Shown: one piece after another, positions 1-64,000 of the stretch
Layout: each line of letters starts with the position of its first letter
Position numbering within the stretch: the first letter of the stretch is position 1
From: Lautropia sp.
Lineage (GTDB): Bacteria > Pseudomonadota > Gammaproteobacteria > Burkholderiales > Burkholderiaceae_E
DNA: 64,000 bases
Assembly: GCA_030532895.1 (NCBI GenBank)
Contig: JAUNKF010000003.1
Coordinates: 1 to 64,000 of the forward strand
Reading direction: 5' to 3'
The notes under the pieces: model-generated
Told to the model about the DNA's origin: nothing
The model's database searches: none
The model's input: only the letters and a program-made list of their open reading frames with translations
Translations under genes and position numbers: made by a program

Positions 1-52
1 TGAAGGTGGTCGTACCGTGGGCGCCGGTGTGGTGGCCAAGGTCATCGCCTAA
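1..52 (+). CDS. tuf: Elongation factor Tu, C-terminal end (partial)
   Basis: The first bases encode EGGRTVGAGVVAKVIA and a TAA stop, the C-terminal end of bacterial EF-Tu (domain III), the GTPase that delivers aminoacyl-tRNA to the ribosome. Only about 16 codons are inside the window. EF-Tu directly upstream of rpsJ is the usual arrangement at the end of the str operon. Confidence 0.93.
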   Translation, partial: EGGRTVGAGVVAKVIA

Positions 53-81
53 GCAGTTTTTCTCAACATTAGTCCAGGATA

Positions 82-104
82 GGGGCGTGTCTGCCGCACG
101 CCTC
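82..104 (+). promoter_or_regulatory. Hairpin in tuf-rpsJ intergenic leader
   Basis: GGGGCGTG (82-89) pairs with CACGCCTC (97-104) over eight positions including one G-U, loop seven bases. It lies between the tuf stop and the rpsJ ribosome-binding site. No T-run follows, so it is not an obvious terminator; a role in leader structure or processing is only inferred. Confidence 0.3.
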
Positions 105-124
105 TCGCTCTTTAAGGAACAAGC

Positions 125-436
125 ATGGCAAACCAGAAGATCCGTATCCGTTTGAAGGCGTTCGATTACAAGCTGATCGATCAGTCCGCTGCTGAAATCG
201 TTGATACGGCCAAGCGTACCGGCGCTGTCGTTCATGGCCCTGTGCCGCTGCCGACTCGCATCGAGCGTTTTGACGTGCTGCGTTCACCGCACGTGAACAA
301 GACCTCCCGTGACCAGCTGGAAATTCGTACCCACCTGCGTCTGATGGACATCGTCGACCCGACCGACAAGACGGTTGATGCGTTGATGAAACTTGATTTG
401 CCTGCCGGTGTGGATGTAGAGATCAAGCTGCAGTAA
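125..436 (+). CDS. rpsJ: 30S ribosomal protein S10 (NusE)
   Basis: A 103-residue protein, the standard length of uS10, with the family sequence throughout ([16 protein letters not shown] near the start, [13 protein letters not shown] near the end). It is a 30S head protein and, as NusE, a partner of NusB in transcription antitermination. The start has AAGGA at 114-118. Normally rplC follows at once in one S10 operon; here an intrinsic terminator follows about 40 bases after the stop, so rpsJ seems to be transcribed with tuf and cut off from the rest of the cluster. Confidence 0.98.
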
Positions 437-476
437 AACGGTCAGCCTGCAGAGCCTTCAAAGGCTGATCGAGATG

Positions 477-513
477 AACCTGCTGTCTCCTGTTTGGGGC
501 AGCAGGTTTTTTT
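477..513 (+). terminator. Intrinsic terminator after rpsJ
   Basis: AACCTGCTG (477-485) pairs perfectly with CAGCAGGTT (500-508), followed by a run of seven T (507-513). This is a classic rho-independent terminator and separates rpsJ from what follows. Confidence 0.9.
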
Positions 514-813
514 GTGCGCTGGCATGAGTGTAAGTGCTTGCTTATCTTTCATCGTCTGTTCTGCTCAGGTGCTTTGGGCACGCCTGGTTTTGGGCGAGTC
601 AGTACACAGAGACCCTGACCATCTGTTCGCCTTGGGGTCAGGCCCGATGCCGCTTCGTGCGACCATTCGTGATCGGAGGTTCGAACTGTTTGCCGACCGT
701 GCCAGGCCCGCAGCCCCCCGGTTTTACCCCTGACGGGGGGCTCTCCCATCCCTTTGAATCTCTTGAGGGGGACGGGTTTGGCGGTGTTGCCCACCACGTT
801 GATGGAGTGCCTC
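514..813. other. Non-coding leader before dgkA, with hairpin
   Basis: No convincing gene lies here. The one clear structure is AGCCCCCCG (712-720) pairing with CGGGGGGCT (734-742), a strong nine-pair hairpin about 70 bases before the dgkA start. It has no T-run; it could shape the dgkA leader. The promoter for dgkA must be in this stretch but I could not assign convincing -35/-10 boxes. Confidence 0.4.
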
Positions 814-1257
814 ATGTCATCCTCTTCCACGCCTGACCCCGCCCCCGGTGCTGGCCAGCACACCCAGGCTGACCGCTCTTTCGACAATCCGCAAAAGCGC
901 CGCACGGGCCTTCAGCGTTTGTGGCACGCCACGGGCTATTCGCTCAATGGTCTACGGCTGGGCTGGGGCGAGGCGGCGTTCCGGCTAGAAGCCATGCTGG
1001 CTTTCGTCATGGTGCCGCTCGCATTCTGGCTTGGACGGAGCTGGGTCGAGGTGGGCGTGCTGGCGGGCAGTGTGCTCCTCTTGATGATCGTCGAACTCTT
1101 GAACACGGCCATCGAGGCCGTGGTCGACCGGGTTGGCACCGAGTGGCATGCGCTCTCGGGCAAGGCCAAGGACATGGGCAGTGCGGCCGTGCTGCTCGCC
1201 ACCGTCTGGATGCTCGGTGTCTGGGCTGCTGCGCTATGGCGCTGCCTGGTGGGCTGA
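814..1257 (+). CDS. dgkA: Diacylglycerol kinase (DgkA family)
   Basis: Small integral inner-membrane kinase that phosphorylates diacylglycerol to phosphatidic acid, recycling lipid left by membrane-derived glucan and envelope synthesis. The diagnostic family segment is present: FRLEAMLAF, VELLNTAIEAVVDRVG and HALSGKAKDMGSAAVLLA, with three predicted membrane helices. The start at 814 is chosen because GGAG (804-807) sits seven bases upstream; an earlier ATG at 754 lacks this. The protein is 147 residues, longer than E. coli DgkA by a polar N-terminal extension of roughly 30 residues. It lies inside the split S10 operon, which is not its usual place. Confidence 0.95.
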   Translation: MSSSSTPDPAPGAGQHTQADRSFDNPQKRRTGLQRLWHATGYSLNGLRLGWGEAAFRLEAMLAFVMVPLAFWLGRSWVEVGVLAGSVLLLMIVELLNTAIEAVVDRVGTEWHALSGKAKDMGSAAVLLATVWMLGVWAAALWRCLVG

Positions 1258-1268
1258 GGGAGGGCATG

Positions 1269-1305
1269 AAAAACGGGCAGTGCCTGCGGATTGGCAGCTG
1301 CCCGT
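1269..1305 (-). terminator. Intrinsic terminator of the lamB-type gene (minus strand)
   Basis: Read on the minus strand, ACGGGCAG and CTGCCCGT (plus 1298-1305 and 1273-1280) form a stem followed by five T (plus 1269-1273, AAAAA). It ends the amylosucrase-porin transcript just before dgkA. A second perfect nine-pair hairpin with a three-base loop (1328-1348) lies between it and the gene but has no T-run. Confidence 0.75.
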
Positions 1306-1369
1306 GGGATTGAGGTTTTCGACTGCCTGCCAGCCCAAGGGGCTGGCATCACAGCGCATCACCTGGTCA

Positions 1370-2791
1370 TCAGAACCAGGCTTCGACCTGAACGCCATAG
1401 AACATGGCGCTGCGCTTGTCGGCAAAGGCGCTCACCGGGGTGGCACAATCGCGGCCAGTGCAGACGACCGAGCCTGCCGACGCGGCGGCGTCGTTCCACT
1501 TGGCATAGGTGGCATACAGGCGCAGGGCCGGGCGGGCGAACACGCCTTCACCCATCGCAAACTGCGTGCCCAGCGTCAGCTTCGTCAGCTTGCGTGTGGC
1601 TTGCGATTCCTGCTTCAGTTGCTGGTAGCCGAGTTCGCCATACAGGCCCAGCACTTCGTTGAGGCTGTAGTGCGGACGCGTGCCCAGCCACAGTTCCTTC
1701 ACGCCGACATCATTGATGTCCGAGTTGCGATAGCCAACCGTGCTGGTGGCCGACCAGCGGCTGCCGGCGGGCTGATACAGCCAGTGATCGAACACCAGCC
1801 ATTCCTTGCGCTCATCGGTGCTGCCTGCAAACCCGAAGCCCTTCAGTGAAGCGGCATTCTTGGCGAACTGCAGGCCCAAGGTGTTCGTGCCACCCACGCC
1901 CAGGAAGTTCTCCTGTTCATGCGACACCGTGAAGGCTGCGCCGTTCTTGCCAGGCTTGTTGTCGATGGTGCGCGTTTCGCGAACCAGCACCTCGACGTTC
2001 GGCGTGGCCGGGTTGTTGTCCAGATCCAGTGACTGCGGGGTGTCGACCGTGTAGGTGCTGGTGCCGCCGCGGTTGTTGGCGCGGATCAGGTCGAAACCGA
2101 CCGTCAGCGAACCGCCAGGATTGACGCCGATCTTCTCCAGGCGGAAATCATGCACGGTGGCCGAGCGCGAGCCACCACCGATCAGGTCGGGGTTGTAGCC
2201 GCCCAGCGAGGGGTTGATGCCGTAGCCCGTCATGTCGCCGATGCGGAACATGGCATAAGCGAAGCGGCCCGGCCCCATCGCCACGTTGTCGATGCCGAAA
2301 CCGGGGCCCATGCCAGGCTCCCAGTAGGCGTAGTCGAGCATGTGGATGTCGGGGTTCTTGTAGAAGCGCTTGCCGACCCACAGGTTGGCGCCTTCCAGCG
2401 ACTTCATGCCTAGGGCTGCACCGATGTTGTCGGCCGTCACGAAGGCTTCACGCAGGGCCGGGGCGCTCTGTTCCCAGTTGGCCAGCCCCTGGGTGCCGTG
2501 CGAGAAGGTGAATTTGGCATCGAAGGTCGTGCCTTTCACTTCGCCCAGCTTGCTGCCGAAGCGCAGCTCCACATAGGTGTCGCACTCGTTGCCGAGACGG
2601 AAGAAGGTGATGGAACCGGGCAGCCGCACACAGGCGATGCCACCTTCTTCGGAAGTGGTGCCGGCGCCCGAGCGGAAGTAAGCACCAAAGGTGAAGGGAT
2701 TGGCTTCCTGAGCCACTGCCGGCGTGGTCAGACAGGTGGCTGCGAACAGGGCGCCTGCACCTGCCAAAGCCAGTGATTTCTTGTTATCCAA
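1370..2791 (-). CDS. lamB: LamB-type carbohydrate outer-membrane porin
   Basis: An outer-membrane sugar channel of the maltoporin family, 473 residues. Residues 1-27 are a signal peptide ending AVA before Gln-Glu. Family marks are the N-terminal strand GAYFRSGAG, RLGNECDTYVEL, LWVGKRFYKNPDIHMLDYAYWE and, near the end, RPALRLYATYAKW, with a terminal Trp-Phe as expected for a beta-barrel. The start is TTG at 2789-2791, supported by AAGGAG six bases upstream. It lies 125 bases downstream of the amylosucrase gene on the same strand and is probably co-transcribed. Substrate is inferred: the neighbour uses sucrose, so sucrose or malto-oligosaccharides are likely. It could equally be a general LamB/ScrY-like porin. 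Confidence 0.9.
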   Translation of the reverse strand: MDNKKSLALAGAGALFAATCLTTPAVAQEANPFTFGAYFRSGAGTTSEEGGIACVRLPGSITFFRLGNECDTYVELRFGSKLGEVKGTTFDAKFTFSHGTQGLANWEQSAPALREAFVTADNIGAALGMKSLEGANLWVGKRFYKNPDIHMLDYAYWEPGMGPGFGIDNVAMGPGRFAYAMFRIGDMTGYGINPSLGGYNPDLIGGGSRSATVHDFRLEKIGVNPGGSLTVGFDLIRANNRGGTSTYTVDTPQSLDLDNNPATPNVEVLVRETRTIDNKPGKNGAAFTVSHEQENFLGVGGTNTLGLQFAKNAASLKGFGFAGSTDERKEWLVFDHWLYQPAGSRWSATSTVGYRNSDINDVGVKELWLGTRPHYSLNEVLGLYGELGYQQLKQESQATRKLTKLTLGTQFAMGEGVFARPALRLYATYAKWNDAAASAGSVVCTGRDCATPVSAFADKRSAMFYGVQVEAWF

Positions 2792-2916
2792 AGAACTCTC
2801 CTTCGCAAGACAATAAGGTCAATGACAAATGAATCCAGGGATTTCAGTACAAGCCTTGCCCCGTGGATGCCACGATCCGGACGGCCTGCCCAGGCACCCG
2901 CCGCAGCGTTTGCTGA

Positions 2917-4830
2917 TCAAGCCGACGGAACCTCCAGCCACAGGACTTCATACGGTGCGAGCGTGATCCCTTCGCGCAAGGCGTGCAGCTTGCCGGTCAG
3001 CAAGTTCTGCATCGGATCATCAGGCAACGCCTGAAAGACCTGCAGGGGACAATGTTGGTCGAATTCACTGAAATTGGCTAGCACTAAGATCAACTGATCG
3101 GCATGTCGGCGGGTGTAACCCAACACGGCCGGGTTGCCCGCCCGAAAACCGATCAGTTGCCCCCCGGCAAAAGCTGGCGTGTTGCCCCTTACCTTGATCA
3201 TGTGCTGGAGTCCCTGATGAATCTGGCCTGCGGGCGTGCTGGTATCCTGACGCTGGGCGTGACGTGTCAGATCGCGGTAAGGGCGGTGAATCCAGCGGCT
3301 GTCGGCCGCTTCCAGCGGGTTTTCAAGGTAGCGCCGATCGTTGAGCGTACCCACTTCGTCACCCAGATAGATCAGGGGCAACCCCCCGGTGCTGAGTGGC
3401 ACGCTGTAGAGCAGCAGGATGCGAGCCACCGCCAACGGGTCGTTCTGTTCCAGGCCGGCCAGCGATGCCAGCGTGCCACTGACACGCGCATCCCCCGTTG
3501 CCGGGTTTTCCTGAAAGGGGACGCCGCGGGCGAAGCTTCCGGGAAAACGATTGTTGTAAAAACGATTCAAAAAATGACGATGATCGAAGCCGTTGATGCC
3601 GAATTGCGCCGCATCCTCGTCGGCAAACGTCCAGCCGATGTCATCATGGCTGCGGACATAATTCACCCAGGCCGTCCCGTCAGGCAAGGCGTGCCACTTC
3701 TCCAGTGCCAGTTGCAGCAGGTTCACCTCCCGTGTGGCGAGTGAATTCCACAATAACGCCATCTGCAGCGGGTTGTACGAGAGCTGGCATTCGTCGGGGT
3801 GGATGTAGCTCATCACCTCAGCCGGGTGCACGATGGCTTCCGACTTGAAGAGTAACGAGGGGGCGGCGATCCGGGCCACCGCATTGAAGGCACGGATGAT
3901 GTTGTGAACCTCGGGCAGGCTCTCGCAAGGGGTGCCCAGCCGTTTCCAGGCGAAAGCGACGGCGTCCAGCCGGAGGATCTCGGCCCCCTGATTCGCGATC
4001 GACAGCATCTCGCCGGCCATCGCGTTGAAGACGGCCGGATTGCTGTAATTCAGATCCCACTGGAACGAATAGAAGGTCGTCCAGACCCAGCGTCCATCAG
4101 GCAGCTGGCTGAAGGCGCCGGGGTGCTCGTCCGGAAAGATCTCCCGCACCGTGCGCTCGTAGGCGTCGGGCTCGCTTCTGTCCGGGAAGATGTAATAGAA
4201 GTCCTTGTGAACCGGATCGTCCTTCAGCGCCGCCAGCGCCCACGGATGATCATGCGCCGTGTGGTTGAAGATGAAGTCGAGCACGAGGCTGATGCCGGCC
4301 TGCCGAAGTGCTTTGGCCAATGCCTGAAGGTCGTCGAGGGTGCCGAGTGCCGGGTTCAGCTCGCGATAGCTGCTGACCGCATAGCCACCGTCGTTGCGCC
4401 CCGCCGGCACCTTGAAGGGCGGCATCAGGTGCAGGTATGTCAGACCCAGCGACTTGAAGTAGGGCACGTCCTTGATCAGTGCTTTCAACGTGCCTGCGTA
4501 GCGGTCGACGTAGAGTACTCCCCCCACCATGTTCTGAGACTGAAACCAGTCCGGGTCGCCCTCTCGAGCCGCATCCAGCGCTTTCATGGGCTTGGGGCGT
4601 TCGGCCCAGCCCTGCCAGGCGGTCATCACCACGGTATCCAGCCAGGTCAGAAAGTCGGGCCGGTGGCCATAGAGGGGTTGCAGGTTCCGGATCAGGGCTG
4701 GCAGATGCGCTTCGAGGCGTGCCTCGAAGGCCAGCCAGGTGGCGCCGCTCGCCTTGCGGCCCAGCTTGTTGATCAGGGCATGGCGCACATGCTCGAAAGC
4801 CAGGGTTCGTTGTTGGTCGGTGGTCAGCAT
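2917..4830 (-). CDS. ams: Amylosucrase (GH13 sucrose glucosyltransferase)
   Basis: Uses sucrose as glucosyl donor to make alpha-1,4-glucan and fructose. The 637-residue product is co-linear with Neisseria polysaccharea amylosucrase (636 residues). All GH13 catalytic residues are visible: nucleophile Asp289 in ILRLDAVAF, acid/base Glu331 in FKSEAIVHP and Asp396 in RSHDDIGW, plus ADEDAA and YLGDEVGTLND. The start at 4830 (MLTTDQQRT) matches the family N-terminus, although no good Shine-Dalgarno is present; an ATG at 4881 would add 17 residues. No signal peptide is seen, so the enzyme is predicted cytoplasmic unless exported by another route. It sits upstream of the LamB-type porin in a two-gene minus-strand unit inserted in the S10 operon. 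Confidence 0.95.
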   Translation of the reverse strand: MLTTDQQRTLAFEHVRHALINKLGRKASGATWLAFEARLEAHLPALIRNLQPLYGHRPDFLTWLDTVVMTAWQGWAERPKPMKALDAAREGDPDWFQSQNMVGGVLYVDRYAGTLKALIKDVPYFKSLGLTYLHLMPPFKVPAGRNDGGYAVSSYRELNPALGTLDDLQALAKALRQAGISLVLDFIFNHTAHDHPWALAALKDDPVHKDFYYIFPDRSEPDAYERTVREIFPDEHPGAFSQLPDGRWVWTTFYSFQWDLNYSNPAVFNAMAGEMLSIANQGAEILRLDAVAFAWKRLGTPCESLPEVHNIIRAFNAVARIAAPSLLFKSEAIVHPAEVMSYIHPDECQLSYNPLQMALLWNSLATREVNLLQLALEKWHALPDGTAWVNYVRSHDDIGWTFADEDAAQFGINGFDHRHFLNRFYNNRFPGSFARGVPFQENPATGDARVSGTLASLAGLEQNDPLAVARILLLYSVPLSTGGLPLIYLGDEVGTLNDRRYLENPLEAADSRWIHRPYRDLTRHAQRQDTSTPAGQIHQGLQHMIKVRGNTPAFAGGQLIGFRAGNPAVLGYTRRHADQLILVLANFSEFDQHCPLQVFQALPDDPMQNLLTGKLHALREGITLAPYEVLWLEVPSA

Positions 4831-4971
4831 GATCGAAGGAGGCTTGAAGGGTCTGCAGGGCGGACGCAAAAACGCGGTCATGGCGCATCCATTCAGTCAA
4901 TGATGCACCTGAGTGGGCAGGCCGCCAACCGGCCTGGCGGGTTTGCACGACATGGCGTGCCACTTCACGGC

Positions 4972-5000
4972 TTGCACTTGGGGGTGAGGCGATCTATAAT
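4972..5000 (+). promoter_or_regulatory. Sigma-70 promoter for rplC operon
   Basis: TTGCAC (4972-4977), a 17-base spacer and a perfect TATAAT (4995-5000) lie 75 bases before the rplC start codon. This is the strongest promoter match I see in the window and would let rplC-rpsQ be expressed without rpsJ. Confidence 0.85.
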
Positions 5001-5019
5001 TTTTCGCTTAACTGCAAGG

Positions 5020-5043
5020 CTCTCGGCCAATCGAAGCCGAGGG
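5020..5043 (+). promoter_or_regulatory. Hairpin in the rplC operon leader
   Basis: CTCTCGGC (5020-5027) pairs with GCCGAGGG (5036-5043), eight pairs with one G-U, about 15 bases after the predicted transcription start and before the rplC ribosome-binding site (AAGGAG 5061-5066). In E. coli the S10 leader, controlled by L4, lies before rpsJ; whether this hairpin takes over that role is inference. Confidence 0.35.
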
Positions 5044-5074
5044 TGTCAATAAATCGCTTCAAGGAGTTCTCCGC

Positions 5075-5785
5075 ATGGGGTCTCAAGCTAGTTCCGCATT
5101 TGGTCTCTTGGGCCGAAAAGTCGGAATGATGCGAGTCTTTACCGACGACGGTGAAAGCGTTCCTGTCACCGTGATCGACGTTTCCGGTAATCGCGTCTCA
5201 CAAGTCAAATCCGTCGAAACCGACGGCTACACCGCTGTCCAGGTGGTCTACGGCGAGCGTCGCGCCTCCCGTGTCTCGGCCGCTGAGGCAGGTCACTACG
5301 CCAAGGCTGGTGTGCAAGCAGGTTCGGCTGTTGCCGAATTCCATGTCTCGCCCGAAAAAGCCGCTGAAGTGCCCGCTGGCACGGTGCTCGGTGCAGACCA
5401 GTTCGTGGTCGGCCAGTACATCGACGTGCAGGGTACCTCGCAGGGTAAGGGGTTTGCCGGCACCATCAAGCGCCACAACTTCGGTTCGCAGCGTGCCTCG
5501 CACGGTAACTCGCGCTCGCACAACGTGCCGGGTTCCATTGGCATGGCACAGGATCCGGGCCGTGTGTTCCCTGGCAAGAAGATGTCCGGTCAGATGGGTA
5601 ACGTCACGCGCACCGTCCAGAACCTCGTCATCGAGCGTATCGATGCCGAGCGCGGTCTGTTGCTCGTTCGTGGCGCCGTTCCCGGCTCGGCCGGTGGTCA
5701 CCTGGTGATCACGCCCGCCGTCAAGCGTCGTCTGAACCCGATCAAGGCAGTGGCTGAGGCCAAAGCTGCCGGCAAAGGCAAGTGA
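5075..5785 (+). CDS. rplC: 50S ribosomal protein L3
   Basis: uL3 binds 23S rRNA early in 50S assembly and reaches the peptidyl transferase centre. The family signature [24 protein letters not shown] is present, keeping the glutamine that PrmB methylates in E. coli. At 236 residues it is longer than E. coli L3 (209), with about eight extra N-terminal residues and a lysine/alanine tail. The start is supported by AAGGAG nine bases upstream. It is the first gene of the promoter-driven part of the split S10 operon. Confidence 0.97.
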
Positions 5786-5802
5786 TAGAGGATCGTTCGC
5801 AC

Positions 5803-6423
5803 ATGGAACTGAATATCTTGAACGATCAGGGTCAGAAGTCGGGCGCCGTCTCCGTTGTCGATACCGTGTTCGGTACCGATTTCAACGAGCCGCTGATTCA
5901 CCAGATCGTCGTTGCTTACCAGGCCAATGCCCGCAGTGGCAACCGTGCCCAGAAAGACCGCAGCGAAGTTCGTCACTCGACGAAGAAGCCGTGGCGTCAG
6001 AAGGGCACCGGTCGTGCCCGCGCCGGTATGACTTCCAGCCCGCTGTGGCGTGGAGGTGGCCGTACCTTCCCGAACAAGCCGGACGAGAACTTCTCTCAGA
6101 AGGTCAACCGGAAGATGTATCGCGCCGGCATGCGCTCCATCCTGTCGCAGCTCGCTCGTGAAGAGCGTCTGTCGGTGATCGAGTCGCTGTCGCTCGAAGC
6201 CCCCAAGACCCGCCTCCTGGCCGGTCGCCTCAATGGCATGGGCTTGAAGTCGACGCTGATCCTGGTCGATACCGAGGATGAGAACCTTTATCTGGCAGCG
6301 CGCAACCTGCCGCACGTGCTGGTGCTCGAAGCCCGCCATGCTGATCCGTTGTCGCTGATCCACTACGAGAACGTCTTGGTCACCAAGCCGGCTCTGACGC
6401 AGCTTCAGGAGATGCTGGGATGA
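5803..6423 (+). CDS. rplD: 50S ribosomal protein L4
   Basis: uL4 lines the peptide exit tunnel and in E. coli represses the S10 operon. The tunnel loop [14 protein letters not shown] is present. I take ATG 5803 (MELNIL, GAGGAT upstream), giving 206 residues as usual; a GTG at 5782 would add seven residues and overlap rplC. The stop overlaps the start of rplW (ATGA). Confidence 0.96.
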
Positions 6424-6716
6424 ATCCAAATCGTGTGATGCAAGTGGTGATCGCGCCGGTCATCTCCGAGAAGAGCACGCTGATTGGTGAAAAGCACAAT
6501 CAGTACGCCTTCCGCGTGATGCAGGATGCCACCAAGGACGAAGTGAAGGCCGCCATCGAAACGCTGTTCAAGGTGACGGTCGAATCGGTCAACATGATCA
6601 ACATCGCGGGCAAGCAAAAGCGCTTCGGCCGCGGCATGGGGCGCCGTCGGAACATCCGTAAGGCGTATGTCAGTCTGGCAGCGGGCCAAGAGATCAATTT
6701 CGCGGAGACCAAGTAA
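6420..6716 (+). CDS. rplW: 50S ribosomal protein L23
   Basis: uL23, 98 residues, sits at the tunnel exit and docks trigger factor and [23 protein letters not shown] at the start and the basic loop [14 protein letters not shown] identify it. Its start overlaps the rplD stop by four bases, so translation is probably coupled; rplB follows with no gap. Confidence 0.97.
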
Positions 6717-7544
6717 ATGCCGGTCGTGAAACTGAAACCGACCTCGCCCGGTCGCCGGGCGATGGTCAAGGTCGTGACCCCGACCTTGCATAAAGGCGCT
6801 CCGGTTGCGTCGCTGGTCGAACCCAAGAAGCGTGGTTCGGGCCGAAACAATCTGGGCCACATCACCACCCGTCATCGTGGCGGTGGTCACAAGCGTCATT
6901 ACCGTATCGTCGACTTCCGTCGCAACAAGGATGGCATTCCGGCTCGCGTCGAGCGTCTGGAGTACGATCCGAATCGTAGCGCGCACCTGGCGCTGCTGCT
7001 GTACGCTGATGGTGAGCGTCGCTACATCCTGGCGCCGCGTGGCGTCACGGCTGGTGCCGAGCTGATGTCCGGCTCCGAGGCACCGATCCGTGCCGGCAAC
7101 ACGCTGCCCATCCGCAACATTCCCGTGGGTTCCACCATCCACAACATCGAGATGCAGCCCGGCAAGGGGGGTCAGATCGCGCGTTCGGCTGGCGGTTCCG
7201 CCCAGCTGCTCGCCCGTGAAGGCACCTATGCTCAGGTTCGTCTGCGCTCTGGCGAGATCCGCAAGATCCACATCGAGTGCCGCGCAACCCTGGGTGAAGT
7301 CGGCAACGGCGAGCACAGCCTGCGTCAGATCGGCAAGGCCGGTGCCACCCGCTGGCGTGGCATCCGTCCCACCGTTCGTGGTGTGGCAATGAACCCGATC
7401 GATCACCCGCACGGTGGTGGTGAGGGCCGTACCGGTGAAGGCCGCGTTCCGGTCAACCCGTGGGGCAAGCCGACCAAGGGCTATCGCACTCGTCGCAACA
7501 AGCGTAGCGACGGGATGATCGTTCAGCGGCGTAAGAAGAAATAA
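6717..7544 (+). CDS. rplB: 50S ribosomal protein L2
   Basis: uL2, 275 residues, needed for subunit association and peptidyl transferase assembly. The conserved stretch [17 protein letters not shown] (about residues 223-240) with its key histidine is intact, as is the basic tail. It begins directly after the rplW stop. Confidence 0.98.
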
Positions 7545-7557
7545 ACGGTAAAACGAC

Positions 7558-7833
7558 ATGGCACGTTCAATCAAGAAGGGTCCGTTTGTCGACCATCATC
7601 TGCTGGCAAAAATCGATGCCGCAGCATCTGGCAAGGACAAGCGTCCGATCAAGACCTGGTCGCGTCGTTCGACCGTTTTGCCCGAATTCATCGGTCTGAC
7701 CATTGCTGTTCACAACGGCAAGCAGCATGTTCCGGTGTTCATCAACGAGAACATGGTGGGTCACAAGCTGGGTGAATTTGCGCTGACCCGCACGTTCAAA
7801 GGGCACGCCGCCGACAAGAAGGCCAAGCGCTGA
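7558..7833 (+). CDS. rpsS: 30S ribosomal protein S19
   Basis: uS19, 91 residues, 30S head protein that works with S13. [16 protein letters not shown] and [15 protein letters not shown] match the family. The gap to rplV is unusually long (88 bases) and strongly structured. Confidence 0.98.
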
Positions 7834-7845
7834 TGCGCACTGCTG

Positions 7846-7882
7846 GCGCCGCCATGCTGACAGCCCCGCTGTCCGGCGGCGC
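7846..7882 (+). promoter_or_regulatory. Two-tier hairpin between rpsS and rplV
   Basis: GCGCCGCC (7846-7853) pairs perfectly with GGCGGCGC (7875-7882). Inside the loop, GACAGC (7859-7864) pairs with GCTGTC (7868-7873) around CCC. No T-run follows, so a terminator is unlikely; an mRNA processing or stability element is possible. Confidence 0.5.
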
Positions 7883-7921
7883 AGGCAGTCACTGGCCTGA
7901 CAAGATCAAGGAAAGTTGACG

Positions 7922-8257
7922 ATGGAAACTCAAGCAGTCCTGCGCGGTGTCCGAATCTCTGCCCAGAAAGGGCGCCTGGTGGCAGACCAGGTTCGCGGGA
8001 AATCGGTTGAATCTGCGCTGAACATTCTGACGTTTTCGCCGAAGAAAGCGGCGAAAATCCTGAAGAAGGTGCTCGAATCGGCAATTGCCAATGCCGAGCA
8101 CAACGATGGTGCTGACGTGGATGAACTCCGCATCAAGCGGATTCACGTGGACAAGGGCCAATCGCTGCGTCGTTTTTCGGCGCGGGCCAAAGGTCGCGGC
8201 GTTCGCATCGAGAAACAAACCTGCCATATCTACCTGACGGTTGGTACCGGCAAATAA
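7922..8257 (+). CDS. rplV: 50S ribosomal protein L22
   Basis: uL22, 111 residues, contributes the long hairpin of the exit tunnel ([20 protein letters not shown] near the end), the site of macrolide-resistance changes. ATG 7922 is chosen, with AAGGA nine bases upstream; a TTG six bases earlier is also open. [22 protein letters not shown] is the normal family start. Confidence 0.96.
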
Positions 8258-8275
8258 GTCGAAGGACCGAGAGCA

Positions 8276-9127
8276 ATGGGACAGAAAATCCACCCAACCG
8301 GATTCCGGCTTGCCGTCAGTCGCAACTGGGCTTCGCGTTGGTATGCAGGAAACAAAGACTTTGCAGGCATGCTCAAAGAGGATCTTCAGGTTCGTGAGTT
8401 CCTGAAGAAGCGCCTCAAGAACGCCTCGGTCGGCCGTGTGCTGATCGAGCGTCCGGCCAAGAATGCCCGCATCACGATCTTCTCGGCCCGTCCGGGTGTC
8501 GTGATCGGCAAGAAGGGCGAGGACATCGAGCGTCTGAAGGTCGAGCTGAACAAGATGTTGGGTGTTCCGGTGCACGTCAACATCGAGGAAATCCGCAAGC
8601 CTGAGCTTGACGCTCAGCTGATCGCCGATTCCATCACCCAACAGCTGGAAAAGCGGATCATGTTCCGTCGCGCCATGAAGCGCGCGATGCAGAACGCCAT
8701 GCGCCTGGGTGCGCAGGGTATCAAGATCATGAGCGCTGGCCGTCTGAACGGTGCTGAAATCGCCCGTACCGAGTGGTATCGTGAAGGCCGTGTGCCCCTG
8801 CACACCCTGCGTGCCGATGTCGACTACGGTACGTCGGAAGCCCAGACCACCTACGGCATCATCGGTGTCAAGGTGTGGGTGTACAAAGGTGATACGCTGG
8901 GTCGCGGTGAAGCGCCGGAGGCCGCCGAGAAGGAAGCTGCCGGCAATGAACGCGAAGACCGTCGTGGTCGTCGTCCGGGTCGTCCGGGTGCTGCGCCAGG
9001 TCGTGGCCGTCGTCGTGCCGAAGGTGCGACCGAGGCTGCCGATGGCAAGGCACCGGCACGTCGTGCGCCGCGCAAGGCTGCTGCTGAAGGTGCAGAAGCC
9101 GCTGCCGAAGACAAGGGCGACAACTGA
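8276..9127 (+). CDS. rpsC: 30S ribosomal protein S3 with long C-terminal tail
   Basis: uS3 lies at the mRNA entry and has helicase activity with S4 and S5. The KH domain ([14 protein letters not shown]) and C-terminal domain ([22 protein letters not shown]) fill residues 1-205. Beyond about residue 210 there is a 70-residue tail of Arg, Gly, Ala, Pro and Glu, rich in [10 protein letters not shown]-type runs. E. coli S3 is 233 residues, this one 283. Basic tails occur in other Burkholderiales, so this is an extension of a known trend. Confidence 0.97.
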
Positions 9128-9178
9128 TTGGTCTGCCTGCGCAGTCCGATGAGTGAATACAGCTAAGGTAGAAGAATC

Positions 9179-9595
9179 ATGTTGCAACCCTCCAGACGTA
9201 AGTACCGGAAGGAACAGAAAGGGCGTAACACGGGTCTCGCCACCCGTGGCGCCACGGTTGCCTTCGGTGAATTTGGCTTGAAAGCCACGGCGCGCGGCCG
9301 TCTGACCGCACGCCAGATCGAATCGGCTCGTCGTGCGATGACGCGTCACATCAAGCGGGGTGGTCGGATCTGGATCCGCATCTTCCCGGACAAGCCGATT
9401 TCCCAGAAACCTGCGGAAGTGCGTATGGGTAACGGTAAGGGTAATCCGGAGTTCTGGGTTGCCGAGATCCAGCCCGGCAAGGTGCTCTACGAAATGGACG
9501 GCGTGAACGAAGCGCTGGCCCGTGAAGCCTTTGCGCTGGCTGCGGCCAAACTGCCGTTGTCGACGGTTTTCGTCACCCGTCATCTTGGCGCCTGA
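9179..9595 (+). CDS. rplP: 50S ribosomal protein L16
   Basis: uL16, 138 residues, near the A site and needed for late 50S assembly. [17 protein letters not shown] and [23 protein letters not shown] are family hallmarks. It lies 51 bases after rpsC and 24 before rpmC. Confidence 0.98.
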
Positions 9596-9619
9596 CGCCT
9601 CTAAGCATCGGAGTCCCAG

Positions 9620-9817
9620 ATGAAAGCGAATGAACTGAGAACCAAAGACGCGGCAGCGCTTGAGAAGGAGCTGCTTGAGCTGCAACGCGCACACTTTGCG
9701 CTGCGCATGCAGATCGCCACGCAGCAAAACAGCAATACCGCCCAACTGAAGCGGCTGCGTCGGGATATCGCCCGTGTGCGCACCGTGATCAACGAGCAGC
9801 AGGTGGCAGCCAAATGA
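9620..9817 (+). CDS. rpmC: 50S ribosomal protein L29
   Basis: uL29, 65 residues, a two-helix protein at the tunnel exit. [27 protein letters not shown] and a final basic helix identify it. Its last bases overlap the rpsQ start (ATGA). Confidence 0.96.
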
Positions 9818-10092
9818 ATCAGCAAGCAGCAGAGCAGCCGCGTACCAACACCCGGACGTTGACCGGCCGGGTAACCAGCAACAAGATGCAGAAGACCGTC
9901 ACCGTGCTCGTCGAGCGCAAGGTCAAGCATCCTGTCTATGGCAAGTACGTGGTGCAGTCGAAGAAGTATCACGCTCACACCGAAGAGAAGTTCAACGAGG
10001 GTGACGTGGTCGAAATCCAGGAAGGTCGTCCGGTCTCGAAGACCAAATCCTGGTATGTGTCCCGTCTGCTGACCGCCGCCAAGGTGGTCTGA
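9814..10092 (+). CDS. rpsQ: 30S ribosomal protein S17
   Basis: uS17, 92 residues, an OB-fold primary 16S rRNA binder. [32 protein letters not shown] is typical. Translation is probably coupled to rpmC through the overlap. It is the last gene of this transcript, since a strong terminator follows 37 bases later. Confidence 0.97.
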
Positions 10093-10128
10093 TCGGTCAG
10101 ACACGGCCAGGTTCCATGCCTGGCACCC

Positions 10129-10154
10129 AAAAACCCGGCTTCGGCCGGGTTTTT
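10129..10154 (+). terminator. Intrinsic terminator after rpsQ (UUCG loop)
   Basis: AAAAACCCGGC (10129-10139) and GCCGGGTTTTT (10144-10154) form an 11-pair stem closed by a TTCG tetraloop. Being A-rich before and T-rich after, it can act in both directions. It divides the S10-type and spc-type transcripts. Confidence 0.92.
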
Positions 10155-10519
10155 GCATGTTGGGGGCCGTGCTCGCGGGCGTCGTGCTTGCAGGGCATGC
10201 CCAGGTCATCAAGAAATTTCTCACGGGCCCCTTGCGGCACTGCAAGATATCGCCCTATAATCGACCTCTTACCGCAGGTGCTGGGTTTTACAGCGTGTGC
10301 GGCAAGATCAAGTCAGGTGTCCGGCGGCTGTAAGGCCGGGTGGCTGGCGCGGTTCGATCAGGCTTTCCGTTTCTCGGGGCGCTCTTCGTCGGGCCGTTTC
10401 AATGAATTCAATCCGATCGGCATCCTCGATGTCGGTCAACGGAACCAAGACTGTTCCTTTTCGCACCGGGTTTCGGGGCAAAGGGTTCAAGTTGGGCAAG
10501 AAATCGTCAGGATATTGCA
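10155..10519 (+). other. Long non-coding leader before rplN
   Basis: About 365 bases between the rpsQ terminator and rplN hold no convincing gene; open frames here have no ribosome-binding site and no family resemblance. The first part holds the rplN promoter, and the remaining roughly 250 bases would be an unusually long 5' untranslated leader. Confidence 0.5.
10232..10261 (+). promoter_or_regulatory. Sigma-70 promoter for rplN (spc) operon
   Basis: TTGCGG (10232-10237), an 18-base spacer and TATAAT (10256-10261) lie downstream of the rpsQ terminator and upstream of rplN, where a new promoter is required. Confidence 0.7.
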
Positions 10520-10888
10520 ATGATTCAGATGCAGTCGACGCTGAGCGTCGCCGATAACACGGGTGCGCGCGAAGTCATGTGTATCAAGGTGCTCGGTGGC
10601 AGCAAGCGCCGCTATGCGGGGATCGGTGACATCATCAAGGTCTCGGTGAAAGAGGCGCAGCCGCGTGGTCGTGTCAAAAAGGGCGAGATCTACAACGCCG
10701 TCGTCGTCCGTACTGCCAAAGGCGTGCGTCGTCCAGACGGTTCGCTGCTGCGCTTCGATGGCAACGCTGCCGTGTTGTTGAACGCCAAGCTGGAGCCGAT
10801 CGGCACGCGTATCTTCGGGCCGGTGACTCGTGAGCTGCGTACCGAGCGCTTCATGAAGATCGTCTCGCTGGCACCAGAAGTGCTTTGA
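10520..10888 (+). CDS. rplN: 50S ribosomal protein L14
   Basis: uL14, 122 residues, at the subunit interface (bridges B5/B8) and the target of the silencing factor Rsf[21 protein letters not shown] and the end [12 protein letters not shown] are diagnostic. First gene of the second major ribosomal transcript. Confidence 0.98.
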
Positions 10889-10931
10889 GTCTGCCGATCA
10901 ACACAGGATTCAAGCCGAGGGCTGTTTAACC

Positions 10932-11252
10932 ATGATGCAAAAGATTCGTAAGGGCGATGAAGTGATTGTCATCGCTGGACGCGACAAAGGTAAGCGTGGC
11001 ACTGTGTCGCAGCGCGTCGATGACCGGCTTCTGCTGGTCGATGGCGTGAATGTGGTCAAGAAGCACGTCAAGCCGAACCCGATGCGCGGTATCCCTGGTG
11101 GGATTGTGGACAAGTCGATGCCTATCGATCAGTCCAATGTGATGGTGTTCAATCCGGCATCCGGCAAGGGTGATCGGGTTGGTTTCAAGGTTCTTGAGGA
11201 TGGTCGCAAAGTTCGTGTCTTCAAGTCGAACGGAGAGCAGCTGAATCCCTGA
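10932..11252 (+). CDS. rplX: 50S ribosomal protein L24
   Basis: uL24, 106 residues, an assembly initiator for the 50S subunit. The KOW motif ([19 protein letters not shown], about residues 7-25) and [10 protein letters not shown] are visible. A second ATG three bases in is an equally possible start. Confidence 0.97.
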
Positions 11253-11291
11253 TTCCAGTGGGAACCAGGAGCAGCTTAAAAGGAAACATCG

Positions 11292-11831
11292 ATGGCACGT
11301 CTCTTAGATACCTATCGTGACAAGCTCGCCCCCGAGCTGATGAAGCGATTCGGCTACAAGTCCGAGATGGAAGTGCCGCGTATCACCAAGATCACGCTGA
11401 ACATGGGCGTGGGTGAAGCGGTTGCTGACAAAAAGATCATGGAAAACGCAGTGGCTGATCTGGCCAAGATTGCCGGTCAGAAGCCGGTGGTCACGAAGGC
11501 CCGCAAGGCCATTGCCGGTTTCAAGATCCGTGAAGGCTATCCGATCGGTTGCATGGTCACGCTGCGCGGCGTTCGGATGTACGAATTTCTGGATCGTCTG
11601 ATCACGGTGGCACTGCCCCGTGTTCGTGACTTCCGTGGTGTGTCGGCCCGTTCCTTCGACGGACGTGGCAACTACAACTTCGGTGTCAAGGAACAGATCA
11701 TGTTCCCCGAGATCGAGTATGACAAGGTTGATGCACTGCGTGGTCTGAACATCAGCATCACGACGACCGCAAAAACTGACGAGGAAGCCAAGGCACTTCT
11801 GTCGGCCTTCCGGTTTCCGTTCCGCAACTGA
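11292..11831 (+). CDS. rplE: 50S ribosomal protein L5
   Basis: uL5, 179 residues, binds 5S rRNA and touches P-site t[40 protein letters not shown] and [10 protein letters not shown] match the family over its full length. Confidence 0.98.
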
Positions 11832-11881
11832 GGTTGGCTGGCTGTTGCCGCAAACCGCAGCCAACCTCCAGGGGTGATTGA

Positions 11882-12187
11882 ATGGCAAAGGTATCCATGA
11901 TCGAGCGCGAGAAAAAGCGCGAAGCACTGGTCAAGAAGTACGCCGCCAAGCGCGCCGCACTTCAGGCCATCATCGACGATCAGTCCAAATCTGACGAGGA
12001 GCGTTATCAGGCGCGTCTCGCCATCCAGAAGCAACCGCGTGCAGCAAGTCCGACGCGTCTGCGCAAGCGCTGTGCCCTGACCGGGCGTCCGCGCGGCGTG
12101 TTCCGCAAGTTCGGGCTGGGTCGTAACAAACTGCGTGAATACGCCATGCGGGGAGAAATCCCTGGTTTGACCAAGGCCAGCTGGTAA
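11882..12187 (+). CDS. rpsN: 30S ribosomal protein S14 (zinc-free form)
   Basis: uS14, 101 residues, the long form that lacks the CxxC zinc ribbon; the tail [26 protein letters not shown] holds only one cysteine. It sits in the 30S head between rplE and rpsH, as usual. Confidence 0.97.
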
Positions 12188-12279
12188 TTGCGTCGGAGTA
12201 TTGAAGTGATCAACGTTGAATCGAATAAGGCACAGGCCGGCGTGAAGCTGGTGTTGGCCTGCTACGGGAGCGACCATCA

Positions 12280-12675
12280 ATGAGCATGAGCGATCCGATC
12301 GCCGACATGTTCACGCGGATTCGTAACGCGCAGCGTGTCGAGAAAGAATCTGTCGTGATTCCGTCATCGAAACTCAAGGTGGCTATTGCCCGCGTCTTGC
12401 AAGACGAAGGTTACATCGACGGTTTTGAAGTTGAAGAGAACAACGGCAAGCCGTTGTTGAAAGTGGCGTTGAAGTATTACGCCGGCCGGCCCGTCATCGA
12501 GCGCCTGGAGCGCGTGTCCCGTCCGGGTCTGCGCATCTACAAGGCTCGTAACGACCTGCCTCAGGTGATGAACGGCCTGGGTGTTGCCATCATCACCACG
12601 TCCAAAGGCGTGATGACCGATCGCAAGGCTCGCCAGACCGGTATCGGCGGCGAAGTGCTCGGTTACGTCGCTTAA
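12280..12675 (+). CDS. rpsH: 30S ribosomal protein S8
   Basis: uS8, 131 residues, central-domain binder and in E. coli the translational repressor of the spc operon. [16 protein letters not shown] and the C-terminal [21 protein letters not shown] are diagnostic. The 92-base gap before it contains a CAGGCC/GGCCTG hairpin (12233-12261). Confidence 0.98.
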
Positions 12676-12687
12676 GGAGGCCAGAGA

Positions 12688-13221
12688 ATGTCACGTATCG
12701 GAAAAATGCCGATTCCCGTGCCGAAGGGTGCGGATATCACGCTGGCCAATGACACCATCACGGTCAAGGGACCGCTGGGTACGCTGGTACAAAGCATCAA
12801 CCCGCTGGCCCGCATCGCCCGCGAAGGCGATGAGCTCTTGGTGTCGCCTGCCGACGAGTCTGCTGCAGCCAATGCCATGTCGGGCACGCTGCGCGCACTG
12901 GTGGCCAACATGGTGCATGGCGTCACCCAGGGTTTCGAGCGTCGTCTGACGCTGGTTGGCGTGGGTTTTCGTGCCCAGGTGCAAGGCAATGCCCTGAACC
13001 TGTCGCTGGGCTTTTCCCATCCAGTCGTGCATCAGCTGCCCGAAGGTGTGAAGGCCGAAACCCCCAGCCAGACCGAAATCGTGCTGAAGGGTGCAGACAA
13101 GCAGAAGGTTGGTCAAGTGGCTGCCAACGTCCGCGCATATCGTCCGCCTGAGCCGTACAAGGGCAAGGGCGTCCGTTATTCGGACGAGAAGGTCACGTTG
13201 AAGGAAACCAAGAAGAAGTGA
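12688..13221 (+). CDS. rplF: 50S ribosomal protein L6
   Basis: uL6, 177 residues, a duplicated-fold protein near the factor-binding site. [17 protein letters not shown] and [16 protein letters not shown] are the family ends. Twelve bases after rpsH with AGGAGG just before the start. Confidence 0.98.
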
Positions 13222-13307
13222 GGCACGGATTCCGGTGATGCGTTGGTTGGAGGGTTGGCGGTTTCGCCTACTCGACCTGGCGAGTCGCCGGAGTGCAAGG
13301 AACAGAC

Positions 13308-13679
13308 ATGGCATTTGACAAAAAGGCAGCGCGACTGCGTCGGTCGCGGCAGACGCGGCACAAGATCAACGAGTTGCTCGTCAACCGTCTGGCCGTATTC
13401 CGCAGTAACGCGCATATCTATGCCAACATCCTGTCGCCGGAAGGTGATCGGGTGCTGGTCTCGGCGTCCACCGTCGAAGCCGATGTTTGCGCAGCACTGG
13501 CCGGAAAGAGCGGGCTGGGTGGCAATACCGCCGCCGCTGCGCTGGTTGGCAAGCGTGTGGCAGAGAAAGCATTGAAAGCCGGTATCGAATCGGTCGCCTT
13601 CGACCGTTCTGGCTATCGCTATCACGGACGGGTCCGCGCGCTGGCTGAAGCCGCACGCGAGGCTGGACTGAAGTTCTGA
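13308..13679 (+). CDS. rplR: 50S ribosomal protein L18
   Basis: uL18, 123 residues, binds 5S rRNA with L5. ATG 13308 ([12 protein letters not shown]) is taken because AAGGA lies seven bases upstream; an in-frame ATG 15 bases earlier is less likely. [26 protein letters not shown] is the typical end. The 86-base gap before it has a short hairpin. Confidence 0.96.
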
Positions 13680-13692
13680 GGACGGAAAACGA

Positions 13693-14220
13693 ATGGCAAA
13701 GGTTCAGGCACGTGGCCCTCAGCGTGGGGCCGATGAGCGTGATGACGGTCTGAAGGAAAAGATGATCGGCATCAACCGCGTCACCAAGGTTGTGAAAGGT
13801 GGCCGGATTCTGGGCTTCGCGGCCCTGGTGGTGGTTGGTGACGGCGATGGCCGCGTCGGCATGGGCAAGGGCAAGGCGCGTGAAGTGCCGGTGGCCGTGC
13901 AGAAAGCCATGGATGAGGCCCGTCGCAAGCTGTTCAAGGTGCCTCTGAAGAGCGGCACGGTTCCTCACGTGGTCGAAGGTCGTCACGGCGCTTCGCGGGT
14001 GTATATCGCCCCGGCTGCAGAAGGTACCGGTGTGATCGCAGGTGGCCCCATGCGCGCCGTGTTCGATGTGATGGGTGTCACCAACGTGGTGGCCAAGAGC
14101 CACGGCTCCAGCAACCCCTACAACATGGTTCGCGCCACGCTGGACGCTTTCCGTAATTTGTCGACCCCGGCCGAAATCGCTGCCAAGCGTGGCAAGACGG
14201 TCGAGGAAATCTTGGGTTGA
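13693..14220 (+). CDS. rpsE: 30S ribosomal protein S5
   Basis: uS5, 175 residues, affects decoding accuracy and mRNA unwinding. The double-stranded RNA-binding region ([34 protein letters not shown]) and the [14 protein letters not shown] segment are intact. Confidence 0.98.
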
Positions 14221-14266
14221 GGTCTGAACGCCGCGTGCGGTCGGACACTCAGTCTGGAGAGACTTG

Positions 14267-14458
14267 ATGAGCAACGAACAGAAAAAGACGGTCAAAGTGA
14301 AACTGGTCAAAAGCCCCAGCCGGACGGTAGGCGGGCATCGTGACACGGTTCTCGGCCTTGGCCTGAAGCGAATGAATCAGGTTCGCGAATTGGAAGACAC
14401 GCCGGCTGTGCGTGGCATGATCACCAAGGTGGCGTACTTGGTCAAAGTGGTGGATTGA
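14267..14458 (+). CDS. rpmD: 50S ribosomal protein L30
   Basis: uL30, 63 residues from ATG 14267 (GGAGAG just upstream; TTG 14264 also open). [27 protein letters not shown] is the family core. It ends one base before rplO. Confidence 0.95.
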
Positions 14459-14459
14459 T

Positions 14460-14924
14460 ATGCGACTGAATGATTTGAAACCCGCGGAAGGCTCGAAGCA
14501 CGCATCCAAGCGTGTTGGTCGGGGTATCGGTTCCGGTCTGGGCAAAACCGGTGGCCGCGGTCACAAGGGTCAGAAATCCCGTTCGGGTGGTTTCCACAAG
14601 GTGGGCTTTGAAGGCGGTCAGATGCCATTGCAGCGTCGTCTGCCCAAGCGCGGCTTCAAGTCGCTGCAGGCTGGTCGCGTGGCTGAAGTCCGTCTGTCCG
14701 ATCTGGAACGTCTGGCAGCTGAAACGGCCGACATCGATCTGTCCGTGCTGAAGAAGGCCGGCATCGTGTCTCAGCTGGCCTTGTCCGCCAAGGTCATCCT
14801 GTCCGGTGAGATCTCGCGCAAGGTGCAACTGGTTGGCGTTGGCGCCACCAAGGGCGCTCGCGAAGCCATCGAGAAGGCAGGTGGCAGCGTGCAAGCTCCG
14901 GTAACGGCTGAAGCCGCAGCCTGA
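14460..14924 (+). CDS. rplO: 50S ribosomal protein L15
   Basis: uL15, 154 residues, late assembly protein. The basic glycine-rich N-terminus ([25 protein letters not shown]) and [18 protein letters not shown] are diagnostic. secY starts one base after its stop. Confidence 0.97.
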
Positions 14925-14925
14925 T

Positions 14926-16266
14926 ATGGCCACGCAAACGTCAGTGCAAGCACGTGGCGCGAACAAGTACGGCGATCTGAAGCGCCGTCTTGTGTTCCTG
15001 CTGCTTGCACTCGTGGTGTTCCGTATCGGTACTCACATTCCCGTTCCAGGCATCAATCCGGATGCAATGGCCGAACTGTTCAGTAGCCAGGAAGGTGGCG
15101 TGCTGGGCTTGTTCAACCTGTTCTCCGGTGGCGCCTTGGAGCGTTTTTCCGTCTTTGCGCTGGGGATCATGCCGTATATTTCGGCGTCGATCATCATGCA
15201 GCTGCTGACGGTCGTCGTTCCTTCGCTTGAGCAGATCAAGAAAGAGGGGGAGGCCGGGCGTCGCACGATCACGAAGTACACACGCTGGTTCACGCTGGCT
15301 TTGGCCACGTTTCAGGCGTTGGGCATTTCGGTGGCGCTGGAGTCCCAAGGGCAACTCGTGACCGATCCTGGACTGATGTTCCGCGTCGTGGCGGTCATCT
15401 CGCTCGTGACGGGCACGATGTTCCTGATGTGGCTGGGCGAGCAGATTACCGAGCGCGGTCTGGGTAACGGCATTTCGCTGATCATCTTTGCGGGTATCGT
15501 CTCCGGCTTGCCGGGGGCCATCAGCGGGATGGGTTCGCTGATCAGCAGCGGGAACATGAACCCGGTCGCCGGTCTGATCATTCTTGCATTGATCATTCTG
15601 GTCACGGCTTTCGTGGTGTTCGTCGAGCGGGGTCAGCGCAAGATCACGATCAACTATGCCAAACGTCAGGTCGGCAACAAGATCTATCAGGGACAGACGT
15701 CGTTCCTGCCGCTGAAGCTGAACATGGCCGGGGTGATCCCGCCCATCTTCGCCAGCTCGATCATCCTGTTTCCGGCTACCGTGGCGCAGTGGTTCACCTC
15801 GGGCGACAGTGAGAATGTCGTCGTTCGGGGATTGCGTGATCTGGCGGCCACCTTGTCGCCAGGCCAGCCGGTCTATATGATCCTGTACGCCGTGGCGATC
15901 ATCTTCTTCTGTTTCTTCTACACGGCTTTGCAGTACAACAGCCGGGATACGGCAGAAAACCTGAAGAAGAGTGGTGCGATGCTGCCGGGCATTCGTCCGG
16001 GCGAGCAAACGGCCAAGTACATCGATCGGGTCTTGACCCGGTTGACGGCGGTTGGCGCGGTTTACATCACGCTGGTGTGTCTGTTGCCCGAGTTTCTGAT
16101 TCTGGAGTGGAACGTGCCGTTCTACTTCGGCGGCACCTCACTGCTGATCATCGTGGTCGTCACGATGGACTTCATGGCTCAGGTACAAACGCACCTGATG
16201 TCGAACCAGTATGAGAGCCTGTTGAAGAAGGCGAACTTTAAGGGAATGGGTGCGCCGGGTCGTTGA
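14926..16266 (+). CDS. secY: Preprotein translocase subunit SecY
   Basis: Inner-membrane channel protein of the Sec translocon, 446 residues with ten predicted membrane helices. [45 protein letters not shown] and the tail [14 protein letters not shown] are family marks. It is translationally linked to rplO, the standard spc operon position. Confidence 0.98.
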
Positions 16267-16289
16267 TCCCGCCACACGTACAGGAAACT

Positions 16290-16508
16290 ATGTCGAAGGA
16301 AGATGTCATCCAGATGCAGGGCGAGGTGTTGGAGAACCTTCCCAACGCCACGTTCCGGGTCAAACTGGAGAATGGGCATGTGGTACTCGGCCATATTTCC
16401 GGGAAAATGCGGATGCACTACATCCGCATCCTGCCTGGGGACAAGGTCACGGTTGAACTGACACCGTATGATCTCTCCAGGGCGCGTATCGTCTTTCGCG
16501 CGAAATAA
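16290..16508 (+). CDS. infA: Translation initiation factor IF-1
   Basis: 72 residues, the same length as E. coli IF-1, an OB-fold protein that blocks the A site during initiation. [24 protein letters not shown] and [11 protein letters not shown]-type end are present. ATG 16290 is used with AGGA upstream; the frame is open further back into secY. Confidence 0.96.
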
Positions 16509-16600
16509 GGCGGAGATGGTTGAGCCGTGGCGTCCACTGCGGCTGTTATTGAGTTTGAATGGTGCGGGCGATGCCCGTTCAGGTTAGCAAGGGACAGATC

Positions 16601-16714
16601 ATGAAAGTCATGGCCAGTGTCAAGAAGATGTGCCGGTACTGCAAAATCATCAAACGGAATGGAGTTGTCCGCGTTATTTGTGTCGATCCTCGGCACAAGC
16701 AGCGTCAGGGTTGA
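16601..16714 (+). CDS. rpmJ: 50S ribosomal protein L36
   Basis: A 37-residue protein, too short for most gene callers. It begins [20 protein letters not shown] and ends [13 protein letters not shown]. The zinc ligands of the C+ form are all there: Cys11, Cys14, Cys27 and His32. Gene order infA-rpmJ-rpsM is standard. Confidence 0.96.
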
Positions 16715-16730
16715 GAGAGGAATCTGAAAG

Positions 16731-17096
16731 ATGGCACGTATTGCTGGAGTCAACGTTCCAGATCGTCAGCACACCGTCATTGGTTTGACGGCGATTTACG
16801 GTATCGGCCGCGCTCGCGCCAAGGCGATCTGCGAAGCCGTGGGTATCGAACCGTCGAAGAAAGTGCGCGATCTGAATGACGCCGAAATGGAACGGATCCG
16901 TGAACAGATCGGTCAGTTCGTCGTGGAAGGCGATCTGCGTCGTGAAGTCTCGATGTCGATCAAGCGACTGATGGATCTGGGTTGTTATCGTGGGCTGCGT
17001 CATCGTCGCGGCCTGCCGGTTCGTGGTCAACGTACCCGCACCAACGCCCGTACCCGTAAAGGGCCGAGCAAAGCCGGTGTTGCACTGAAGAAGTAA
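16731..17096 (+). CDS. rpsM: 30S ribosomal protein S13
   Basis: uS13, 121 residues, head protein forming bridge B1 and touching P-site t[29 protein letters not shown] and the basic tail [16 protein letters not shown] identify it. First gene of the alpha-operon part (rpsM-rpsK-rpsD-rpoA-rplQ). Confidence 0.98.
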
Positions 17097-17113
17097 TTGG
17101 AGCCTGAGCCAAG

Positions 17114-17527
17114 ATGGCAAGAAACCCCACATCACAGCAGGTTGCCGCTGCGCAGCGCGCCCGCAAGAGAGTCAAGAAGAACGTTTCCGACGGCATCGCG
17201 CACGTCCACGCGTCCTTCAACAACACGATCATCACCATCACCGACCGTCAGGGCAACACGCTGTCCTGGGCGACTTCGGGTGGTGCTGGTTTCCGTGGTT
17301 CGCGCAAATCGACGCCGTTCGCGGCTCAGGTGGCTGCCGAAGCCGCTGGCCGGATCGCTGTCGAGTACGGCATCAAGAACCTCGACGTGCGGATCAAGGG
17401 GCCTGGCCCCGGCCGCGACTCCTCGGTTCGCGCCCTGAACGCGTTGGGCATTAAAATCCTGTCCATCTCCGACGTGACGCCTGTGCCGCACAACGGCTGC
17501 CGTCCGCCGAAGAAGCGTCGTATCTGA
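17114..17527 (+). CDS. rpsK: 30S ribosomal protein S11
   Basis: uS11, 137 residues, platform protein. [21 protein letters not shown] and the end [13 protein letters not shown]-type (here [14 protein letters not shown]) are unmistakable. The 17-base gap to rpsM contrasts with 101 structured bases before rpsD. Confidence 0.98.
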
Positions 17528-17551
17528 TCCCCGTCGATTGAAGACCACCTT

Positions 17552-17588
17552 GTTCGTTTGCACGCCAGCCCGGCCACTGCAAACGGAC
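17552..17588 (+). promoter_or_regulatory. Hairpin in rpsK-rpsD intercistronic leader
   Basis: GTTCGTTTGCA (17552-17562) pairs with TGCAAACGGAC (17578-17588) over 11 positions with one G-U, loop 15 bases. A smaller CGGC-AAGA-GCCG hairpin follows before the AAAGGAA of rpsD. S4 is the alpha-operon repressor in E. coli, acting upstream of rpsM; a similar role here is only a hypothesis. Confidence 0.45.
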
Positions 17589-17628
17589 TAACCGCGGCAA
17601 GAGCCGTGTAGCAACAAAGGAACGTAAA

Positions 17629-18252
17629 GTGGCACGTTATACCGGCCCAAAGGCGAAATTGTCTCGCCGTGAAGGCACCGATCTCTTCCTGAAGAGCGCT
17701 CGCCGCTCTCTCGACTCCAAATCCAAGGCAGACACCAAGCCGGGTCAGCATGGTCGCACCAGCGGTCAGCGTACCAGTGACTATGGTCTGCAGCTGCGTG
17801 AAAAGCAGAAGGTCAAGCGCATGTACGGCGTGCTGGAGCGCCAGTTCCGTCGTTATTTTGCTGAAGCCTCGCGCCGTCGTGGCAACACCGGTGAGCTGCT
17901 GCTCTCCCTGCTCGAATCCCGTCTGGACAATGTGGTCTATCGCATGGGTCTGGGTTCCACCCGTGCCGAAGCCCGACAGCTGGTGTCGCACCGCTCGATC
18001 ATGGTCAACGGCCAGGTCGTCAACGTGCCGTCGGCCAATGTCAAGCCCGGTGACGTGATCTCGGTGAAGGAAGCCTCCAAAAAGCAGGCTCGTATCATCG
18101 ACGCGTTGAATCTGGCCGAGCAGCATGGTTTCCCGTCGTGGGTCTCGGTGGACAAGAACAAGATGGAAGGCACGTTCAAATCGTTGCCGGAGCGTGCTGA
18201 AATCGCCGCTGACATCAATGAAAGCCTGATCGTCGAGTTGTACTCGCGCTAA
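17629..18252 (+). CDS. rpsD: 30S ribosomal protein S4
   Basis: uS4, 207 residues with a GTG start, supported by AAAGGAA upstream. Primary 16S binder and assembly initiator. The S4 RNA-binding domain ([27 protein letters not shown], about residues 95-125) is intact, but this form has no N-terminal zinc cysteines. Confidence 0.97.
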
Positions 18253-18279
18253 TCACGGCTTAAATGAGGTAAGTCCAAT

Positions 18280-19359
18280 ATGCAGACTGCAATGCTCAAA
18301 CCGCGCATCGTGGAGGTGGAACAGATTGGCCCCTCCCACGCCCGCGTGGTGATGGAGCCTTTCGAGCGAGGCTACGGCCATACGCTCGGCAATGCGCTGC
18401 GTCGGGTGCTGCTCTCCTCGATGGTCGGCTACGCGCCGACCGAGGTGCAGATTGCCGGCGTCGTGCATGAGTATTCAACGGTGGACGGTCTTCGCGAGGA
18501 TGTCGTCGATCTGCTGTTGAACCTCAAAGGCGTCGTTTTCAAGCTGCACAGCCGTGCAGAAGTCTTCCTGACCTTGCGTAAGGAAGAGGCTGGCATCATC
18601 AAGGCTTCCGACATCGAGCTGCCGCATGATGTGGAGTTGATCAACCCTGATCATGTCATCGGGACGCTCACCGAAGGTGGCAAGCTCGACATGCAGATCA
18701 AGGTCGAGAAGGGTCGTGGCTATGTACCGGGCACGATGCGTTCGCTGGGCGACAGCAAGACGATCGGTCGCGTGGTGCTGGACGCCTCGTTCTCGCCGGT
18801 TCGTCGCGTCAGCTATGCGGTGGAAAGCGCTCGTGTCGAACAGCGTACCGACCTGGATCGCCTGTTGATCGATATCGAAACCAATGGCGTGATTGCACCG
18901 GAAGAAGCGGTTCGCCAGTCTGCCCGCATTCTGATCGAGCAGTTGAGTGCCTTTGCTGCACTGGAAGGCAACGAGGGCCCGATCACGATCGGTGTGACCA
19001 ATAACGGTGGTTTCGGTGCCCAGCCCGGCAGCGGAAACGTGGGGCAGCCGCCTATCGGTATGCCGGCCACGGTGGGCACGACGACGGAGCCAGGTAGTAG
19101 CACGCCGTCGGTCGATCCGATCCTGCTGCGCCCGGTCGATGACCTGGAGCTGACGGTTCGTTCGGCAAACTGCCTGAAGGCCGAGAACATCTATTACATC
19201 GGTGACTTGATCCAGCGCACGGAAAACGAGCTGCTCAAGACGCCGAACCTCGGTCGTAAATCATTGAATGAAATCAAGGAAGTGCTCGCGTCGCGTGGTT
19301 TGACGCTGGGCATGCGGCTGGATGATTGGCCGCCCGCCGGACTGGAACGTTCCAGCTAA
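18280..19359 (+). CDS. rpoA: RNA polymerase alpha subunit with extended linker
   Basis: Core RNA polymerase subunit: the N-terminal domain dimerises and scaffolds beta and beta-prime, the C-terminal domain binds UP elements and activators. Both are conserved ([19 protein letters not shown]-terminal [17 protein letters not shown] with the DNA-contact residues). The protein is 359 residues against about 325-330 in E. coli and Burkholderia. The extra length is all in the flexible linker, about residues 229-279, which is rich in Gly, Pro, Thr and Ser ([18 protein letters not shown]). Confidence 0.98.
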
Positions 19360-19390
19360 CCCCGGTTCGATAGAGATTAGGATCTGAATC

Positions 19391-19786
19391 ATGCGTCATC
19401 GTCTCGGCCTCAGAAAACTTAACCGCACCAGCGCGCATCGCACTGCCATGTTGCGGAACATGACCAACTCGCTGTTGCGTCATGAAGCCATCAAAACCAC
19501 GCTGCCCAAGGCAAAAGAGTTGCGCCGTGTGGTGGAACCCATCATCACGCTGGGCAAGAAGCCTTCGCTCGCCAACCGCCGTCTGGCCTTCGATCGCCTT
19601 CGCGATCGTGAAACGGTCGTCAAGGTGTTCAACGAGCTTGGCCCTCGCTATGCCTCCCGTCCGGGCGGTTATGTCCGCATCCTGAAGTTCGGCTTCCGGG
19701 ATGGGGACAATGCACCCATGGCTTATGTGGAGCTGGTGGATCGGCCCGAAGTGGAAGAAAGCAACGAGGCAGAAGCCGCTGCCTAA
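19391..19786 (+). CDS. rplQ: 50S ribosomal protein L17
   Basis: bL17, 131 residues. [17 protein letters not shown] and the [19 protein letters not shown] end are diagnostic. Last gene of the superoperon; a bidirectional terminator follows 80 bases later. Confidence 0.98.
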
Positions 19787-19865
19787 GCAGATGGGCTAGT
19801 TGCTGGCCCGAATCCCGCGCGCCGGTGGCGTGCGAGCCGGATGGGGGCCAGCTTGCTTCAAGCTG

Positions 19866-19910
19866 AAAAAAAACGCTTGCTCAGACTGTGGTCTGGCAAG
19901 CGTTTTTTTT
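19866..19910. terminator. Bidirectional terminator between rplQ and hemB
   Basis: An A-run and ACGCTTGC (to 19880) pair with GCAAGCG and a run of eight T (19896-19910); the loop holds a further CAGAC/GTCTG stem. It lies between convergent rplQ (+) and hemB (-) and can end both transcripts. Confidence 0.92.
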
Positions 19911-19958
19911 GGTGCGGGGCAGGCAGTGAGTTCCGTGTCTGGCGGAGCGAAACCGGTT

Positions 19959-21856
<1,898 letters not shown>

Positions 21857-22128
21857 CAGGCCATTATCGTATAATTGTCGTTGATTTTTCAGTGGTTTTT
21901 TGCGTTCACGCCCCACTGTCATTCATGCCGGGCGATGTGGTGAGCCGCGTTCGTCAACGGGCCAGGCCGGGGGCTGTCGTCACGATGGGTTTGCCTCGCC
22001 AAGCAAAACGCTGACAAGGATCAAGGCTTTGGGTCGGTGGGCGTGTTAATAATCCGGCAGTGTTTAGCGGAGGTGCGCTCGGGCGCCTGCGGCTAAGGAT
22101 TGCTCAAACGTTAAATAGGTCAAACAAC

Positions 22129-22920
22129 ATGCGGACAGAGACGATGGTGGCGCATCTGGGCGATCAGGGGGCCTGTGTGTGCCGGCCGCTGGTTGCTGCG
22201 TCAGAGGGTTTTGCTCATCAGCCTCATCAGGCAGCGGCCCGGATCACATCCGCCCGTGGCCAGGCATGGCGCTCGGCGGCTGTGGCCGTCATGGGGTGGC
22301 TGATGGCCGGTTCGGTGATGGCTGCCGGGCCTGCGGCCGAGGAGCCGCTGAAGGCAGATCCCAAGGCTGGGGCAGAAACCTTCGATGAGCTGTGTGTGGC
22401 CTGTCACGGTGAAAACGGCAACAGCACGATGGCTGCCAACCCGAAGCTGGCTGGTCAGCACCTGGAGTATCTGGTCAAGCAGTTGACTGAGTTCAAGCCG
22501 GGTGAAGACGGTGCGCCGGCTGCCCGCAACAACGCCATCATGATGGGTTTTGCGTCACAGCTCAGCCCACAGGACATGCTGAACGTGGCCTCATTCCTGT
22601 CGTCGCAGAAGCTGACCGAACCCGCTGCCTCGAAGGACCCTGAGCTGGTCGAGCTGGGCCGCCAGATCTATCGCGGCGGTATTGCTGCCAAGGGGGTACC
22701 CGCTTGCGCCGCTTGTCATGGCCCGGCTGGCGATGGCATTCCGGCCCAGTACCCTAGCCTTCATGGTCAATTTGCCGAATACACCGAGGCGCAGCTGGTG
22801 GCTTTCCGGGATGGCACCCGCGCCAACAATGTGCCGATGAAAGAGATCGCGCTGAAGATGACCGATCCCGAGATCAAGGCCGTGGCCGATTACATCGCTG
22901 GTTTGCGCAACCAGCAGTAA
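22129..22920 (+). CDS. Di-haem cytochrome c4
   Basis: Periplasmic electron carrier to the terminal oxidase. Two c-type haem sites, CVACH and CAACH, sit in two tandem cytochrome c domains, the second beginning near GRQIYRGGIAAKG. Met ligands are probably in the NAIMMGF and NVPMKEIA segments. The hydrophobic export segment (about residues 45-65, ending MAAGP) comes unusually late; either the n-region is long or the true start is further in. I use ATG 22129, preceded by AGGT. It is divergent from engB. In other Burkholderiales this gene is often followed by the cytochrome biogenesis genes resB/ccsB, absent here. Confidence 0.88.
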   Translation: MRTETMVAHLGDQGACVCRPLVAASEGFAHQPHQAAARITSARGQAWRSAAVAVMGWLMAGSVMAAGPAAEEPLKADPKAGAETFDELCVACHGENGNSTMAANPKLAGQHLEYLVKQLTEFKPGEDGAPAARNNAIMMGFASQLSPQDMLNVASFLSSQKLTEPAASKDPELVELGRQIYRGGIAAKGVPACAACHGPAGDGIPAQYPSLHGQFAEYTEAQLVAFRDGTRANNVPMKEIALKMTDPEIKAVADYIAGLRNQQ

Positions 22921-23077
22921 GGGCGTGGTCAGCTGCCTCTGGTGCCGGCCATACGGCAAAGGGGCAGCCAAGGCGGATGGCCTGCGCCAAGCCAGGCCGG
23001 TTGGTACCGTTCTCGTCAGAGTCATCGTCATGGCCTTGGGCCATCATCACGGCCCCAGGGCCCGGTAGCCAGTCGAA

Positions 23078-23115
23078 AAAAAGCCGATGCACCTTGAAAA
23101 GGGCATCGGCTTTTT
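23078..23115. terminator. Bidirectional terminator between cytochrome c4 gene and lysA
   Basis: AAAAAGCCGATGC (23078-23090) pairs with GCATCGGCTTTTT (23103-23115). Symmetrical A/T flanks let it stop both the cytochrome c4 (+) and lysA (-) transcripts. The remaining bases from 22921 to 23175 show nothing else. Confidence 0.93.
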
Positions 23116-23175
23116 CGTGGCTTCCTGCAGCCGCTTCCTGCAGCCGTTGGCAGCGTGCCGTGGGCCTGGCCCGCT

Positions 23176-24477
23176 TCAGGGCAGCCGCTTTTCCAGGCGG
23201 AACAGGTCGGCCACGTTTTCCCGTTCCCGGATCAGGTGAACCTGGCCGCCGTCGAGCAGCACTTCGGCCGGCCGGGTGCGGGTGTTGTAATTCGATCCCA
23301 TGCTGGCCCCATAGGCACCAGCCGACAGGATCGCCAGCAGCGCATCGGGGGGCAGCGCAAGCCGGCGAGCCTTGGCCAGCCAGTCGCCACTTTCACAGAC
23401 GGGGCCGACCACATCGGCCACGACTTCGGCAGCCGAGCCGGGATTGACGACGGCCACCCCGTGGTATGCCTGATACAACGCCGGGCGCATCAGGTCGTTC
23501 ATGGCGGCATCGACGATGGCGAAGTGCATGCCGTCATGAACCTTCAGGTATTCGAGGCGGGTCAGCAGCAGGCCGGCATTTCCGACCAGTGCACGCCCAA
23601 ATTCAAAGAGCACCTGCGGTGGGTTGACGGGCTTCCAGGCGTGGATCCGCTCGAACAGTGCATCCATCAACCGGGCGGGGGTGGGGGGCGTTTCGTCGTC
23701 GTAGCAGATGCCCAGGCCGCCGCCCAGGTCGAGGTGATGAATCGGGATGCCGGCGGCTTCGAGCTGGTCGACCAGGGCCAGCACACGATCGAGACCGGCC
23801 AGGAAGGGGGCGACTTCGGTAATTTGAGAGCCGATGTGGCAGTCGATGCCGAACACCTCGATGTGTGGGAGGCTTGCCGCCTGCTGGTAGGCGGGCAGTG
23901 CTTCGCTGTGGGAGATGCCGAACTTGTTTTCCCTCAGGCCGGTGGAGATGTAGGGGTGCGTGGCCGCATCCACATCCGGGTTGATGCGCAGCGACACGGG
24001 CGCACGCACGCCGCGCTCGCCAGCTATCTGGTTGAGTCGCAGCAGCTCGGGCACGGATTCGACGTTGAAGCACCCGATGCCGGCCGCCAGTGCCTGATGG
24101 ATTTCGGCCGTCGACTTGCCCACGCCCGAGAACACGACCTTTGCCGGATCGCAACCGGCTGCGATGACCCGGCTCAGCTCGCCACCGGAGACCACGTCGA
24201 AGCCGGCGCCCAGCCGTCCGAACAGCTCGATGATGGCCAGGTTGCTGTTGGCTTTCAGCGCATAACAGATCGTGGCGTTCTTGCCATCCAGCGCTTGCGC
24301 AAACTGCTGCCAGGTCGTTTCGATCGTCTGGCGATCATAGACGTAGAGGGGGGTGCCGAAGCGCTGGGCCAGCTCGACGAGATCGTGCTGGCCGGCCCGT
24401 AGGCGCCCGTCAGCTTGGCGATGAAGCCAGCTGTCGGGCAGACCGGTGGAAGGGGGGCTGGAGGGACGAGCGTTCAT
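23176..24477 (-). CDS. lysA: Diaminopimelate decarboxylase
   Basis: PLP enzyme of the last lysine step, meso-diaminopimelate to L-lysine. 433 residues from ATG 24477; the frame is open further upstream but overlaps lptM. PLP lysine 75 is in YALKANSN; HIGSQI, LDLGGGLG and the glycine-rich GAYGASMGSNYN are present. Odd detail: the usual EPGR motif reads E292-F-G-R (FEFGRALVGNAG), a Pro to Phe change beside a substrate-site Arg. It lies eight bases after lptM, a linkage common in proteobacteria. Confidence 0.96.
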   Translation of the reverse strand: MNARPSSPPSTGLPDSWLHRQADGRLRAGQHDLVELAQRFGTPLYVYDRQTIETTWQQFAQALDGKNATICYALKANSNLAIIELFGRLGAGFDVVSGGELSRVIAAGCDPAKVVFSGVGKSTAEIHQALAAGIGCFNVESVPELLRLNQIAGERGVRAPVSLRINPDVDAATHPYISTGLRENKFGISHSEALPAYQQAASLPHIEVFGIDCHIGSQITEVAPFLAGLDRVLALVDQLEAAGIPIHHLDLGGGLGICYDDETPPTPARLMDALFERIHAWKPVNPPQVLFEFGRALVGNAGLLLTRLEYLKVHDGMHFAIVDAAMNDLMRPALYQAYHGVAVVNPGSAAEVVADVVGPVCESGDWLAKARRLALPPDALLAILSAGAYGASMGSNYNTRTRPAEVLLDGGQVHLIRERENVADLFRLEKRLP

Positions 24478-24485
24478 GAATGAGG

Positions 24486-24617
24486 TCAATGGGCGGGTTG
24501 GACGGAAGCCTGCGTATCGGTGTCGGGCAGGGCTTCGGGCAGGTACAGCGGGCCTTTCTGGCCGCAACCGGCCAGCAGGCTGGTGGCCAGCAGCGCGATT
24601 AGAATGCAGTGATGCAT
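24486..24617 (-). CDS. lptM: Small LPS-assembly lipoprotein LptM (YifL-like)
   Basis: A 43-residue lipoprotein missed by length-limited gene calling. The signal sequence ends in LLAGC (lipid-bearing Cys18) followed at once by GQKGPLYLP, the conserved mark of the LptM/YifL family, which assists the LptDE outer-membrane LPS translocon. Its start lies 41 bases from the divergent cyaY start, and it sits immediately upstream of lysA, the usual neighbourhood (cyaY-lptM-lysA or dapF). Confidence 0.9.
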   Translation of the reverse strand: MHHCILIALLATSLLAGCGQKGPLYLPEALPDTDTQASVQPAH

Positions 24618-24657
24618 GAAACCAGTCTCGGATCAATCTAAGGTACAGAAATCTAGC

Positions 24658-25002
24658 ATGAGCGATAGCAGCTTTTCACAGCAGATGGCCGGGGTGCTCG
24701 ACAGCCTCGAGCTTGGTATCGAAGGGGCCGCAGAGGCCGCCGATGTGGATATCGAAGTCTCACGCAGTGGCAACGTCATCGAGGTGGAGTTCGAGGACGG
24801 TGCGCAGATGGTGATCAACACGCATGAAGCGGCTGGTGAGGTCTGGGTGGCCTCCCGCCGGGCTGGGTATCACTTCCGGCTGGCCGAGGATGGGCGCTGG
24901 ATCGACACCCGCAGCGGGGTCGAGCTGCTGGCTTTGATGTCGGCCGAAGTGAGCGCCCAGGCCGGGCGGGCGCTGGACTTGTCTGGCGTCAAATTGTCCT
25001 AG
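24658..25002 (+). CDS. cyaY: Frataxin-like iron protein CyaY
   Basis: Iron-binding regulator of iron-sulfur cluster assembly, 114 residues. The acidic first helix, the sheet VIEVEFEDGAQMVINTH and VWVASRRAGYHFRL, and the W-D-R-S-G-EL end are typical. Start MSDSSFSQQM (24658) is preferred; an ATG at 24616 would overlap the divergent lptM start codon. The stop codon overlaps a copy of the GCGTGTCA repeat. Confidence 0.94.
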   Translation: MSDSSFSQQMAGVLDSLELGIEGAAEAADVDIEVSRSGNVIEVEFEDGAQMVINTHEAAGEVWVASRRAGYHFRLAEDGRWIDTRSGVELLALMSAEVSAQAGRALDLSGVKLS

Positions 25003-25016
25003 CGCGTGTCAGGCAC
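25002..25016 (+). repeat. Intergenic repeat copy a (GCGTGTCAxGCAC)
   Basis: GCGCGTGTCAGGCAC starts on the last base of the cyaY stop codon, between convergent cyaY and mrcA. One mismatch from the core seen at five other places in this window. Confidence 0.5.
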
Positions 25017-25080
25017 GTGTGCGTCCCCGCGAAAGCCCCGCTGGGCGCACAGCACGGCGTTGCCAACCCGCTCCCATGTT

Positions 25081-27480
25081 TCAGAAAATCTGGTCGTGAA
25101 CGCTGTCGCCTTCCTGCTTCGGATCATCACTCGGTGAGGCCAGACCGTCTTCGGTCACGCCCAGCGAGCCGATGCCTTGTCCGGGCAGGGTCTCGTCGAA
25201 ATAGTATTCGTCGTTGATCTTCACGATACCAGGGGGCACCTCGCGGGTGGCTTCGGGCACGCCTTTCATCACGCCTTTCAGGTAATCGATCCAGATCGGC
25301 AGGGCCAGGCCGCCACCGGTTTCACGCTCGCCGAGCGAGCGTGGCTGGTCATAACCGAGCCAGGTTGCACCTGCCACGCCGGTGGCATAGCCCGAGAACC
25401 AGGCGTCGAAGGCGTTGTTCGTCGTACCGGTCTTGCCGGCCAGATCCTTGCGCTTGAGCTCCTTGGCGGCGCGATTGGCCGTGCCCCGCTGCACCACCGT
25501 CTTCAGCATGCTGTCGACGAGGAAGGCATTGCGGGTGTCGATGATCAGCTGTTCCGGGTCGCCCGCTTGTGCTGGGTGCGCTTTGGCGATTTCCTTGCCG
25601 GTGCTGTCGGTGATGCGACTGATCAGATACGGTTCCAGACGATAGCCACCGTTTGCGAAGACGGCCATGCCGTTGGCAATCTGCAGCGGCGTCACGCTGC
25701 CCGCGCCCAGCGCCATCGTCAGATAGGCCGGGTTGCGCTCAGGCTTGATGCCGAAGCGGCTCAGATAATCCTGCGCATAGTCGATGCCGATGTTCTCCAG
25801 CATCCGGATCGAGACCATGTTCTTCGAGCGGGCCAGCGCATTGCGCAGGGTGATCGGGCCCTCATAGCGGGCATCGTAGTTTTTGGGTTCCCACAGCTGG
25901 CCGCCGGTCGTGGCCGGGTCGAGGATGATCGGCGCATCGTTGACGATCGTGCTCGTCATGAAGCCTTTTTCCAGGGCGGCCGAGTAGATGAAGGGCTTGA
26001 GCACCGAGCCGGGCTGGCGAATGGCCTGCGTGGCCCGGTTGAACTTGCTGCGGCTGAAGTCATAGCCGCCCACCATCGCACGGATGGCACCATCCTGGGT
26101 GTTGACCGTGATCAGTGCGGCTTGCACCTCGGGCGCCTGCGTGATTTCCCAGCCGTTGGCGCCTTCGGTGATGCGCACCACGGCGCCGGCGCGCAGCCGG
26201 CGATTGGCAGGTGCCTTGGCATCGAGCCATGGGGCGATGAAGGTCAGTCCCTTGCCCTCGATGTCGAAGCTCACGCCGCGCCCGCGTGAGATCGTCACGC
26301 GTTGCGGACTCACCTTCAGTACCACGGCCGACAGCAGCTTGCCGATGTCGCCCGCCTGAGCCACGGCCTCTTCGATGCGCTCCTCGCGCAACACGTCGTC
26401 GTCGGTGTTCAGGTCGATGACGGTTTCTGGGCCGCGGTAGCCATGCTTGCGGTCGAAGTTGAACACGGCCTTGGCCACCGCGTCATTGGCCACGCGCTGA
26501 TCCTGCGAGCGGATCGTGGTGTAGACCTTCAGCCCACTGGTGTAGGCATCGTCCTTGTATTGACCGGCCACGAGCTGGCGGGCCATCTCGGCCGCCCAAA
26601 CGGCCTGCAGTGGAAAGCTCTGACGTTGTGTGTGCAGCTTGATTTCTTCTTCTCGGGCCGCCTCGTATTCGGCCTGCGTGATGAAGTTGAGCTGCCGCAT
26701 GCGCGAGAGCACGTAGCGCTGGCGCTCGCGTGCTCGCGTGGGGTTGACGACCGGGTTGTCGCGTGCGGGGGCTTTCGGCAGGCCGGCCAGCATGGCCATC
26801 TGGGCCACGCTCAATTCGCCGAGCGGCTTGCCGAAATAGGTTTGGGCTGCCGTGGCAAAGCCGTAGGAGCGCTGGCCCAGAAAGATCTGGTTGGCATAGA
26901 TCTCGAAGATCTGTTCCTTGCTGAGCGTCTGTTCGATGCGCAGCGTGAGCAGCACCTCGTAGAACTTGCGGATGTAGCGGCGCTCGCGGCTCAGGAAGGT
27001 GTTGCGCGCGAGCTGCATCGTGATGGTGCTGGCGCCCTGACCCCGACCGCCGGATTTCAGGTTGGCCAGTATGGCGCGGGCGATGCCGAACGGATCCACG
27101 CCGTGGTGCCGGAAGAAGTCGTCATCTTCGGCCGCCAGGATCGCCTCGCGCATCTTCACCGGAATGCTGTCATAGGGCACGACGGTGCGCCGTTCCGAGC
27201 CGAACTCCCCGATCTGCTCGCCATCGGCCGAGAAGATCTGCATCGGCAGCTTGGGACGGTAATCGGTGAGCAGCGTGAGCGAGGGCAGGCGGCTTGCGCC
27301 GACCTCGTAGGCCACCACGGCCAGCAGCCCGGCCGACACCGCGGCGGTTGCCCCGATGGCGGCCGTCCAGCCCAGCACGCGCAGCACCGGATGGCGCTTG
27401 CTGGCCGCAGGCTTGCCCGTGTTGCGGCGGGCGGTGGTGTGTCGGGGGTGACTGCGAGGGTGGGAGGGTGTTTGCTTCAT
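25081..27480 (-). CDS. mrcA: Class A penicillin-binding protein 1A
   Basis: Bifunctional peptidoglycan glycosyltransferase/transpeptidase of the inner membrane, 799 residues from ATG 27480. Order: basic cytoplasmic tail, one membrane helix (about residues 34-58), GT51 domain with catalytic Glu in AEDDDFFRHHGVD and GASTITMQLARN, an OB-like insert, then the transpeptidase with Ser492 in SVLK, SKN and K683-TG. It is divergent from pilM, the conserved mrcA-pilMNOPQ arrangement, with about 260 bases between them. Confidence 0.97.
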   Translation of the reverse strand: MKQTPSHPRSHPRHTTARRNTGKPAASKRHPVLRVLGWTAAIGATAAVSAGLLAVVAYEVGASRLPSLTLLTDYRPKLPMQIFSADGEQIGEFGSERRTVVPYDSIPVKMREAILAAEDDDFFRHHGVDPFGIARAILANLKSGGRGQGASTITMQLARNTFLSRERRYIRKFYEVLLTLRIEQTLSKEQIFEIYANQIFLGQRSYGFATAAQTYFGKPLGELSVAQMAMLAGLPKAPARDNPVVNPTRARERQRYVLSRMRQLNFITQAEYEAAREEEIKLHTQRQSFPLQAVWAAEMARQLVAGQYKDDAYTSGLKVYTTIRSQDQRVANDAVAKAVFNFDRKHGYRGPETVIDLNTDDDVLREERIEEAVAQAGDIGKLLSAVVLKVSPQRVTISRGRGVSFDIEGKGLTFIAPWLDAKAPANRRLRAGAVVRITEGANGWEITQAPEVQAALITVNTQDGAIRAMVGGYDFSRSKFNRATQAIRQPGSVLKPFIYSAALEKGFMTSTIVNDAPIILDPATTGGQLWEPKNYDARYEGPITLRNALARSKNMVSIRMLENIGIDYAQDYLSRFGIKPERNPAYLTMALGAGSVTPLQIANGMAVFANGGYRLEPYLISRITDSTGKEIAKAHPAQAGDPEQLIIDTRNAFLVDSMLKTVVQRGTANRAAKELKRKDLAGKTGTTNNAFDAWFSGYATGVAGATWLGYDQPRSLGERETGGGLALPIWIDYLKGVMKGVPEATREVPPGIVKINDEYYFDETLPGQGIGSLGVTEDGLASPSDDPKQEGDSVHDQIF

Positions 27481-27739
27481 GGAGGCGGTTGTTCGGCTGC
27501 GCGGCAGGGTACCGGGCAATGTTGCGCAAGAGACATGGTGGGCGCAAAAGGCGCACGGGTACAGCCGTTGGAGAACCGTTCACGCGCCAAATTCGACTGC
27601 TCGTCCGGCTCGATCGATTAAAGGGTTGCAGGTCTTGATCGATGGTGTGCCGGGGTAGAGGAATGCACCCGAAAAAACCTTAAAGTGATCCCCTGTCTGT
27701 CAAGCTGGTAGTGGGGAATTGTAGGGGAAGTCAGTCCAG

Positions 27740-28864
27740 GTGACTCATTTCTCGGGGATTTTTTCTAGATCAGGTGCATTTGTGGGATTTGGCCTTCAAT
27801 CATTGTTTACACGCGGCCCCGCCCCGTTGATCGGGGTGGATTTCAGTGCCTCAAGCGTGAAAGTCGTCGAGCTGGCCGTGGGCCGGCAGGCGGCCATGCG
27901 GCTGGAACGATACGCCATCGAGCCGATCGAACGTGGGGCCGTCGTGGATGGCAACGTCGAGCGACACGAAGTGGTGGCTGATGCGCTGCTTCGGGCCTTG
28001 AAAAAGGCGGGCACGACGACCAAACAGGTGGCGATGGCGCTGCCTTCCTCCTCGGTCATCACCAAGCGGATCAGTTTACCGGCGGATTTGCAGGAAGATG
28101 ATTACGAACTGCAAGTCGAGACGGAGGCGAGCCAGTACATCCCCTTCGCGATCGAAGAGGTCAACCTGGATTTTCAGGTGCTGGGCCCGTCGTCCACGGC
28201 CGAGGACAGCGTGGATGTGCTGCTGGCCGCCTCGCGCAAGGAAAAGGTCGAAGATCGGGTGATCGTGGCCGAGATGGCCGGGTTGAAGCCCGTGATCATC
28301 GATGTCGAACCGTATGCGGCACGTACGTCGGTCGATCACATCATCAGCCTGCTGCCGGCGGGTGGCGAAGGCAAGATTCTCGCCGTCTTCGACATCGGCC
28401 AGACCGCCACGCGCCTGGCGGTGGTCTACAACGGCCAGACCGTGTTCGAGCGGGAGCAGCCTTTCGGTGGCAACCAGCTCACCCAGGAGATCGTGCGCCT
28501 CTATGGCCTGACGGCCGAGGAGGCCGAGTTGAAGAAGCGCACCGGTGATCTGCCCGACAACTACAAGACCGAATTGCTGCAGCCGTTCGTCGAGCAAGGT
28601 GCTGCCGACATCAACCGTGCCTTGCAATTCTTCTTCAGCTCCACGCCCTACACCCGTGTCGACCACATCCTGCTGGCTGGCGGTGCTGCCGTCACACCCG
28701 GGCTGGCCGAGGCCGTGGCCGAGAAAACCTCGGTGACGACCGAAATCCTCACCCCCTTCCAGGGCATGGAAGTGAGTGATGCGGTGCTGGAGCGTCAGCT
28801 GCGCCTGGATGCCCCGTCACTGCTTGTCAGTTGTGGCCTGGCCATGAGGAGGTTCGACCAATGA
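27740..28864 (+). CDS. pilM: Type IV pilus assembly protein PilM
   Basis: Actin-like cytoplasmic ATP-binding protein that links the pilus motor to PilN. 374 residues with a GTG start. ATPase-fold marks: LIGVDFSASSVKVVEL (phosphate 1) near residue 30, AVFDIGQTATRL (phosphate 2) and LLAGGAAVTPGL (adenosine). The PilN gene starts inside its stop codon (ATGA). Confidence 0.95.
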   Translation: MTHFSGIFSRSGAFVGFGLQSLFTRGPAPLIGVDFSASSVKVVELAVGRQAAMRLERYAIEPIERGAVVDGNVERHEVVADALLRALKKAGTTTKQVAMALPSSSVITKRISLPADLQEDDYELQVETEASQYIPFAIEEVNLDFQVLGPSSTAEDSVDVLLAASRKEKVEDRVIVAEMAGLKPVIIDVEPYAARTSVDHIISLLPAGGEGKILAVFDIGQTATRLAVVYNGQTVFEREQPFGGNQLTQEIVRLYGLTAEEAELKKRTGDLPDNYKTELLQPFVEQGAADINRALQFFFSSTPYTRVDHILLAGGAAVTPGLAEAVAEKTSVTTEILTPFQGMEVSDAVLERQLRLDAPSLLVSCGLAMRRFDQ

Positions 28865-29487
28865 TCCGGATCAATCTGCTGCCGCATCGTGAGCAGAAAC
28901 GCGAGCGGCGCAAGCGCGACTTCATGGGCCAGATGGTCATGGCCGGCATCGTGGGCGGTGGTCTCGTCTTTGTCGGTGGCATGGTGATCAACGAACAGAT
29001 CGATCATCAGCAGCAGCGCAATGCGCTGATCGAGCAGGAAAATCGTGCCCTCGATGTCCAGATCGCCGAGATCAAGAATCTGGAGGAGGCCATCGCCTCA
29101 CTGAAGGCACGCCAGGCTGCCGTCGAGGATCTGCAAAGTGATCGCACCATTCCGGTGCACCTGTTCGACGAACTCGTCAAGTTCACGCCCGAAGGGGTTT
29201 TTCTCGACAAGCTGGAGCAGCAGGACTTGAGCCTGAAACTCTCAGGCAAGGCGCAGTCCAACGAGCGGGTGGCCGAATTGCTTCGCAACCTGAGCGAGCA
29301 CAGCGAGTGGTTCGAGAAGCCGAACCTGGAGGAAATCCGCGAGGACGTGTCTCCGCGTCGTCCGGGCAAGCGTGAACAGCGTGTGCAGGAATTCAGCCTG
29401 AACGTGCTGATCAAGCGCAATGCGCCGGCCAATGTGTCGAAGGACAAGGCTCGCTCGGTGGCGATGAATACTGCTGCGAAAGGATAA
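28861..29487 (+). CDS. pilN: Type IV pilus assembly protein PilN
   Basis: Inner-membrane alignment protein, 208 residues. MIRINLLPHRE at the start is the PilM-binding motif; one membrane helix (about residues 22-42) leads to a periplasmic coiled-coil and ferredoxin-like domain. Overlaps pilM by four bases. Confidence 0.95.
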   Translation: MIRINLLPHREQKRERRKRDFMGQMVMAGIVGGGLVFVGGMVINEQIDHQQQRNALIEQENRALDVQIAEIKNLEEAIASLKARQAAVEDLQSDRTIPVHLFDELVKFTPEGVFLDKLEQQDLSLKLSGKAQSNERVAELLRNLSEHSEWFEKPNLEEIREDVSPRRPGKREQRVQEFSLNVLIKRNAPANVSKDKARSVAMNTAAKG

Positions 29488-29498
29488 GGAGCCGACTC

Positions 29499-30152
29499 GT
29501 GAAAAACGTCAATATCGATCTGAGCGCGTTCTCGCGCCAGTTTGAAGGCTTGCAGGGCCGTCATCCGGGCCTGTGGCCGCTCTTTCCCAGAGCGGCGCTG
29601 CTCTCGGGCATCGTGCTCGCGCTGCTCGGGCTGGGGTGGTTTTTTTACTGGAGCACGCTCGACGAGGAGCTGGAAACCTACAAGGGCCAGGAAATGAGTC
29701 TGCGTGAGGAGTACACGCAGAAGGTGGCCAAGGCCGTCAACCTTGACGACTTCCGTCGCCAGAAGGTGCTGGCCGAGCAATATGTGGGTGTGCTGGAAAA
29801 GCAGCTGCCAAGTCGGGCCGAGATGGATGCCTTGCTGTCGGACATCAACCAGGCAGGTGTGGGGCGTGGTGCGCAGCTGCAACTTTTCAAGCCGGGTTCG
29901 GTGAACTTGAAGAGCCATTATGCCGAGTTGCCGATCGAGGTGAAGGTGACGGGCGGCTTTCATGATCTGGCTGCCTTCAGCAGCGATCTGGCCAACCTGC
30001 CCCGTATCGTGACCCTGAACAATATCCGCATCGAGAAAAACCGTGAGGGCAATGGGCTGGAGATGAGTGCCACGGCCAAGACCTTCCGTTATCTCGACAA
30101 GGACGAGATCAGCAAGGCCAATGCACCGGCCGCTCGTGCAGGAGGCAGATGA
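29499..30152 (+). CDS. pilO: Type IV pilus assembly protein PilO
   Basis: Partner of PilN, 217 residues, GTG start. One membrane helix (about residues 31-52), coiled coil, then a periplasmic domain with LPIEVKVTGGFHDLAAFSSDLANLPRIV, the classic PilO core. Ends two bases before pilP. Confidence 0.95.
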   Translation: MKNVNIDLSAFSRQFEGLQGRHPGLWPLFPRAALLSGIVLALLGLGWFFYWSTLDEELETYKGQEMSLREEYTQKVAKAVNLDDFRRQKVLAEQYVGVLEKQLPSRAEMDALLSDINQAGVGRGAQLQLFKPGSVNLKSHYAELPIEVKVTGGFHDLAAFSSDLANLPRIVTLNNIRIEKNREGNGLEMSATAKTFRYLDKDEISKANAPAARAGGR

Positions 30153-30153
30153 G

Positions 30154-30702
30154 ATGAAAAAACCTGTGAATCGTATCGTCTCGGCAGTGGGCGTCGTGCT
30201 GATCAGCGCCGGGATGACCGGCTGCACGCCTGACCTCGAAGAGGTGCAGGACTGGATGGCACAGACCCGTGCCAACACGCCGCGTCATGTGGGCAAGCTC
30301 GATGAGCCGAAGATGTTCGTGCCGTTTCGTTATGAGGCGCGTCTGGATTACGACCCGTTTTCCGACACCAAGCTCGAAGTGGCCATGGCGAACCTGAACG
30401 ACCGCAGCAGCACGGGTCTCAAGCCCGACCTGAATCGTCGGCGTGAGCTGCTCGAAGGCTTTCCGCTTGACACGATCAAACTGGTTGGGCACCTGAACAA
30501 CCACAGCAACGGGCCGGTGGCGCTGCTTGCCGTGGGTGAAACGGTGTATCCGGTGAAGGTCGGCAATTATGTCGGTCAGAACTTCGGCCAGATTGTCAGC
30601 ATTACTGAAACAGAAATGGGGATCAAGGAGCTGGTGCGCGATGCGGCCGGTGACTGGGTAGAACAGAAAACGCTGATCTCCTTGCAGGAAGAGTCCAAAT
30701 GA
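30154..30702 (+). CDS. pilP: Type IV pilus lipoprotein PilP
   Basis: Lipoprotein joining PilNO to the PilQ secretin, 182 residues. Signal peptide with a lipobox ending MTGC, then the flexible region and the HR domain with EGFPLDTIKLVGHL and YVGQNFGQIVSITE. GGAGG lies nine bases before the ATG; its end overlaps pilQ by four bases. Confidence 0.95.
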   Translation: MKKPVNRIVSAVGVVLISAGMTGCTPDLEEVQDWMAQTRANTPRHVGKLDEPKMFVPFRYEARLDYDPFSDTKLEVAMANLNDRSSTGLKPDLNRRRELLEGFPLDTIKLVGHLNNHSNGPVALLAVGETVYPVKVGNYVGQNFGQIVSITETEMGIKELVRDAAGDWVEQKTLISLQEESK

Positions 30703-32948
30703 TGAACCAACGACCTGGGAATAGAACGGCCATGCGCTTTCTCACCACTTCCGTCGCCGCAGCCCTTGTCGGCATGGGCGCCCATATCAGCCCGGCCTGG
30801 GCAATCGGCAACTCGATCGAGTCCATCATCGGCTCGCCTCAAGGCGCATCGACGCAGATCCGCATCCGGATGGCGCAACCGCTCACTGAGGTGCCGCCAA
30901 GCTTCACGCTGGCCAATCCGCCGCGGATCGCGCTCGACTTTCAGGACACGGACAACCGGATCGGCCGCAGCCTGGTCGAGTTGACCGGTGGCGATGTGCG
31001 CAGTGTGAACGTGGTTCAGGGTGGCGAGCGCGCGCGCGTGGTGTTGAACATGAACCGTTCCCTGCGCTTCCAGTCCGAGCTGGATGGGCATGATCTGGTG
31101 CTGTCGCTGCATCGGAACGAGGCGGAGAATACGGCCTTCCAGCAGAAGACTTCGCTGCCGATGATGAACAAGGCGAAGGCCGAGATGGTCAGTGGCCGTT
31201 CGTTGAAGGACATCGATTTCCGTCGCGGCAAGGAGGGCGAGGGCCGGGTGGTGATCGACCTGTCGGATGACCGTGCCGGTGTCGATATCCGTCAGCAGGG
31301 CAAGAACATCCTGGTCGAGTTCCAGGGCACGCGCTTGCCGGAGAACCTGCGCCGTCAGCTGGATGTGGCCGATTTCGGTACACCGGTGCGTGTGATCCGT
31401 GCCACGCAGCATGGGGCGAACACGCGTCTGCTGATCGAACCGCAGGGCTTGTGGGAGCACAGTGCGTATCAGAGTGACACGCAGTTCGTGATCGAGGTCA
31501 AGCCGATCCAGGAAGACCCGCACAAGCTCACACAGGGCAGCCGTCCGGGTTACCGGGGTGAGCGCCTGTCGCTGAATTTCCAGAACGTGGACGTGCGGGC
31601 ACTCCTGCAGGTGATCGCCGACTTCACGAACCTGAACATCGTGACCAGCGACACCGTGCAGGGCCGGCTCACCTTGCGCCTGAAGGACGTGCCCTGGGAT
31701 CAGGCTCTGGACATCATCATGCAGTCGCGCGGTCTGGACATGCGCAAGAATGGCAACGTCGTCCTGATCGCACCGCGTGAGGAGCTGGCCACGAAGGAGA
31801 AGCTCGCGCTGGAGGCCAAGCAGCAGATTGCCGACATCGAACAGCTGCGCACGGAAACCTTCACGCTGAACTATCAGACGGCTGAAGCCATCCGCGACAT
31901 GCTGGCCGACGAGAAATCGACGCTGCTCTCCAAGCGTGGCAGTGCCGTGGCGGACTCGCGTTCGAACAAGCTGTTCATCATGGATACGGCTTCGCGTCTG
32001 GATGAAATTCGGCAGCTGATCAACCAGATCGACATCCCGATCCGTCAGGTGCTGATCGAGGCGCGAATCGTCGAAGCCGATGACCGCTTCTCGCGCAACC
32101 TGGGCACGAAGCTCGGCTACTATGACCGTCGCTCGACGATCTATCGCACGGTGGGCCGTCCTGATCCGGTCACGGGTGAGACGACCGCCTACAACGTGCC
32201 GGTCTATGGGCCGGGCACCGGTCTGGGCAAGGTCGGCTTCGGTACCATTTCGGGCAACCTGTCCGGGGCGGCCGATCTGTCCGCACAGCGCGGTTCCGAT
32301 CTGCAAAATGCCGAGATCGGGCTGGGCATGGCCACCGCCATCGAGAACAGCAACTTCTTCAGCTTCCCGGCAGGCGGTATCGCCGGCACGAACCCGGCAT
32401 CGCTGGCCATCAGCCTCTTCGGCTCCAGCCTGTCGCGCTTCATCAACCTGGAGCTGTCTGCCCTCGAAGCTGATCAGCGCGGCAAGGTGGTTTCCAGCCC
32501 GCGGGTGCTGACCTCGAGCCAGCGTCCGGCCGTCATCGAGCAGGGCACCGAGCTGCCCTACCAGTCGGCCACGTCGAGCGGTGCGACTTCGGTGTCTTTC
32601 CGTAAGGCCAACCTGCGCCTCGAAGTCACGCCGCAGATCACGCCGGAAGGCAACGTGATCCTCGATGTGGACGTGAACCGCGATGCGGTCGGCCAGCTGA
32701 CCAGCGCCGGTTTTGCGATCGACACCCGTCATGTGAAGACGCAGGTACTGGTCGAAGATGGTGGCACCGTGGTGATCGGTGGCATCTATGAGCAGTTCGA
32801 GCGTAACCGTACCGACAAGGTGCCGTTCCTCGGTGACATCCCGATCCTGGGGCACCTGTTCCGTAGCAACACCCGTACCAATGACCGGAACGAGCTGCTG
32901 GTCTTCCTGACCCCGCGCATCATCAACGACGCCGTGGTTCAGCGCTGA
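30699..32948 (+). CDS. pilQ: Type IV pilus secretin PilQ
   Basis: Outer-membrane secretin through which the pilus passes, 749 residues. Signal peptide ending in SPAWA, two AMIN domains for peptidoglycan contact (about residues 40-150 and 165-270), an STN/N0 domain (YRGERLSLNFQNVDVRALLQ onward), N1, and the secretin barrel ending in VPFLGDIPILGHLFRSNTRTNDRNELLVFLTPRI. A second in-frame ATG (residue 12) could be the true start of the signal peptide. Confidence 0.97.
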   Translation: MMNQRPGNRTAMRFLTTSVAAALVGMGAHISPAWAIGNSIESIIGSPQGASTQIRIRMAQPLTEVPPSFTLANPPRIALDFQDTDNRIGRSLVELTGGDVRSVNVVQGGERARVVLNMNRSLRFQSELDGHDLVLSLHRNEAENTAFQQKTSLPMMNKAKAEMVSGRSLKDIDFRRGKEGEGRVVIDLSDDRAGVDIRQQGKNILVEFQGTRLPENLRRQLDVADFGTPVRVIRATQHGANTRLLIEPQGLWEHSAYQSDTQFVIEVKPIQEDPHKLTQGSRPGYRGERLSLNFQNVDVRALLQVIADFTNLNIVTSDTVQGRLTLRLKDVPWDQALDIIMQSRGLDMRKNGNVVLIAPREELATKEKLALEAKQQIADIEQLRTETFTLNYQTAEAIRDMLADEKSTLLSKRGSAVADSRSNKLFIMDTASRLDEIRQLINQIDIPIRQVLIEARIVEADDRFSRNLGTKLGYYDRRSTIYRTVGRPDPVTGETTAYNVPVYGPGTGLGKVGFGTISGNLSGAADLSAQRGSDLQNAEIGLGMATAIENSNFFSFPAGGIAGTNPASLAISLFGSSLSRFINLELSALEADQRGKVVSSPRVLTSSQRPAVIEQGTELPYQSATSSGATSVSFRKANLRLEVTPQITPEGNVILDVDVNRDAVGQLTSAGFAIDTRHVKTQVLVEDGGTVVIGGIYEQFERNRTDKVPFLGDIPILGHLFRSNTRTNDRNELLVFLTPRIINDAVVQR

Positions 32949-32999
32949 TCGCAGGCAGGGAAAGCGCGCTTCGATGTTTTCCCTGCTTTCTGGTAACTT

Positions 33000-33026
33000 A
33001 AGGCGGCATGAATGATGCCGCCTTTT
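33000..33026 (+). promoter_or_regulatory. Hairpin covering the aroK ribosome-binding site and start; possible pilQ terminator
   Basis: AAGGCGGCAT (33000-33009) pairs perfectly with ATGCCGCCTT (33015-33024) across a five-base loop and runs into TTTT (33023-33026). The left arm holds the only plausible Shine-Dalgarno (AAGG) and the first bases of the aroK ATG (33008-33010). It can act as an intrinsic terminator or as a translation-blocking structure. Confidence 0.7.
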
Positions 33027-33628
33027 CCATTTTTCTGGTGGGCATGATGGGCGCCGGCAAGTCCACCGTGGGGGTGAGGCTGGCCCGGCGGCTCGATCGT
33101 GTCTTCATCGATGCCGACCGCGCGCTCGAAGAGCGTCTGGGCGTCAGTGTGCAGACCATCTTCGCCGTCGAGGGCGAGGAGGGTTTCCGTCGCCGCGAGG
33201 CCCTGTTTCTTGAAGAGATGACGGCCCAACCCGGCCTCGTGCTCGCCACGGGCGGCGGTGCCGTGCTCTCGCCTGCCAACCGCGCGCTGCTGAAGGCGCG
33301 GGGCAAGGTCGTCTACCTGCAAGCTTCGCCCGGTGATCTGTGGCAGCGGCTGCGCCGTGACCGTCAGCGCCCCCTGCTCAAAACCGCCAATCCGCGTGAG
33401 CGAATCTATCAGCTCTGCCAGGAGCGTGAGGCGCTTTACAAGGAAGTGGCCACTCACATCGTCACCACCAGCCGTCAGCCGATCGACCAGATCGTCGATG
33501 AGGTCGTCCGCCGACTGAGTGAAGAGGCGCTGGCGACTACCCGCCCGGCATCTGGTGCGTCTGGTGCTTCGGCCACGCGCGTGCCGCGTGCGCCCCTCGA
33601 TTCCCCATCCCACCCTCCCCGAGACTGA
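33008..33628 (+). CDS. aroK: Shikimate kinase
   Basis: Phosphorylates shikimate with ATP in aromatic amino-acid synthesis. Walker A GMMGAGKST at residues 12-20, DADRALEE, and the shikimate site ATGGGAV are present. The core ends near residue 175; about 30 further residues (Ala, Ser, Pro, Thr) form a low-complexity tail. The start codon is embedded in a perfect hairpin. Ends four bases before aroB; the pil-aroK-aroB order is conserved. Confidence 0.95.
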   Translation: MNDAAFSIFLVGMMGAGKSTVGVRLARRLDRVFIDADRALEERLGVSVQTIFAVEGEEGFRRREALFLEEMTAQPGLVLATGGGAVLSPANRALLKARGKVVYLQASPGDLWQRLRRDRQRPLLKTANPRERIYQLCQEREALYKEVATHIVTTSRQPIDQIVDEVVRRLSEEALATTRPASGASGASATRVPRAPLDSPSHPPRD

Positions 33629-33632
33629 GACC

Positions 33633-34715
33633 ATGCAAACCTTGCGCGTAGAGCTGGGCGAACGCAGCTATGACATTCAGGTGGGCTTCGGCCTGCTGGA
33701 CGAGAACCCGGCGCTGACGGCTTTGGCCGCCGGTCGTTCGGTGGCCATCGTGAGCGACACGAATGTGGATCCTCTCTATGGCGCGCAGGTCGAGGCGTTG
33801 CTGAAACCGGTTGCACATCAGGTGCTGCGCGTCGTCGTGCCGGCGGGCGAAGCCACCAAGTGCTGGCAGCAGCTCGACCACATCCATGATGCGATGCTGG
33901 CCGCCCGCTTCGACCGCAAGAGCCTGCTCGTGGCGCTGGGCGGCGGGGTCATCGGCGATCTGGTCGGTTTTGCGGCCGCCACCTACCAGCGCGGCATCGA
34001 TTTCGTCCAGATACCCACGAGCCTCCTTGCGCAGGTCGATTCCTCCGTGGGGGGGAAGACGGCCATCAATCATGCCAGGGGCAAGAACATGGTGGGCGCC
34101 TTCCACCAGCCACGCCTCGTGATCGCCGACGGCGCCACACTCACCACCCTGCCCAGGCCGGAGCTGGTGGCCGGCATGGCCGAGGTCATCAAGCACGGCG
34201 CCATTGCCGATGCGGCCTACCTTGAGCGGGTGGCGCGCGACATGCCCGCGTTGCTCGCGCTCGACCCTGAGCCGATGACCGCCGCCATTCTCGATTCGAT
34301 CCGGATCAAGGCGGCAGTCGTGGCCGCCGACGAGCGCGAATCGGGCGTGCGGGCGCATCTGAACTTTGGCCACACTTTCGGCCACGCCATCGAGGTGGGG
34401 GCCGGTTACGGTCAGTGGCTGCACGGCGAGGCCGTGGGCGCCGGCATGGTGATGGCGGCCGACCTCTCGGTGCGGCTCGGCAAGCTCCCCGCCGATGACG
34501 CCGCCCGGCTCGTCGACGTGATCCGCGCAGCCGGCCTGCCCGTCACGGCCCCTGCCTGGCCGGTGGATGACTATCTGAGCCACATGGCCATCGACAAGAA
34601 GGCCGAACGCGGCACCCCCGTCTTCGTCGTGCTCGATGGCCTCGGCCGAGCCATGACGGCCCGCGCCGACGAGGCGTTGGTGCGCGAGGTGATTGCGGCG
34701 CATCTGGCTGGTTGA
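33633..34715 (+). CDS. aroB: 3-dehydroquinate synthase
   Basis: NAD-dependent cyclisation of DAHP to 3-dehydroquinate, second shikimate step. 360 residues from ATG 33633. LLVALGGGVIGDLVGFAAATYQRGIDF (NAD region), SVGGKTAIN, and the zinc-binding HGAI/NFGHTFGHAIE histidines are all visible. The frame is open upstream through aroK but that part is not AroB. Confidence 0.97.
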   Translation: MQTLRVELGERSYDIQVGFGLLDENPALTALAAGRSVAIVSDTNVDPLYGAQVEALLKPVAHQVLRVVVPAGEATKCWQQLDHIHDAMLAARFDRKSLLVALGGGVIGDLVGFAAATYQRGIDFVQIPTSLLAQVDSSVGGKTAINHARGKNMVGAFHQPRLVIADGATLTTLPRPELVAGMAEVIKHGAIADAAYLERVARDMPALLALDPEPMTAAILDSIRIKAAVVAADERESGVRAHLNFGHTFGHAIEVGAGYGQWLHGEAVGAGMVMAADLSVRLGKLPADDAARLVDVIRAAGLPVTAPAWPVDDYLSHMAIDKKAERGTPVFVVLDGLGRAMTARADEALVREVIAAHLAG

Positions 34716-34719
34716 CCCT

Positions 34720-34801
34720 AAAACCGCGCGCTGACGGCGTTGCCACGCTTGTGAAGGCATCGGCCTTAGCGGCGCATGGTGCCTTGTCAGCCCGCGGTTT
34801 T
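34720..34801 (+). terminator. Long-armed hairpin after aroB, probable terminator
   Basis: AAAACCGCG-C-GCTGAC (34720-34735) pairs with GTCAGC-C-CGCGGTTTT (34786-34801) with one C-C mismatch; the 50-base loop has further GC-rich pairing. It begins four bases after the aroB stop and ends in TTTT. Confidence 0.55.
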
Positions 34802-35009
34802 GGGGCCAGCGCGGGGACAAATTATCCGGGAGGAATGGCTGATTGCTCCGTGTGCCGGGCATAGGGGCTTATTTGCCACGATTGGCGGCGCTGATCGGTG
34901 GCAGCCTGACGCCGGTCGGCCCGATGAGTGAGCACCATTGATCTATCCTGGTCAAGGTCTACAGTGACGATAGGGAAGTGTGCACTTTGTCACGCCGGGT
35001 GGATCAGTC

Positions 35010-36443
35010 ATGAAGGAATGGATAGGCGCCAGTGCCGAAGCACTGGCCGCGGCATACACCAATGGCCGCTTGTCGCCGGTAGAGCTGGTGGGGGCCGTGT
35101 TCGAGCATATCGAGGCCACTGACAGCCGGGTGGGGGCGATGCGCACGTTGTATCAGCAGGCTGCACTGGAAACCGCGCAGGCGTCCGAAAAACGCTGGCA
35201 GCGGCGCTCACCCCTGTCGCCGCTGGATGGGGTGCCCGTCACCCTGCGTGAAGATTTCCCGCTGGGCGGCAGCCACGACGGCGCCGAGCCGGATTCACCC
35301 GTGGTGGCCCGTTTACATGAAGCTGGCTGCCTCATCATCGGCACCACCGTGATGTCGGCCGATGACACGCTGGCCGCCGGCATCACGGCTGATGGACGCG
35401 TGCTGCGCAATCCGTGGCAGCCCTCGGCCGCGGCCGGTGGCTCTTCAGTCGGGGCGGCTGTGGCTTGCGCGGCCGGGTATGCACCGCTGCATGTGGCTTA
35501 TGATCGTTTCGGTTCGGTGCGGCTGCCCGCTGCCTTCTGCGGGGTGGCCGGCTTCAAGCCGAGCATGGGGCGGGTGCCCATCGCCGCGCCGGCCCCTGGC
35601 CGGGTGGCGGGCATCATCAGCCGCCATGTGCATGACACGGCGGCCCTGATGAACATTCTCTCCAGGCCCGATGGTCGCGACTTCATGGCGCTGCCACCCG
35701 AGGCCACCGAGTACCGGATGCAGGTCGATGGCCTCAGTCCCAAATCACTCAGCATTGCCGTCATCACGGACATGGGTCTGGGGCTGCCGCTCGATCCGCA
35801 GATTCAGAAATACCTGCAAGTGGCGGCGCGTGCTTTGCAGATGGCCGGCGCCACGGTGGACATGATCGATGCTTTCGTCTCGCCCACGCTGTTCGACGAG
35901 GTGCAGCAGTTCTGGGAAGCGATGGCGCACGCCGATGCCATGGTTGGCGGCCCGACGGGGAACTGTGAGGCACCGGTGATGCCCTCAGATCCTCTCGTCC
36001 GACAGGTCTCGTCTCCTCGTTCGGCTGCTGCCAAAGCTGCCCTGGCTTTCGTCGACGCCTGGCGATGTGGCCGCGCCGGACGCTTGAGCGGGCTTGAGGT
36101 GATGCGGGCCTGGCAGAGCATGACGGCCGTTCGGGCGGCGGCGAGCCATGCCATGCGCGACTACGACTTCGTGCTGATGCCGACTGTGCCGGTGCTGCCC
36201 TATGGGGCCGAGGCCCTGTCGCCCAGCGGCAAGCCTGAAGATGGCCTGCCGCATCTGGCCTACACCGCACTCTGGAACATGACCGAGCATCCGGCTGCCA
36301 CCGTCAACTGGACGAATACCGATGAGGGCTTGCCGGTGGGCTTGCAGGTGGTGGGGCAGCGCTTCGATGACCTGGGCGTGTTGCGGCTCGCCCGCACGCT
36401 GGAGATCATGCGGCCAGAACCGGAGCCGTGGCCGGCTGTCTAG
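35010..36443 (+). CDS. Amidase-signature family protein with altered catalytic Lys
   Basis: Belongs to the amidase signature family (GatA, fatty-acid amide and indoleacetamide hydrolases). 477 residues from ATG 35010. The signature GGSS (residues 143-146) and the nucleophile Ser169 in GSVRLPAAFCGVAGFKPS are kept with the usual 24-residue spacing from Ser145. The catalytic Lys, normally in a V-K-D motif, is Arg80 (VPVTLRED), and the glycine-rich DTGGS loop reads DRFGS. It may be inactive or have changed chemistry; substrate unknown. A weak promoter (TTGATC at 34938, TACAGT at 34960) lies upstream. Its stop is followed at once by a repeat copy. Confidence 0.85.
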   Translation: MKEWIGASAEALAAAYTNGRLSPVELVGAVFEHIEATDSRVGAMRTLYQQAALETAQASEKRWQRRSPLSPLDGVPVTLREDFPLGGSHDGAEPDSPVVARLHEAGCLIIGTTVMSADDTLAAGITADGRVLRNPWQPSAAAGGSSVGAAVACAAGYAPLHVAYDRFGSVRLPAAFCGVAGFKPSMGRVPIAAPAPGRVAGIISRHVHDTAALMNILSRPDGRDFMALPPEATEYRMQVDGLSPKSLSIAVITDMGLGLPLDPQIQKYLQVAARALQMAGATVDMIDAFVSPTLFDEVQQFWEAMAHADAMVGGPTGNCEAPVMPSDPLVRQVSSPRSAAAKAALAFVDAWRCGRAGRLSGLEVMRAWQSMTAVRAAASHAMRDYDFVLMPTVPVLPYGAEALSPSGKPEDGLPHLAYTALWNMTEHPAATVNWTNTDEGLPVGLQVVGQRFDDLGVLRLARTLEIMRPEPEPWPAV

Positions 36444-36457
36444 AGCGTGTCATGGAG
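36443..36457 (+). repeat. Intergenic repeat copy b
   Basis: GAGCGTGTCATGGAG starts on the last base of the amidase stop codon (TAG). It keeps the GCGTGTCATG core. The following bases to 36722 carry no gene; they include an ACGGTGG/CCACCGT hairpin (36498-36526) and a weak GTGACA/TATCAT promoter-like pair near 36525-36551 that might serve apt. Confidence 0.45.
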
Positions 36458-36722
36458 GCCGAGGGGCAACCTGCCTGCTGCCCAAGTCTCGCGTCAAACG
36501 GTGGGTGGGCATTGCCCCGCCACCGTGACAAGGTGGGTTCAACGGTATCATTACGGTGTGCCCGTCTGGGGCTGGCCCAGCCTGTCCATGGCTTGATTCG
36601 TCGCCGCGTTGCCGGCTTTCTGAAGGCCGTCGGGCGTGGGCCGCACGGCTTGCAGCGATCGTGTGTCTGCCTTGCTGCCAAAGGCCCGAGCCAGACGGTG
36701 GCCCAACCTTCAACTGACCGAC

Positions 36723-37268
36723 ATGACTGAACTCGAAGAGCTGAAACGACATATCCGCACCATCCCCGACTGGCCGAAGGCTGGTGTGATGTTCCGTGAC
36801 ATCACCCCGTTGCTGCAGGATCCGCGGCTGTTGAGGAACATGATCCGCGTGTTTGTCGATCGCTATCGGGAGGCCGGTGTCACGCTGGTGGCCGGGATCG
36901 ATGCCCGTGGTTTCATCATCGGCCCGCTGATCGCGCATCAGCTCGGTGTCGGTTTCGTGCCGGTGCGCAAGCAGGGCAAGCTCCCCTTCGAAACGGTGTC
37001 GGCCTCTTATGAGCTGGAATATGGCACGGCCACGGTCGAGCTGCATGTGGATGCCACCAAGGCGGGTGACCGCGTGCTCGTCGTCGATGACCTGATCGCC
37101 ACGGGGGGCACCATGCTCGCCGCCATCGACTTGTTGCGTAAACTGGGCGCAGACGTGATCGAGGCGGCTGCCATCGTCGACCTGTACGAGCTGGGCGGGG
37201 CCAATCGCCTGCGTGAAGCGGGGGTCAACAGTTTTGCGCTGGCCCGGTTCTCCGAGACGGAAGTCTGA
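36723..37268 (+). CDS. apt: Adenine phosphoribosyltransferase
   Basis: Salvages adenine to AMP with PRPP. 181 residues from ATG 36723. The PRPP loop [17 protein letters not shown] and the purine-site [12 protein letters not shown] are intact. Three bases separate it from hslR, so the two are probably co-transcribed. Confidence 0.96.
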
Positions 37269-37271
37269 GTG

Positions 37272-37664
37272 ATGGCAGATGCGGCTCCGTCGCCCGTTCG
37301 CATCGACAAATGGCTGTGGGCAGCCCGGTTCTTCAAGACCCGGTCACTGGCACAGACGGCCGTGGAGCATGGCCGTGTGCTGGTCGATGGCGAGCGCGTG
37401 AAGGTGGCCCGGTTGCTCAAGGGCAACGAGCTGTTACGCATCCGTGTCGGTGATCTGCAACGGGAAGTGCGGGTGATGGGGCTGTCGAGCGTCAGAGGCC
37501 CGGCGCCGGTGGCCCAGACGTTGTATAAAGAGACCCCCGAATCCGAAGCGGCACGCCTGGCGGCTGCCGAGCGTCGTCGTTTTGAACGAGAACCCGCAGC
37601 TGGCATGCACGGGCGTCCTTCCAAGCGTGATCGGCGTGAACTCTCCCGAATCCGATTGGATTGA
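37272..37664 (+). CDS. hslR: Heat shock protein 15 (S4-domain RNA-binding protein)
   Basis: Binds free 50S subunits with stalled peptidyl-tRNA in E. coli. 130 residues with the S4 domain near the start (RIDKWLWAARFFKTRSLAQTAVEHGRVLVDG), then a basic Arg/Lys-rich C-terminus. ATG 37272 is used; a GTG three bases earlier is also possible. Confidence 0.93.
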   Translation: MADAAPSPVRIDKWLWAARFFKTRSLAQTAVEHGRVLVDGERVKVARLLKGNELLRIRVGDLQREVRVMGLSSVRGPAPVAQTLYKETPESEAARLAAAERRRFEREPAAGMHGRPSKRDRRELSRIRLD

Positions 37665-37673
37665 AAACCATTG

Positions 37674-38477
37674 ATGAACCATTCTTCAGAAAACGCTGCT
37701 CGCCTGAGCCTGATGCACAGTGCCGCGCAGCTTGCCTCCCCGGCATTGGATCCCTTCGGCAGTGCCATGATGTCGATGCGCTGGTCGCGCCCGGCAGCCG
37801 AGGGCTTGTTGCTGGTGCCGGCGGCAGCCTGCGTGCCCTGTCTGGACGCCGTTGGTGCCGGCGTGGTGGCCAGGCCGTCGCTTGGTCCTGATGCGTCGCT
37901 TCACGGGATGGATGCAGACGAAGTCGAAGGCTTCGATCTGGATCGTCCGATCTGGCATGCCTTGCAGGATCTCGGTGGTGCCGGTTTGCATGGTGCGGTG
38001 TACGAGGCACGAGAGGATGCGGGGGCCATCGTGATGCTGGCCTCGCCTTTTGCCGCCACGCTCGCCTGTACGCCCGCCGTGCAGTATGAAGGCATCCCTT
38101 TCTTCCATCCGATGGTGGCGTTGGCAGGTCGTGACCGCATTGATTGTTGTCCGGCTGGTTTTTACGCCGCCTTGCAAGCCGAGATGGCCGGTTTGCCTGT
38201 TGGCGGGGCTGGCCGGATGGCAACGCATGCCACGCAGAGCCGTCGAGGGCGGGCTGATCGTGCCACCGGGGCGGCCGATGGCTCGGTACATGAGATGATT
38301 CTGGATGCCCTGGGCGAGGGGACGGCCTGCCTGGTGGCGCATTATGGCTTGCTCGCCTTGGGTGACACGCCTGAAGCGGCGGCCCTTTTGGCCAAGCGCC
38401 TGGAAGCCTTGTGCCAGATCTACTGGCAGGTGCTGCAGGTGGGGAGCGCTCGGGCGGCGCCGATCCCTGCCGGCTGA
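37674..38477 (+). CDS. Class II aldolase/adducin-like protein lacking metal ligands
   Basis: A 267-residue protein with the class II aldolase/adducin layout: LHGAVYEAREDAGAIVMLASPFAATLA matches the strand-helix that carries HxH in active aldolases, and AHYGLLALGDTPEAAALLAKRLEALCQIYWQ matches the C-terminal part with the third histidine. The HxH pair is replaced by MLA and the catalytic Glu region by GGAG, so aldolase activity is not expected. Starts nine bases after hslR, probably the same transcript. Function unknown. Confidence 0.7.
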   Translation: MNHSSENAARLSLMHSAAQLASPALDPFGSAMMSMRWSRPAAEGLLLVPAAACVPCLDAVGAGVVARPSLGPDASLHGMDADEVEGFDLDRPIWHALQDLGGAGLHGAVYEAREDAGAIVMLASPFAATLACTPAVQYEGIPFFHPMVALAGRDRIDCCPAGFYAALQAEMAGLPVGGAGRMATHATQSRRGRADRATGAADGSVHEMILDALGEGTACLVAHYGLLALGDTPEAAALLAKRLEALCQIYWQVLQVGSARAAPIPAG

Positions 38478-38489
38478 GCCGGCCCCATC

Positions 38490-38506
38490 GCGCGTGTCAT
38501 GCACCG
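38490..38506 (+). repeat. Intergenic repeat copy c
   Basis: GCGCGTGTCATGCACCG, an inverted near-match (15 of 17) to copy d about 125 bases on. Together they bound a 158-base structured intergenic unit (38490-38647) that also contains partial internal copies (GGGCGTGCATCACGG, ATGCGTGTCAGGG). Confidence 0.6.
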
Positions 38507-38630
38507 CTTTGCCCCTGAAAAAGCCTTGCCGGGCGTGCATCACGGCCTCGCCATGCGTGTCAGGGTATCGAAGCTTGGCGGTGCGTGGCGGCTTGACAGC
38601 CCACGCGCGTGGGGGCAGGGGAGGACGAAT

Positions 38631-38647
38631 CCGTGCGTGACACGCGC
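38631..38647 (-). repeat. Intergenic repeat copy d (inverted relative to c)
   Basis: Minus strand reads GCGCGTGTCACGCACGG and continues ATTCG. This longer version matches copy g at 53345 over about 22 of 25 positions. Ends about 20 bases before the DUF898-M48 gene. Confidence 0.6.
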
Positions 38648-38668
38648 TAAAGTCTGGGAGTCCACAAA

Positions 38669-40897
38669 ATGAAGCAGCTCGTTGTGGGCCAATACAATCC
38701 CTTGCCACCGGGTGGCGTCGGGGTTCGTTTCACGGGTCGTGGCTGGGATTACTTTCGGATCTGGGCCGGCGATCTGCTCTTCATGATGCTGACGCTGGGC
38801 TTTTACTGGCCCTGGTTGCGCCGCCGCCGGTGGCAATTCTTCAACGCCAACACCTGGATCGGCGACACGCCCTTGGGGGATGCCCGGCTGATGACGGCTC
38901 GTGGCGCGTGGCCCCGCATCTGGCAGCAGCTGTTGCTGCTGGTGGGCATTGTGCTGTTGCTGCGTCATACCCGGCTTTATGGCCTGTTCGGTTGGGTGAT
39001 CTTCTTCGGGGTGTTCAGCCTTGGCGGCCCCTGGTGGTTGAGAAGCGGCTGGCAGGGGCGCATCGGCCAGCTTTACTGGCAGGGCGAGCAGATCCGTTTC
39101 GATGGTTCGGTGCCGGGCGCCTGTCGGGCCTGGGGGCTGATGGTGCTGTCCTTGTTGCCCGCTTTCCTGATGGGTCTGGCCGTGTTGATGGATGCAAGCG
39201 GGTTGCTGGGCGAAGGCATGTACTGGTCGGTCAGCAGCGTGCTGACCGAAAGCCTTCGCCACGCCCTGTTCTGGAGCGTGGCCTTGTCGATCATGCTGGC
39301 GCTGGCCGGCTGGTTCTATCATGCCTTGCGCTATGGCTTGCGACATATCCATCATCCGGTTTATCCCTTCCAGTCCCGGCTGCGCTTCTGGCCACTGCTG
39401 AGGGCCGCTGCCGCCACCGTGTTGCTGGTGCTGCCGCTGCCCTTTCTGATCATCGGGCTGCTCCATGCCAACTGGCCGCTGCTGCTAGCCACCTTCAGCA
39501 TCGAGCCGCCCGGTACGCTTCAGACGCTCGTGGCGCTTGCGCCTGCTGCCGACTCATGGCTGGGCGGGTTGCGCCTCGACGGTGCCTCGATGCTCGATGC
39601 CGACGTCTGCGTAGGCTGTCGGGCCGTGGTCGTGCTTGGTCTGGTGCTTCTGGCCACGCTGCTGCTGCGGATGGGCTGGCGTTACTTCATGGCCAGGGTG
39701 TGGAATCAGAGCTGGCGCAGCATGCGCCTGCCCGGTGCCGTGATCGAGAGCCATCTGCCTGCTGGCCGGCTGATGGCCACGGGCTTCGTCTGTGACCTGC
39801 TCACGATCATCACGGGGGGGCTCTATCATCCGTTCGCCCTGGTGCGTCTTGAAGCGCTCAAACGGCAGGCGTTGCGGGTGATGCCGGTGTATGCGGTTGA
39901 TGGCGGCTTGCCGGATGGGGGCATGGAAGGCTCGACGAACATGCGCTCGAGCATGGCGCCGGCCGCCGCGGTAGCCCCAGGGCCTGAGGCGCAGACGCAC
40001 ACGCAAAGCCCCGCCCAGATAGCGCCTTGTGTCCATCAGTCGGCGGCTGCCAGCAGTGTCCCATTGTCCCGCCGGGAGGCGGGCGAGGTGGGCAGGGCGG
40101 CCATGCCCAAGCCCCGGCTTGATTGGCGCCTTGCCCTGGGGGCGATCGTGGTGCCCGCCCTCCTGCTGAGGCTGGCCTATGGACACGCCAAACCGATGCT
40201 GGGGCACTATCTGGCTCAATCGATGCCGGCCGAGGTCGCCGATGATATCGGGGCACGCATCCAGGATTCGCTGCGGCGTCAAGGGCTGGCCCCGTCAGGC
40301 TTGTCCGAGGCCGAGCAGCAAGCTTGGCGTGAACGGATCGAACAGACCATGCGCCACAGCTGGCAGGGCGCCCCCTTGCCCCCTTACCGGATCGTGTTTG
40401 CCCGAGGCGGTAAACTGCTGGGGCCCAATGCGCTCGTGCTGCCGGGCAGCACGCTGATGCTCACCGATGAATTGATGGCACTGGCCGGCCGGCAGGGCAA
40501 GGATCGCCAACATGCCATCGTGCAAGGGGTCGTTGCCCATCAGCTGGCCCATTTGTCCGAGCGGCATCTGGAGCGCACGATGGTGATGGTGCAGGTTCGG
40601 CGTTGGGCGTGGGCGGTGGCCACTGGCAAACAGCTGGCGCAGTTGTCTGGCCTGGGCGCCGACAGCGTGCTGCAACAAGGCTATGTCCAAGCCGAGCAGC
40701 AGGCGGCGGACGAGATGGCCATTCGGGTGTTGAAAGCCAATGGCCATTCGCCACGGCTGATGCTGGATTTTTTGAGGGCCTTGCAGGCCGAAGCGGCCAG
40801 TGGCCCTGAGCAGACCGTGGCTGCACACCGCATTCCGATCAGCCTGGCCAGTCAGGGGCTGGATGCCCGGCGCGTCAGTCGATATGAACAGGATTGA
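38669..40897 (+). CDS. DUF898 membrane protein fused to a degenerate M48 peptidase domain
   Basis: 742 residues. The N-terminal 400 or so are a DUF898/YjgN-like integral membrane domain (FTGRGWDYFRIWAGDLLFMMLTLGFYWPW; later AGRLMATGFVCDLLTIITGGLYHPFALVR) with about eight helices. After a Pro/Ala-rich linker and one more helix comes an M48-type domain. Its zinc motif is H624-Q-L-A-H628: the catalytic Glu of HExxH is Gln, and the distal E-x-x-A-D ligand motif is shifted (E676-Q-Q-A-A-D). It is therefore probably not an active protease. DUF898-M48 fusions occur in proteobacteria. GGGAG lies eight bases before the ATG. Confidence 0.8.
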   Translation: MKQLVVGQYNPLPPGGVGVRFTGRGWDYFRIWAGDLLFMMLTLGFYWPWLRRRRWQFFNANTWIGDTPLGDARLMTARGAWPRIWQQLLLLVGIVLLLRHTRLYGLFGWVIFFGVFSLGGPWWLRSGWQGRIGQLYWQGEQIRFDGSVPGACRAWGLMVLSLLPAFLMGLAVLMDASGLLGEGMYWSVSSVLTESLRHALFWSVALSIMLALAGWFYHALRYGLRHIHHPVYPFQSRLRFWPLLRAAAATVLLVLPLPFLIIGLLHANWPLLLATFSIEPPGTLQTLVALAPAADSWLGGLRLDGASMLDADVCVGCRAVVVLGLVLLATLLLRMGWRYFMARVWNQSWRSMRLPGAVIESHLPAGRLMATGFVCDLLTIITGGLYHPFALVRLEALKRQALRVMPVYAVDGGLPDGGMEGSTNMRSSMAPAAAVAPGPEAQTHTQSPAQIAPCVHQSAAASSVPLSRREAGEVGRAAMPKPRLDWRLALGAIVVPALLLRLAYGHAKPMLGHYLAQSMPAEVADDIGARIQDSLRRQGLAPSGLSEAEQQAWRERIEQTMRHSWQGAPLPPYRIVFARGGKLLGPNALVLPGSTLMLTDELMALAGRQGKDRQHAIVQGVVAHQLAHLSERHLERTMVMVQVRRWAWAVATGKQLAQLSGLGADSVLQQGYVQAEQQAADEMAIRVLKANGHSPRLMLDFLRALQAEAASGPEQTVAAHRIPISLASQGLDARRVSRYEQD

Positions 40898-40965
40898 GCC
40901 GGGCTTGTCTGTTGTCAGCCGTTGGGGGCGCTCATGCCTGGCGTCCCCCTCACGGCCTGTTGCGT

Positions 40966-40978
40966 GTGCATGACACGC
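40966..40978 (-). repeat. Intergenic repeat copy e
   Basis: Minus strand reads an exact GCGTGTCATGCAC core, in the 171-base gap between the DUF898-M48 gene and the PLP enzyme gene. Confidence 0.6.
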
Positions 40979-41068
40979 CCCAACCGTTCATCTGCACAAT
41001 CACACCGCCGGCAGGGCATGACAGGTGCCCGCGGCTTCATCAGTATCACGACAGGAATCGAAAACGCG

Positions 41069-42319
41069 ATGAGCAACAACCAGAAGGAACAGGGGCTGGC
41101 GACACGGATCGTGCATGCCGACCGCCGATTCGGTGTGGCACACCATGCCATCCGCAAACCGGTGCACCGCTCGGTGCAATACGGTTTCGACACGGCCGAG
41201 GATCTGATCGATGTCTTTCAGGGCAAGCTGAAGAACGCTTACAACTATTCGCGCACCGGCACGCCGACCACGGCTGCGTTGGAAGCCAAGCTGACCGCAC
41301 TGGAAGGCGGCATCGGTTCGGTCAGCTTTGCCTCCGGGATGGGGGCGCTGTCGGCGATTTTCCTGACCTTGCTGCGGGCGGGCGATCATCTCGTGTCGGC
41401 CCGTTATGTCTTTGGGGGCACGAACAGCCTCTTTGGCACGATGCGGCATCTGGGCATCGAGGTCGACAAGGTGGACACCTGCCAGGTGGCCAACGTCGAG
41501 GCAGCCCTCAAGCCGAACACCCGGATGGTCTTCGTCGAGACCATCGCGAACCCTGGTACCGAAGTGCCCGATCTGGCCGCCATCGGCGAGCTGTGTGCCG
41601 CGCGCGGCCTGCTCTTCGTGGTGGACAACACGATCACCTCGCCCGCACTCTTTCAGCCGAAGGCCGTCAAGGCCGGTCTTGTCGTCAATTCGCTCAGCAA
41701 GACCATCGGGGGCCACGGGGTGGCATTGGGAGGGCTGGTGACGGATACGGGCCTTTTTGTGTGGGACAACTATCCGGCCATTGCCGACGAATACCGCAAA
41801 GGTGACCCCAGCCTTTGGGGGCTGACGCAATTGCGCAAGAAGGGGCTGCGCGACATGGGCGCGTGCCTGTCCTCGGACGCGGCCGACCAGATCGCGATCG
41901 GTGCCGAGACGCTCGCGCTGCGCATCGAGCGCACGAGTCAGTCGGCGCTGGCGCTTGCCCGGATGTTGGAAGCCCACCCGGCCGTCTTTCGTGTCAACTA
42001 TCCGGGGCTGCCCAGTCACCCGCAGCATGCCGTCGCCAAGGCGCTGTTCAAATCCGGTTCGTGGCTACTGTCCTTCGACCTGAAGCATACCGATGCGTTG
42101 CTGCCCTTCATCAATCGTCTTCAGATCCCACTGCGTGCCACGGGCCTGGGCGATACCCGCACGCTGATCATTCCGGTGGCGCCCACCATCTACAACGAAA
42201 CCCCACCAGCCGATCGTGCACTGATGAACATCACCGACAGCCTGACCCGTGTATCCGTTGGTCTCGAAGAGACCGAGGATCTGCTGGCCGATTTCGAGCA
42301 GGCGTTGTCGGGTATCTGA
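41069..42319 (+). CDS. Cys/Met metabolism PLP enzyme (cystathionine gamma-synthase family)
   Basis: A trans-sulfuration family PLP enzyme, 416 residues from ATG 41069. PLP lysine 211 is in VNSLSKTIGGHG; YSRTGTPTTAALEAKLTALEGG, FASGMGAL and the C-terminal RVSVGLEETEDLLADFEQAL are typical. Members act as cystathionine gamma-synthase, cystathionine beta-lyase, sulfhydrylase or methionine gamma-lyase and cannot be told apart by eye here. It stands alone with its own terminator. Confidence 0.85.
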   Translation: MSNNQKEQGLATRIVHADRRFGVAHHAIRKPVHRSVQYGFDTAEDLIDVFQGKLKNAYNYSRTGTPTTAALEAKLTALEGGIGSVSFASGMGALSAIFLTLLRAGDHLVSARYVFGGTNSLFGTMRHLGIEVDKVDTCQVANVEAALKPNTRMVFVETIANPGTEVPDLAAIGELCAARGLLFVVDNTITSPALFQPKAVKAGLVVNSLSKTIGGHGVALGGLVTDTGLFVWDNYPAIADEYRKGDPSLWGLTQLRKKGLRDMGACLSSDAADQIAIGAETLALRIERTSQSALALARMLEAHPAVFRVNYPGLPSHPQHAVAKALFKSGSWLLSFDLKHTDALLPFINRLQIPLRATGLGDTRTLIIPVAPTIYNETPPADRALMNITDSLTRVSVGLEETEDLLADFEQALSGI

Positions 42320-42461
42320 GGCAACGGGCGCATGTCCGGGTCGTCCGCGCGCCTGGCGGGGCGCCTTGGCGGGCGCATGGGCGCATGACATGCGCCGGCG
42401 CGGGAGGCCGGCATGCCTCGTACGAGCACTGCCATTCGGCCGTGGGCCTGCGTTCTTGTTG

Positions 42462-42507
42462 CAGGACAGCATCCCTGTCGGCCACGCAAAATGGGCTGTC
42501 CTGTTTT
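42462..42507 (+). terminator. Probable terminator after the PLP enzyme gene
   Basis: CAGGACAGC (42462-42470) pairs perfectly with GCTGTCCTG (42495-42503), loop 24 bases, followed by TTTT (42504-42507). Confidence 0.65.
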
Positions 42508-42703
42508 GTCGATGTTGGGTTCATGGGCGACAGGGGGCGTTCTTTGGTGTCAAAAGTGGGGCAATTAGTGCCAAAAAATTGCCTATTTTTTGTGCAAAAT
42601 GATCAGGGGCCGGGGGCGTGCCAGTGGCCGTGCCAAGCGGGGGCTCAGTACGCCGTCCTCTTCGGCCACATCCGTTCAATACGCCTAAATCGTTGATTGC
42701 GCA

Positions 42704-42727
42704 TCAGATATCTGACCCATTGATGGG
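42704..42727. promoter_or_regulatory. Adjacent palindromes, possible operator of the ligase-ABC operon
   Basis: TCAGATATCTGA is a 12-base perfect palindrome, followed without gap by CCCAT-TG-ATGGG. They lie about 245 bases upstream of the first gene of the transporter operon. Operator function is inference. Confidence 0.35.
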
Positions 42728-42969
42728 TTACATCATGATGAGGTGGCAAATCATGGTTGGGTGGTGAGCCTGCGTGCCACGTTCGCGCAAGGGGCGCAGC
42801 GCGCAGGCTGGCCTAGGGCTTTCCCCCGTCTGTCTTCGTTGAAAAAGCCCGCTTATCGCCCTAGGATGAACCCGCCAAAAGATTTTTGACATTGGGACAC
42901 GGCGAGATTGGTGCGCTGCGAAAATCCCGATGCCGACAAAACACACGGAGACACATGAAGGGGGCATTT

Positions 42970-44910
42970 ATGGCCACGACATTCCCCAGTCTGCTACAGA
43001 AGCATGCCGCCTCGCGCCCCGAGGCGCCGGCCATGCGGGAAAAGGAGTACGGCATCTGGCAGACCTGGAGCTGGGCCAAAACCGCCCAGGAAGTCCGCTG
43101 GATGGCGGGCGGTCTGGCATCGCTGGGCTTTGGCGAGGGCGATCATCTGGCGTTGATCAGCGACAACCGGCCTCACCTGTACATGGCGTTTCTGGCCGTG
43201 CAGAGCCTGAGAGGGGTACCTGTACCGATGTATCAGGACGCGGTGGCGGCCGAAATGGCTTTTGTGCTGGAGGATGCCGAAGTGCATTTCGCCTATGCGG
43301 AGGATCAGGAGCAGGTGGACAAGCTCCTGATGCTGCGAGAAAGCGTGCCGGGTCTCACCTACATCATTTACGACGATCCGCGTGGCATGCGCAACTATGA
43401 GGCGCCGGGTCTGATCAGTGTGGCCGAACTGGTCAAGCGAGGCCAAGCCTACGAGCAGCAGCATCCGGGTTTTTTCGAGGCGCTGGTGCAGAAGGTGCAG
43501 CCTGATGACGTGGCCGTCATTCTCTACACGTCGGGCACCACGGGCCGCCCCAAGGGCGTCTGCCAGACCCATGCCAGTTTCATCGGCGCCGCGCAGGGCG
43601 GTATCGAAACCGATGACCTCAACGAGCGTGACAACGTGATGTCCTACCTGCCGCCCGCCTGGGTGGGGGATTATCTGTTTTCGGTCGCGCAGTGGCTGGT
43701 GGCAGGCTTCACCATCAATTGCCCGGAATCGGCCGAAACGGTCATCATCGACCTGCGGGAAATCGGCCCGTCCTATTATTTTGCGCCCCCGCGTGTTTTC
43801 GAGGGCATGTTGACCTCCGTCTCGATCCGCATGGAAGATGCCAAGCGCTTCGAGCAGTGGCTCTACAAGAAATTCATGGCGCTCGCCGGCCGCATCGGGG
43901 CCGACCTGCTCGATGGCAAGCCGGTGAGTGGCTGGGATCGCTTCAAGTATGCGATAGGTGACGTGCTCGTCTATTCGCCCTTGCGCAACACCCTGGGCCT
44001 GTCACGGATCAAGGTGGCGTACACGGCAGGCGCGGCCATCGGGCCGGATCTGTTCCGGTTTTTCCGCTCGATCGGCATCAACCTGAAACAGCTCTACGGG
44101 CAGACCGAAACCTGTGCCTATGTCTGTTTGCAGCGCGATGGGCGGGTGAAGCTCAACAGCGTGGGCGAGGCTGCGCCGGGCATCGAACTGAAGCTGGCTG
44201 ACAACGGTGAGGTGCTGGTCAAGGGCGTGTCGGTGCTGAAGGAGTACTACAAGCGTCCGGATGCCACGGCCGAGGTCATCGACGAGAACGGTTATTTCCG
44301 TACCGGGGATGCCGGGATGATCGACCACGACGGACATCTGCACATCATCGACCGGGCCAAGGATGTGGGCAAGCTCGCCAATGGCGCGATGTTTGCACCG
44401 AACTACATCGAGAACAAGCTCAAGATCTTTCCGCAGATCAAGGAGGCGGTCTGCTTCGGGCATGATCGCGACAAGGTCTGCGCCTTCCTCAACATCGATC
44501 TGGAAGCAGTGGGCAACTGGGCCGAGCGGCGCAATCTGCCTTACACCGGCTATGTGGATCTGGCTGGCAAGGAAGCGGTGCTCACGCTGATGCGTGAGTG
44601 TGTCGAGAAGGTCAATGCCGGGCTGGCCGCCGAAGAAGGCATGGAAAGCACGCAGATCGCCCGTTTCCTGGTGCTGCACAAGGAGCTTGACCCGGATGAT
44701 GACGAGCTGACGCGCACGCGCAAGGTGCGCCGTGGCTTCATCGCCGACAAGTACGGCGTGCTGATCGACGCACTGTACGACGGCCGCACCGAGCAGTTCA
44801 TCGAGACGGCCGTCAAATTCGAGGATGGGCGAACGGGCAAGGTCAGCGCCACGCTGAAAGTGCTCGATGCCCGCGTGTTCGAGCCGCAGGTTCAGAAGGA
44901 GGCCGCATGA
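42970..44910 (+). CDS. AMP-forming long-chain acyl-CoA synthetase-like ligase
   Basis: Activates a carboxylic acid to acyl-AMP then acyl-CoA. 646 residues from ATG 42970, with AAGGGGG upstream. ANL motifs are intact: P-loop YTSGTTGRPKG from residue 186, YGQTETCAYV, YFRTGDAGMID and DRAKDVGKLANG. First gene of a seven-gene unit; the next gene starts in its stop codon. The fused setting with a LivGHMKF-type importer suggests that it activates the imported substrate. Substrate chain type cannot be told. Confidence 0.9.
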   Translation: MATTFPSLLQKHAASRPEAPAMREKEYGIWQTWSWAKTAQEVRWMAGGLASLGFGEGDHLALISDNRPHLYMAFLAVQSLRGVPVPMYQDAVAAEMAFVLEDAEVHFAYAEDQEQVDKLLMLRESVPGLTYIIYDDPRGMRNYEAPGLISVAELVKRGQAYEQQHPGFFEALVQKVQPDDVAVILYTSGTTGRPKGVCQTHASFIGAAQGGIETDDLNERDNVMSYLPPAWVGDYLFSVAQWLVAGFTINCPESAETVIIDLREIGPSYYFAPPRVFEGMLTSVSIRMEDAKRFEQWLYKKFMALAGRIGADLLDGKPVSGWDRFKYAIGDVLVYSPLRNTLGLSRIKVAYTAGAAIGPDLFRFFRSIGINLKQLYGQTETCAYVCLQRDGRVKLNSVGEAAPGIELKLADNGEVLVKGVSVLKEYYKRPDATAEVIDENGYFRTGDAGMIDHDGHLHIIDRAKDVGKLANGAMFAPNYIENKLKIFPQIKEAVCFGHDRDKVCAFLNIDLEAVGNWAERRNLPYTGYVDLAGKEAVLTLMRECVEKVNAGLAAEEGMESTQIARFLVLHKELDPDDDELTRTRKVRRGFIADKYGVLIDALYDGRTEQFIETAVKFEDGRTGKVSATLKVLDARVFEPQVQKEAA

Positions 44911-45806
44911 GCGAAATCGGCAAGCAGGCTGCGGTGGCGGCCGATGACGGCATGAACGCCGTGCGTGCGGCAGGTGCCGCCGCCGAGGGGATTGGCATGG
45001 CAGGCGCCGGTCACGACGCGGTGAAGGGACGGCGCATCGGTGACGTGATTCTCGACATTCAGAACATCAGCCTGCGCTTTGGCGGGGTCAACGCGCTCAC
45101 CGACATCAGTTTCAATGTGCGTGAGCACGAGATCCGCTCGATCATCGGCCCCAATGGGGCGGGCAAAAGCTCGATGCTCAATTGCATCAATGGCGTCTAT
45201 ACCCCGAGCGAGGGCAAGATCACGTTCCGCGGCCAGACCTTCGGGCACATGAACAGTCGTCAGGTGGCCGAGATGGGGGTGGCACGCACCTTTCAGAACC
45301 TGGCCCTGTTCAAGGGCATGAGCGTGCTCGACAACATCATGACCGGGCGAAACCTGAAGATCAAAAGCAACCTGTTCCTGCAGGCGCTTCGGGTGGGGCC
45401 GGCGCAGCGTGAGGAAATCGCGCATCGCGAGTTCGTCGAGCACATCATCGATTTTCTGGAGATTCAGGCGCATCGCAAGACACCGGTTGGTCAGTTGCCT
45501 TATGGCTTGCAGAAACGGGTGGATCTGGGCCGGGCGCTGGCGATGGAGCCGCAGGTGCTGCTGCTCGATGAGCCGATGGCGGGCATGAACGTGGAGGAGA
45601 AGCAGGACATGTGCCGCTTCATCCTCGACCTGAATGACGAGTTCCGCACCACGATCGTGCTGATCGAGCACGACATGGGTGTGGTGATGGACATCAGCGA
45701 TCGCGTCGTGGTGCTCGATTACGGCAAGAAGATCGGCGACGGTGCGCCCGACGAGGTGCGCAACAACGAAGACGTGATTCGCGCCTACTTGGGCGTCAGT
45801 CATTGA
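44907..45806 (+). CDS. livG: ABC transporter ATPase, LivG type
   Basis: ATP-binding subunit of a branched-chain amino-acid-type importer, 299 residues. Walker A GPNGAGKSS, Q-loop FQNLALF, Walker B LLLDEPMAGMN and switch EHD. The signature motif is the LivG variant, here LPYGLQKRVDLGRAL. The first 45 residues are an Ala/Gly-rich extension absent in E. coli LivG (255 residues). Overlaps the ligase gene by four bases. Confidence 0.93.
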   Translation: MSEIGKQAAVAADDGMNAVRAAGAAAEGIGMAGAGHDAVKGRRIGDVILDIQNISLRFGGVNALTDISFNVREHEIRSIIGPNGAGKSSMLNCINGVYTPSEGKITFRGQTFGHMNSRQVAEMGVARTFQNLALFKGMSVLDNIMTGRNLKIKSNLFLQALRVGPAQREEIAHREFVEHIIDFLEIQAHRKTPVGQLPYGLQKRVDLGRALAMEPQVLLLDEPMAGMNVEEKQDMCRFILDLNDEFRTTIVLIEHDMGVVMDISDRVVVLDYGKKIGDGAPDEVRNNEDVIRAYLGVSH

Positions 45807-45869
45807 GGCGGGGAGGGAGAGTGATGCATTGTCTGGTTGTTCTGCCCACCCATTATTGAGGAGTCGCAC

Positions 45870-46799
45870 ATGGCATTCTTTCTGGAAACGCTGTTCGGCG
45901 GCCTGATGGTGGGGACGCTGTATGCGCTGATCGCCATCGGTTTCGTGCTGATTTTCAAGGCATCGGGGGTCTTCAACTTTGCCCAGGGGGCGATGGTGTT
46001 GTTCTCGGCGCTCGTCATGGCGCGGTTTGCCGAGTGGATTCCGGCCTGGCTCGGCATGGAGCCGGGCTTCATCGGTAACCTGCTTGCGATGATCGTCGCG
46101 CTTGTCGTGATGGTGGGCGTCGCCTGGCTGATCGAGCGGCTTGCGCTGCGGTATCTGGTCAATCAGGAGCCGATCACCCTGCTGATGGCCACGCTCGGCA
46201 TCGCCTATTTTCTCGATGGCTTGGGGCCGCTCATTTTCGGTAGCGAGGTCTACAGCCTTGATGTGGGCATGCCGAAAGATCCGCTCTTTCTCTTTGAGGA
46301 CGTGTTCGAGGGAGGCGTGCTGGTCAGCCTGGAAGACCTCTATGCTGCCTGTGTGGCCGCGTTGCTGGTCGTCTGCCTGAGTCTCTTTTTTCAGAAAACC
46401 AAAACGGGTCGTGCGCTTCGGGCCGTGGCCGATGACCATCAGGCCGCGCAGTCGATCGGCATTCCGCTCTCGCGCATCTGGGTCATCATCTGGTCGGTGG
46501 CCGGCGCCGTGGCGCTGGTGGTCGGCATCATCTGGGGGTCGAAACTCGGCGTGCAATATTCGCTGTCGCTCGTGGCGCTGAAAGCGCTGCCGGTCGTCAT
46601 CCTCGGCGGTCTCACTTCACTGCCAGGTGCCATCATCGGTGGCCTCATCATCGGTGTGGGTGAGAAACTGGCCGAAGTGTATCTGGGGCCCCTTGTCGGT
46701 GGCGGTATCGAGGCATGGTTCGCCTACGGTTTGGCGCTGTGCTTCCTGCTGGTGCGGCCGCAAGGGCTGTTCGGCGACAAGATCATCGACCGCGTCTGA
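45870..46799 (+). CDS. livH: ABC transporter permease, LivH type
   Basis: Inner-membrane permease, 309 residues, about eight helices. GTLYALIAIGFVLIFKASGVFNFAQGAM at the start and LPVVILGGLTSLPGAIIGGLIIGV near the end are LivH hallmarks. GAGGAG lies seven bases before ATG 45870. Confidence 0.94.
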   Translation: MAFFLETLFGGLMVGTLYALIAIGFVLIFKASGVFNFAQGAMVLFSALVMARFAEWIPAWLGMEPGFIGNLLAMIVALVVMVGVAWLIERLALRYLVNQEPITLLMATLGIAYFLDGLGPLIFGSEVYSLDVGMPKDPLFLFEDVFEGGVLVSLEDLYAACVAALLVVCLSLFFQKTKTGRALRAVADDHQAAQSIGIPLSRIWVIIWSVAGAVALVVGIIWGSKLGVQYSLSLVALKALPVVILGGLTSLPGAIIGGLIIGVGEKLAEVYLGPLVGGGIEAWFAYGLALCFLLVRPQGLFGDKIIDRV

Positions 46800-46822
46800 T
46801 CAGCCACGGAGGAACCCTCATC

Positions 46823-47887
46823 ATGTTTTACCGTGAAAACGGACAGTTCAAGACCACTTACGCGGCCGATCAGCAGATCTTTCCCGTGTTGCAGGATCGC
46901 TGGGCCATCGCTGGCATCCTGCTCATCGCCTTCGTCGGCGTCCCGCTCTTCGTCAGCAACTATGTGTTTCAGGCGGTGCTGATTCCGTTCCTGATCATGT
47001 CGCTGGCGGCTTTGGGGCTGAACATCCTGGTTGGCTACTGCGGCCAGATTTCGCTGGGTACGGGGGCCTTCATGGCCGTGGGCGCTTATGCTGCCTATAA
47101 CCTGCAGGTCAGGTTCGAGGACATGCCGCTGCTGGTGTCACTGATTGGCGGTGGTGTCATCGCCATGCTGGTGGGCATGTTTTTCGGGCTGCCGAGCTTG
47201 CGTATTCGCGGCCTGTATCTGGCGGTGGCCACGCTTGCCGCACAGTTCTTCGTGGATTGGCTCACGAGCCGTGCTGGCTGGATCACCAACCACTCGTCCT
47301 CCGGTTCGGTCAGTGCCGGCCCGCTGTCGGTTTTTGGCTGGCGTATCGACACGCCGGTCGAGAAATACCTGTTCTGCCTCTCGATCCTCGCCTTGGTGGC
47401 GCTGGCATGCAAGAACATGGTGCGCAGTGCGATCGGCCGGGAGTGGATGGCCATCCGCGACATGGATGTGGCTGCCGCCGTGATCGGCATCCGCCCGACC
47501 TATGCCAAACTCTCGGCCTTTGCCGTCAGCTCCTTCATCGTCGGCGTGGCCGGCGCGCTCTGGGGCTTCGTTCACCTGGGCGCCTGGGAGCCGGCGGCCT
47601 TCGGCCTGGATCGCTCGTTGCAGCTGCTCTTCATGGTGATCATCGGCGGCTTGGGGTCGATCGTGGGCAGCATGTTCGGTGCCGCCTTCTTCGTGCTGCT
47701 GCCGTTGCTGCTGAACCATGTGCCGCATTGGTTGGGGCTGCCGCTGTCCACCGCCACCGCCACCTATCTGGAACACATGGTGTTCGGGGCGTTGATCGTC
47801 TTTTTCCTGATCGTCGAGCCGCATGGCCTGGCCAAACTGTGGGCGACCACACGGCAAAAACTGCGTGTCTGGCCGTTCCCGCATTGA
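46823..47887 (+). CDS. livM: ABC transporter permease, LivM type
   Basis: Second permease, 354 residues, about nine helices. LAALGLNILVGYCGQISLGTGAFMAVGAYA and VIIGGLGSIVGSMFGAAFFVLLP are typical of LivM. ATG 46823 follows GGAGGAA. Confidence 0.94.
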   Translation: MFYRENGQFKTTYAADQQIFPVLQDRWAIAGILLIAFVGVPLFVSNYVFQAVLIPFLIMSLAALGLNILVGYCGQISLGTGAFMAVGAYAAYNLQVRFEDMPLLVSLIGGGVIAMLVGMFFGLPSLRIRGLYLAVATLAAQFFVDWLTSRAGWITNHSSSGSVSAGPLSVFGWRIDTPVEKYLFCLSILALVALACKNMVRSAIGREWMAIRDMDVAAAVIGIRPTYAKLSAFAVSSFIVGVAGALWGFVHLGAWEPAAFGLDRSLQLLFMVIIGGLGSIVGSMFGAAFFVLLPLLLNHVPHWLGLPLSTATATYLEHMVFGALIVFFLIVEPHGLAKLWATTRQKLRVWPFPH

Positions 47888-47968
47888 GATGTTCTTTCCC
47901 TTTCATCCAGAGGGCGCCTCAGAGCGCCTGACACCTGGTTCTGCCAGGACAATCATTAGGAGATGCAC

Positions 47969-49279
47969 ATGACATTCAGAAAAGTTGCTGTTGCCGCTGC
48001 GGCGGTCGTTGCCGGCGTGGGCGGTGTGGTGGCTTCCTCGGCTGTGCAGGCCGAGGAGCAGTTCGTGCCACTGCTGGTTTACCGCACCGGTCAGTTTGCA
48101 CCGCTCGGCATCGTCTGGGCCGATGGCAAGCAGGACTATCTGAAGCTGGTGAACGAAAAAGGCGGGGTCAATGGTGTGAAGATCGCCTTCGAGGAGTGTG
48201 AAACCGCCTATGACACCGGCAAGGGTGTTGAATGCTATGAGCGCCTGAAGAACAAGGGTGGCGGTGCCGCCGGGTTCGACACGCAGTCCACCGGCATCAC
48301 CTTTGCCGTGAGCGACAAGGCGCCCAAGGACAAGATGCCGATCATCACGGTGGGCTATGGGTTGTCGCAGTCGGCCGATGGCAAGGTCTTCGAGTGGAAT
48401 TTCCCGATGCTCGGCAATTACTGGACGGCGGCAGACTCGATCATTCAGGACATCCTGAAGAAGGAAAAGAGCCTGAAGGGCAAGAAGATCGCCCTCGTCT
48501 ACCACGATTCGCCCTATGGCAAGGAGCCGGTGCCGCTCTTGAAGAAGCGCGCCGAGAAGGAGGGCTTCGACCTGCAATTGCTCCCTGTCACGCCGCCCGG
48601 TGTGGAGCAGAAATCCACCTGGCTGCAAATCCGCAAGCTGCGTCCCGATTATGTGCTGCTGTGGTCGGCCGGCGTGATGACGCCTACCGCCATTCGCGAA
48701 GCACAGGCCACCGGTTATGCGCGTGACAAGATCTACTCGATCTGGTGGGCCGGCTCCGATCATGACGTGAAGGACATCGGCAAGAACGCCAAGGGCTACA
48801 AGACCGTCACCATCCACAACACGGCCGAGCGTGGCAAGGTGCATGATGAGGTGAAGACGATGCTCTACGACAAGGGCAAGGGCACCGGCAAGAACGCCAA
48901 CGAGCTGGGCAGCATGGCCCATACCCGCGGCATGGTGATCGCGATGCTTCAGGTGGAGGCCATCCGCACCGCGCAGGAAAAATTCGGCAAGGGCAAGGTG
49001 ATGACCTCCGAGCAGGTGCGCTGGGGGCTGGAAAACCTGAACCTCACGCAGGAACGCCTCGACGAGCTGGGCTTTGGCAATGTGCTCAAGCCGATTCAGA
49101 CCTCCTGTGCCAACCACATGGGCACCGATTGGGCGCGTATCGCCGAGTGGGATGGCGCCAAGTGGAACGTGGTGTCCGACTGGTATCAGGGTGATCCGGC
49201 GATGGTGAACCCGCTGATCAGCGAATACGCCGAGCGTTACGCGAAGGAGAAGAAGATCACGCCGCGCAGCTGTGAATGA
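47969..49279 (+). CDS. ABC transporter substrate-binding protein (LivK-like)
   Basis: Periplasmic binding protein of type 1 fold, 436 residues. Signal peptide of about 26 residues ending AVQA before EEQ. KLVNEKGGVNGVKI and DTQSTGITFAVSD lie in the ligand lobes. ATG 47969 is preferred because AGGAG (47958-47962) is six bases away; an ATG at 47963 is too close. It is of the larger subfamily usual in such ligase-linked clusters, not the amino-acid-specific LivK of E. coli. Confidence 0.92.
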   Translation: MTFRKVAVAAAAVVAGVGGVVASSAVQAEEQFVPLLVYRTGQFAPLGIVWADGKQDYLKLVNEKGGVNGVKIAFEECETAYDTGKGVECYERLKNKGGGAAGFDTQSTGITFAVSDKAPKDKMPIITVGYGLSQSADGKVFEWNFPMLGNYWTAADSIIQDILKKEKSLKGKKIALVYHDSPYGKEPVPLLKKRAEKEGFDLQLLPVTPPGVEQKSTWLQIRKLRPDYVLLWSAGVMTPTAIREAQATGYARDKIYSIWWAGSDHDVKDIGKNAKGYKTVTIHNTAERGKVHDEVKTMLYDKGKGTGKNANELGSMAHTRGMVIAMLQVEAIRTAQEKFGKGKVMTSEQVRWGLENLNLTQERLDELGFGNVLKPIQTSCANHMGTDWARIAEWDGAKWNVVSDWYQGDPAMVNPLISEYAERYAKEKKITPRSCE

Positions 49280-49392
49280 GGCGTTCGCGGTGTGGGCCGG
49301 GGCAGTCGTGAAGGGCAGGCACCCACGTCTCTTCTCGGCTGCCCGGTCATCGGATCGGGTTGATTCGGGTCTCTGCTGACGGCAGGCGTGCG

Positions 49393-49430
49393 GGGCAGTG
49401 GTCAGCTGCTGTGCGGATGTGCCACTGCCC
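49393..49430 (+). promoter_or_regulatory. Hairpin between binding-protein gene and livF
   Basis: GGGCAGTGG (49393-49401) pairs perfectly with CCACTGCCC (49422-49430). No T-run. It sits in the largest gap of the operon (227 bases). Such hairpins can protect the highly expressed binding-protein mRNA; here this is inference. Confidence 0.4.
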
Positions 49431-49506
49431 GGCGTTTCCCGGTTCGTGTCGGATGCCGTCTATCCCGTCGGCCTGTGTGCATCACCATCAAGGCATTGCC
49501 ATCATC

Positions 49507-50361
49507 ATGACAAGCGTTTCTCACACTTCTTCGGCTGCCGTGCAGGCGGCACCGTCTGGCGCGCCACCGGTGCTCGTCGTCAATGGCATCGAAGTCATCT
49601 ACAACCATGTGATTCTGGTGCTGAAGGGCGTGTCGCTCACCCTGCATGAACGCGGCATCGTCGCGTTGATGGGGGGCAACGGGGCTGGCAAGACCACGAC
49701 CTTGCGCGCCATCTCGAACCTGTTGAAAGGCGAGCGGGGCGAAGTCACCAAAGGCAGCATCGAGCTGCGGGGTGAGCGCATCGAAAACCTGTCGCCAGCC
49801 GAACTGGTGGAACGGGGCGTGGTGCAGGTGATGGAGGGGCGACACTGCTTTGCGCACCTGACCATCGAAGAAAACCTGTTGACAGGTGCTTACACCCGCA
49901 CGAGCAAGGCTGAAATCGAGCAGAACCTGGAGAAGGTCTACACCTATTTCCCGAGGTTGAAAACGCGACGCACGAGTCAGGCCGCCTACACCTCGGGCGG
50001 TGAGCAGCAGATGTGTGCCATTGGTCGTGCGCTGATGACGAATCCGAACATCGTGCTGCTCGATGAACCTTCGATGGGGCTTGCGCCGCAGATTGTCGAA
50101 GAGGTGTTCAACATCGTGCGTGATCTGAACGAGAAGGAGCACACCACCTTCCTGATCGCCGAGCAGAACACCAACATGGCGCTCAAATATGCGGACTATG
50201 GCTACATCATGGAAAGTGGGCGTATCGTGATGGACGGCCCCGCTGCCGAGCTGGCCAGCAATGAGGACGTGAAGGAGTTTTACCTGGGCGTGGGCGGTGG
50301 CGAACGCAAGAGCTTCAAGGATGTGAAAAGCTACAAGCGCCGCAAGCGCTGGTTGGCCTGA
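49507..50361 (+). CDS. livF: ABC transporter ATPase, LivF type
   Basis: Second ATPase, 284 residues from ATG 49507. Walker A GGNGAGKTT, signature TSGGEQQMCAIGRAL, Walker B VLLDEPSMGLAPQ, EQN switch. The N-terminus has about 20 extra residues and the C-terminus a basic tail (KSYKRRKRW). No strong Shine-Dalgarno is seen. Confidence 0.93.
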   Translation: MTSVSHTSSAAVQAAPSGAPPVLVVNGIEVIYNHVILVLKGVSLTLHERGIVALMGGNGAGKTTTLRAISNLLKGERGEVTKGSIELRGERIENLSPAELVERGVVQVMEGRHCFAHLTIEENLLTGAYTRTSKAEIEQNLEKVYTYFPRLKTRRTSQAAYTSGGEQQMCAIGRALMTNPNIVLLDEPSMGLAPQIVEEVFNIVRDLNEKEHTTFLIAEQNTNMALKYADYGYIMESGRIVMDGPAAELASNEDVKEFYLGVGGGERKSFKDVKSYKRRKRWLA

Positions 50362-50523
50362 GCGTCCAGGCGGTAGGCGTCGCGATCTGAAGTCTGCGAT
50401 TTCCCGGCCGCCTTGCCTGTATCCCGTGCCGAGGCACGTCGCCTCACGGGCCTTGTTCAGAGTGCCCCCGGTTGTTCAGAGAGGAGGGTGGCCATTGGCG
50501 GTCTGCCCGCCGAGGAGAGCTTG

Positions 50524-51798
50524 ATGAGTGATTTTCTGGATGCGCTGGAAACCCGCGATCCGGCCGTGCGCGAAGCGATGTTGATGTCGTTGCTGCCTGC
50601 GCAGGTGGCCCACGCCAAAAAGGCCAGTCTGGCGATGGCGCAGATTCTGGCGGATGTGGATGCACCGATGATTGCCAGTCGGTCGGCCCTTGCCACCTTG
50701 CCCGTCACACGCAAGAGCGAATTGCTCGAACGGCAGAAGGCCATTCGCGCCGAGGCGCTGTCGCGTGGTGAGCAGCCTGATGCTTTTGGCGGTTTTGCCA
50801 CCATCCGTTATGGCAAGGCCATGCCGCGCCTCTATGCCAGCCCTGGCCCGTTGTTCGAGCCAGAAGGCATGGCGCCAAATTACTGGCGTGCTGCGCGTGC
50901 GCTGCATGCCGCCGGGTTCCGGGCTGGTGATCTGGTACATAACGCGTTCAGCTATCACATGACGCCGGGCGCCTTTTTGATGGAGTCTGGCGCGCACGCC
51001 ATCGGCTGCACCGTGTTTCCTGCCGGCACCGGGCAGACGGAATTGCAGCTGGAGGCCATTGGCGAACTGCAGCCGGTGGCTTACACCGGTACGCCAAGCT
51101 TTCTGCGCATTCTGCTTGAAAAGGCTACCGAGGCTGGCAATCCGGCACGCAGCTTCAAAAAGGCGCTGGTGAGCGGTGAAGCCTGCCCGCCTTCGCTCAC
51201 GGCCTGGTTTGGCGAGCAAGGGGTGGATGTCTACCAATGCTATGCCACAGCCGATGTGGGCATGATCGCCTACGAGACGACGGCGCGGGAAGGCCTGGTG
51301 CTCGATGAGCACATCATCGTTGAAATCGTGCGCCCTGGCACGGGCGATCCGGTGCCTGACGGTGAGGTGGGCGAGGTCGTCGTCACGGTGCTGAACCCTG
51401 ATTATCCGTTGATCCGCTTCGGTACGGGCGATCTGTCGGCCGTGCTGCCGGGGTGTTGCCCTACCGGGCGAACGGCCACGCGCATCAAGGGATGGATGGG
51501 CAGGGCCGACCAGACGACGAAAGTGCGCGGCATGTTCGTGCACCCTGCGCAGGTGGCCGACATCGTGCGCCGTTGTCCGGAAGTGAACCGGGCACGTCTC
51601 GTCGTGACGGGCGAAATGGCCAACGATCAGCTCACGCTGAAAGTGGAGGCCACCCAGATCGATCAGGCCGCGCTTTGCAACCGGTTGGCCGAACTGATTC
51701 GGGACGTGACCAAATTGCGGGGCGAGGTTGAAGTGCTGGCGCCGGGCAGCCTGCCCAACGATGGCAAGGTCATCGAGGACGCCCGCAGTTATCAGTGA
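50524..51798 (+). CDS. Phenylacetate-CoA ligase-like (PaaK family) protein
   Basis: 424 residues from ATG 50524 (GAGGAG upstream). Adenylate-forming marks of PaaK relatives: ALVSGEACPPSL, YQCYATADVGMIAYE, RFGTGDLSA and IKGWMGRADQTTKVRGMFVHPAQV. The N-terminal phosphate loop, normally SSGTTG, is missing and reads LYASPGPLFEPEG. It ends the transporter operon. It may activate an aromatic or other acid, but the missing P-loop makes ATP use uncertain. Confidence 0.85.
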   Translation: MSDFLDALETRDPAVREAMLMSLLPAQVAHAKKASLAMAQILADVDAPMIASRSALATLPVTRKSELLERQKAIRAEALSRGEQPDAFGGFATIRYGKAMPRLYASPGPLFEPEGMAPNYWRAARALHAAGFRAGDLVHNAFSYHMTPGAFLMESGAHAIGCTVFPAGTGQTELQLEAIGELQPVAYTGTPSFLRILLEKATEAGNPARSFKKALVSGEACPPSLTAWFGEQGVDVYQCYATADVGMIAYETTAREGLVLDEHIIVEIVRPGTGDPVPDGEVGEVVVTVLNPDYPLIRFGTGDLSAVLPGCCPTGRTATRIKGWMGRADQTTKVRGMFVHPAQVADIVRRCPEVNRARLVVTGEMANDQLTLKVEATQIDQAALCNRLAELIRDVTKLRGEVEVLAPGSLPNDGKVIEDARSYQ

Positions 51799-51981
51799 TG
51801 GCCCGTGCACGCAGGCATGGAGGGGGCGCTTGCAAGCATCTCTTGGCGAGCGGGGACGAGCACAAGGGAATGGCACGCGCCATTCCCCGCAAAAATCCCC
51901 CTGGGCGCATGGCACGCTTCAGGTGCCTGGGCTGCCGATCGGCAGCCCGAGATACTTCGGCACCCAGGTGCCTTGCCAGGC
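51799..51981. other. Convergent gap with two strong palindromes
   Basis: Between the PaaK-like gene (+) and lipoprotein A (-). GGGAATGGC/GCCATTCCC (51866-51887) and a perfect 20-base palindrome GGGCTGCCGATCGGCAGCCC (51929-51948) are flanked by neither T-run. They may slow or end transcription from both sides, but do not meet the intrinsic terminator pattern. Confidence 0.4.
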
Positions 51982-53085
51982 TCAGTACTGCTTCGAGTGC
52001 AGATACACCATGCCGTTTTCGTTCGGGTAGGTGCTGCGGTCATCGACGATGTACTGATCCACCACGGTCAGCATCTGGCCGGATTGCCAGCCTTCTGGTG
52101 CTTGCCAGGTCGTGCACTGCAAACGCTTGACTGAATCCAGGTTGGCGTTCCAGCACAGCTTGGCTTCGTTGTCCTGCTCACCCGGCAGCAGCATCAGGCG
52201 CAGGTTCTGTTCGCCCTGCTGCCATTCGGTCAGCACACCAAAGCCGATCCGGCTTTCCGGCTGGAAGGCAAAGCCGTTGCTGGCGCTCGTGAGCGCTTGC
52301 CCGTTGACCGTGATGTCTTTGCCAAGAATGATCCACTTGGCGCTGGACAACGGAATGTTGGCTTCCAGTTTGTGGAAGGCCCGTTTGGGGGCGGGGCGGT
52401 TCAGATAATCATGGATCCAGTGCTGTTGACTGGACAGCGTCAGGCTGCCCTGGCCTGACGGTGGTAGGCGGAAGGTGGCAAAATTCGGGTTGCAAACCGT
52501 ATCGAACAGCGGTTTTTGCCAGCCGTGCAGCTCGTAATTCTCAGGCGCATACCGAAGGTCGGCAAATGTGCGCGCCAGCTCGTAGGCGTCCTGGCTCAGG
52601 TGTGGGCCATAGAGGCTTGCCGTCTGTTTCGGCTCTGCGCAGGCTTTCTGATACAGCATCGTCATCAGCGCCGCGCCATGCACCCCCTCAGCATGAGAAA
52701 TGATTGGGCGATCCGTCCCGGATTCATTCACCGAGGCGGAAAATGCCTGCACCTGGTTGCCAGCGGCCTCATCGGCGGCGGCCACGGCTTGCGGGCCAGG
52801 ATCGGCGCTGGTGACGCGGGGCAAGGTGCCGGCAATACCGCCGGCTGCTTCGGTGGCGGTTTGCGTGGCCACTTGTTCAGCCGATGCCGTGCCGGCCGGT
52901 GTCTGGGCGGCGGTGTCGCCTGGCTGTCCCTGCGTGCTCTCGGCTTGTGTGTCGGTTTTGACGGTGCTGTTGAGCGAGGCTGTGCTGCCATCGGCGCCGC
53001 TGGTACCGTCTCCGCCGCCGCAGCCTGCCAGCAAAACGAGCAGTGCGGTGGCGCTGAGTGGCGTCATGAACCTGTGTTTGAGCAT
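51982..53085 (-). CDS. Lipoprotein A of a paralogous family (function unknown)
   Basis: 367 residues. Signal peptide with lipobox LLAGC (Cys22), then a Gly/Ser/Thr/Ala-rich linker to about residue 130. The folded part starts near GVHGAALMTMLYQKAC and ends in the block shared with two neighbours: GVLTEWQQGEQNLRLMLLPG, AKLCWN, VKRLQC, W-APEGW and DDRSTYPNENG. Four cysteines are conserved across the family. No known family recognised. AGGAG lies six bases before the ATG. Most diverged of the three copies. Confidence 0.8.
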   Translation of the reverse strand: MLKHRFMTPLSATALLVLLAGCGGGDGTSGADGSTASLNSTVKTDTQAESTQGQPGDTAAQTPAGTASAEQVATQTATEAAGGIAGTLPRVTSADPGPQAVAAADEAAGNQVQAFSASVNESGTDRPIISHAEGVHGAALMTMLYQKACAEPKQTASLYGPHLSQDAYELARTFADLRYAPENYELHGWQKPLFDTVCNPNFATFRLPPSGQGSLTLSSQQHWIHDYLNRPAPKRAFHKLEANIPLSSAKWIILGKDITVNGQALTSASNGFAFQPESRIGFGVLTEWQQGEQNLRLMLLPGEQDNEAKLCWNANLDSVKRLQCTTWQAPEGWQSGQMLTVVDQYIVDDRSTYPNENGMVYLHSKQY

Positions 53086-53451
53086 GTCTGTCTCCTACAG
53101 CATGGAACCCGTGGCCGGGCGACGCTGCTCAATGTAGGCGCTTATGCAGATGGATGCGTATTGACTGCGTAACAGTGGTAAACACTTGCATGAATCGTGA
53201 ATTTTTCGGGTTTTTACGCAAGCTCTGGTGTGTTGAGCACGTCAGAGAGTTGGCGGCTTTTACGAAAAGTGCGGCATGTCTGCAACGATCGTGAACGCAT
53301 GCTTTGAGCCAATGCGCATCATGCCGGGATCCGTTTTGCTTAGAGTGTGTCATGCACGGATTCGCTTTGCGTCATGTGATGAATGACGCTGTTTGTGCGC
53401 GTGTGATGCGGTGCGGCCGGATAGTGCGAGTGCGCAGTGGCGGCTCCCGCT
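53086..53451. other. Gap upstream of lipoprotein A
   Basis: 366 bases with no supported gene. AT-rich around 53190-53220, where the minus-strand promoter of lipoprotein A may lie, though no clean -35/-10 pair is visible. It also holds repeat copy g and a GCGTCAT/ATGACGC hairpin (53369-53389). Confidence 0.4.
53345..53357 (+). repeat. Intergenic repeat copy g
   Basis: GTGTGTCATGCAC followed by GGATTCG. With the preceding TTAGA it matches copy d (38631-38647, minus) over about 22 of 25 positions, well beyond the core. Confidence 0.6.
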
Positions 53452-54204
53452 TCAATCGCTGAAGTATTGGCTGATGGGGTGTGTCTGCAGATGCTGGCTG
53501 ATATCGGCGGGCAAGGTTTTGGGCACCGGTGCGTTGGGCGCGCTTTTGTCCGCGCGCAGCGCGGCAGTGAGAGAGCGAGGACGCATCAGGGTGAGGCTCA
53601 GGGGCAGGGTCTGCATCCAGGCGGCGGGTTGCTCGGTGTTGGCGGGGACTTCATGTAGCGTGCCGCTCAGGTTGAAGCAGCGGTTCAGCCGGAAGGCGTC
53701 GGTTCCCCATTCAACCTGATTGGCTCCCATGCTGAAATTCAGCTGTCGCAGGCGTTCGTTTTCCTGCGTCTGTTGCGCAAAGGGGGCATCGGGTCTGATC
53801 CGATAGATCAGGCAGAACTTGCTGTTGAAGTGTGAGGGCTGATCCGTCCGGATACGGATCGGCAAGGCCGCCTGGTTCGGGTTGTGCCCGAAGGCGTAGC
53901 GCTGAAAACGTCCGGAGAGACCTGCATCGAATAGGGCGCGCAGTTGGCGGCTGCTCTTCTCATCCAGCGCATACCAGTAGTGTTTTCCCATCAGGATCAG
54001 TCGTGGCCCGGCCTGCCCCACTTGCCCCGTTCGCGATGCCTGCCAGCGTCCCACGGCGTGCACCGCATCCTGCCCGGCAGGCTGATAGTCGTAGCCCAGA
54101 CCGACCGTTTGCTGCTTGGCCCATTCCACCGATGAGCTGCAGGCGCTCAGCATGCTCAGCATCGCACTCAGCATCAGCCATCCAGATGGCGAGAGGGTGG
54201 GCAT
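53452..54204 (-). CDS. Lipoprotein B, unrelated to its neighbours (function unknown)
   Basis: 250 residues from ATG 54204, preceded by AGGAGAAG. Signal peptide ending in LSAC (lipid Cys about residue 22). The body has LILMGKHYWYALDE, FNSKFCLIYRIRPD and RLNRCFNLSGTLHEVP, with two cysteines that could pair. It shares no block with lipoproteins A, C and D but has the same orientation and setting. I do not recognise the family. Confidence 0.75.
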   Translation of the reverse strand: MPTLSPSGWLMLSAMLSMLSACSSSVEWAKQQTVGLGYDYQPAGQDAVHAVGRWQASRTGQVGQAGPRLILMGKHYWYALDEKSSRQLRALFDAGLSGRFQRYAFGHNPNQAALPIRIRTDQPSHFNSKFCLIYRIRPDAPFAQQTQENERLRQLNFSMGANQVEWGTDAFRLNRCFNLSGTLHEVPANTEQPAAWMQTLPLSLTLMRPRSLTAALRADKSAPNAPVPKTLPADISQHLQTHPISQYFSD

Positions 54205-54502
54205 GTCGGCTTCTCCTGCGGTGGTTGGTCGGAAACGGCCCAGACCGCGAACGGAACACCCTGCTGCAGGCAACTGCCTTCACCAAGGTGCTTGTGCCTG
54301 CTGCAACCGGGCGTACCGGGCTGGGGGCACCATTGAACCATGTCGAGTGCTACAACGATGGATTGAAGAGGGCGATTCTGTTGGCTTTTTTCATGCCCTG
54401 ACAAAAAAGCGACGCTTCAGTGATGAGGCGTCGCTTCAAAAGGCCCGTGAACGGTGCGCGTGGCCCGTTCACCTGGCCGTTCCCACGAGTTGATTGATTG
54501 GC
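54205..54502. other. Gap between lipoproteins B and C
   Basis: 298 bases with no supported gene. Holds the terminator of lipoprotein C at 54403-54436; the promoter of lipoprotein B should lie between that and 54204 but no clear boxes are seen. Confidence 0.4.
54403..54436 (-). terminator. Intrinsic terminator of lipoprotein C gene
   Basis: Minus strand: AAGCGACGC and GCGTCGCTT form a nine-pair stem followed by TTTTTT (plus 54403-54408). Confidence 0.85.
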
Positions 54503-56167
54503 TTATTGAGCCGGTGCTTCGGCTTGGGCTTGAGTCTGAGCCTCGGCTGGCATCGGCCGCGTCTTCCAGAAGTTCAGCCCTTCTTCACCCGGATAGACGC
54601 TGCGGTCATCCACCAGGTACTGGCCTTCGTACTTGAGCGGCTGCCCATCTTGCCAACCTTCAGGCGCCGTCCACACCTTGCACTGCAGGCGGCGCACGAA
54701 GCTCAGCTCGCTGTTCCAGCACAGACGGGCTTCACCCTCGGTCTTGCCAGGGAAGAGCATCAGGCGCATCACCTTGTCGGCATCCTTCCACTCGGCCAGC
54801 ACGCCATAGCTAATGTGCGACTGGGGCTTGAAGCTGAAGTCGGCTTCGCGCGTGAGGGTCAGCTCTTCCGAGGTTGGGCCTTCGGGGGCTGTGATCTGCT
54901 GTGGCGGAATGCCTGAGGAAAAGTGGTCACTCACCTGAATGCTCTTGCCCAGCGTGACGCCTTCAGCGCTCACCTGTACGGGCACCTTGGCCGTCATGCC
55001 GTTCAGGCTGCGTTTTTCCTGGGGCGTTGGCACTGTAAAGTGGTGGGAGTTGCTGTATACCGTCAGCTCATGCTCACCCACGTTCATCGACTGGTAGGTG
55101 TAATAGCTTGTCGAGCAGGTAGGGTCAAATTGCCACGCGCCTGGGTTGGGCGTTGTCGGGTTTGGTACCTGCGCATAGTTTTCCGGCTTGATCCGGGCAT
55201 CGACCCTGACCGAGGGCATGTCGTACTGGTCTTGCGGGACTCGCTCGCCATCCAGTGCGGTGAAAAGTACGGGTTCATCGCAGCCTTTCTGGTCGAGCAT
55301 CGTCTTCAGCACATCACCACGGATCCCGGTGCTGGTGATCGGCGCAGATTGGGCTGCCGGGACGTTGGCGGCCACTTGCGCGGCGGCGGCATCAAGCGCA
55401 GGGGCTGCTGCTGCGGCCGCGTTGTTGCCCACGCTCGGGAGGTTGGCTGGGGCTGCCATCGGCTGAGCCGTGGGTACGGATTCCGGTGCCGTCACGACAG
55501 CATCCGGGGTCACAGGCGGCACGCCGGCTGCTGCTTCGGTGGCCGTGTTGGTGGGCTTGCCGTCGGCAGGCTGGCCATTTGCCGCGGGCGCAGTGCCCGG
55601 TGCTGGCGGGTTGGCCGGTTGGCCGGCATCGGCGCCAGGGGGGGCCGGATTGGCTGCTGGTGCGCCCGCGTCGGTGCCCGGCGCTGGTGCGGCAGGGGCC
55701 GTGGCGTCGGCAGCAGGTGTTTCGCCAGCGGCTGGCGCTGCCGGCTGGGCCGGATCGGGGGCTGGGGCTGGGGTGGCTGGTGTGCCAGCGTCTGCACCCG
55801 GTGCGGCCGGCGCTGCGGGGGCTTCCGGCGTGGCTGCCGGGGTGCCAGGGGCTTCAGCAGCGGGGGGGGCGGCTGGTGGGGTGGCTTCGCCGGCTGCGGG
55901 CGTCGCGGCATCGCCGCCAGCCGCCGGTGCAGGCGCCGCATTGGCGTCACCACCTGCCGGTGCCGGTGCGGCATTGGCATCGCCACCTGCGGTGGCTGTG
56001 GCCGACGCCGCAGCCTGGGCGGTTGCCTGGGCCGCCGCCTCTTTCACCGCCGGCGATGAATCCATGCTGTGCTGCGAACCGGCACCCCCTTCTCCGCTAC
56101 CGCAGGCAGCCAGAAGGATGGTGAGTGCCGCGGCGGTCAATGGCGCGCGATAGCTCTTCTTTGACAT
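54503..56167 (-). CDS. Lipoprotein C of the paralogous family, with long Ala/Pro/Gly linker
   Basis: 554 residues from ATG 56167 (GAGGTGA upstream; TTG 56170 also possible). Lipobox LLAAC at about residue 22. Residues 40-280 are almost only Ala, Pro, Gly, Asp and Thr, with imperfect repeats such as GGDANAAPAP twice in tandem. The folded domain begins GIRGDVLKTMLDQKGCDEP and ends GVLAEWKDADKVMRLMLFPG, ARLCWN, VRRLQC, APEGWQDG and DDRSVYPGEEG, as in A and D. A long flexible tether from the membrane suggests surface exposure or reach across the periplasm. Function unknown. Confidence 0.8.
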   Translation of the reverse strand: MSKKSYRAPLTAAALTILLAACGSGEGGAGSQHSMDSSPAVKEAAAQATAQAAASATATAGGDANAAPAPAGGDANAAPAPAAGGDAATPAAGEATPPAAPPAAEAPGTPAATPEAPAAPAAPGADAGTPATPAPAPDPAQPAAPAAGETPAADATAPAAPAPGTDAGAPAANPAPPGADAGQPANPPAPGTAPAANGQPADGKPTNTATEAAAGVPPVTPDAVVTAPESVPTAQPMAAPANLPSVGNNAAAAAAPALDAAAAQVAANVPAAQSAPITSTGIRGDVLKTMLDQKGCDEPVLFTALDGERVPQDQYDMPSVRVDARIKPENYAQVPNPTTPNPGAWQFDPTCSTSYYTYQSMNVGEHELTVYSNSHHFTVPTPQEKRSLNGMTAKVPVQVSAEGVTLGKSIQVSDHFSSGIPPQQITAPEGPTSEELTLTREADFSFKPQSHISYGVLAEWKDADKVMRLMLFPGKTEGEARLCWNSELSFVRRLQCKVWTAPEGWQDGQPLKYEGQYLVDDRSVYPGEEGLNFWKTRPMPAEAQTQAQAEAPAQ

Positions 56168-56497
56168 CAATCACCTCATTGAAAGTCGTCTTGAAAAAGA
56201 AAAAAAGGTCGGGAGAAACATGAGATAGACCTTGATCGGGTGGTGTACATCCTGCCCTGGCCGATTCGACGGCTCGACATCGCCAAAGCGCCAAGCGCTG
56301 GTGCCTCCGTCCCGAAGCGTTTAATAAATCGCAAAGGTGTAAGCATGACCATGCAAGCGAATGTCACCCGAAACAGGATGTTTCCAAATGTCGGGGGCGT
56401 GGCGGTCTCCTGTTTCAGGTGCTTGCATTACTTGATAATGTTCGGCGTGAAAGCGACGCAGAACGCTTTTGTCTCCTCATTGAGGAGGAAGGGCTTC

Positions 56498-56587
56498 ATG
56501 ATCTTCGAAAAGCGCGGCGTGTTGTTCCTGTTATGTGCGGCACTATCTTCTGGGTGCGCCTTCATGCTCGGTGCGCTTTCAACATGA
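56498..56587 (+). CDS. Candidate 29-residue lipoprotein-like peptide
   Basis: ATG 56498 is preceded by an excellent Shine-Dalgarno, AGGAGGAAGG, about seven bases upstream. The product starts MIFEKRGVLFLLCAALSSGC, a short basic start, a hydrophobic core and a lipobox-like SSGC, then nine more residues. It resembles entericidin or lysis-type small lipoproteins in layout only. It runs opposite to the flanking lipoprotein genes and its stop touches their terminator. Short length makes chance possible. Confidence 0.4.
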   Translation: MIFEKRGVLFLLCAALSSGCAFMLGALST

Positions 56588-56622
56588 AAAAACCGGCGAA
56601 CAGGCTTGTCATGTTCGCCGGT
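56587..56622 (-). terminator. Intrinsic terminator of lipoprotein D gene
   Basis: Minus strand: ACCGGCGAACA and TGTTCGCCGGT form a perfect 11-pair stem followed by a T-run (plus 56587-56592, AAAAAA). It is about 145 bases after the stop codon. Confidence 0.88.
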
Positions 56623-56765
56623 CAGCGTCTGGCGCTTTTCAGGCCCTTTGCTTTACCTCAGCTGCATGCTCGCCGGGCGGCATGAGCCGTGGTGGCAACA
56701 CGGGAATTGTCAGGTTTTCAATTCCCGCTGATGGTTTTCATCCCATCCAGGGCTTTTGACAAGGA

Positions 56766-57791
56766 TCAGAATCGCTTGTAGTGCCAGAACACCAGTCCTT
56801 GCTCGTTTGGATAGACACTGCGGTCATCGATCATGTACTGGTCATCGAGCTTCAGCCGTTCGCCATATGACCACATGTCGGGCACATTCCAGCTCATGCA
56901 ATGCAGGCGCTTCACATGGCGCAGATTCGTGTGCCAGCACAGTCGGGCCTGATTCCCCTGTTGGCCAGGGAAGAGCATCAGACGCTGCACGTTGTCGCCA
57001 TCAGCCCAGTTCATCAGCACGCCATAGGGTACATGGCTGTTCTTGTCGAAGCTGAAGGATGCCTCGGCGCGCAAGGTCAGCTCCTCGTTCAACGGGCCTT
57101 CGGGCAGCGGAATCTGGTGATTGTGACCGCCAAAGCCGCGATCGACGATATTTTTCGTCTGGATTTCGGCGCCGAGGCTGACATCGTTGGCCGTCACGTA
57201 AATCGGTACCTTGCTTTCCACCGTGTTGACACCGCGGTTTTCAAGGGGAACGCTTGGCCGGGTGTAATGTGCGCCGCTGGAGGCTTCCAGGGTGAATTGA
57301 CCCGGTTGCGCAGGCTGGAAGAGCCGGAATTCATCCGAGCAGCTGATGTTGAAAAACGGTGTGGCCGGCGGCGGATAACTCGGGTTCGGGTTGTCCACAT
57401 AGTTGTCCGGGGAGAGGCTTGAGGTTGCTTCAACCGCGGGTAAGGGGTTTTCTTTCGGGTCAACACGCGGACCGTACAGGTCAGCGGTTTGCGCAGGATT
57501 GGCGCAAGGTTTCTGTTCCAGCATCGTCCTCAGCACGTCACCACGAACGCCGCTGGCAGACACGGGCTGCCGCGTGTCGTCGGGCGCTTTTTCATGCCGG
57601 GCGCTGATTTTCAGACTTGCTGCCAGGGCGTTGGCAGGTGTGGCGGTATCCGCTGCAGAAGCGGACGGATTGGTGTTTCGGGATGACACGGGGGAGCTGG
57701 TGTCGGTGCCACCAGATCCACCGCCACAACCGGCCAGAACAAGGGCCAATGCTGCTGCGCTCAAGGCAAAGCCATTGCGTTTGTTCAACAT
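56766..57791 (-). CDS. Lipoprotein D of the paralogous family (function unknown)
   Basis: 341 residues from ATG 57791 (GAGGAG upstream). Lipobox VLAGC at about residue 22, followed by a short Gly/Ser/Asn/Ala linker. The domain runs from GVRGDVLRTMLEQKPC to GVLMNWADGDNVQRLMLFPG, ARLCWH, VKRLHC, DDRSVYPNEQG and a final FWHYKRF. It is closest to lipoprotein C in the first part (NELTL-type strand, LSPDNY) and shares SLYGP/DLYGP with A. Own terminator, so probably its own transcript. Confidence 0.8.
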   Translation of the reverse strand: MLNKRNGFALSAAALALVLAGCGGGSGGTDTSSPVSSRNTNPSASAADTATPANALAASLKISARHEKAPDDTRQPVSASGVRGDVLRTMLEQKPCANPAQTADLYGPRVDPKENPLPAVEATSSLSPDNYVDNPNPSYPPPATPFFNISCSDEFRLFQPAQPGQFTLEASSGAHYTRPSVPLENRGVNTVESKVPIYVTANDVSLGAEIQTKNIVDRGFGGHNHQIPLPEGPLNEELTLRAEASFSFDKNSHVPYGVLMNWADGDNVQRLMLFPGQQGNQARLCWHTNLRHVKRLHCMSWNVPDMWSYGERLKLDDQYMIDDRSVYPNEQGLVFWHYKRF

Positions 57792-58203
57792 GATGATTCT
57801 CCTCATCGGGTTGATGAACATGTCTGTCTGTCAGACACGTGCCTACTAAAACGCAAAAAAGCCTTGCCTCGTCTTTAATTTTGTGTTTTTTGTAAGACTT
57901 TTCGATATTTCGGGAGAAAAAGCCCTTGTTTGGCAAAGTTCCCCGATTTATGTCGCGTGGATGGCATACGGCAGATCACCGAAAAATGTTGTTTTTCAGA
58001 CTCGCCTTTCAGCTTTGCCGGGGTGGTCTTGAGTGCGGCATTTGCGGTGATGGTTGTGATTGAGGGGTATCGTCTTGGAGAAATTTTCCTCATTTTGGGG
58101 CGCTGCATCAGAAGGGAGGGTAAATGGGCCGCTTGTCCGTTGATGTTGACAGTATCTCAAAAGAGATACATCATGCTCAGGATCAACATGGTGGGAGTGG
58201 ATG
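57792..58203. other. Gap between lipoprotein D and the toxin-antitoxin pair
   Basis: 412 bases with no supported gene. The first 150 bases are AT-rich and should hold the minus-strand promoter of lipoprotein D. The last 60 hold the toxin-antitoxin promoter and operator. Confidence 0.45.
58146..58174 (+). promoter_or_regulatory. Toxin-antitoxin promoter with embedded operator
   Basis: Perfect -35 TTGACA (58146-58151), 17-base spacer, weak -10 CATCAT (58169-58174). An 18-base inverted repeat GTATCTC-AAAA-GAGATAC (58152-58169) exactly fills the spacer, the expected place for autorepression by a DinJ/RelB ribbon-helix-helix antitoxin. Confidence 0.8.
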
Positions 58204-58491
58204 ATGGCCCAGTCGGCAATGCTGCATATCCGGGTGGATGAAGAGTTGAAAGAGCAAGCCAGTGAGGCACTTGCTTCAATGGGGTTGTCGGTATCGGATG
58301 CTGTGCGTATCTTGTTGCGGCGTGTGGTCAATGACCAAGCCTTCCCGCTGGAGTTGAAGGTGCCCAACGCCGAGACGCAGGCGGCCATGAGAGAGGCCAG
58401 AGAGATGGCCAAGGCCAATGCGCTGCGTTTCGACTCGGCCGAAGCACTTTTCAAGGGGCTTGAGGATGACAGCATCCAGAAAGTGAAGTAA
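58204..58491 (+). CDS. dinJ: DinJ/RelB-family antitoxin
   Basis: 95 residues from ATG 58204 (GGGAG six bases upstream; ATG 58201 also open). The N-terminal ribbon-helix-helix domain reads LHIRVDEELKEQASEALASMGLSVSDAVRILLRRV, closely like DinJ, followed by PLELKVPNAETQAAMREAR that would wrap the toxin. It should bind the palindrome in its own promoter and neutralise the downstream YafQ-like toxin. Confidence 0.92.
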   Translation: MAQSAMLHIRVDEELKEQASEALASMGLSVSDAVRILLRRVVNDQAFPLELKVPNAETQAAMREAREMAKANALRFDSAEALFKGLEDDSIQKVK

Positions 58492-58525
58492 GCCGCCGCG
58501 TCGGTTCGATTACACGCGGGCTTTT

Positions 58526-58774
58526 TTGAAAGACTGGCAGCGTCTTTTGCGTTCAGGCCGGTACGACCTGCGCCGCTTGAAAGAGGTCATGCTGTTATTG
58601 ATTGCTGATGATGCCCCCTTGGGGCCGGAATGGCTCGACCATCCCTTGAAAGGGAATTGGGCGGATCATCGGGAATGTCATGTTGGCGGCGATTTTTTAT
58701 TGATCTATCGTCTGGAAGAGGAAAGCATGACCTTTGTCCGCACGGGTACCCATGCGGACTTGTTTGACTCGTGA
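58526..58774 (+). CDS. yafQ: YafQ-family mRNA interferase toxin, start codon uncertain
   Basis: RelE/YafQ-type ribosome-dependent endoribonuclease. Catalytic residues of YafQ are conserved: His in DHPLKGNW, His and Asp in CHVGGD, Arg and His in VRTGTH, and the final Phe in ADLF. The homology extends upstream of the TTG at 58526: the same frame reads KPPRRFDYTRAF back to 58490 but has no ATG, GTG or TTG before a stop at 58484. The gene may use TTG 58526 (82 residues, losing the first strand), or its true start was lost by a one-base change next to the antitoxin stop. Confidence 0.8.
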   Translation: MKDWQRLLRSGRYDLRRLKEVMLLLIADDAPLGPEWLDHPLKGNWADHRECHVGGDFLLIYRLEEESMTFVRTGTHADLFDS

Positions 58775-58862
58775 TCCGGGCAAGCCTTTTCTTTTGCCAA
58801 AGAAAGCATCATGCCTCCGTGTCGGCGAGCTGACGCTGATACGGGCTTCTGTTGAGCATGTT

Positions 58863-61754
<2,892 letters not shown>

Positions 61755-62158
61755 GCCTCTGGGGGCTTGGACGACAAGGATGGCGAGGCGTCAGCCTGGG
61801 GCACGACACGTGAGGGGCGGTTTGGCCTTCACCACGGTTCTGGCTGACGCGGCATGCCTGCTCATCCGGCGTTCGGGCAGGGCCACGGCCGGAGAAGGGC
61901 AACCCGACACTATACCGAATCTGGGCAGCCGAGGCGCGATGTTGACGGGATGAAAGCGGGACGGACAGCTGATGTGCAGGTCGACGGACACCTCGTTTGG
62001 CCAGCCTCGGGGGACGGGTGGGGGCTGCTGCTCGACAGGCGGTTGGCGGGCTGTCTCGTCAGTCATGAAGGCGGGCGGGCGAGGGCGTGCCGGACGCGCG
62101 GATTCGGGGGGCGATACTGCTAACATTGCTGCGGAAAACACCACAGAAGCCAATAGGG
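61755..62158. other. Divergent gap between uvrA and the MFS gene
   Basis: 404 bases, GC-rich, no supported gene. It should contain both promoters but no clear sigma-70 boxes, SOS box or strong hairpin was seen. Confidence 0.35.
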
Positions 62159-63415
62159 ATGAACAGCCAGGTCAGCAGCGAGCAGGGGCCGGGGCGCGGG
62201 GCAGCAGCCCGTGACACCCCCGTCAAGATGTCCAGCACGGAGCTGAAGTCCAGCCTGTGGCTGGCAAGCCTCTATGCCATCCGCATGTTGGGGCTGTTTC
62301 TGGTCATGCCGGTGTTTGCCCTGCATGCCGCCAACTTGCCGGGGGGCGAAGATCTGTTCTGGGTCGGTCTGGCGTTGGGGGTGTATGGTCTCACCCAGGC
62401 CGTGTTGCAGATTCCCTATGGCGCGGCCTCCGACCGCTTTGGCCGCAAGCCCGTCATCACGGCAGGACTGCTCGTGATGTGTGCTGGCAGCATCATGGCG
62501 GCTTTGGCCGATACCGTGTGGCTGTTGGCGGTGGCACGCGCCGTGCAGGGCGCGGGGGCAGTGTCGGCGGCCATCAGCGCGTTGGTGGCTGATTCCACCC
62601 GAGACGAGAATCGCAGCAAGGCGATGGCACTGATCGGGGTGATGATTGCGCTCTCCTATGCGACATCGCTGGTGCTCGGGCCGCTGATGTATGAGCATGT
62701 GGGGCTGGCTGGCATGTTCTGGTTCACTGGCGCGATGGCGCTGGTGGCCATCGCCGTGCTGTGGCGCTGTGTGCCCGATGTGCCGAGGCCCGAACGTCGT
62801 GCTTCACGGGGACAGCTGGCCGAGGTGATGGATGCCGACCTGTGGCGGCTCAACCTGGGCATTTTCGTGCTGCATCTGGTGCAGATGGCGTTGTTCGTCG
62901 TGTTGCCGGCCCGGCTGTTGGTGGCCGGTTTGCCGGTGGGCGAGCACTGGCACCTCTATCTGCCTGTGGTGGCAGTGGCTTTCCTGCTGATGTTGGGGCC
63001 GATGCGCATGGCCGAGCGGGGCGGCCGGATGAAGCCCGTCTTTCTGGGCGGTGTGCTGGTGCTGATGTTGGCGCTGGCCGGCTTTGCCGTGGCACCGCCC
63101 GAGTTCTGGCCGCTCGCCGTGCTCTTGCTGCTCTTCTTCGTGGGCTTCAACCTGCTTGAAGCCATGCTGCCCTCCCTCGTCTCCCGTCTGGCACCCGCCT
63201 CTTCCCGTGGCCTGGCGCTGGGCATCTACAGCACCAGCCAGTCGCTCGGCCTCTTTGCCGGTGGCGCCCTGGGGGGCTTGCTGCTCAAGCACCTGGGCGA
63301 CCGGGGCGTGTTCATCACGGCTTTCCTGTGTCTGGTGCTCTGGTTTGCGCTGGCCCGATCAGCGCGCCGTTGGCCCGCGAGTGTGGCACCTGCCCTCAAT
63401 CGGCAGGGCGAGTGA
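62159..63415 (+). CDS. Major facilitator superfamily transporter (DHA1-like)
   Basis: 418 residues from ATG 62159; ATG 62228 would remove 23 polar residues and start just before the first helix, and neither has a strong Shine-Dalgarno. Twelve predicted helices. MFS motif A GAASDRFGRKPVI lies between helices 2 and 3, and ARAVQGAGAVSAAISALVAD is motif B/C-like. The location between uvrA and ssb is common in Burkholderiales. Probable drug or metabolite efflux; substrate unknown. Confidence 0.9.
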   Translation: MNSQVSSEQGPGRGAAARDTPVKMSSTELKSSLWLASLYAIRMLGLFLVMPVFALHAANLPGGEDLFWVGLALGVYGLTQAVLQIPYGAASDRFGRKPVITAGLLVMCAGSIMAALADTVWLLAVARAVQGAGAVSAAISALVADSTRDENRSKAMALIGVMIALSYATSLVLGPLMYEHVGLAGMFWFTGAMALVAIAVLWRCVPDVPRPERRASRGQLAEVMDADLWRLNLGIFVLHLVQMALFVVLPARLLVAGLPVGEHWHLYLPVVAVAFLLMLGPMRMAERGGRMKPVFLGGVLVLMLALAGFAVAPPEFWPLAVLLLLFFVGFNLLEAMLPSLVSRLAPASSRGLALGIYSTSQSLGLFAGGALGGLLLKHLGDRGVFITAFLCLVLWFALARSARRWPASVAPALNRQGE

Positions 63416-63686
63416 GCAGCAGTATCGGGGGCAGCGTGACAGGTTCACGAAGGCTCGCGAGCGGGAGATCGTTGATCAACACGTGCTAGACCAGCTTGCT
63501 TAGGTGGGATGGACGACAAGTTGCCCATCTGGCTGACGCCGTGGGCAGCGCTTACAGGCACAATAAACCCATCTTCCTGCCCGGCCCTCTGCTCAGCTTG
63601 CCACGGCCAATGGGGATTCAGGCAAGGGATTCAACACGGGCGAGGCACAGCTATCGCCCTTCATACATGGATAGGAGTTTTCTCAG

Positions 63687-64000
63687 ATGGCATCCGTCAA
63701 CAAGGTGATTCTGGTGGGTAACCTCGGTCGAGACCCGGAAGTGCGCTACACGGCCGAGGGCATGGCCATGTGCAATCTGTCGGTGGCCACCACCCATCAG
63801 TGGAAGGACAAGAGCGGTGAGCGCCGCGAAGAGACCGAATGGCATCGGGTGAACATGTTCGGTCGCCTGGCCGAGATCGCGGGCGAATACCTGAAGAAGG
63901 GCCGTTCGGTGTACATCGAGGGCCGTCTGCGCACCCGCAAGTACACCGACAGCAACGGGGTTGAAAAGTATTCGACCGAAATCGTGGCCGACCAGATGCA
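63687..64000 (+). CDS. ssb: Single-stranded DNA-binding protein (partial, cut by window end)
   Basis: Starts [21 protein letters not shown] with AGGAG nine bases upstream. The OB fold follows: [36 protein letters not shown]. About 104 residues are inside the window; the acidic C-terminal tail is beyond it. Covers ssDNA in replication and repair. The 271 bases between the MFS stop and this start hold no gene I can support. Confidence 0.97.

Follow-up and report, generated by a model that had tools for sequence, protein, structure and literature searches.

A scattered intergenic repeat of Lautropia stems from the worn ends of a non-coding miniature transposon family, probably moved in trans by an IS5-family transposase

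The window analyzed here is the whole stretch of 64,000 nucleotides from a Lautropia sp. contig (JAUNKF010000003.1). On its minus strand, positions 38490..38647 hold a two-ended worn copy of 158 bp that is internally deleted relative to a 267-289-bp element. The copy contains an inverted-repeat end, most of a first hairpin arm (arm 1), the 3′ strand of a second arm (arm 2, assigned by eye), and another inverted-repeat end. A profile of the full-length element matched it at 38645-38542 (E 4.2e-8) and at 38516-38645 (E 3.9e-4). One flank reads TA in the sequence (38648..38649) and the opposite flank TC (38488-38489). The first-pass annotation had described the sites at 38490 and 38631 as an inverted pair bounding a structured unit. 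The pairing was confirmed, since both sites belong to one element as its opposite ends; the RNA fold of the unit (-71 kcal/mol), however, was only weakly unusual compared to shuffled sequences (z -2.0). It represents an old copy of the element that has undergone internal deletion, and because its z value is no more extreme than this, a strong fold is a property of the intact copies.

The window contains further partial copies. An internally deleted copy at 25002..25073 on the plus strand consists of an inverted-repeat end and half of arm 2, with the spacer of the arm inverted; its right end was placed by eye at CCCGCTC, which is followed by CC and not by TA. It was detected by a profile of the 61-bp unit (25001-25054, E 3.5e-11) and by the full-length profile (25070-25004, E 8e-6; 25030-25069, E 7e-5). 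The TA at its left flank (25000..25001, plus strand) forms, together with the first G of the element, the TAG stop (25000-25002) of the open reading frame (ORF) 24616-25002. Similarly, the shortened end TAGAGCGTGTCATG at 36441..36454 (plus strand), an exact 14-mer, starts on the TAG stop (36441-36443) of ORF 34980-36443; shuffled words of like composition average 0.025 occurrences per window at up to one mismatch. Both stop codon overlaps had been reported in the earlier annotation. The top-scoring copy of the window, absent from that annotation's list, is an arm-1 fragment on the minus strand at 34709..34824 (full-length profile, E 2e-27) that has lost the outer inverted repeat; it was recovered again by a DNA search with an intact copy (90% identity over 34710-34822).

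All seven core sites listed earlier exist, with the coordinates of four (25002, 36443, 38490, and 38631) lying about 2 bases low for the core, but their membership in the family is graded. Sites 25002, 38490 (E 3e-10), and 38631 (E 3.4e-4) clearly belong to it, and the exact 14-mer at 36443 is read as a truncated end. An exact 13-base core at 40966..40978 (minus strand) was absent from the profile matches and is accompanied by no further family sequence; it is probably a worn element end. The single worn end TAGAGTGTGTCATGCACGGATTCG at 53341..53364 (plus strand) is marginal (profile E 0.07), with one mismatch to the 14-base end; the longer stretch from TTAG to GGATTCG said to be common to 38631 and 53345 is present. 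The site at 42381 was rejected as a family member, as its two mismatches and missing context place it at chance level (26.6 two-mismatch matches per 864 kb for shuffled cores). A core with one mismatch at 35628 falls within an ORF. The sites at 35628 and 42381 are probably chance matches.

Copy number, on which the first-pass annotation had made its repeat stand or fall, was far above chance. In the genome of the window (3.64 Mb, 74 contigs), the 13-base core GCGTGTCATGCAC had 234 matches at up to one mismatch compared to 5 for a reversed control word, and 63 copies were exact. The window alone was uninformative, with 34 matches at up to three mismatches found and 37.8 expected, which is chance level. 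Profile and locus counts were obtained from an 864-kb sample (the window and 40 stretches). Here, the core occurred 13, 38, and 98 times at zero, one, and two mismatches, compared to means of 0.05, 1.5, and 26.6 for shuffled cores. The iterated profile of the 61-bp unit yielded 65 matches at E <0.01 in this sample and none on one random sequence of equal size; by scaling, this would correspond to about 270 matches genome-wide. The earlier statement that copies always lie outside genes was largely upheld. With gene calls from a simple custom caller, 49 of 63 merged loci in the sample were intergenic and 10 overlapped a gene at its end or in part, so that 59 touched intergenic DNA, whereas four were mostly genic; random 50-mers (n = 20,000) were mostly genic in 86% of cases and placed otherwise in 14%. 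The scattered 13-base core marks the worn ends of small transposons without coding content, a family that is real and abundant.

The core lies within the terminal inverted repeat of the 267-289-bp element. When intact, this element displays near-perfect 30-bp terminal inverted repeats, two long internal hairpin arms, and a G+C content of 62-64%; in the genome of the window and in the two nearest relatives analyzed, the 30-bp end reads GAGCGTGTTATGmACTTATTCGTCCCCGCG. The element carries no transposase gene, for which its length leaves no room, although chance ORFs cross the intact copy. We scanned one genome per species (84,980 species, among which the window's own genome may be absent) for the exact end pattern and obtained 64 stretches, all from Lautropia (the S17M_Sa_8 and S28M_Sa_6 metagenome-assembled genomes [MAGs] and L. 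dentalis KCOM 2505); viral contigs gave 0 exact matches to the pattern. The 64 loci contained 15 end pairs, 13 of them full length (267-289 bp) and from two genomes, S17M and S28M. One end pair 3,761 bp apart (L081) was considered as an autonomous element and rejected, as it spans apparently ordinary genes and shows CA, not TA, on one side. The exact core was present in 26 of 150 genomes searched (the window genome and relatives), and beyond the window genome, more than two exact cores were found in only two, S17M_Sa_8 (G006; 36 cores) and S28M_Sa_6 (G003; 15 cores). Searching nine Lautropia genomes at the DNA level with the intact copy plus flanking sequence, we detected the element in at least five of them (the window genome [G000], L. 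dentalis KCOM 2505 [G001], G003, G004, and G006), and G002, G007, and G008 showed flank matches only, among the matches listed.

Copies in the window genome are mostly partial, comprising a 60-bp form, a half-arm-2 form, arm-1 fragments, and many single worn ends. Of the 10 listed copies of the short form (59 to 67 bp), 4 have a TA at each flank. The joint of the 60-bp form lies at GTGCA, a motif found in both arm 2 and the end repeat, which suggests that this form arose by deletion between the two GTGCA repeats. One intact copy of 288 bp with TA on both sides remains (G000 C2:59498-59785, flanked CTA...TAG), which suggests that activity in this genome was not remote.

Target sites are YTAR-like, with TA on each side of the element. 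TA was found on both flanks of 10 of the 13 full-length S17M and S28M copies (the remaining three read TG/TA, GA/TG, and TA/CT) and of 11 of 14 full-length copies in three Lautropia genomes outside L. dentalis. A comparison of filled and empty sites was possible for the window-genome copy at C2:59498, as G006 contig C21 carries the orthologous site without the element. The empty site has 45 bases between flanks that are 73% and 89% identical, compared to about 52 bases (both TAs included) plus the 288-bp element in the filled site; its junction bases are too diverged for a single TA to be read off. Several further candidate empty sites were too diverged to be used. Since no base-exact empty site was among those found, TA as a target duplication, and not merely a flank, is something that we infer rather than observe. 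In one further case (L089), the insertion lies at a gene end and the right half of the element has decayed. This S17M_Sa_8 element (position 4790 of L089) occupies the 3′ terminus of a reading frame whose window-genome ortholog has no element, and the frame ends, judged by eye, on a TGA a few codons inside the element.

L. dentalis departs from this pattern. None of its six full-length copies shows TA on both sides, two keep a one-sided TA, and four (L191, L193, L194, and L195) lie inside one larger composite repeat. Because of these features, the family may have spread in L. dentalis by hitchhiking, or its target may have shifted there. In the composite repeat, other palindromes flank the element on both sides (...GGAAAGTGTCTG[element]CTGGCGCTGAAGGTTTGTTG..., with small variants).

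The TA flanks also account for the overlap with stop codons. TA is retained at 34 of the 87 element ends in the window genome and TAG at 30; for 11 of the 30, this TAG is the stop of a predicted gene, and another end coincides with a TAA stop. Element ends fall on stop codons because TA and the first base of the element, G, together read TAG. The base 5′ of TAG varied among the 30 ends (14 C, 8 T, 5 A, and 3 G), and there is therefore no fixed GTAG tag. The available YTAR sites comprised 397 non-coding ones and 56 formed by stop codons, and with stop sites making up about 12% (56/453), no special preference for stop codons is shown or strongly needed. Insertion into the TA of a TAA or TAG would leave a stop in place because of the first G of the element, and this end of the element would from then on be maintained by the gene.

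An insertion sequence (IS) with matching ends was found in S17M_Sa_8. This IS of about 859 bp has the ends GAGCGTGTGATGACTTT and GAGCGTGTTATGAACTTTTCCCC and TA on both sides; its frames contain pieces of DUF4096 and DDE_Tnp_1 interrupted by stops and frameshifts, which identifies it as a broken IS. The element shares 16 of 17 outer bases with it, and the other end of the IS is 88% identical over 17 columns, whereas the element interior showed no other similarity to the IS at E <0.5. Relatives of the IS were also detected in 70 plasmid records; those inspected, at four places, had the same ends or similar ones. The ends of a Xanthomonas hortorum plasmid IS (NZ_LR828260.1), CTAGAGCGTGTTATGAACTTTG, are identical to each other at 22 of 22 positions, and its transposase belongs to the IS5 family according to the NCBIfam model transpos_IS5_3 (196 bits; cutoff, 110). 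Plasmid ISs of Burkholderia and Paraburkholderia have similar ends, less regular than those of X. hortorum. IS427 is presumably the subgroup name for such IS5 elements with TA targets.

No matches to DDE_3, DUF4096, DDE_Tnp_1, or IS5-type proteins were obtained in the window genome at E 0.001, and an intact IS5-type transposase with such ends (GAGCGTGTTATG, GAGCGTGTTATGAACTT) was found in none of the nine Lautropia genomes, which are mostly draft assemblies. IS5-type fragments also occur in G008. The IS5 matches L161 and L164 in that genome were rejected as a partner because they lack the element ends. At L164 1462-2245 lies a different IS5-type element, which is split into two ORFs, lacks GAGCGTG ends, and gave matches at two places in G008. 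In L. dentalis, 12 DDE_Tnp_1 loci had no element end at up to 5 mismatches in 19 bases. The sequences of the ends and the flanking TAs make IS5-type mobilization in trans the most likely route; a live partner was not among the ISs found.

Taken together, the repeat very probably represents the worn remains of a miniature inverted-repeat transposable element (MITE), a non-autonomous transposon moved in trans by an IS5-family DDE transposase. The intact element with its 30-bp inverted repeats would insert at YTAR-like sites with TA on each side, and the mover would be a transposase of the DUF4096 plus DDE_Tnp_1 type, whose own IS has nearly the same 17 bp at its ends. Insertion at stop codons would be tolerated, as TA and the first G restore TAG. 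During replication, template switching would keep the arms paired and could invert an arm spacer, and deletion between GTGCA repeats would produce the short 60-bp form. The first-pass annotation had offered a small MITE-type family as one of two readings, and this one was borne out by the terminal inverted repeats, the mostly TA flanks outside L. dentalis, the orthologous site without the element, the high copy number, the intergenic location, and the ends shared with a transposase-bearing IS. A point against the IS5 assignment is that the end common to element and IS is only 17 bp long.

The other reading, a REP/BIME family moved by a RAYT (a Y1 tyrosine transposase), has been largely refuted and is now very improbable. 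The repeat does resemble such a family in being short, palindromic, intergenic, often arranged in inverted pairs, and in having TAG at its foot, and GTAG REPs often supply TAG stops to flanking ORFs, according to the available text of PMC3733652. The RAYT search proposed at the time, however, detected no Y1 transposase (PF01797) in the window genome at E 0.001, with the same search positive in 5 of 14 genomes as a control. Moreover, the pairs are the two ends of one element, those ends match a DDE-type IS, and most intact elements outside L. dentalis have TA plus G at both ends and not a one-sided GTAG/CGTC tag. A MITE of the IS630/Tc1-mariner type, like RUP or the Correia elements, would equally explain the TA flanks and the YTAR-like target, and a MITE review names TA termini and the pairing of RUP with IS630-Spn1 (PMC2229807, in the text available). 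We nevertheless consider this reading improbable: the matching ends belong to IS5-family ISs, and DDE_3, the IS630-type domain, was found in one of nine Lautropia genomes (G005), not in the window genome, at a locus with no matching element end at up to 4 mismatches. A DNA uptake word or protein-binding site could also appear as a short conserved core scattered between genes, but here the core lies inside a 267-289-bp element whose interior is conserved and which, in genomes other than L. dentalis, is mostly flanked by TA. Uptake words of Neisseria number in the thousands, and 234 copies at up to one mismatch is low for such a word. The full-length copies already speak against this explanation, which is highly improbable.

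Selection on the fold itself, as a structured RNA or DNA (a terminator, an RNase III site, or a cruciform) with mobility being secondary, is compatible with the MITE reading, and several observations speak in its favor. RNA-parameter folds of 13 full-length copies ranged from -181 to -210 kcal/mol and that of the intact window-genome copy was -212 kcal/mol; folded as DNA, the latter reached z -18 against 200 shuffles. In the consensus fold, the end stem has 29 pairs, and a tiny hairpin separates two long arms. Element ends often adjoin stop codons. In an alignment of 13 of the 14 copies then available (L126, with an inverted arm-2 spacer, left out), the pairing fraction was 98.7% of cells. Changes on both sides affected 7 pairs, against a shuffle mean of 5.2 (equaled or exceeded in 16 of 500 shuffles), and 28 cells, against a shuffle mean of 9.1 (reached in 0 of 500). 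A second alignment of 14 of 20 full-length copies, six of them from L. dentalis (L085, L107, L108, the first L120, L126, and L131 left out), gave 98.5% pairing cells, with 22 of 106 pairs (shuffle mean, 15.5) and 95 cells (shuffle mean, 33.5) changed on both sides between lineages and at most 4 pairs in slid versions. One of five measures, further pair types, was not above shuffles in either alignment (198 and 486 of 500). These pair counts are biased in favor of the structure, as it was predicted from the same sequences and the copies are also related by descent.

Against selection stand the mostly partial copies of the window genome, the absence of any Rfam family at gathering score within the window, and the inverted spacers. 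L126 7488-7755 and the window copy 25002-25073 carry the arm-2 spacer in the opposite orientation to that of the standard element; classified by short motifs in two sets, 7 ends were inverted and 19 standard, and 24 more were shortened or unclassified. An inverted arm spacer in some copies suggests template switching. One further study bears the title 'Template switching in DNA replication can create and maintain RNA hairpins' (PMC8794818). In a yeast study, as far as its available text goes (PMC8604942), homogenization of arms and inversion of spacers are outcomes of template switching that arise without selection. From this analysis, we favor template switching over selection for the fold, which is an unlikely primary cause. 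A wider proposal, in which the full-length branched fold kept by paired changes, the inverted spacers, and the TAG-rebuilding insertion together form a natural multi-copy record of replication template switching, is tentative, with the odds somewhat against it. Copies of the family are numerous and include both paired arm changes and spacer inversions, which would make template switching measurable in natural sequences and separable from selection on structure.

The MITE reading with an IS5-family mover places the element beside several known systems. RUP, Correia/NEMIS, and ERIC MITEs, as covered in the available text of the review (PMC2229807), are likewise short, with terminal inverted repeats, TA termini, and stable stem-loops, and a partner transposase acting in trans has been proposed for them. 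The Lautropia element is longer (267-289 bp compared to under 200 bp) and has 62-64% G+C, whereas the MITEs of that text are A+T-rich; in contrast to RUP, Correia, and ERIC, its ends are IS5-type and not IS630-type, and two arms sit atop an end-to-end stem. With the CIR repeats of Caulobacter and Brucella, it shares two long hairpin arms joined by a linker, but CIRs, as described in the same text (PMC2229807), have neither terminal inverted repeats nor an end-to-end stem, both of which are present here. IS5-family ISs of the transpos_IS5_3 type, such as that of X. hortorum, have the outer 16 of 17 bp and TA flanks at C-TA-G in common with the element; they carry a transposase gene, unlike the MITE with its interior of no detectable similarity. 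The GTAG REPs of RAYT systems are also small and intergenic, with termini that often supply TAG stops, but in the available text (PMC3733652) they are palindromes of 20 to 40 bp and not a two-ended 267-289-bp element, and in Lautropia we found no RAYT in the window genome and no fixed GTAG.

In the open-access literature, we found no paper joining Lautropia with miniature inverted-repeat elements. Lautropia combined with insertion sequences retrieved cystic fibrosis Burkholderiales genome work only, and MITE, template switching, inverted repeat, and bacteria together retrieved a Drosophila transposon study only; subscription papers and preprints lay outside the scope of these searches. This is a new MITE family with IS5-type ends, exact ends confined to Lautropia in our scans, and an uncommon two-armed fold. 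Its unusual feature is the ability to pair with itself along nearly its entire length, in a branched structure that paired changes have maintained while the sequence diverged. It explains puzzling intergenic repeats of Lautropia, replaces the REP/RAYT reading with an IS5-type MITE, and offers a simple reason for transposon ends coinciding with TAG stops.

The element seems to break the assembly of the S17M_Sa_8 MAG. In this genome, 13 of 60 exact end matches fall within 160 bases of a contig start (contigs C2, C9, C16, C20, C24, C33, C35, C65, C68, C69, C71, C91, and C92), as expected because a high-copy, near-identical repeat breaks assembly. A second palindromic repeat of about 166 bp, different in sequence and starting GGAGCTTGGGCGG, is also abundant in S17M_Sa_8. 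It directly adjoins the element at TA at five places (L094 right flank 885-1050, L114 2222-2387, L103 2254-2419, L131 7083-7249, and L112 6582-6720).
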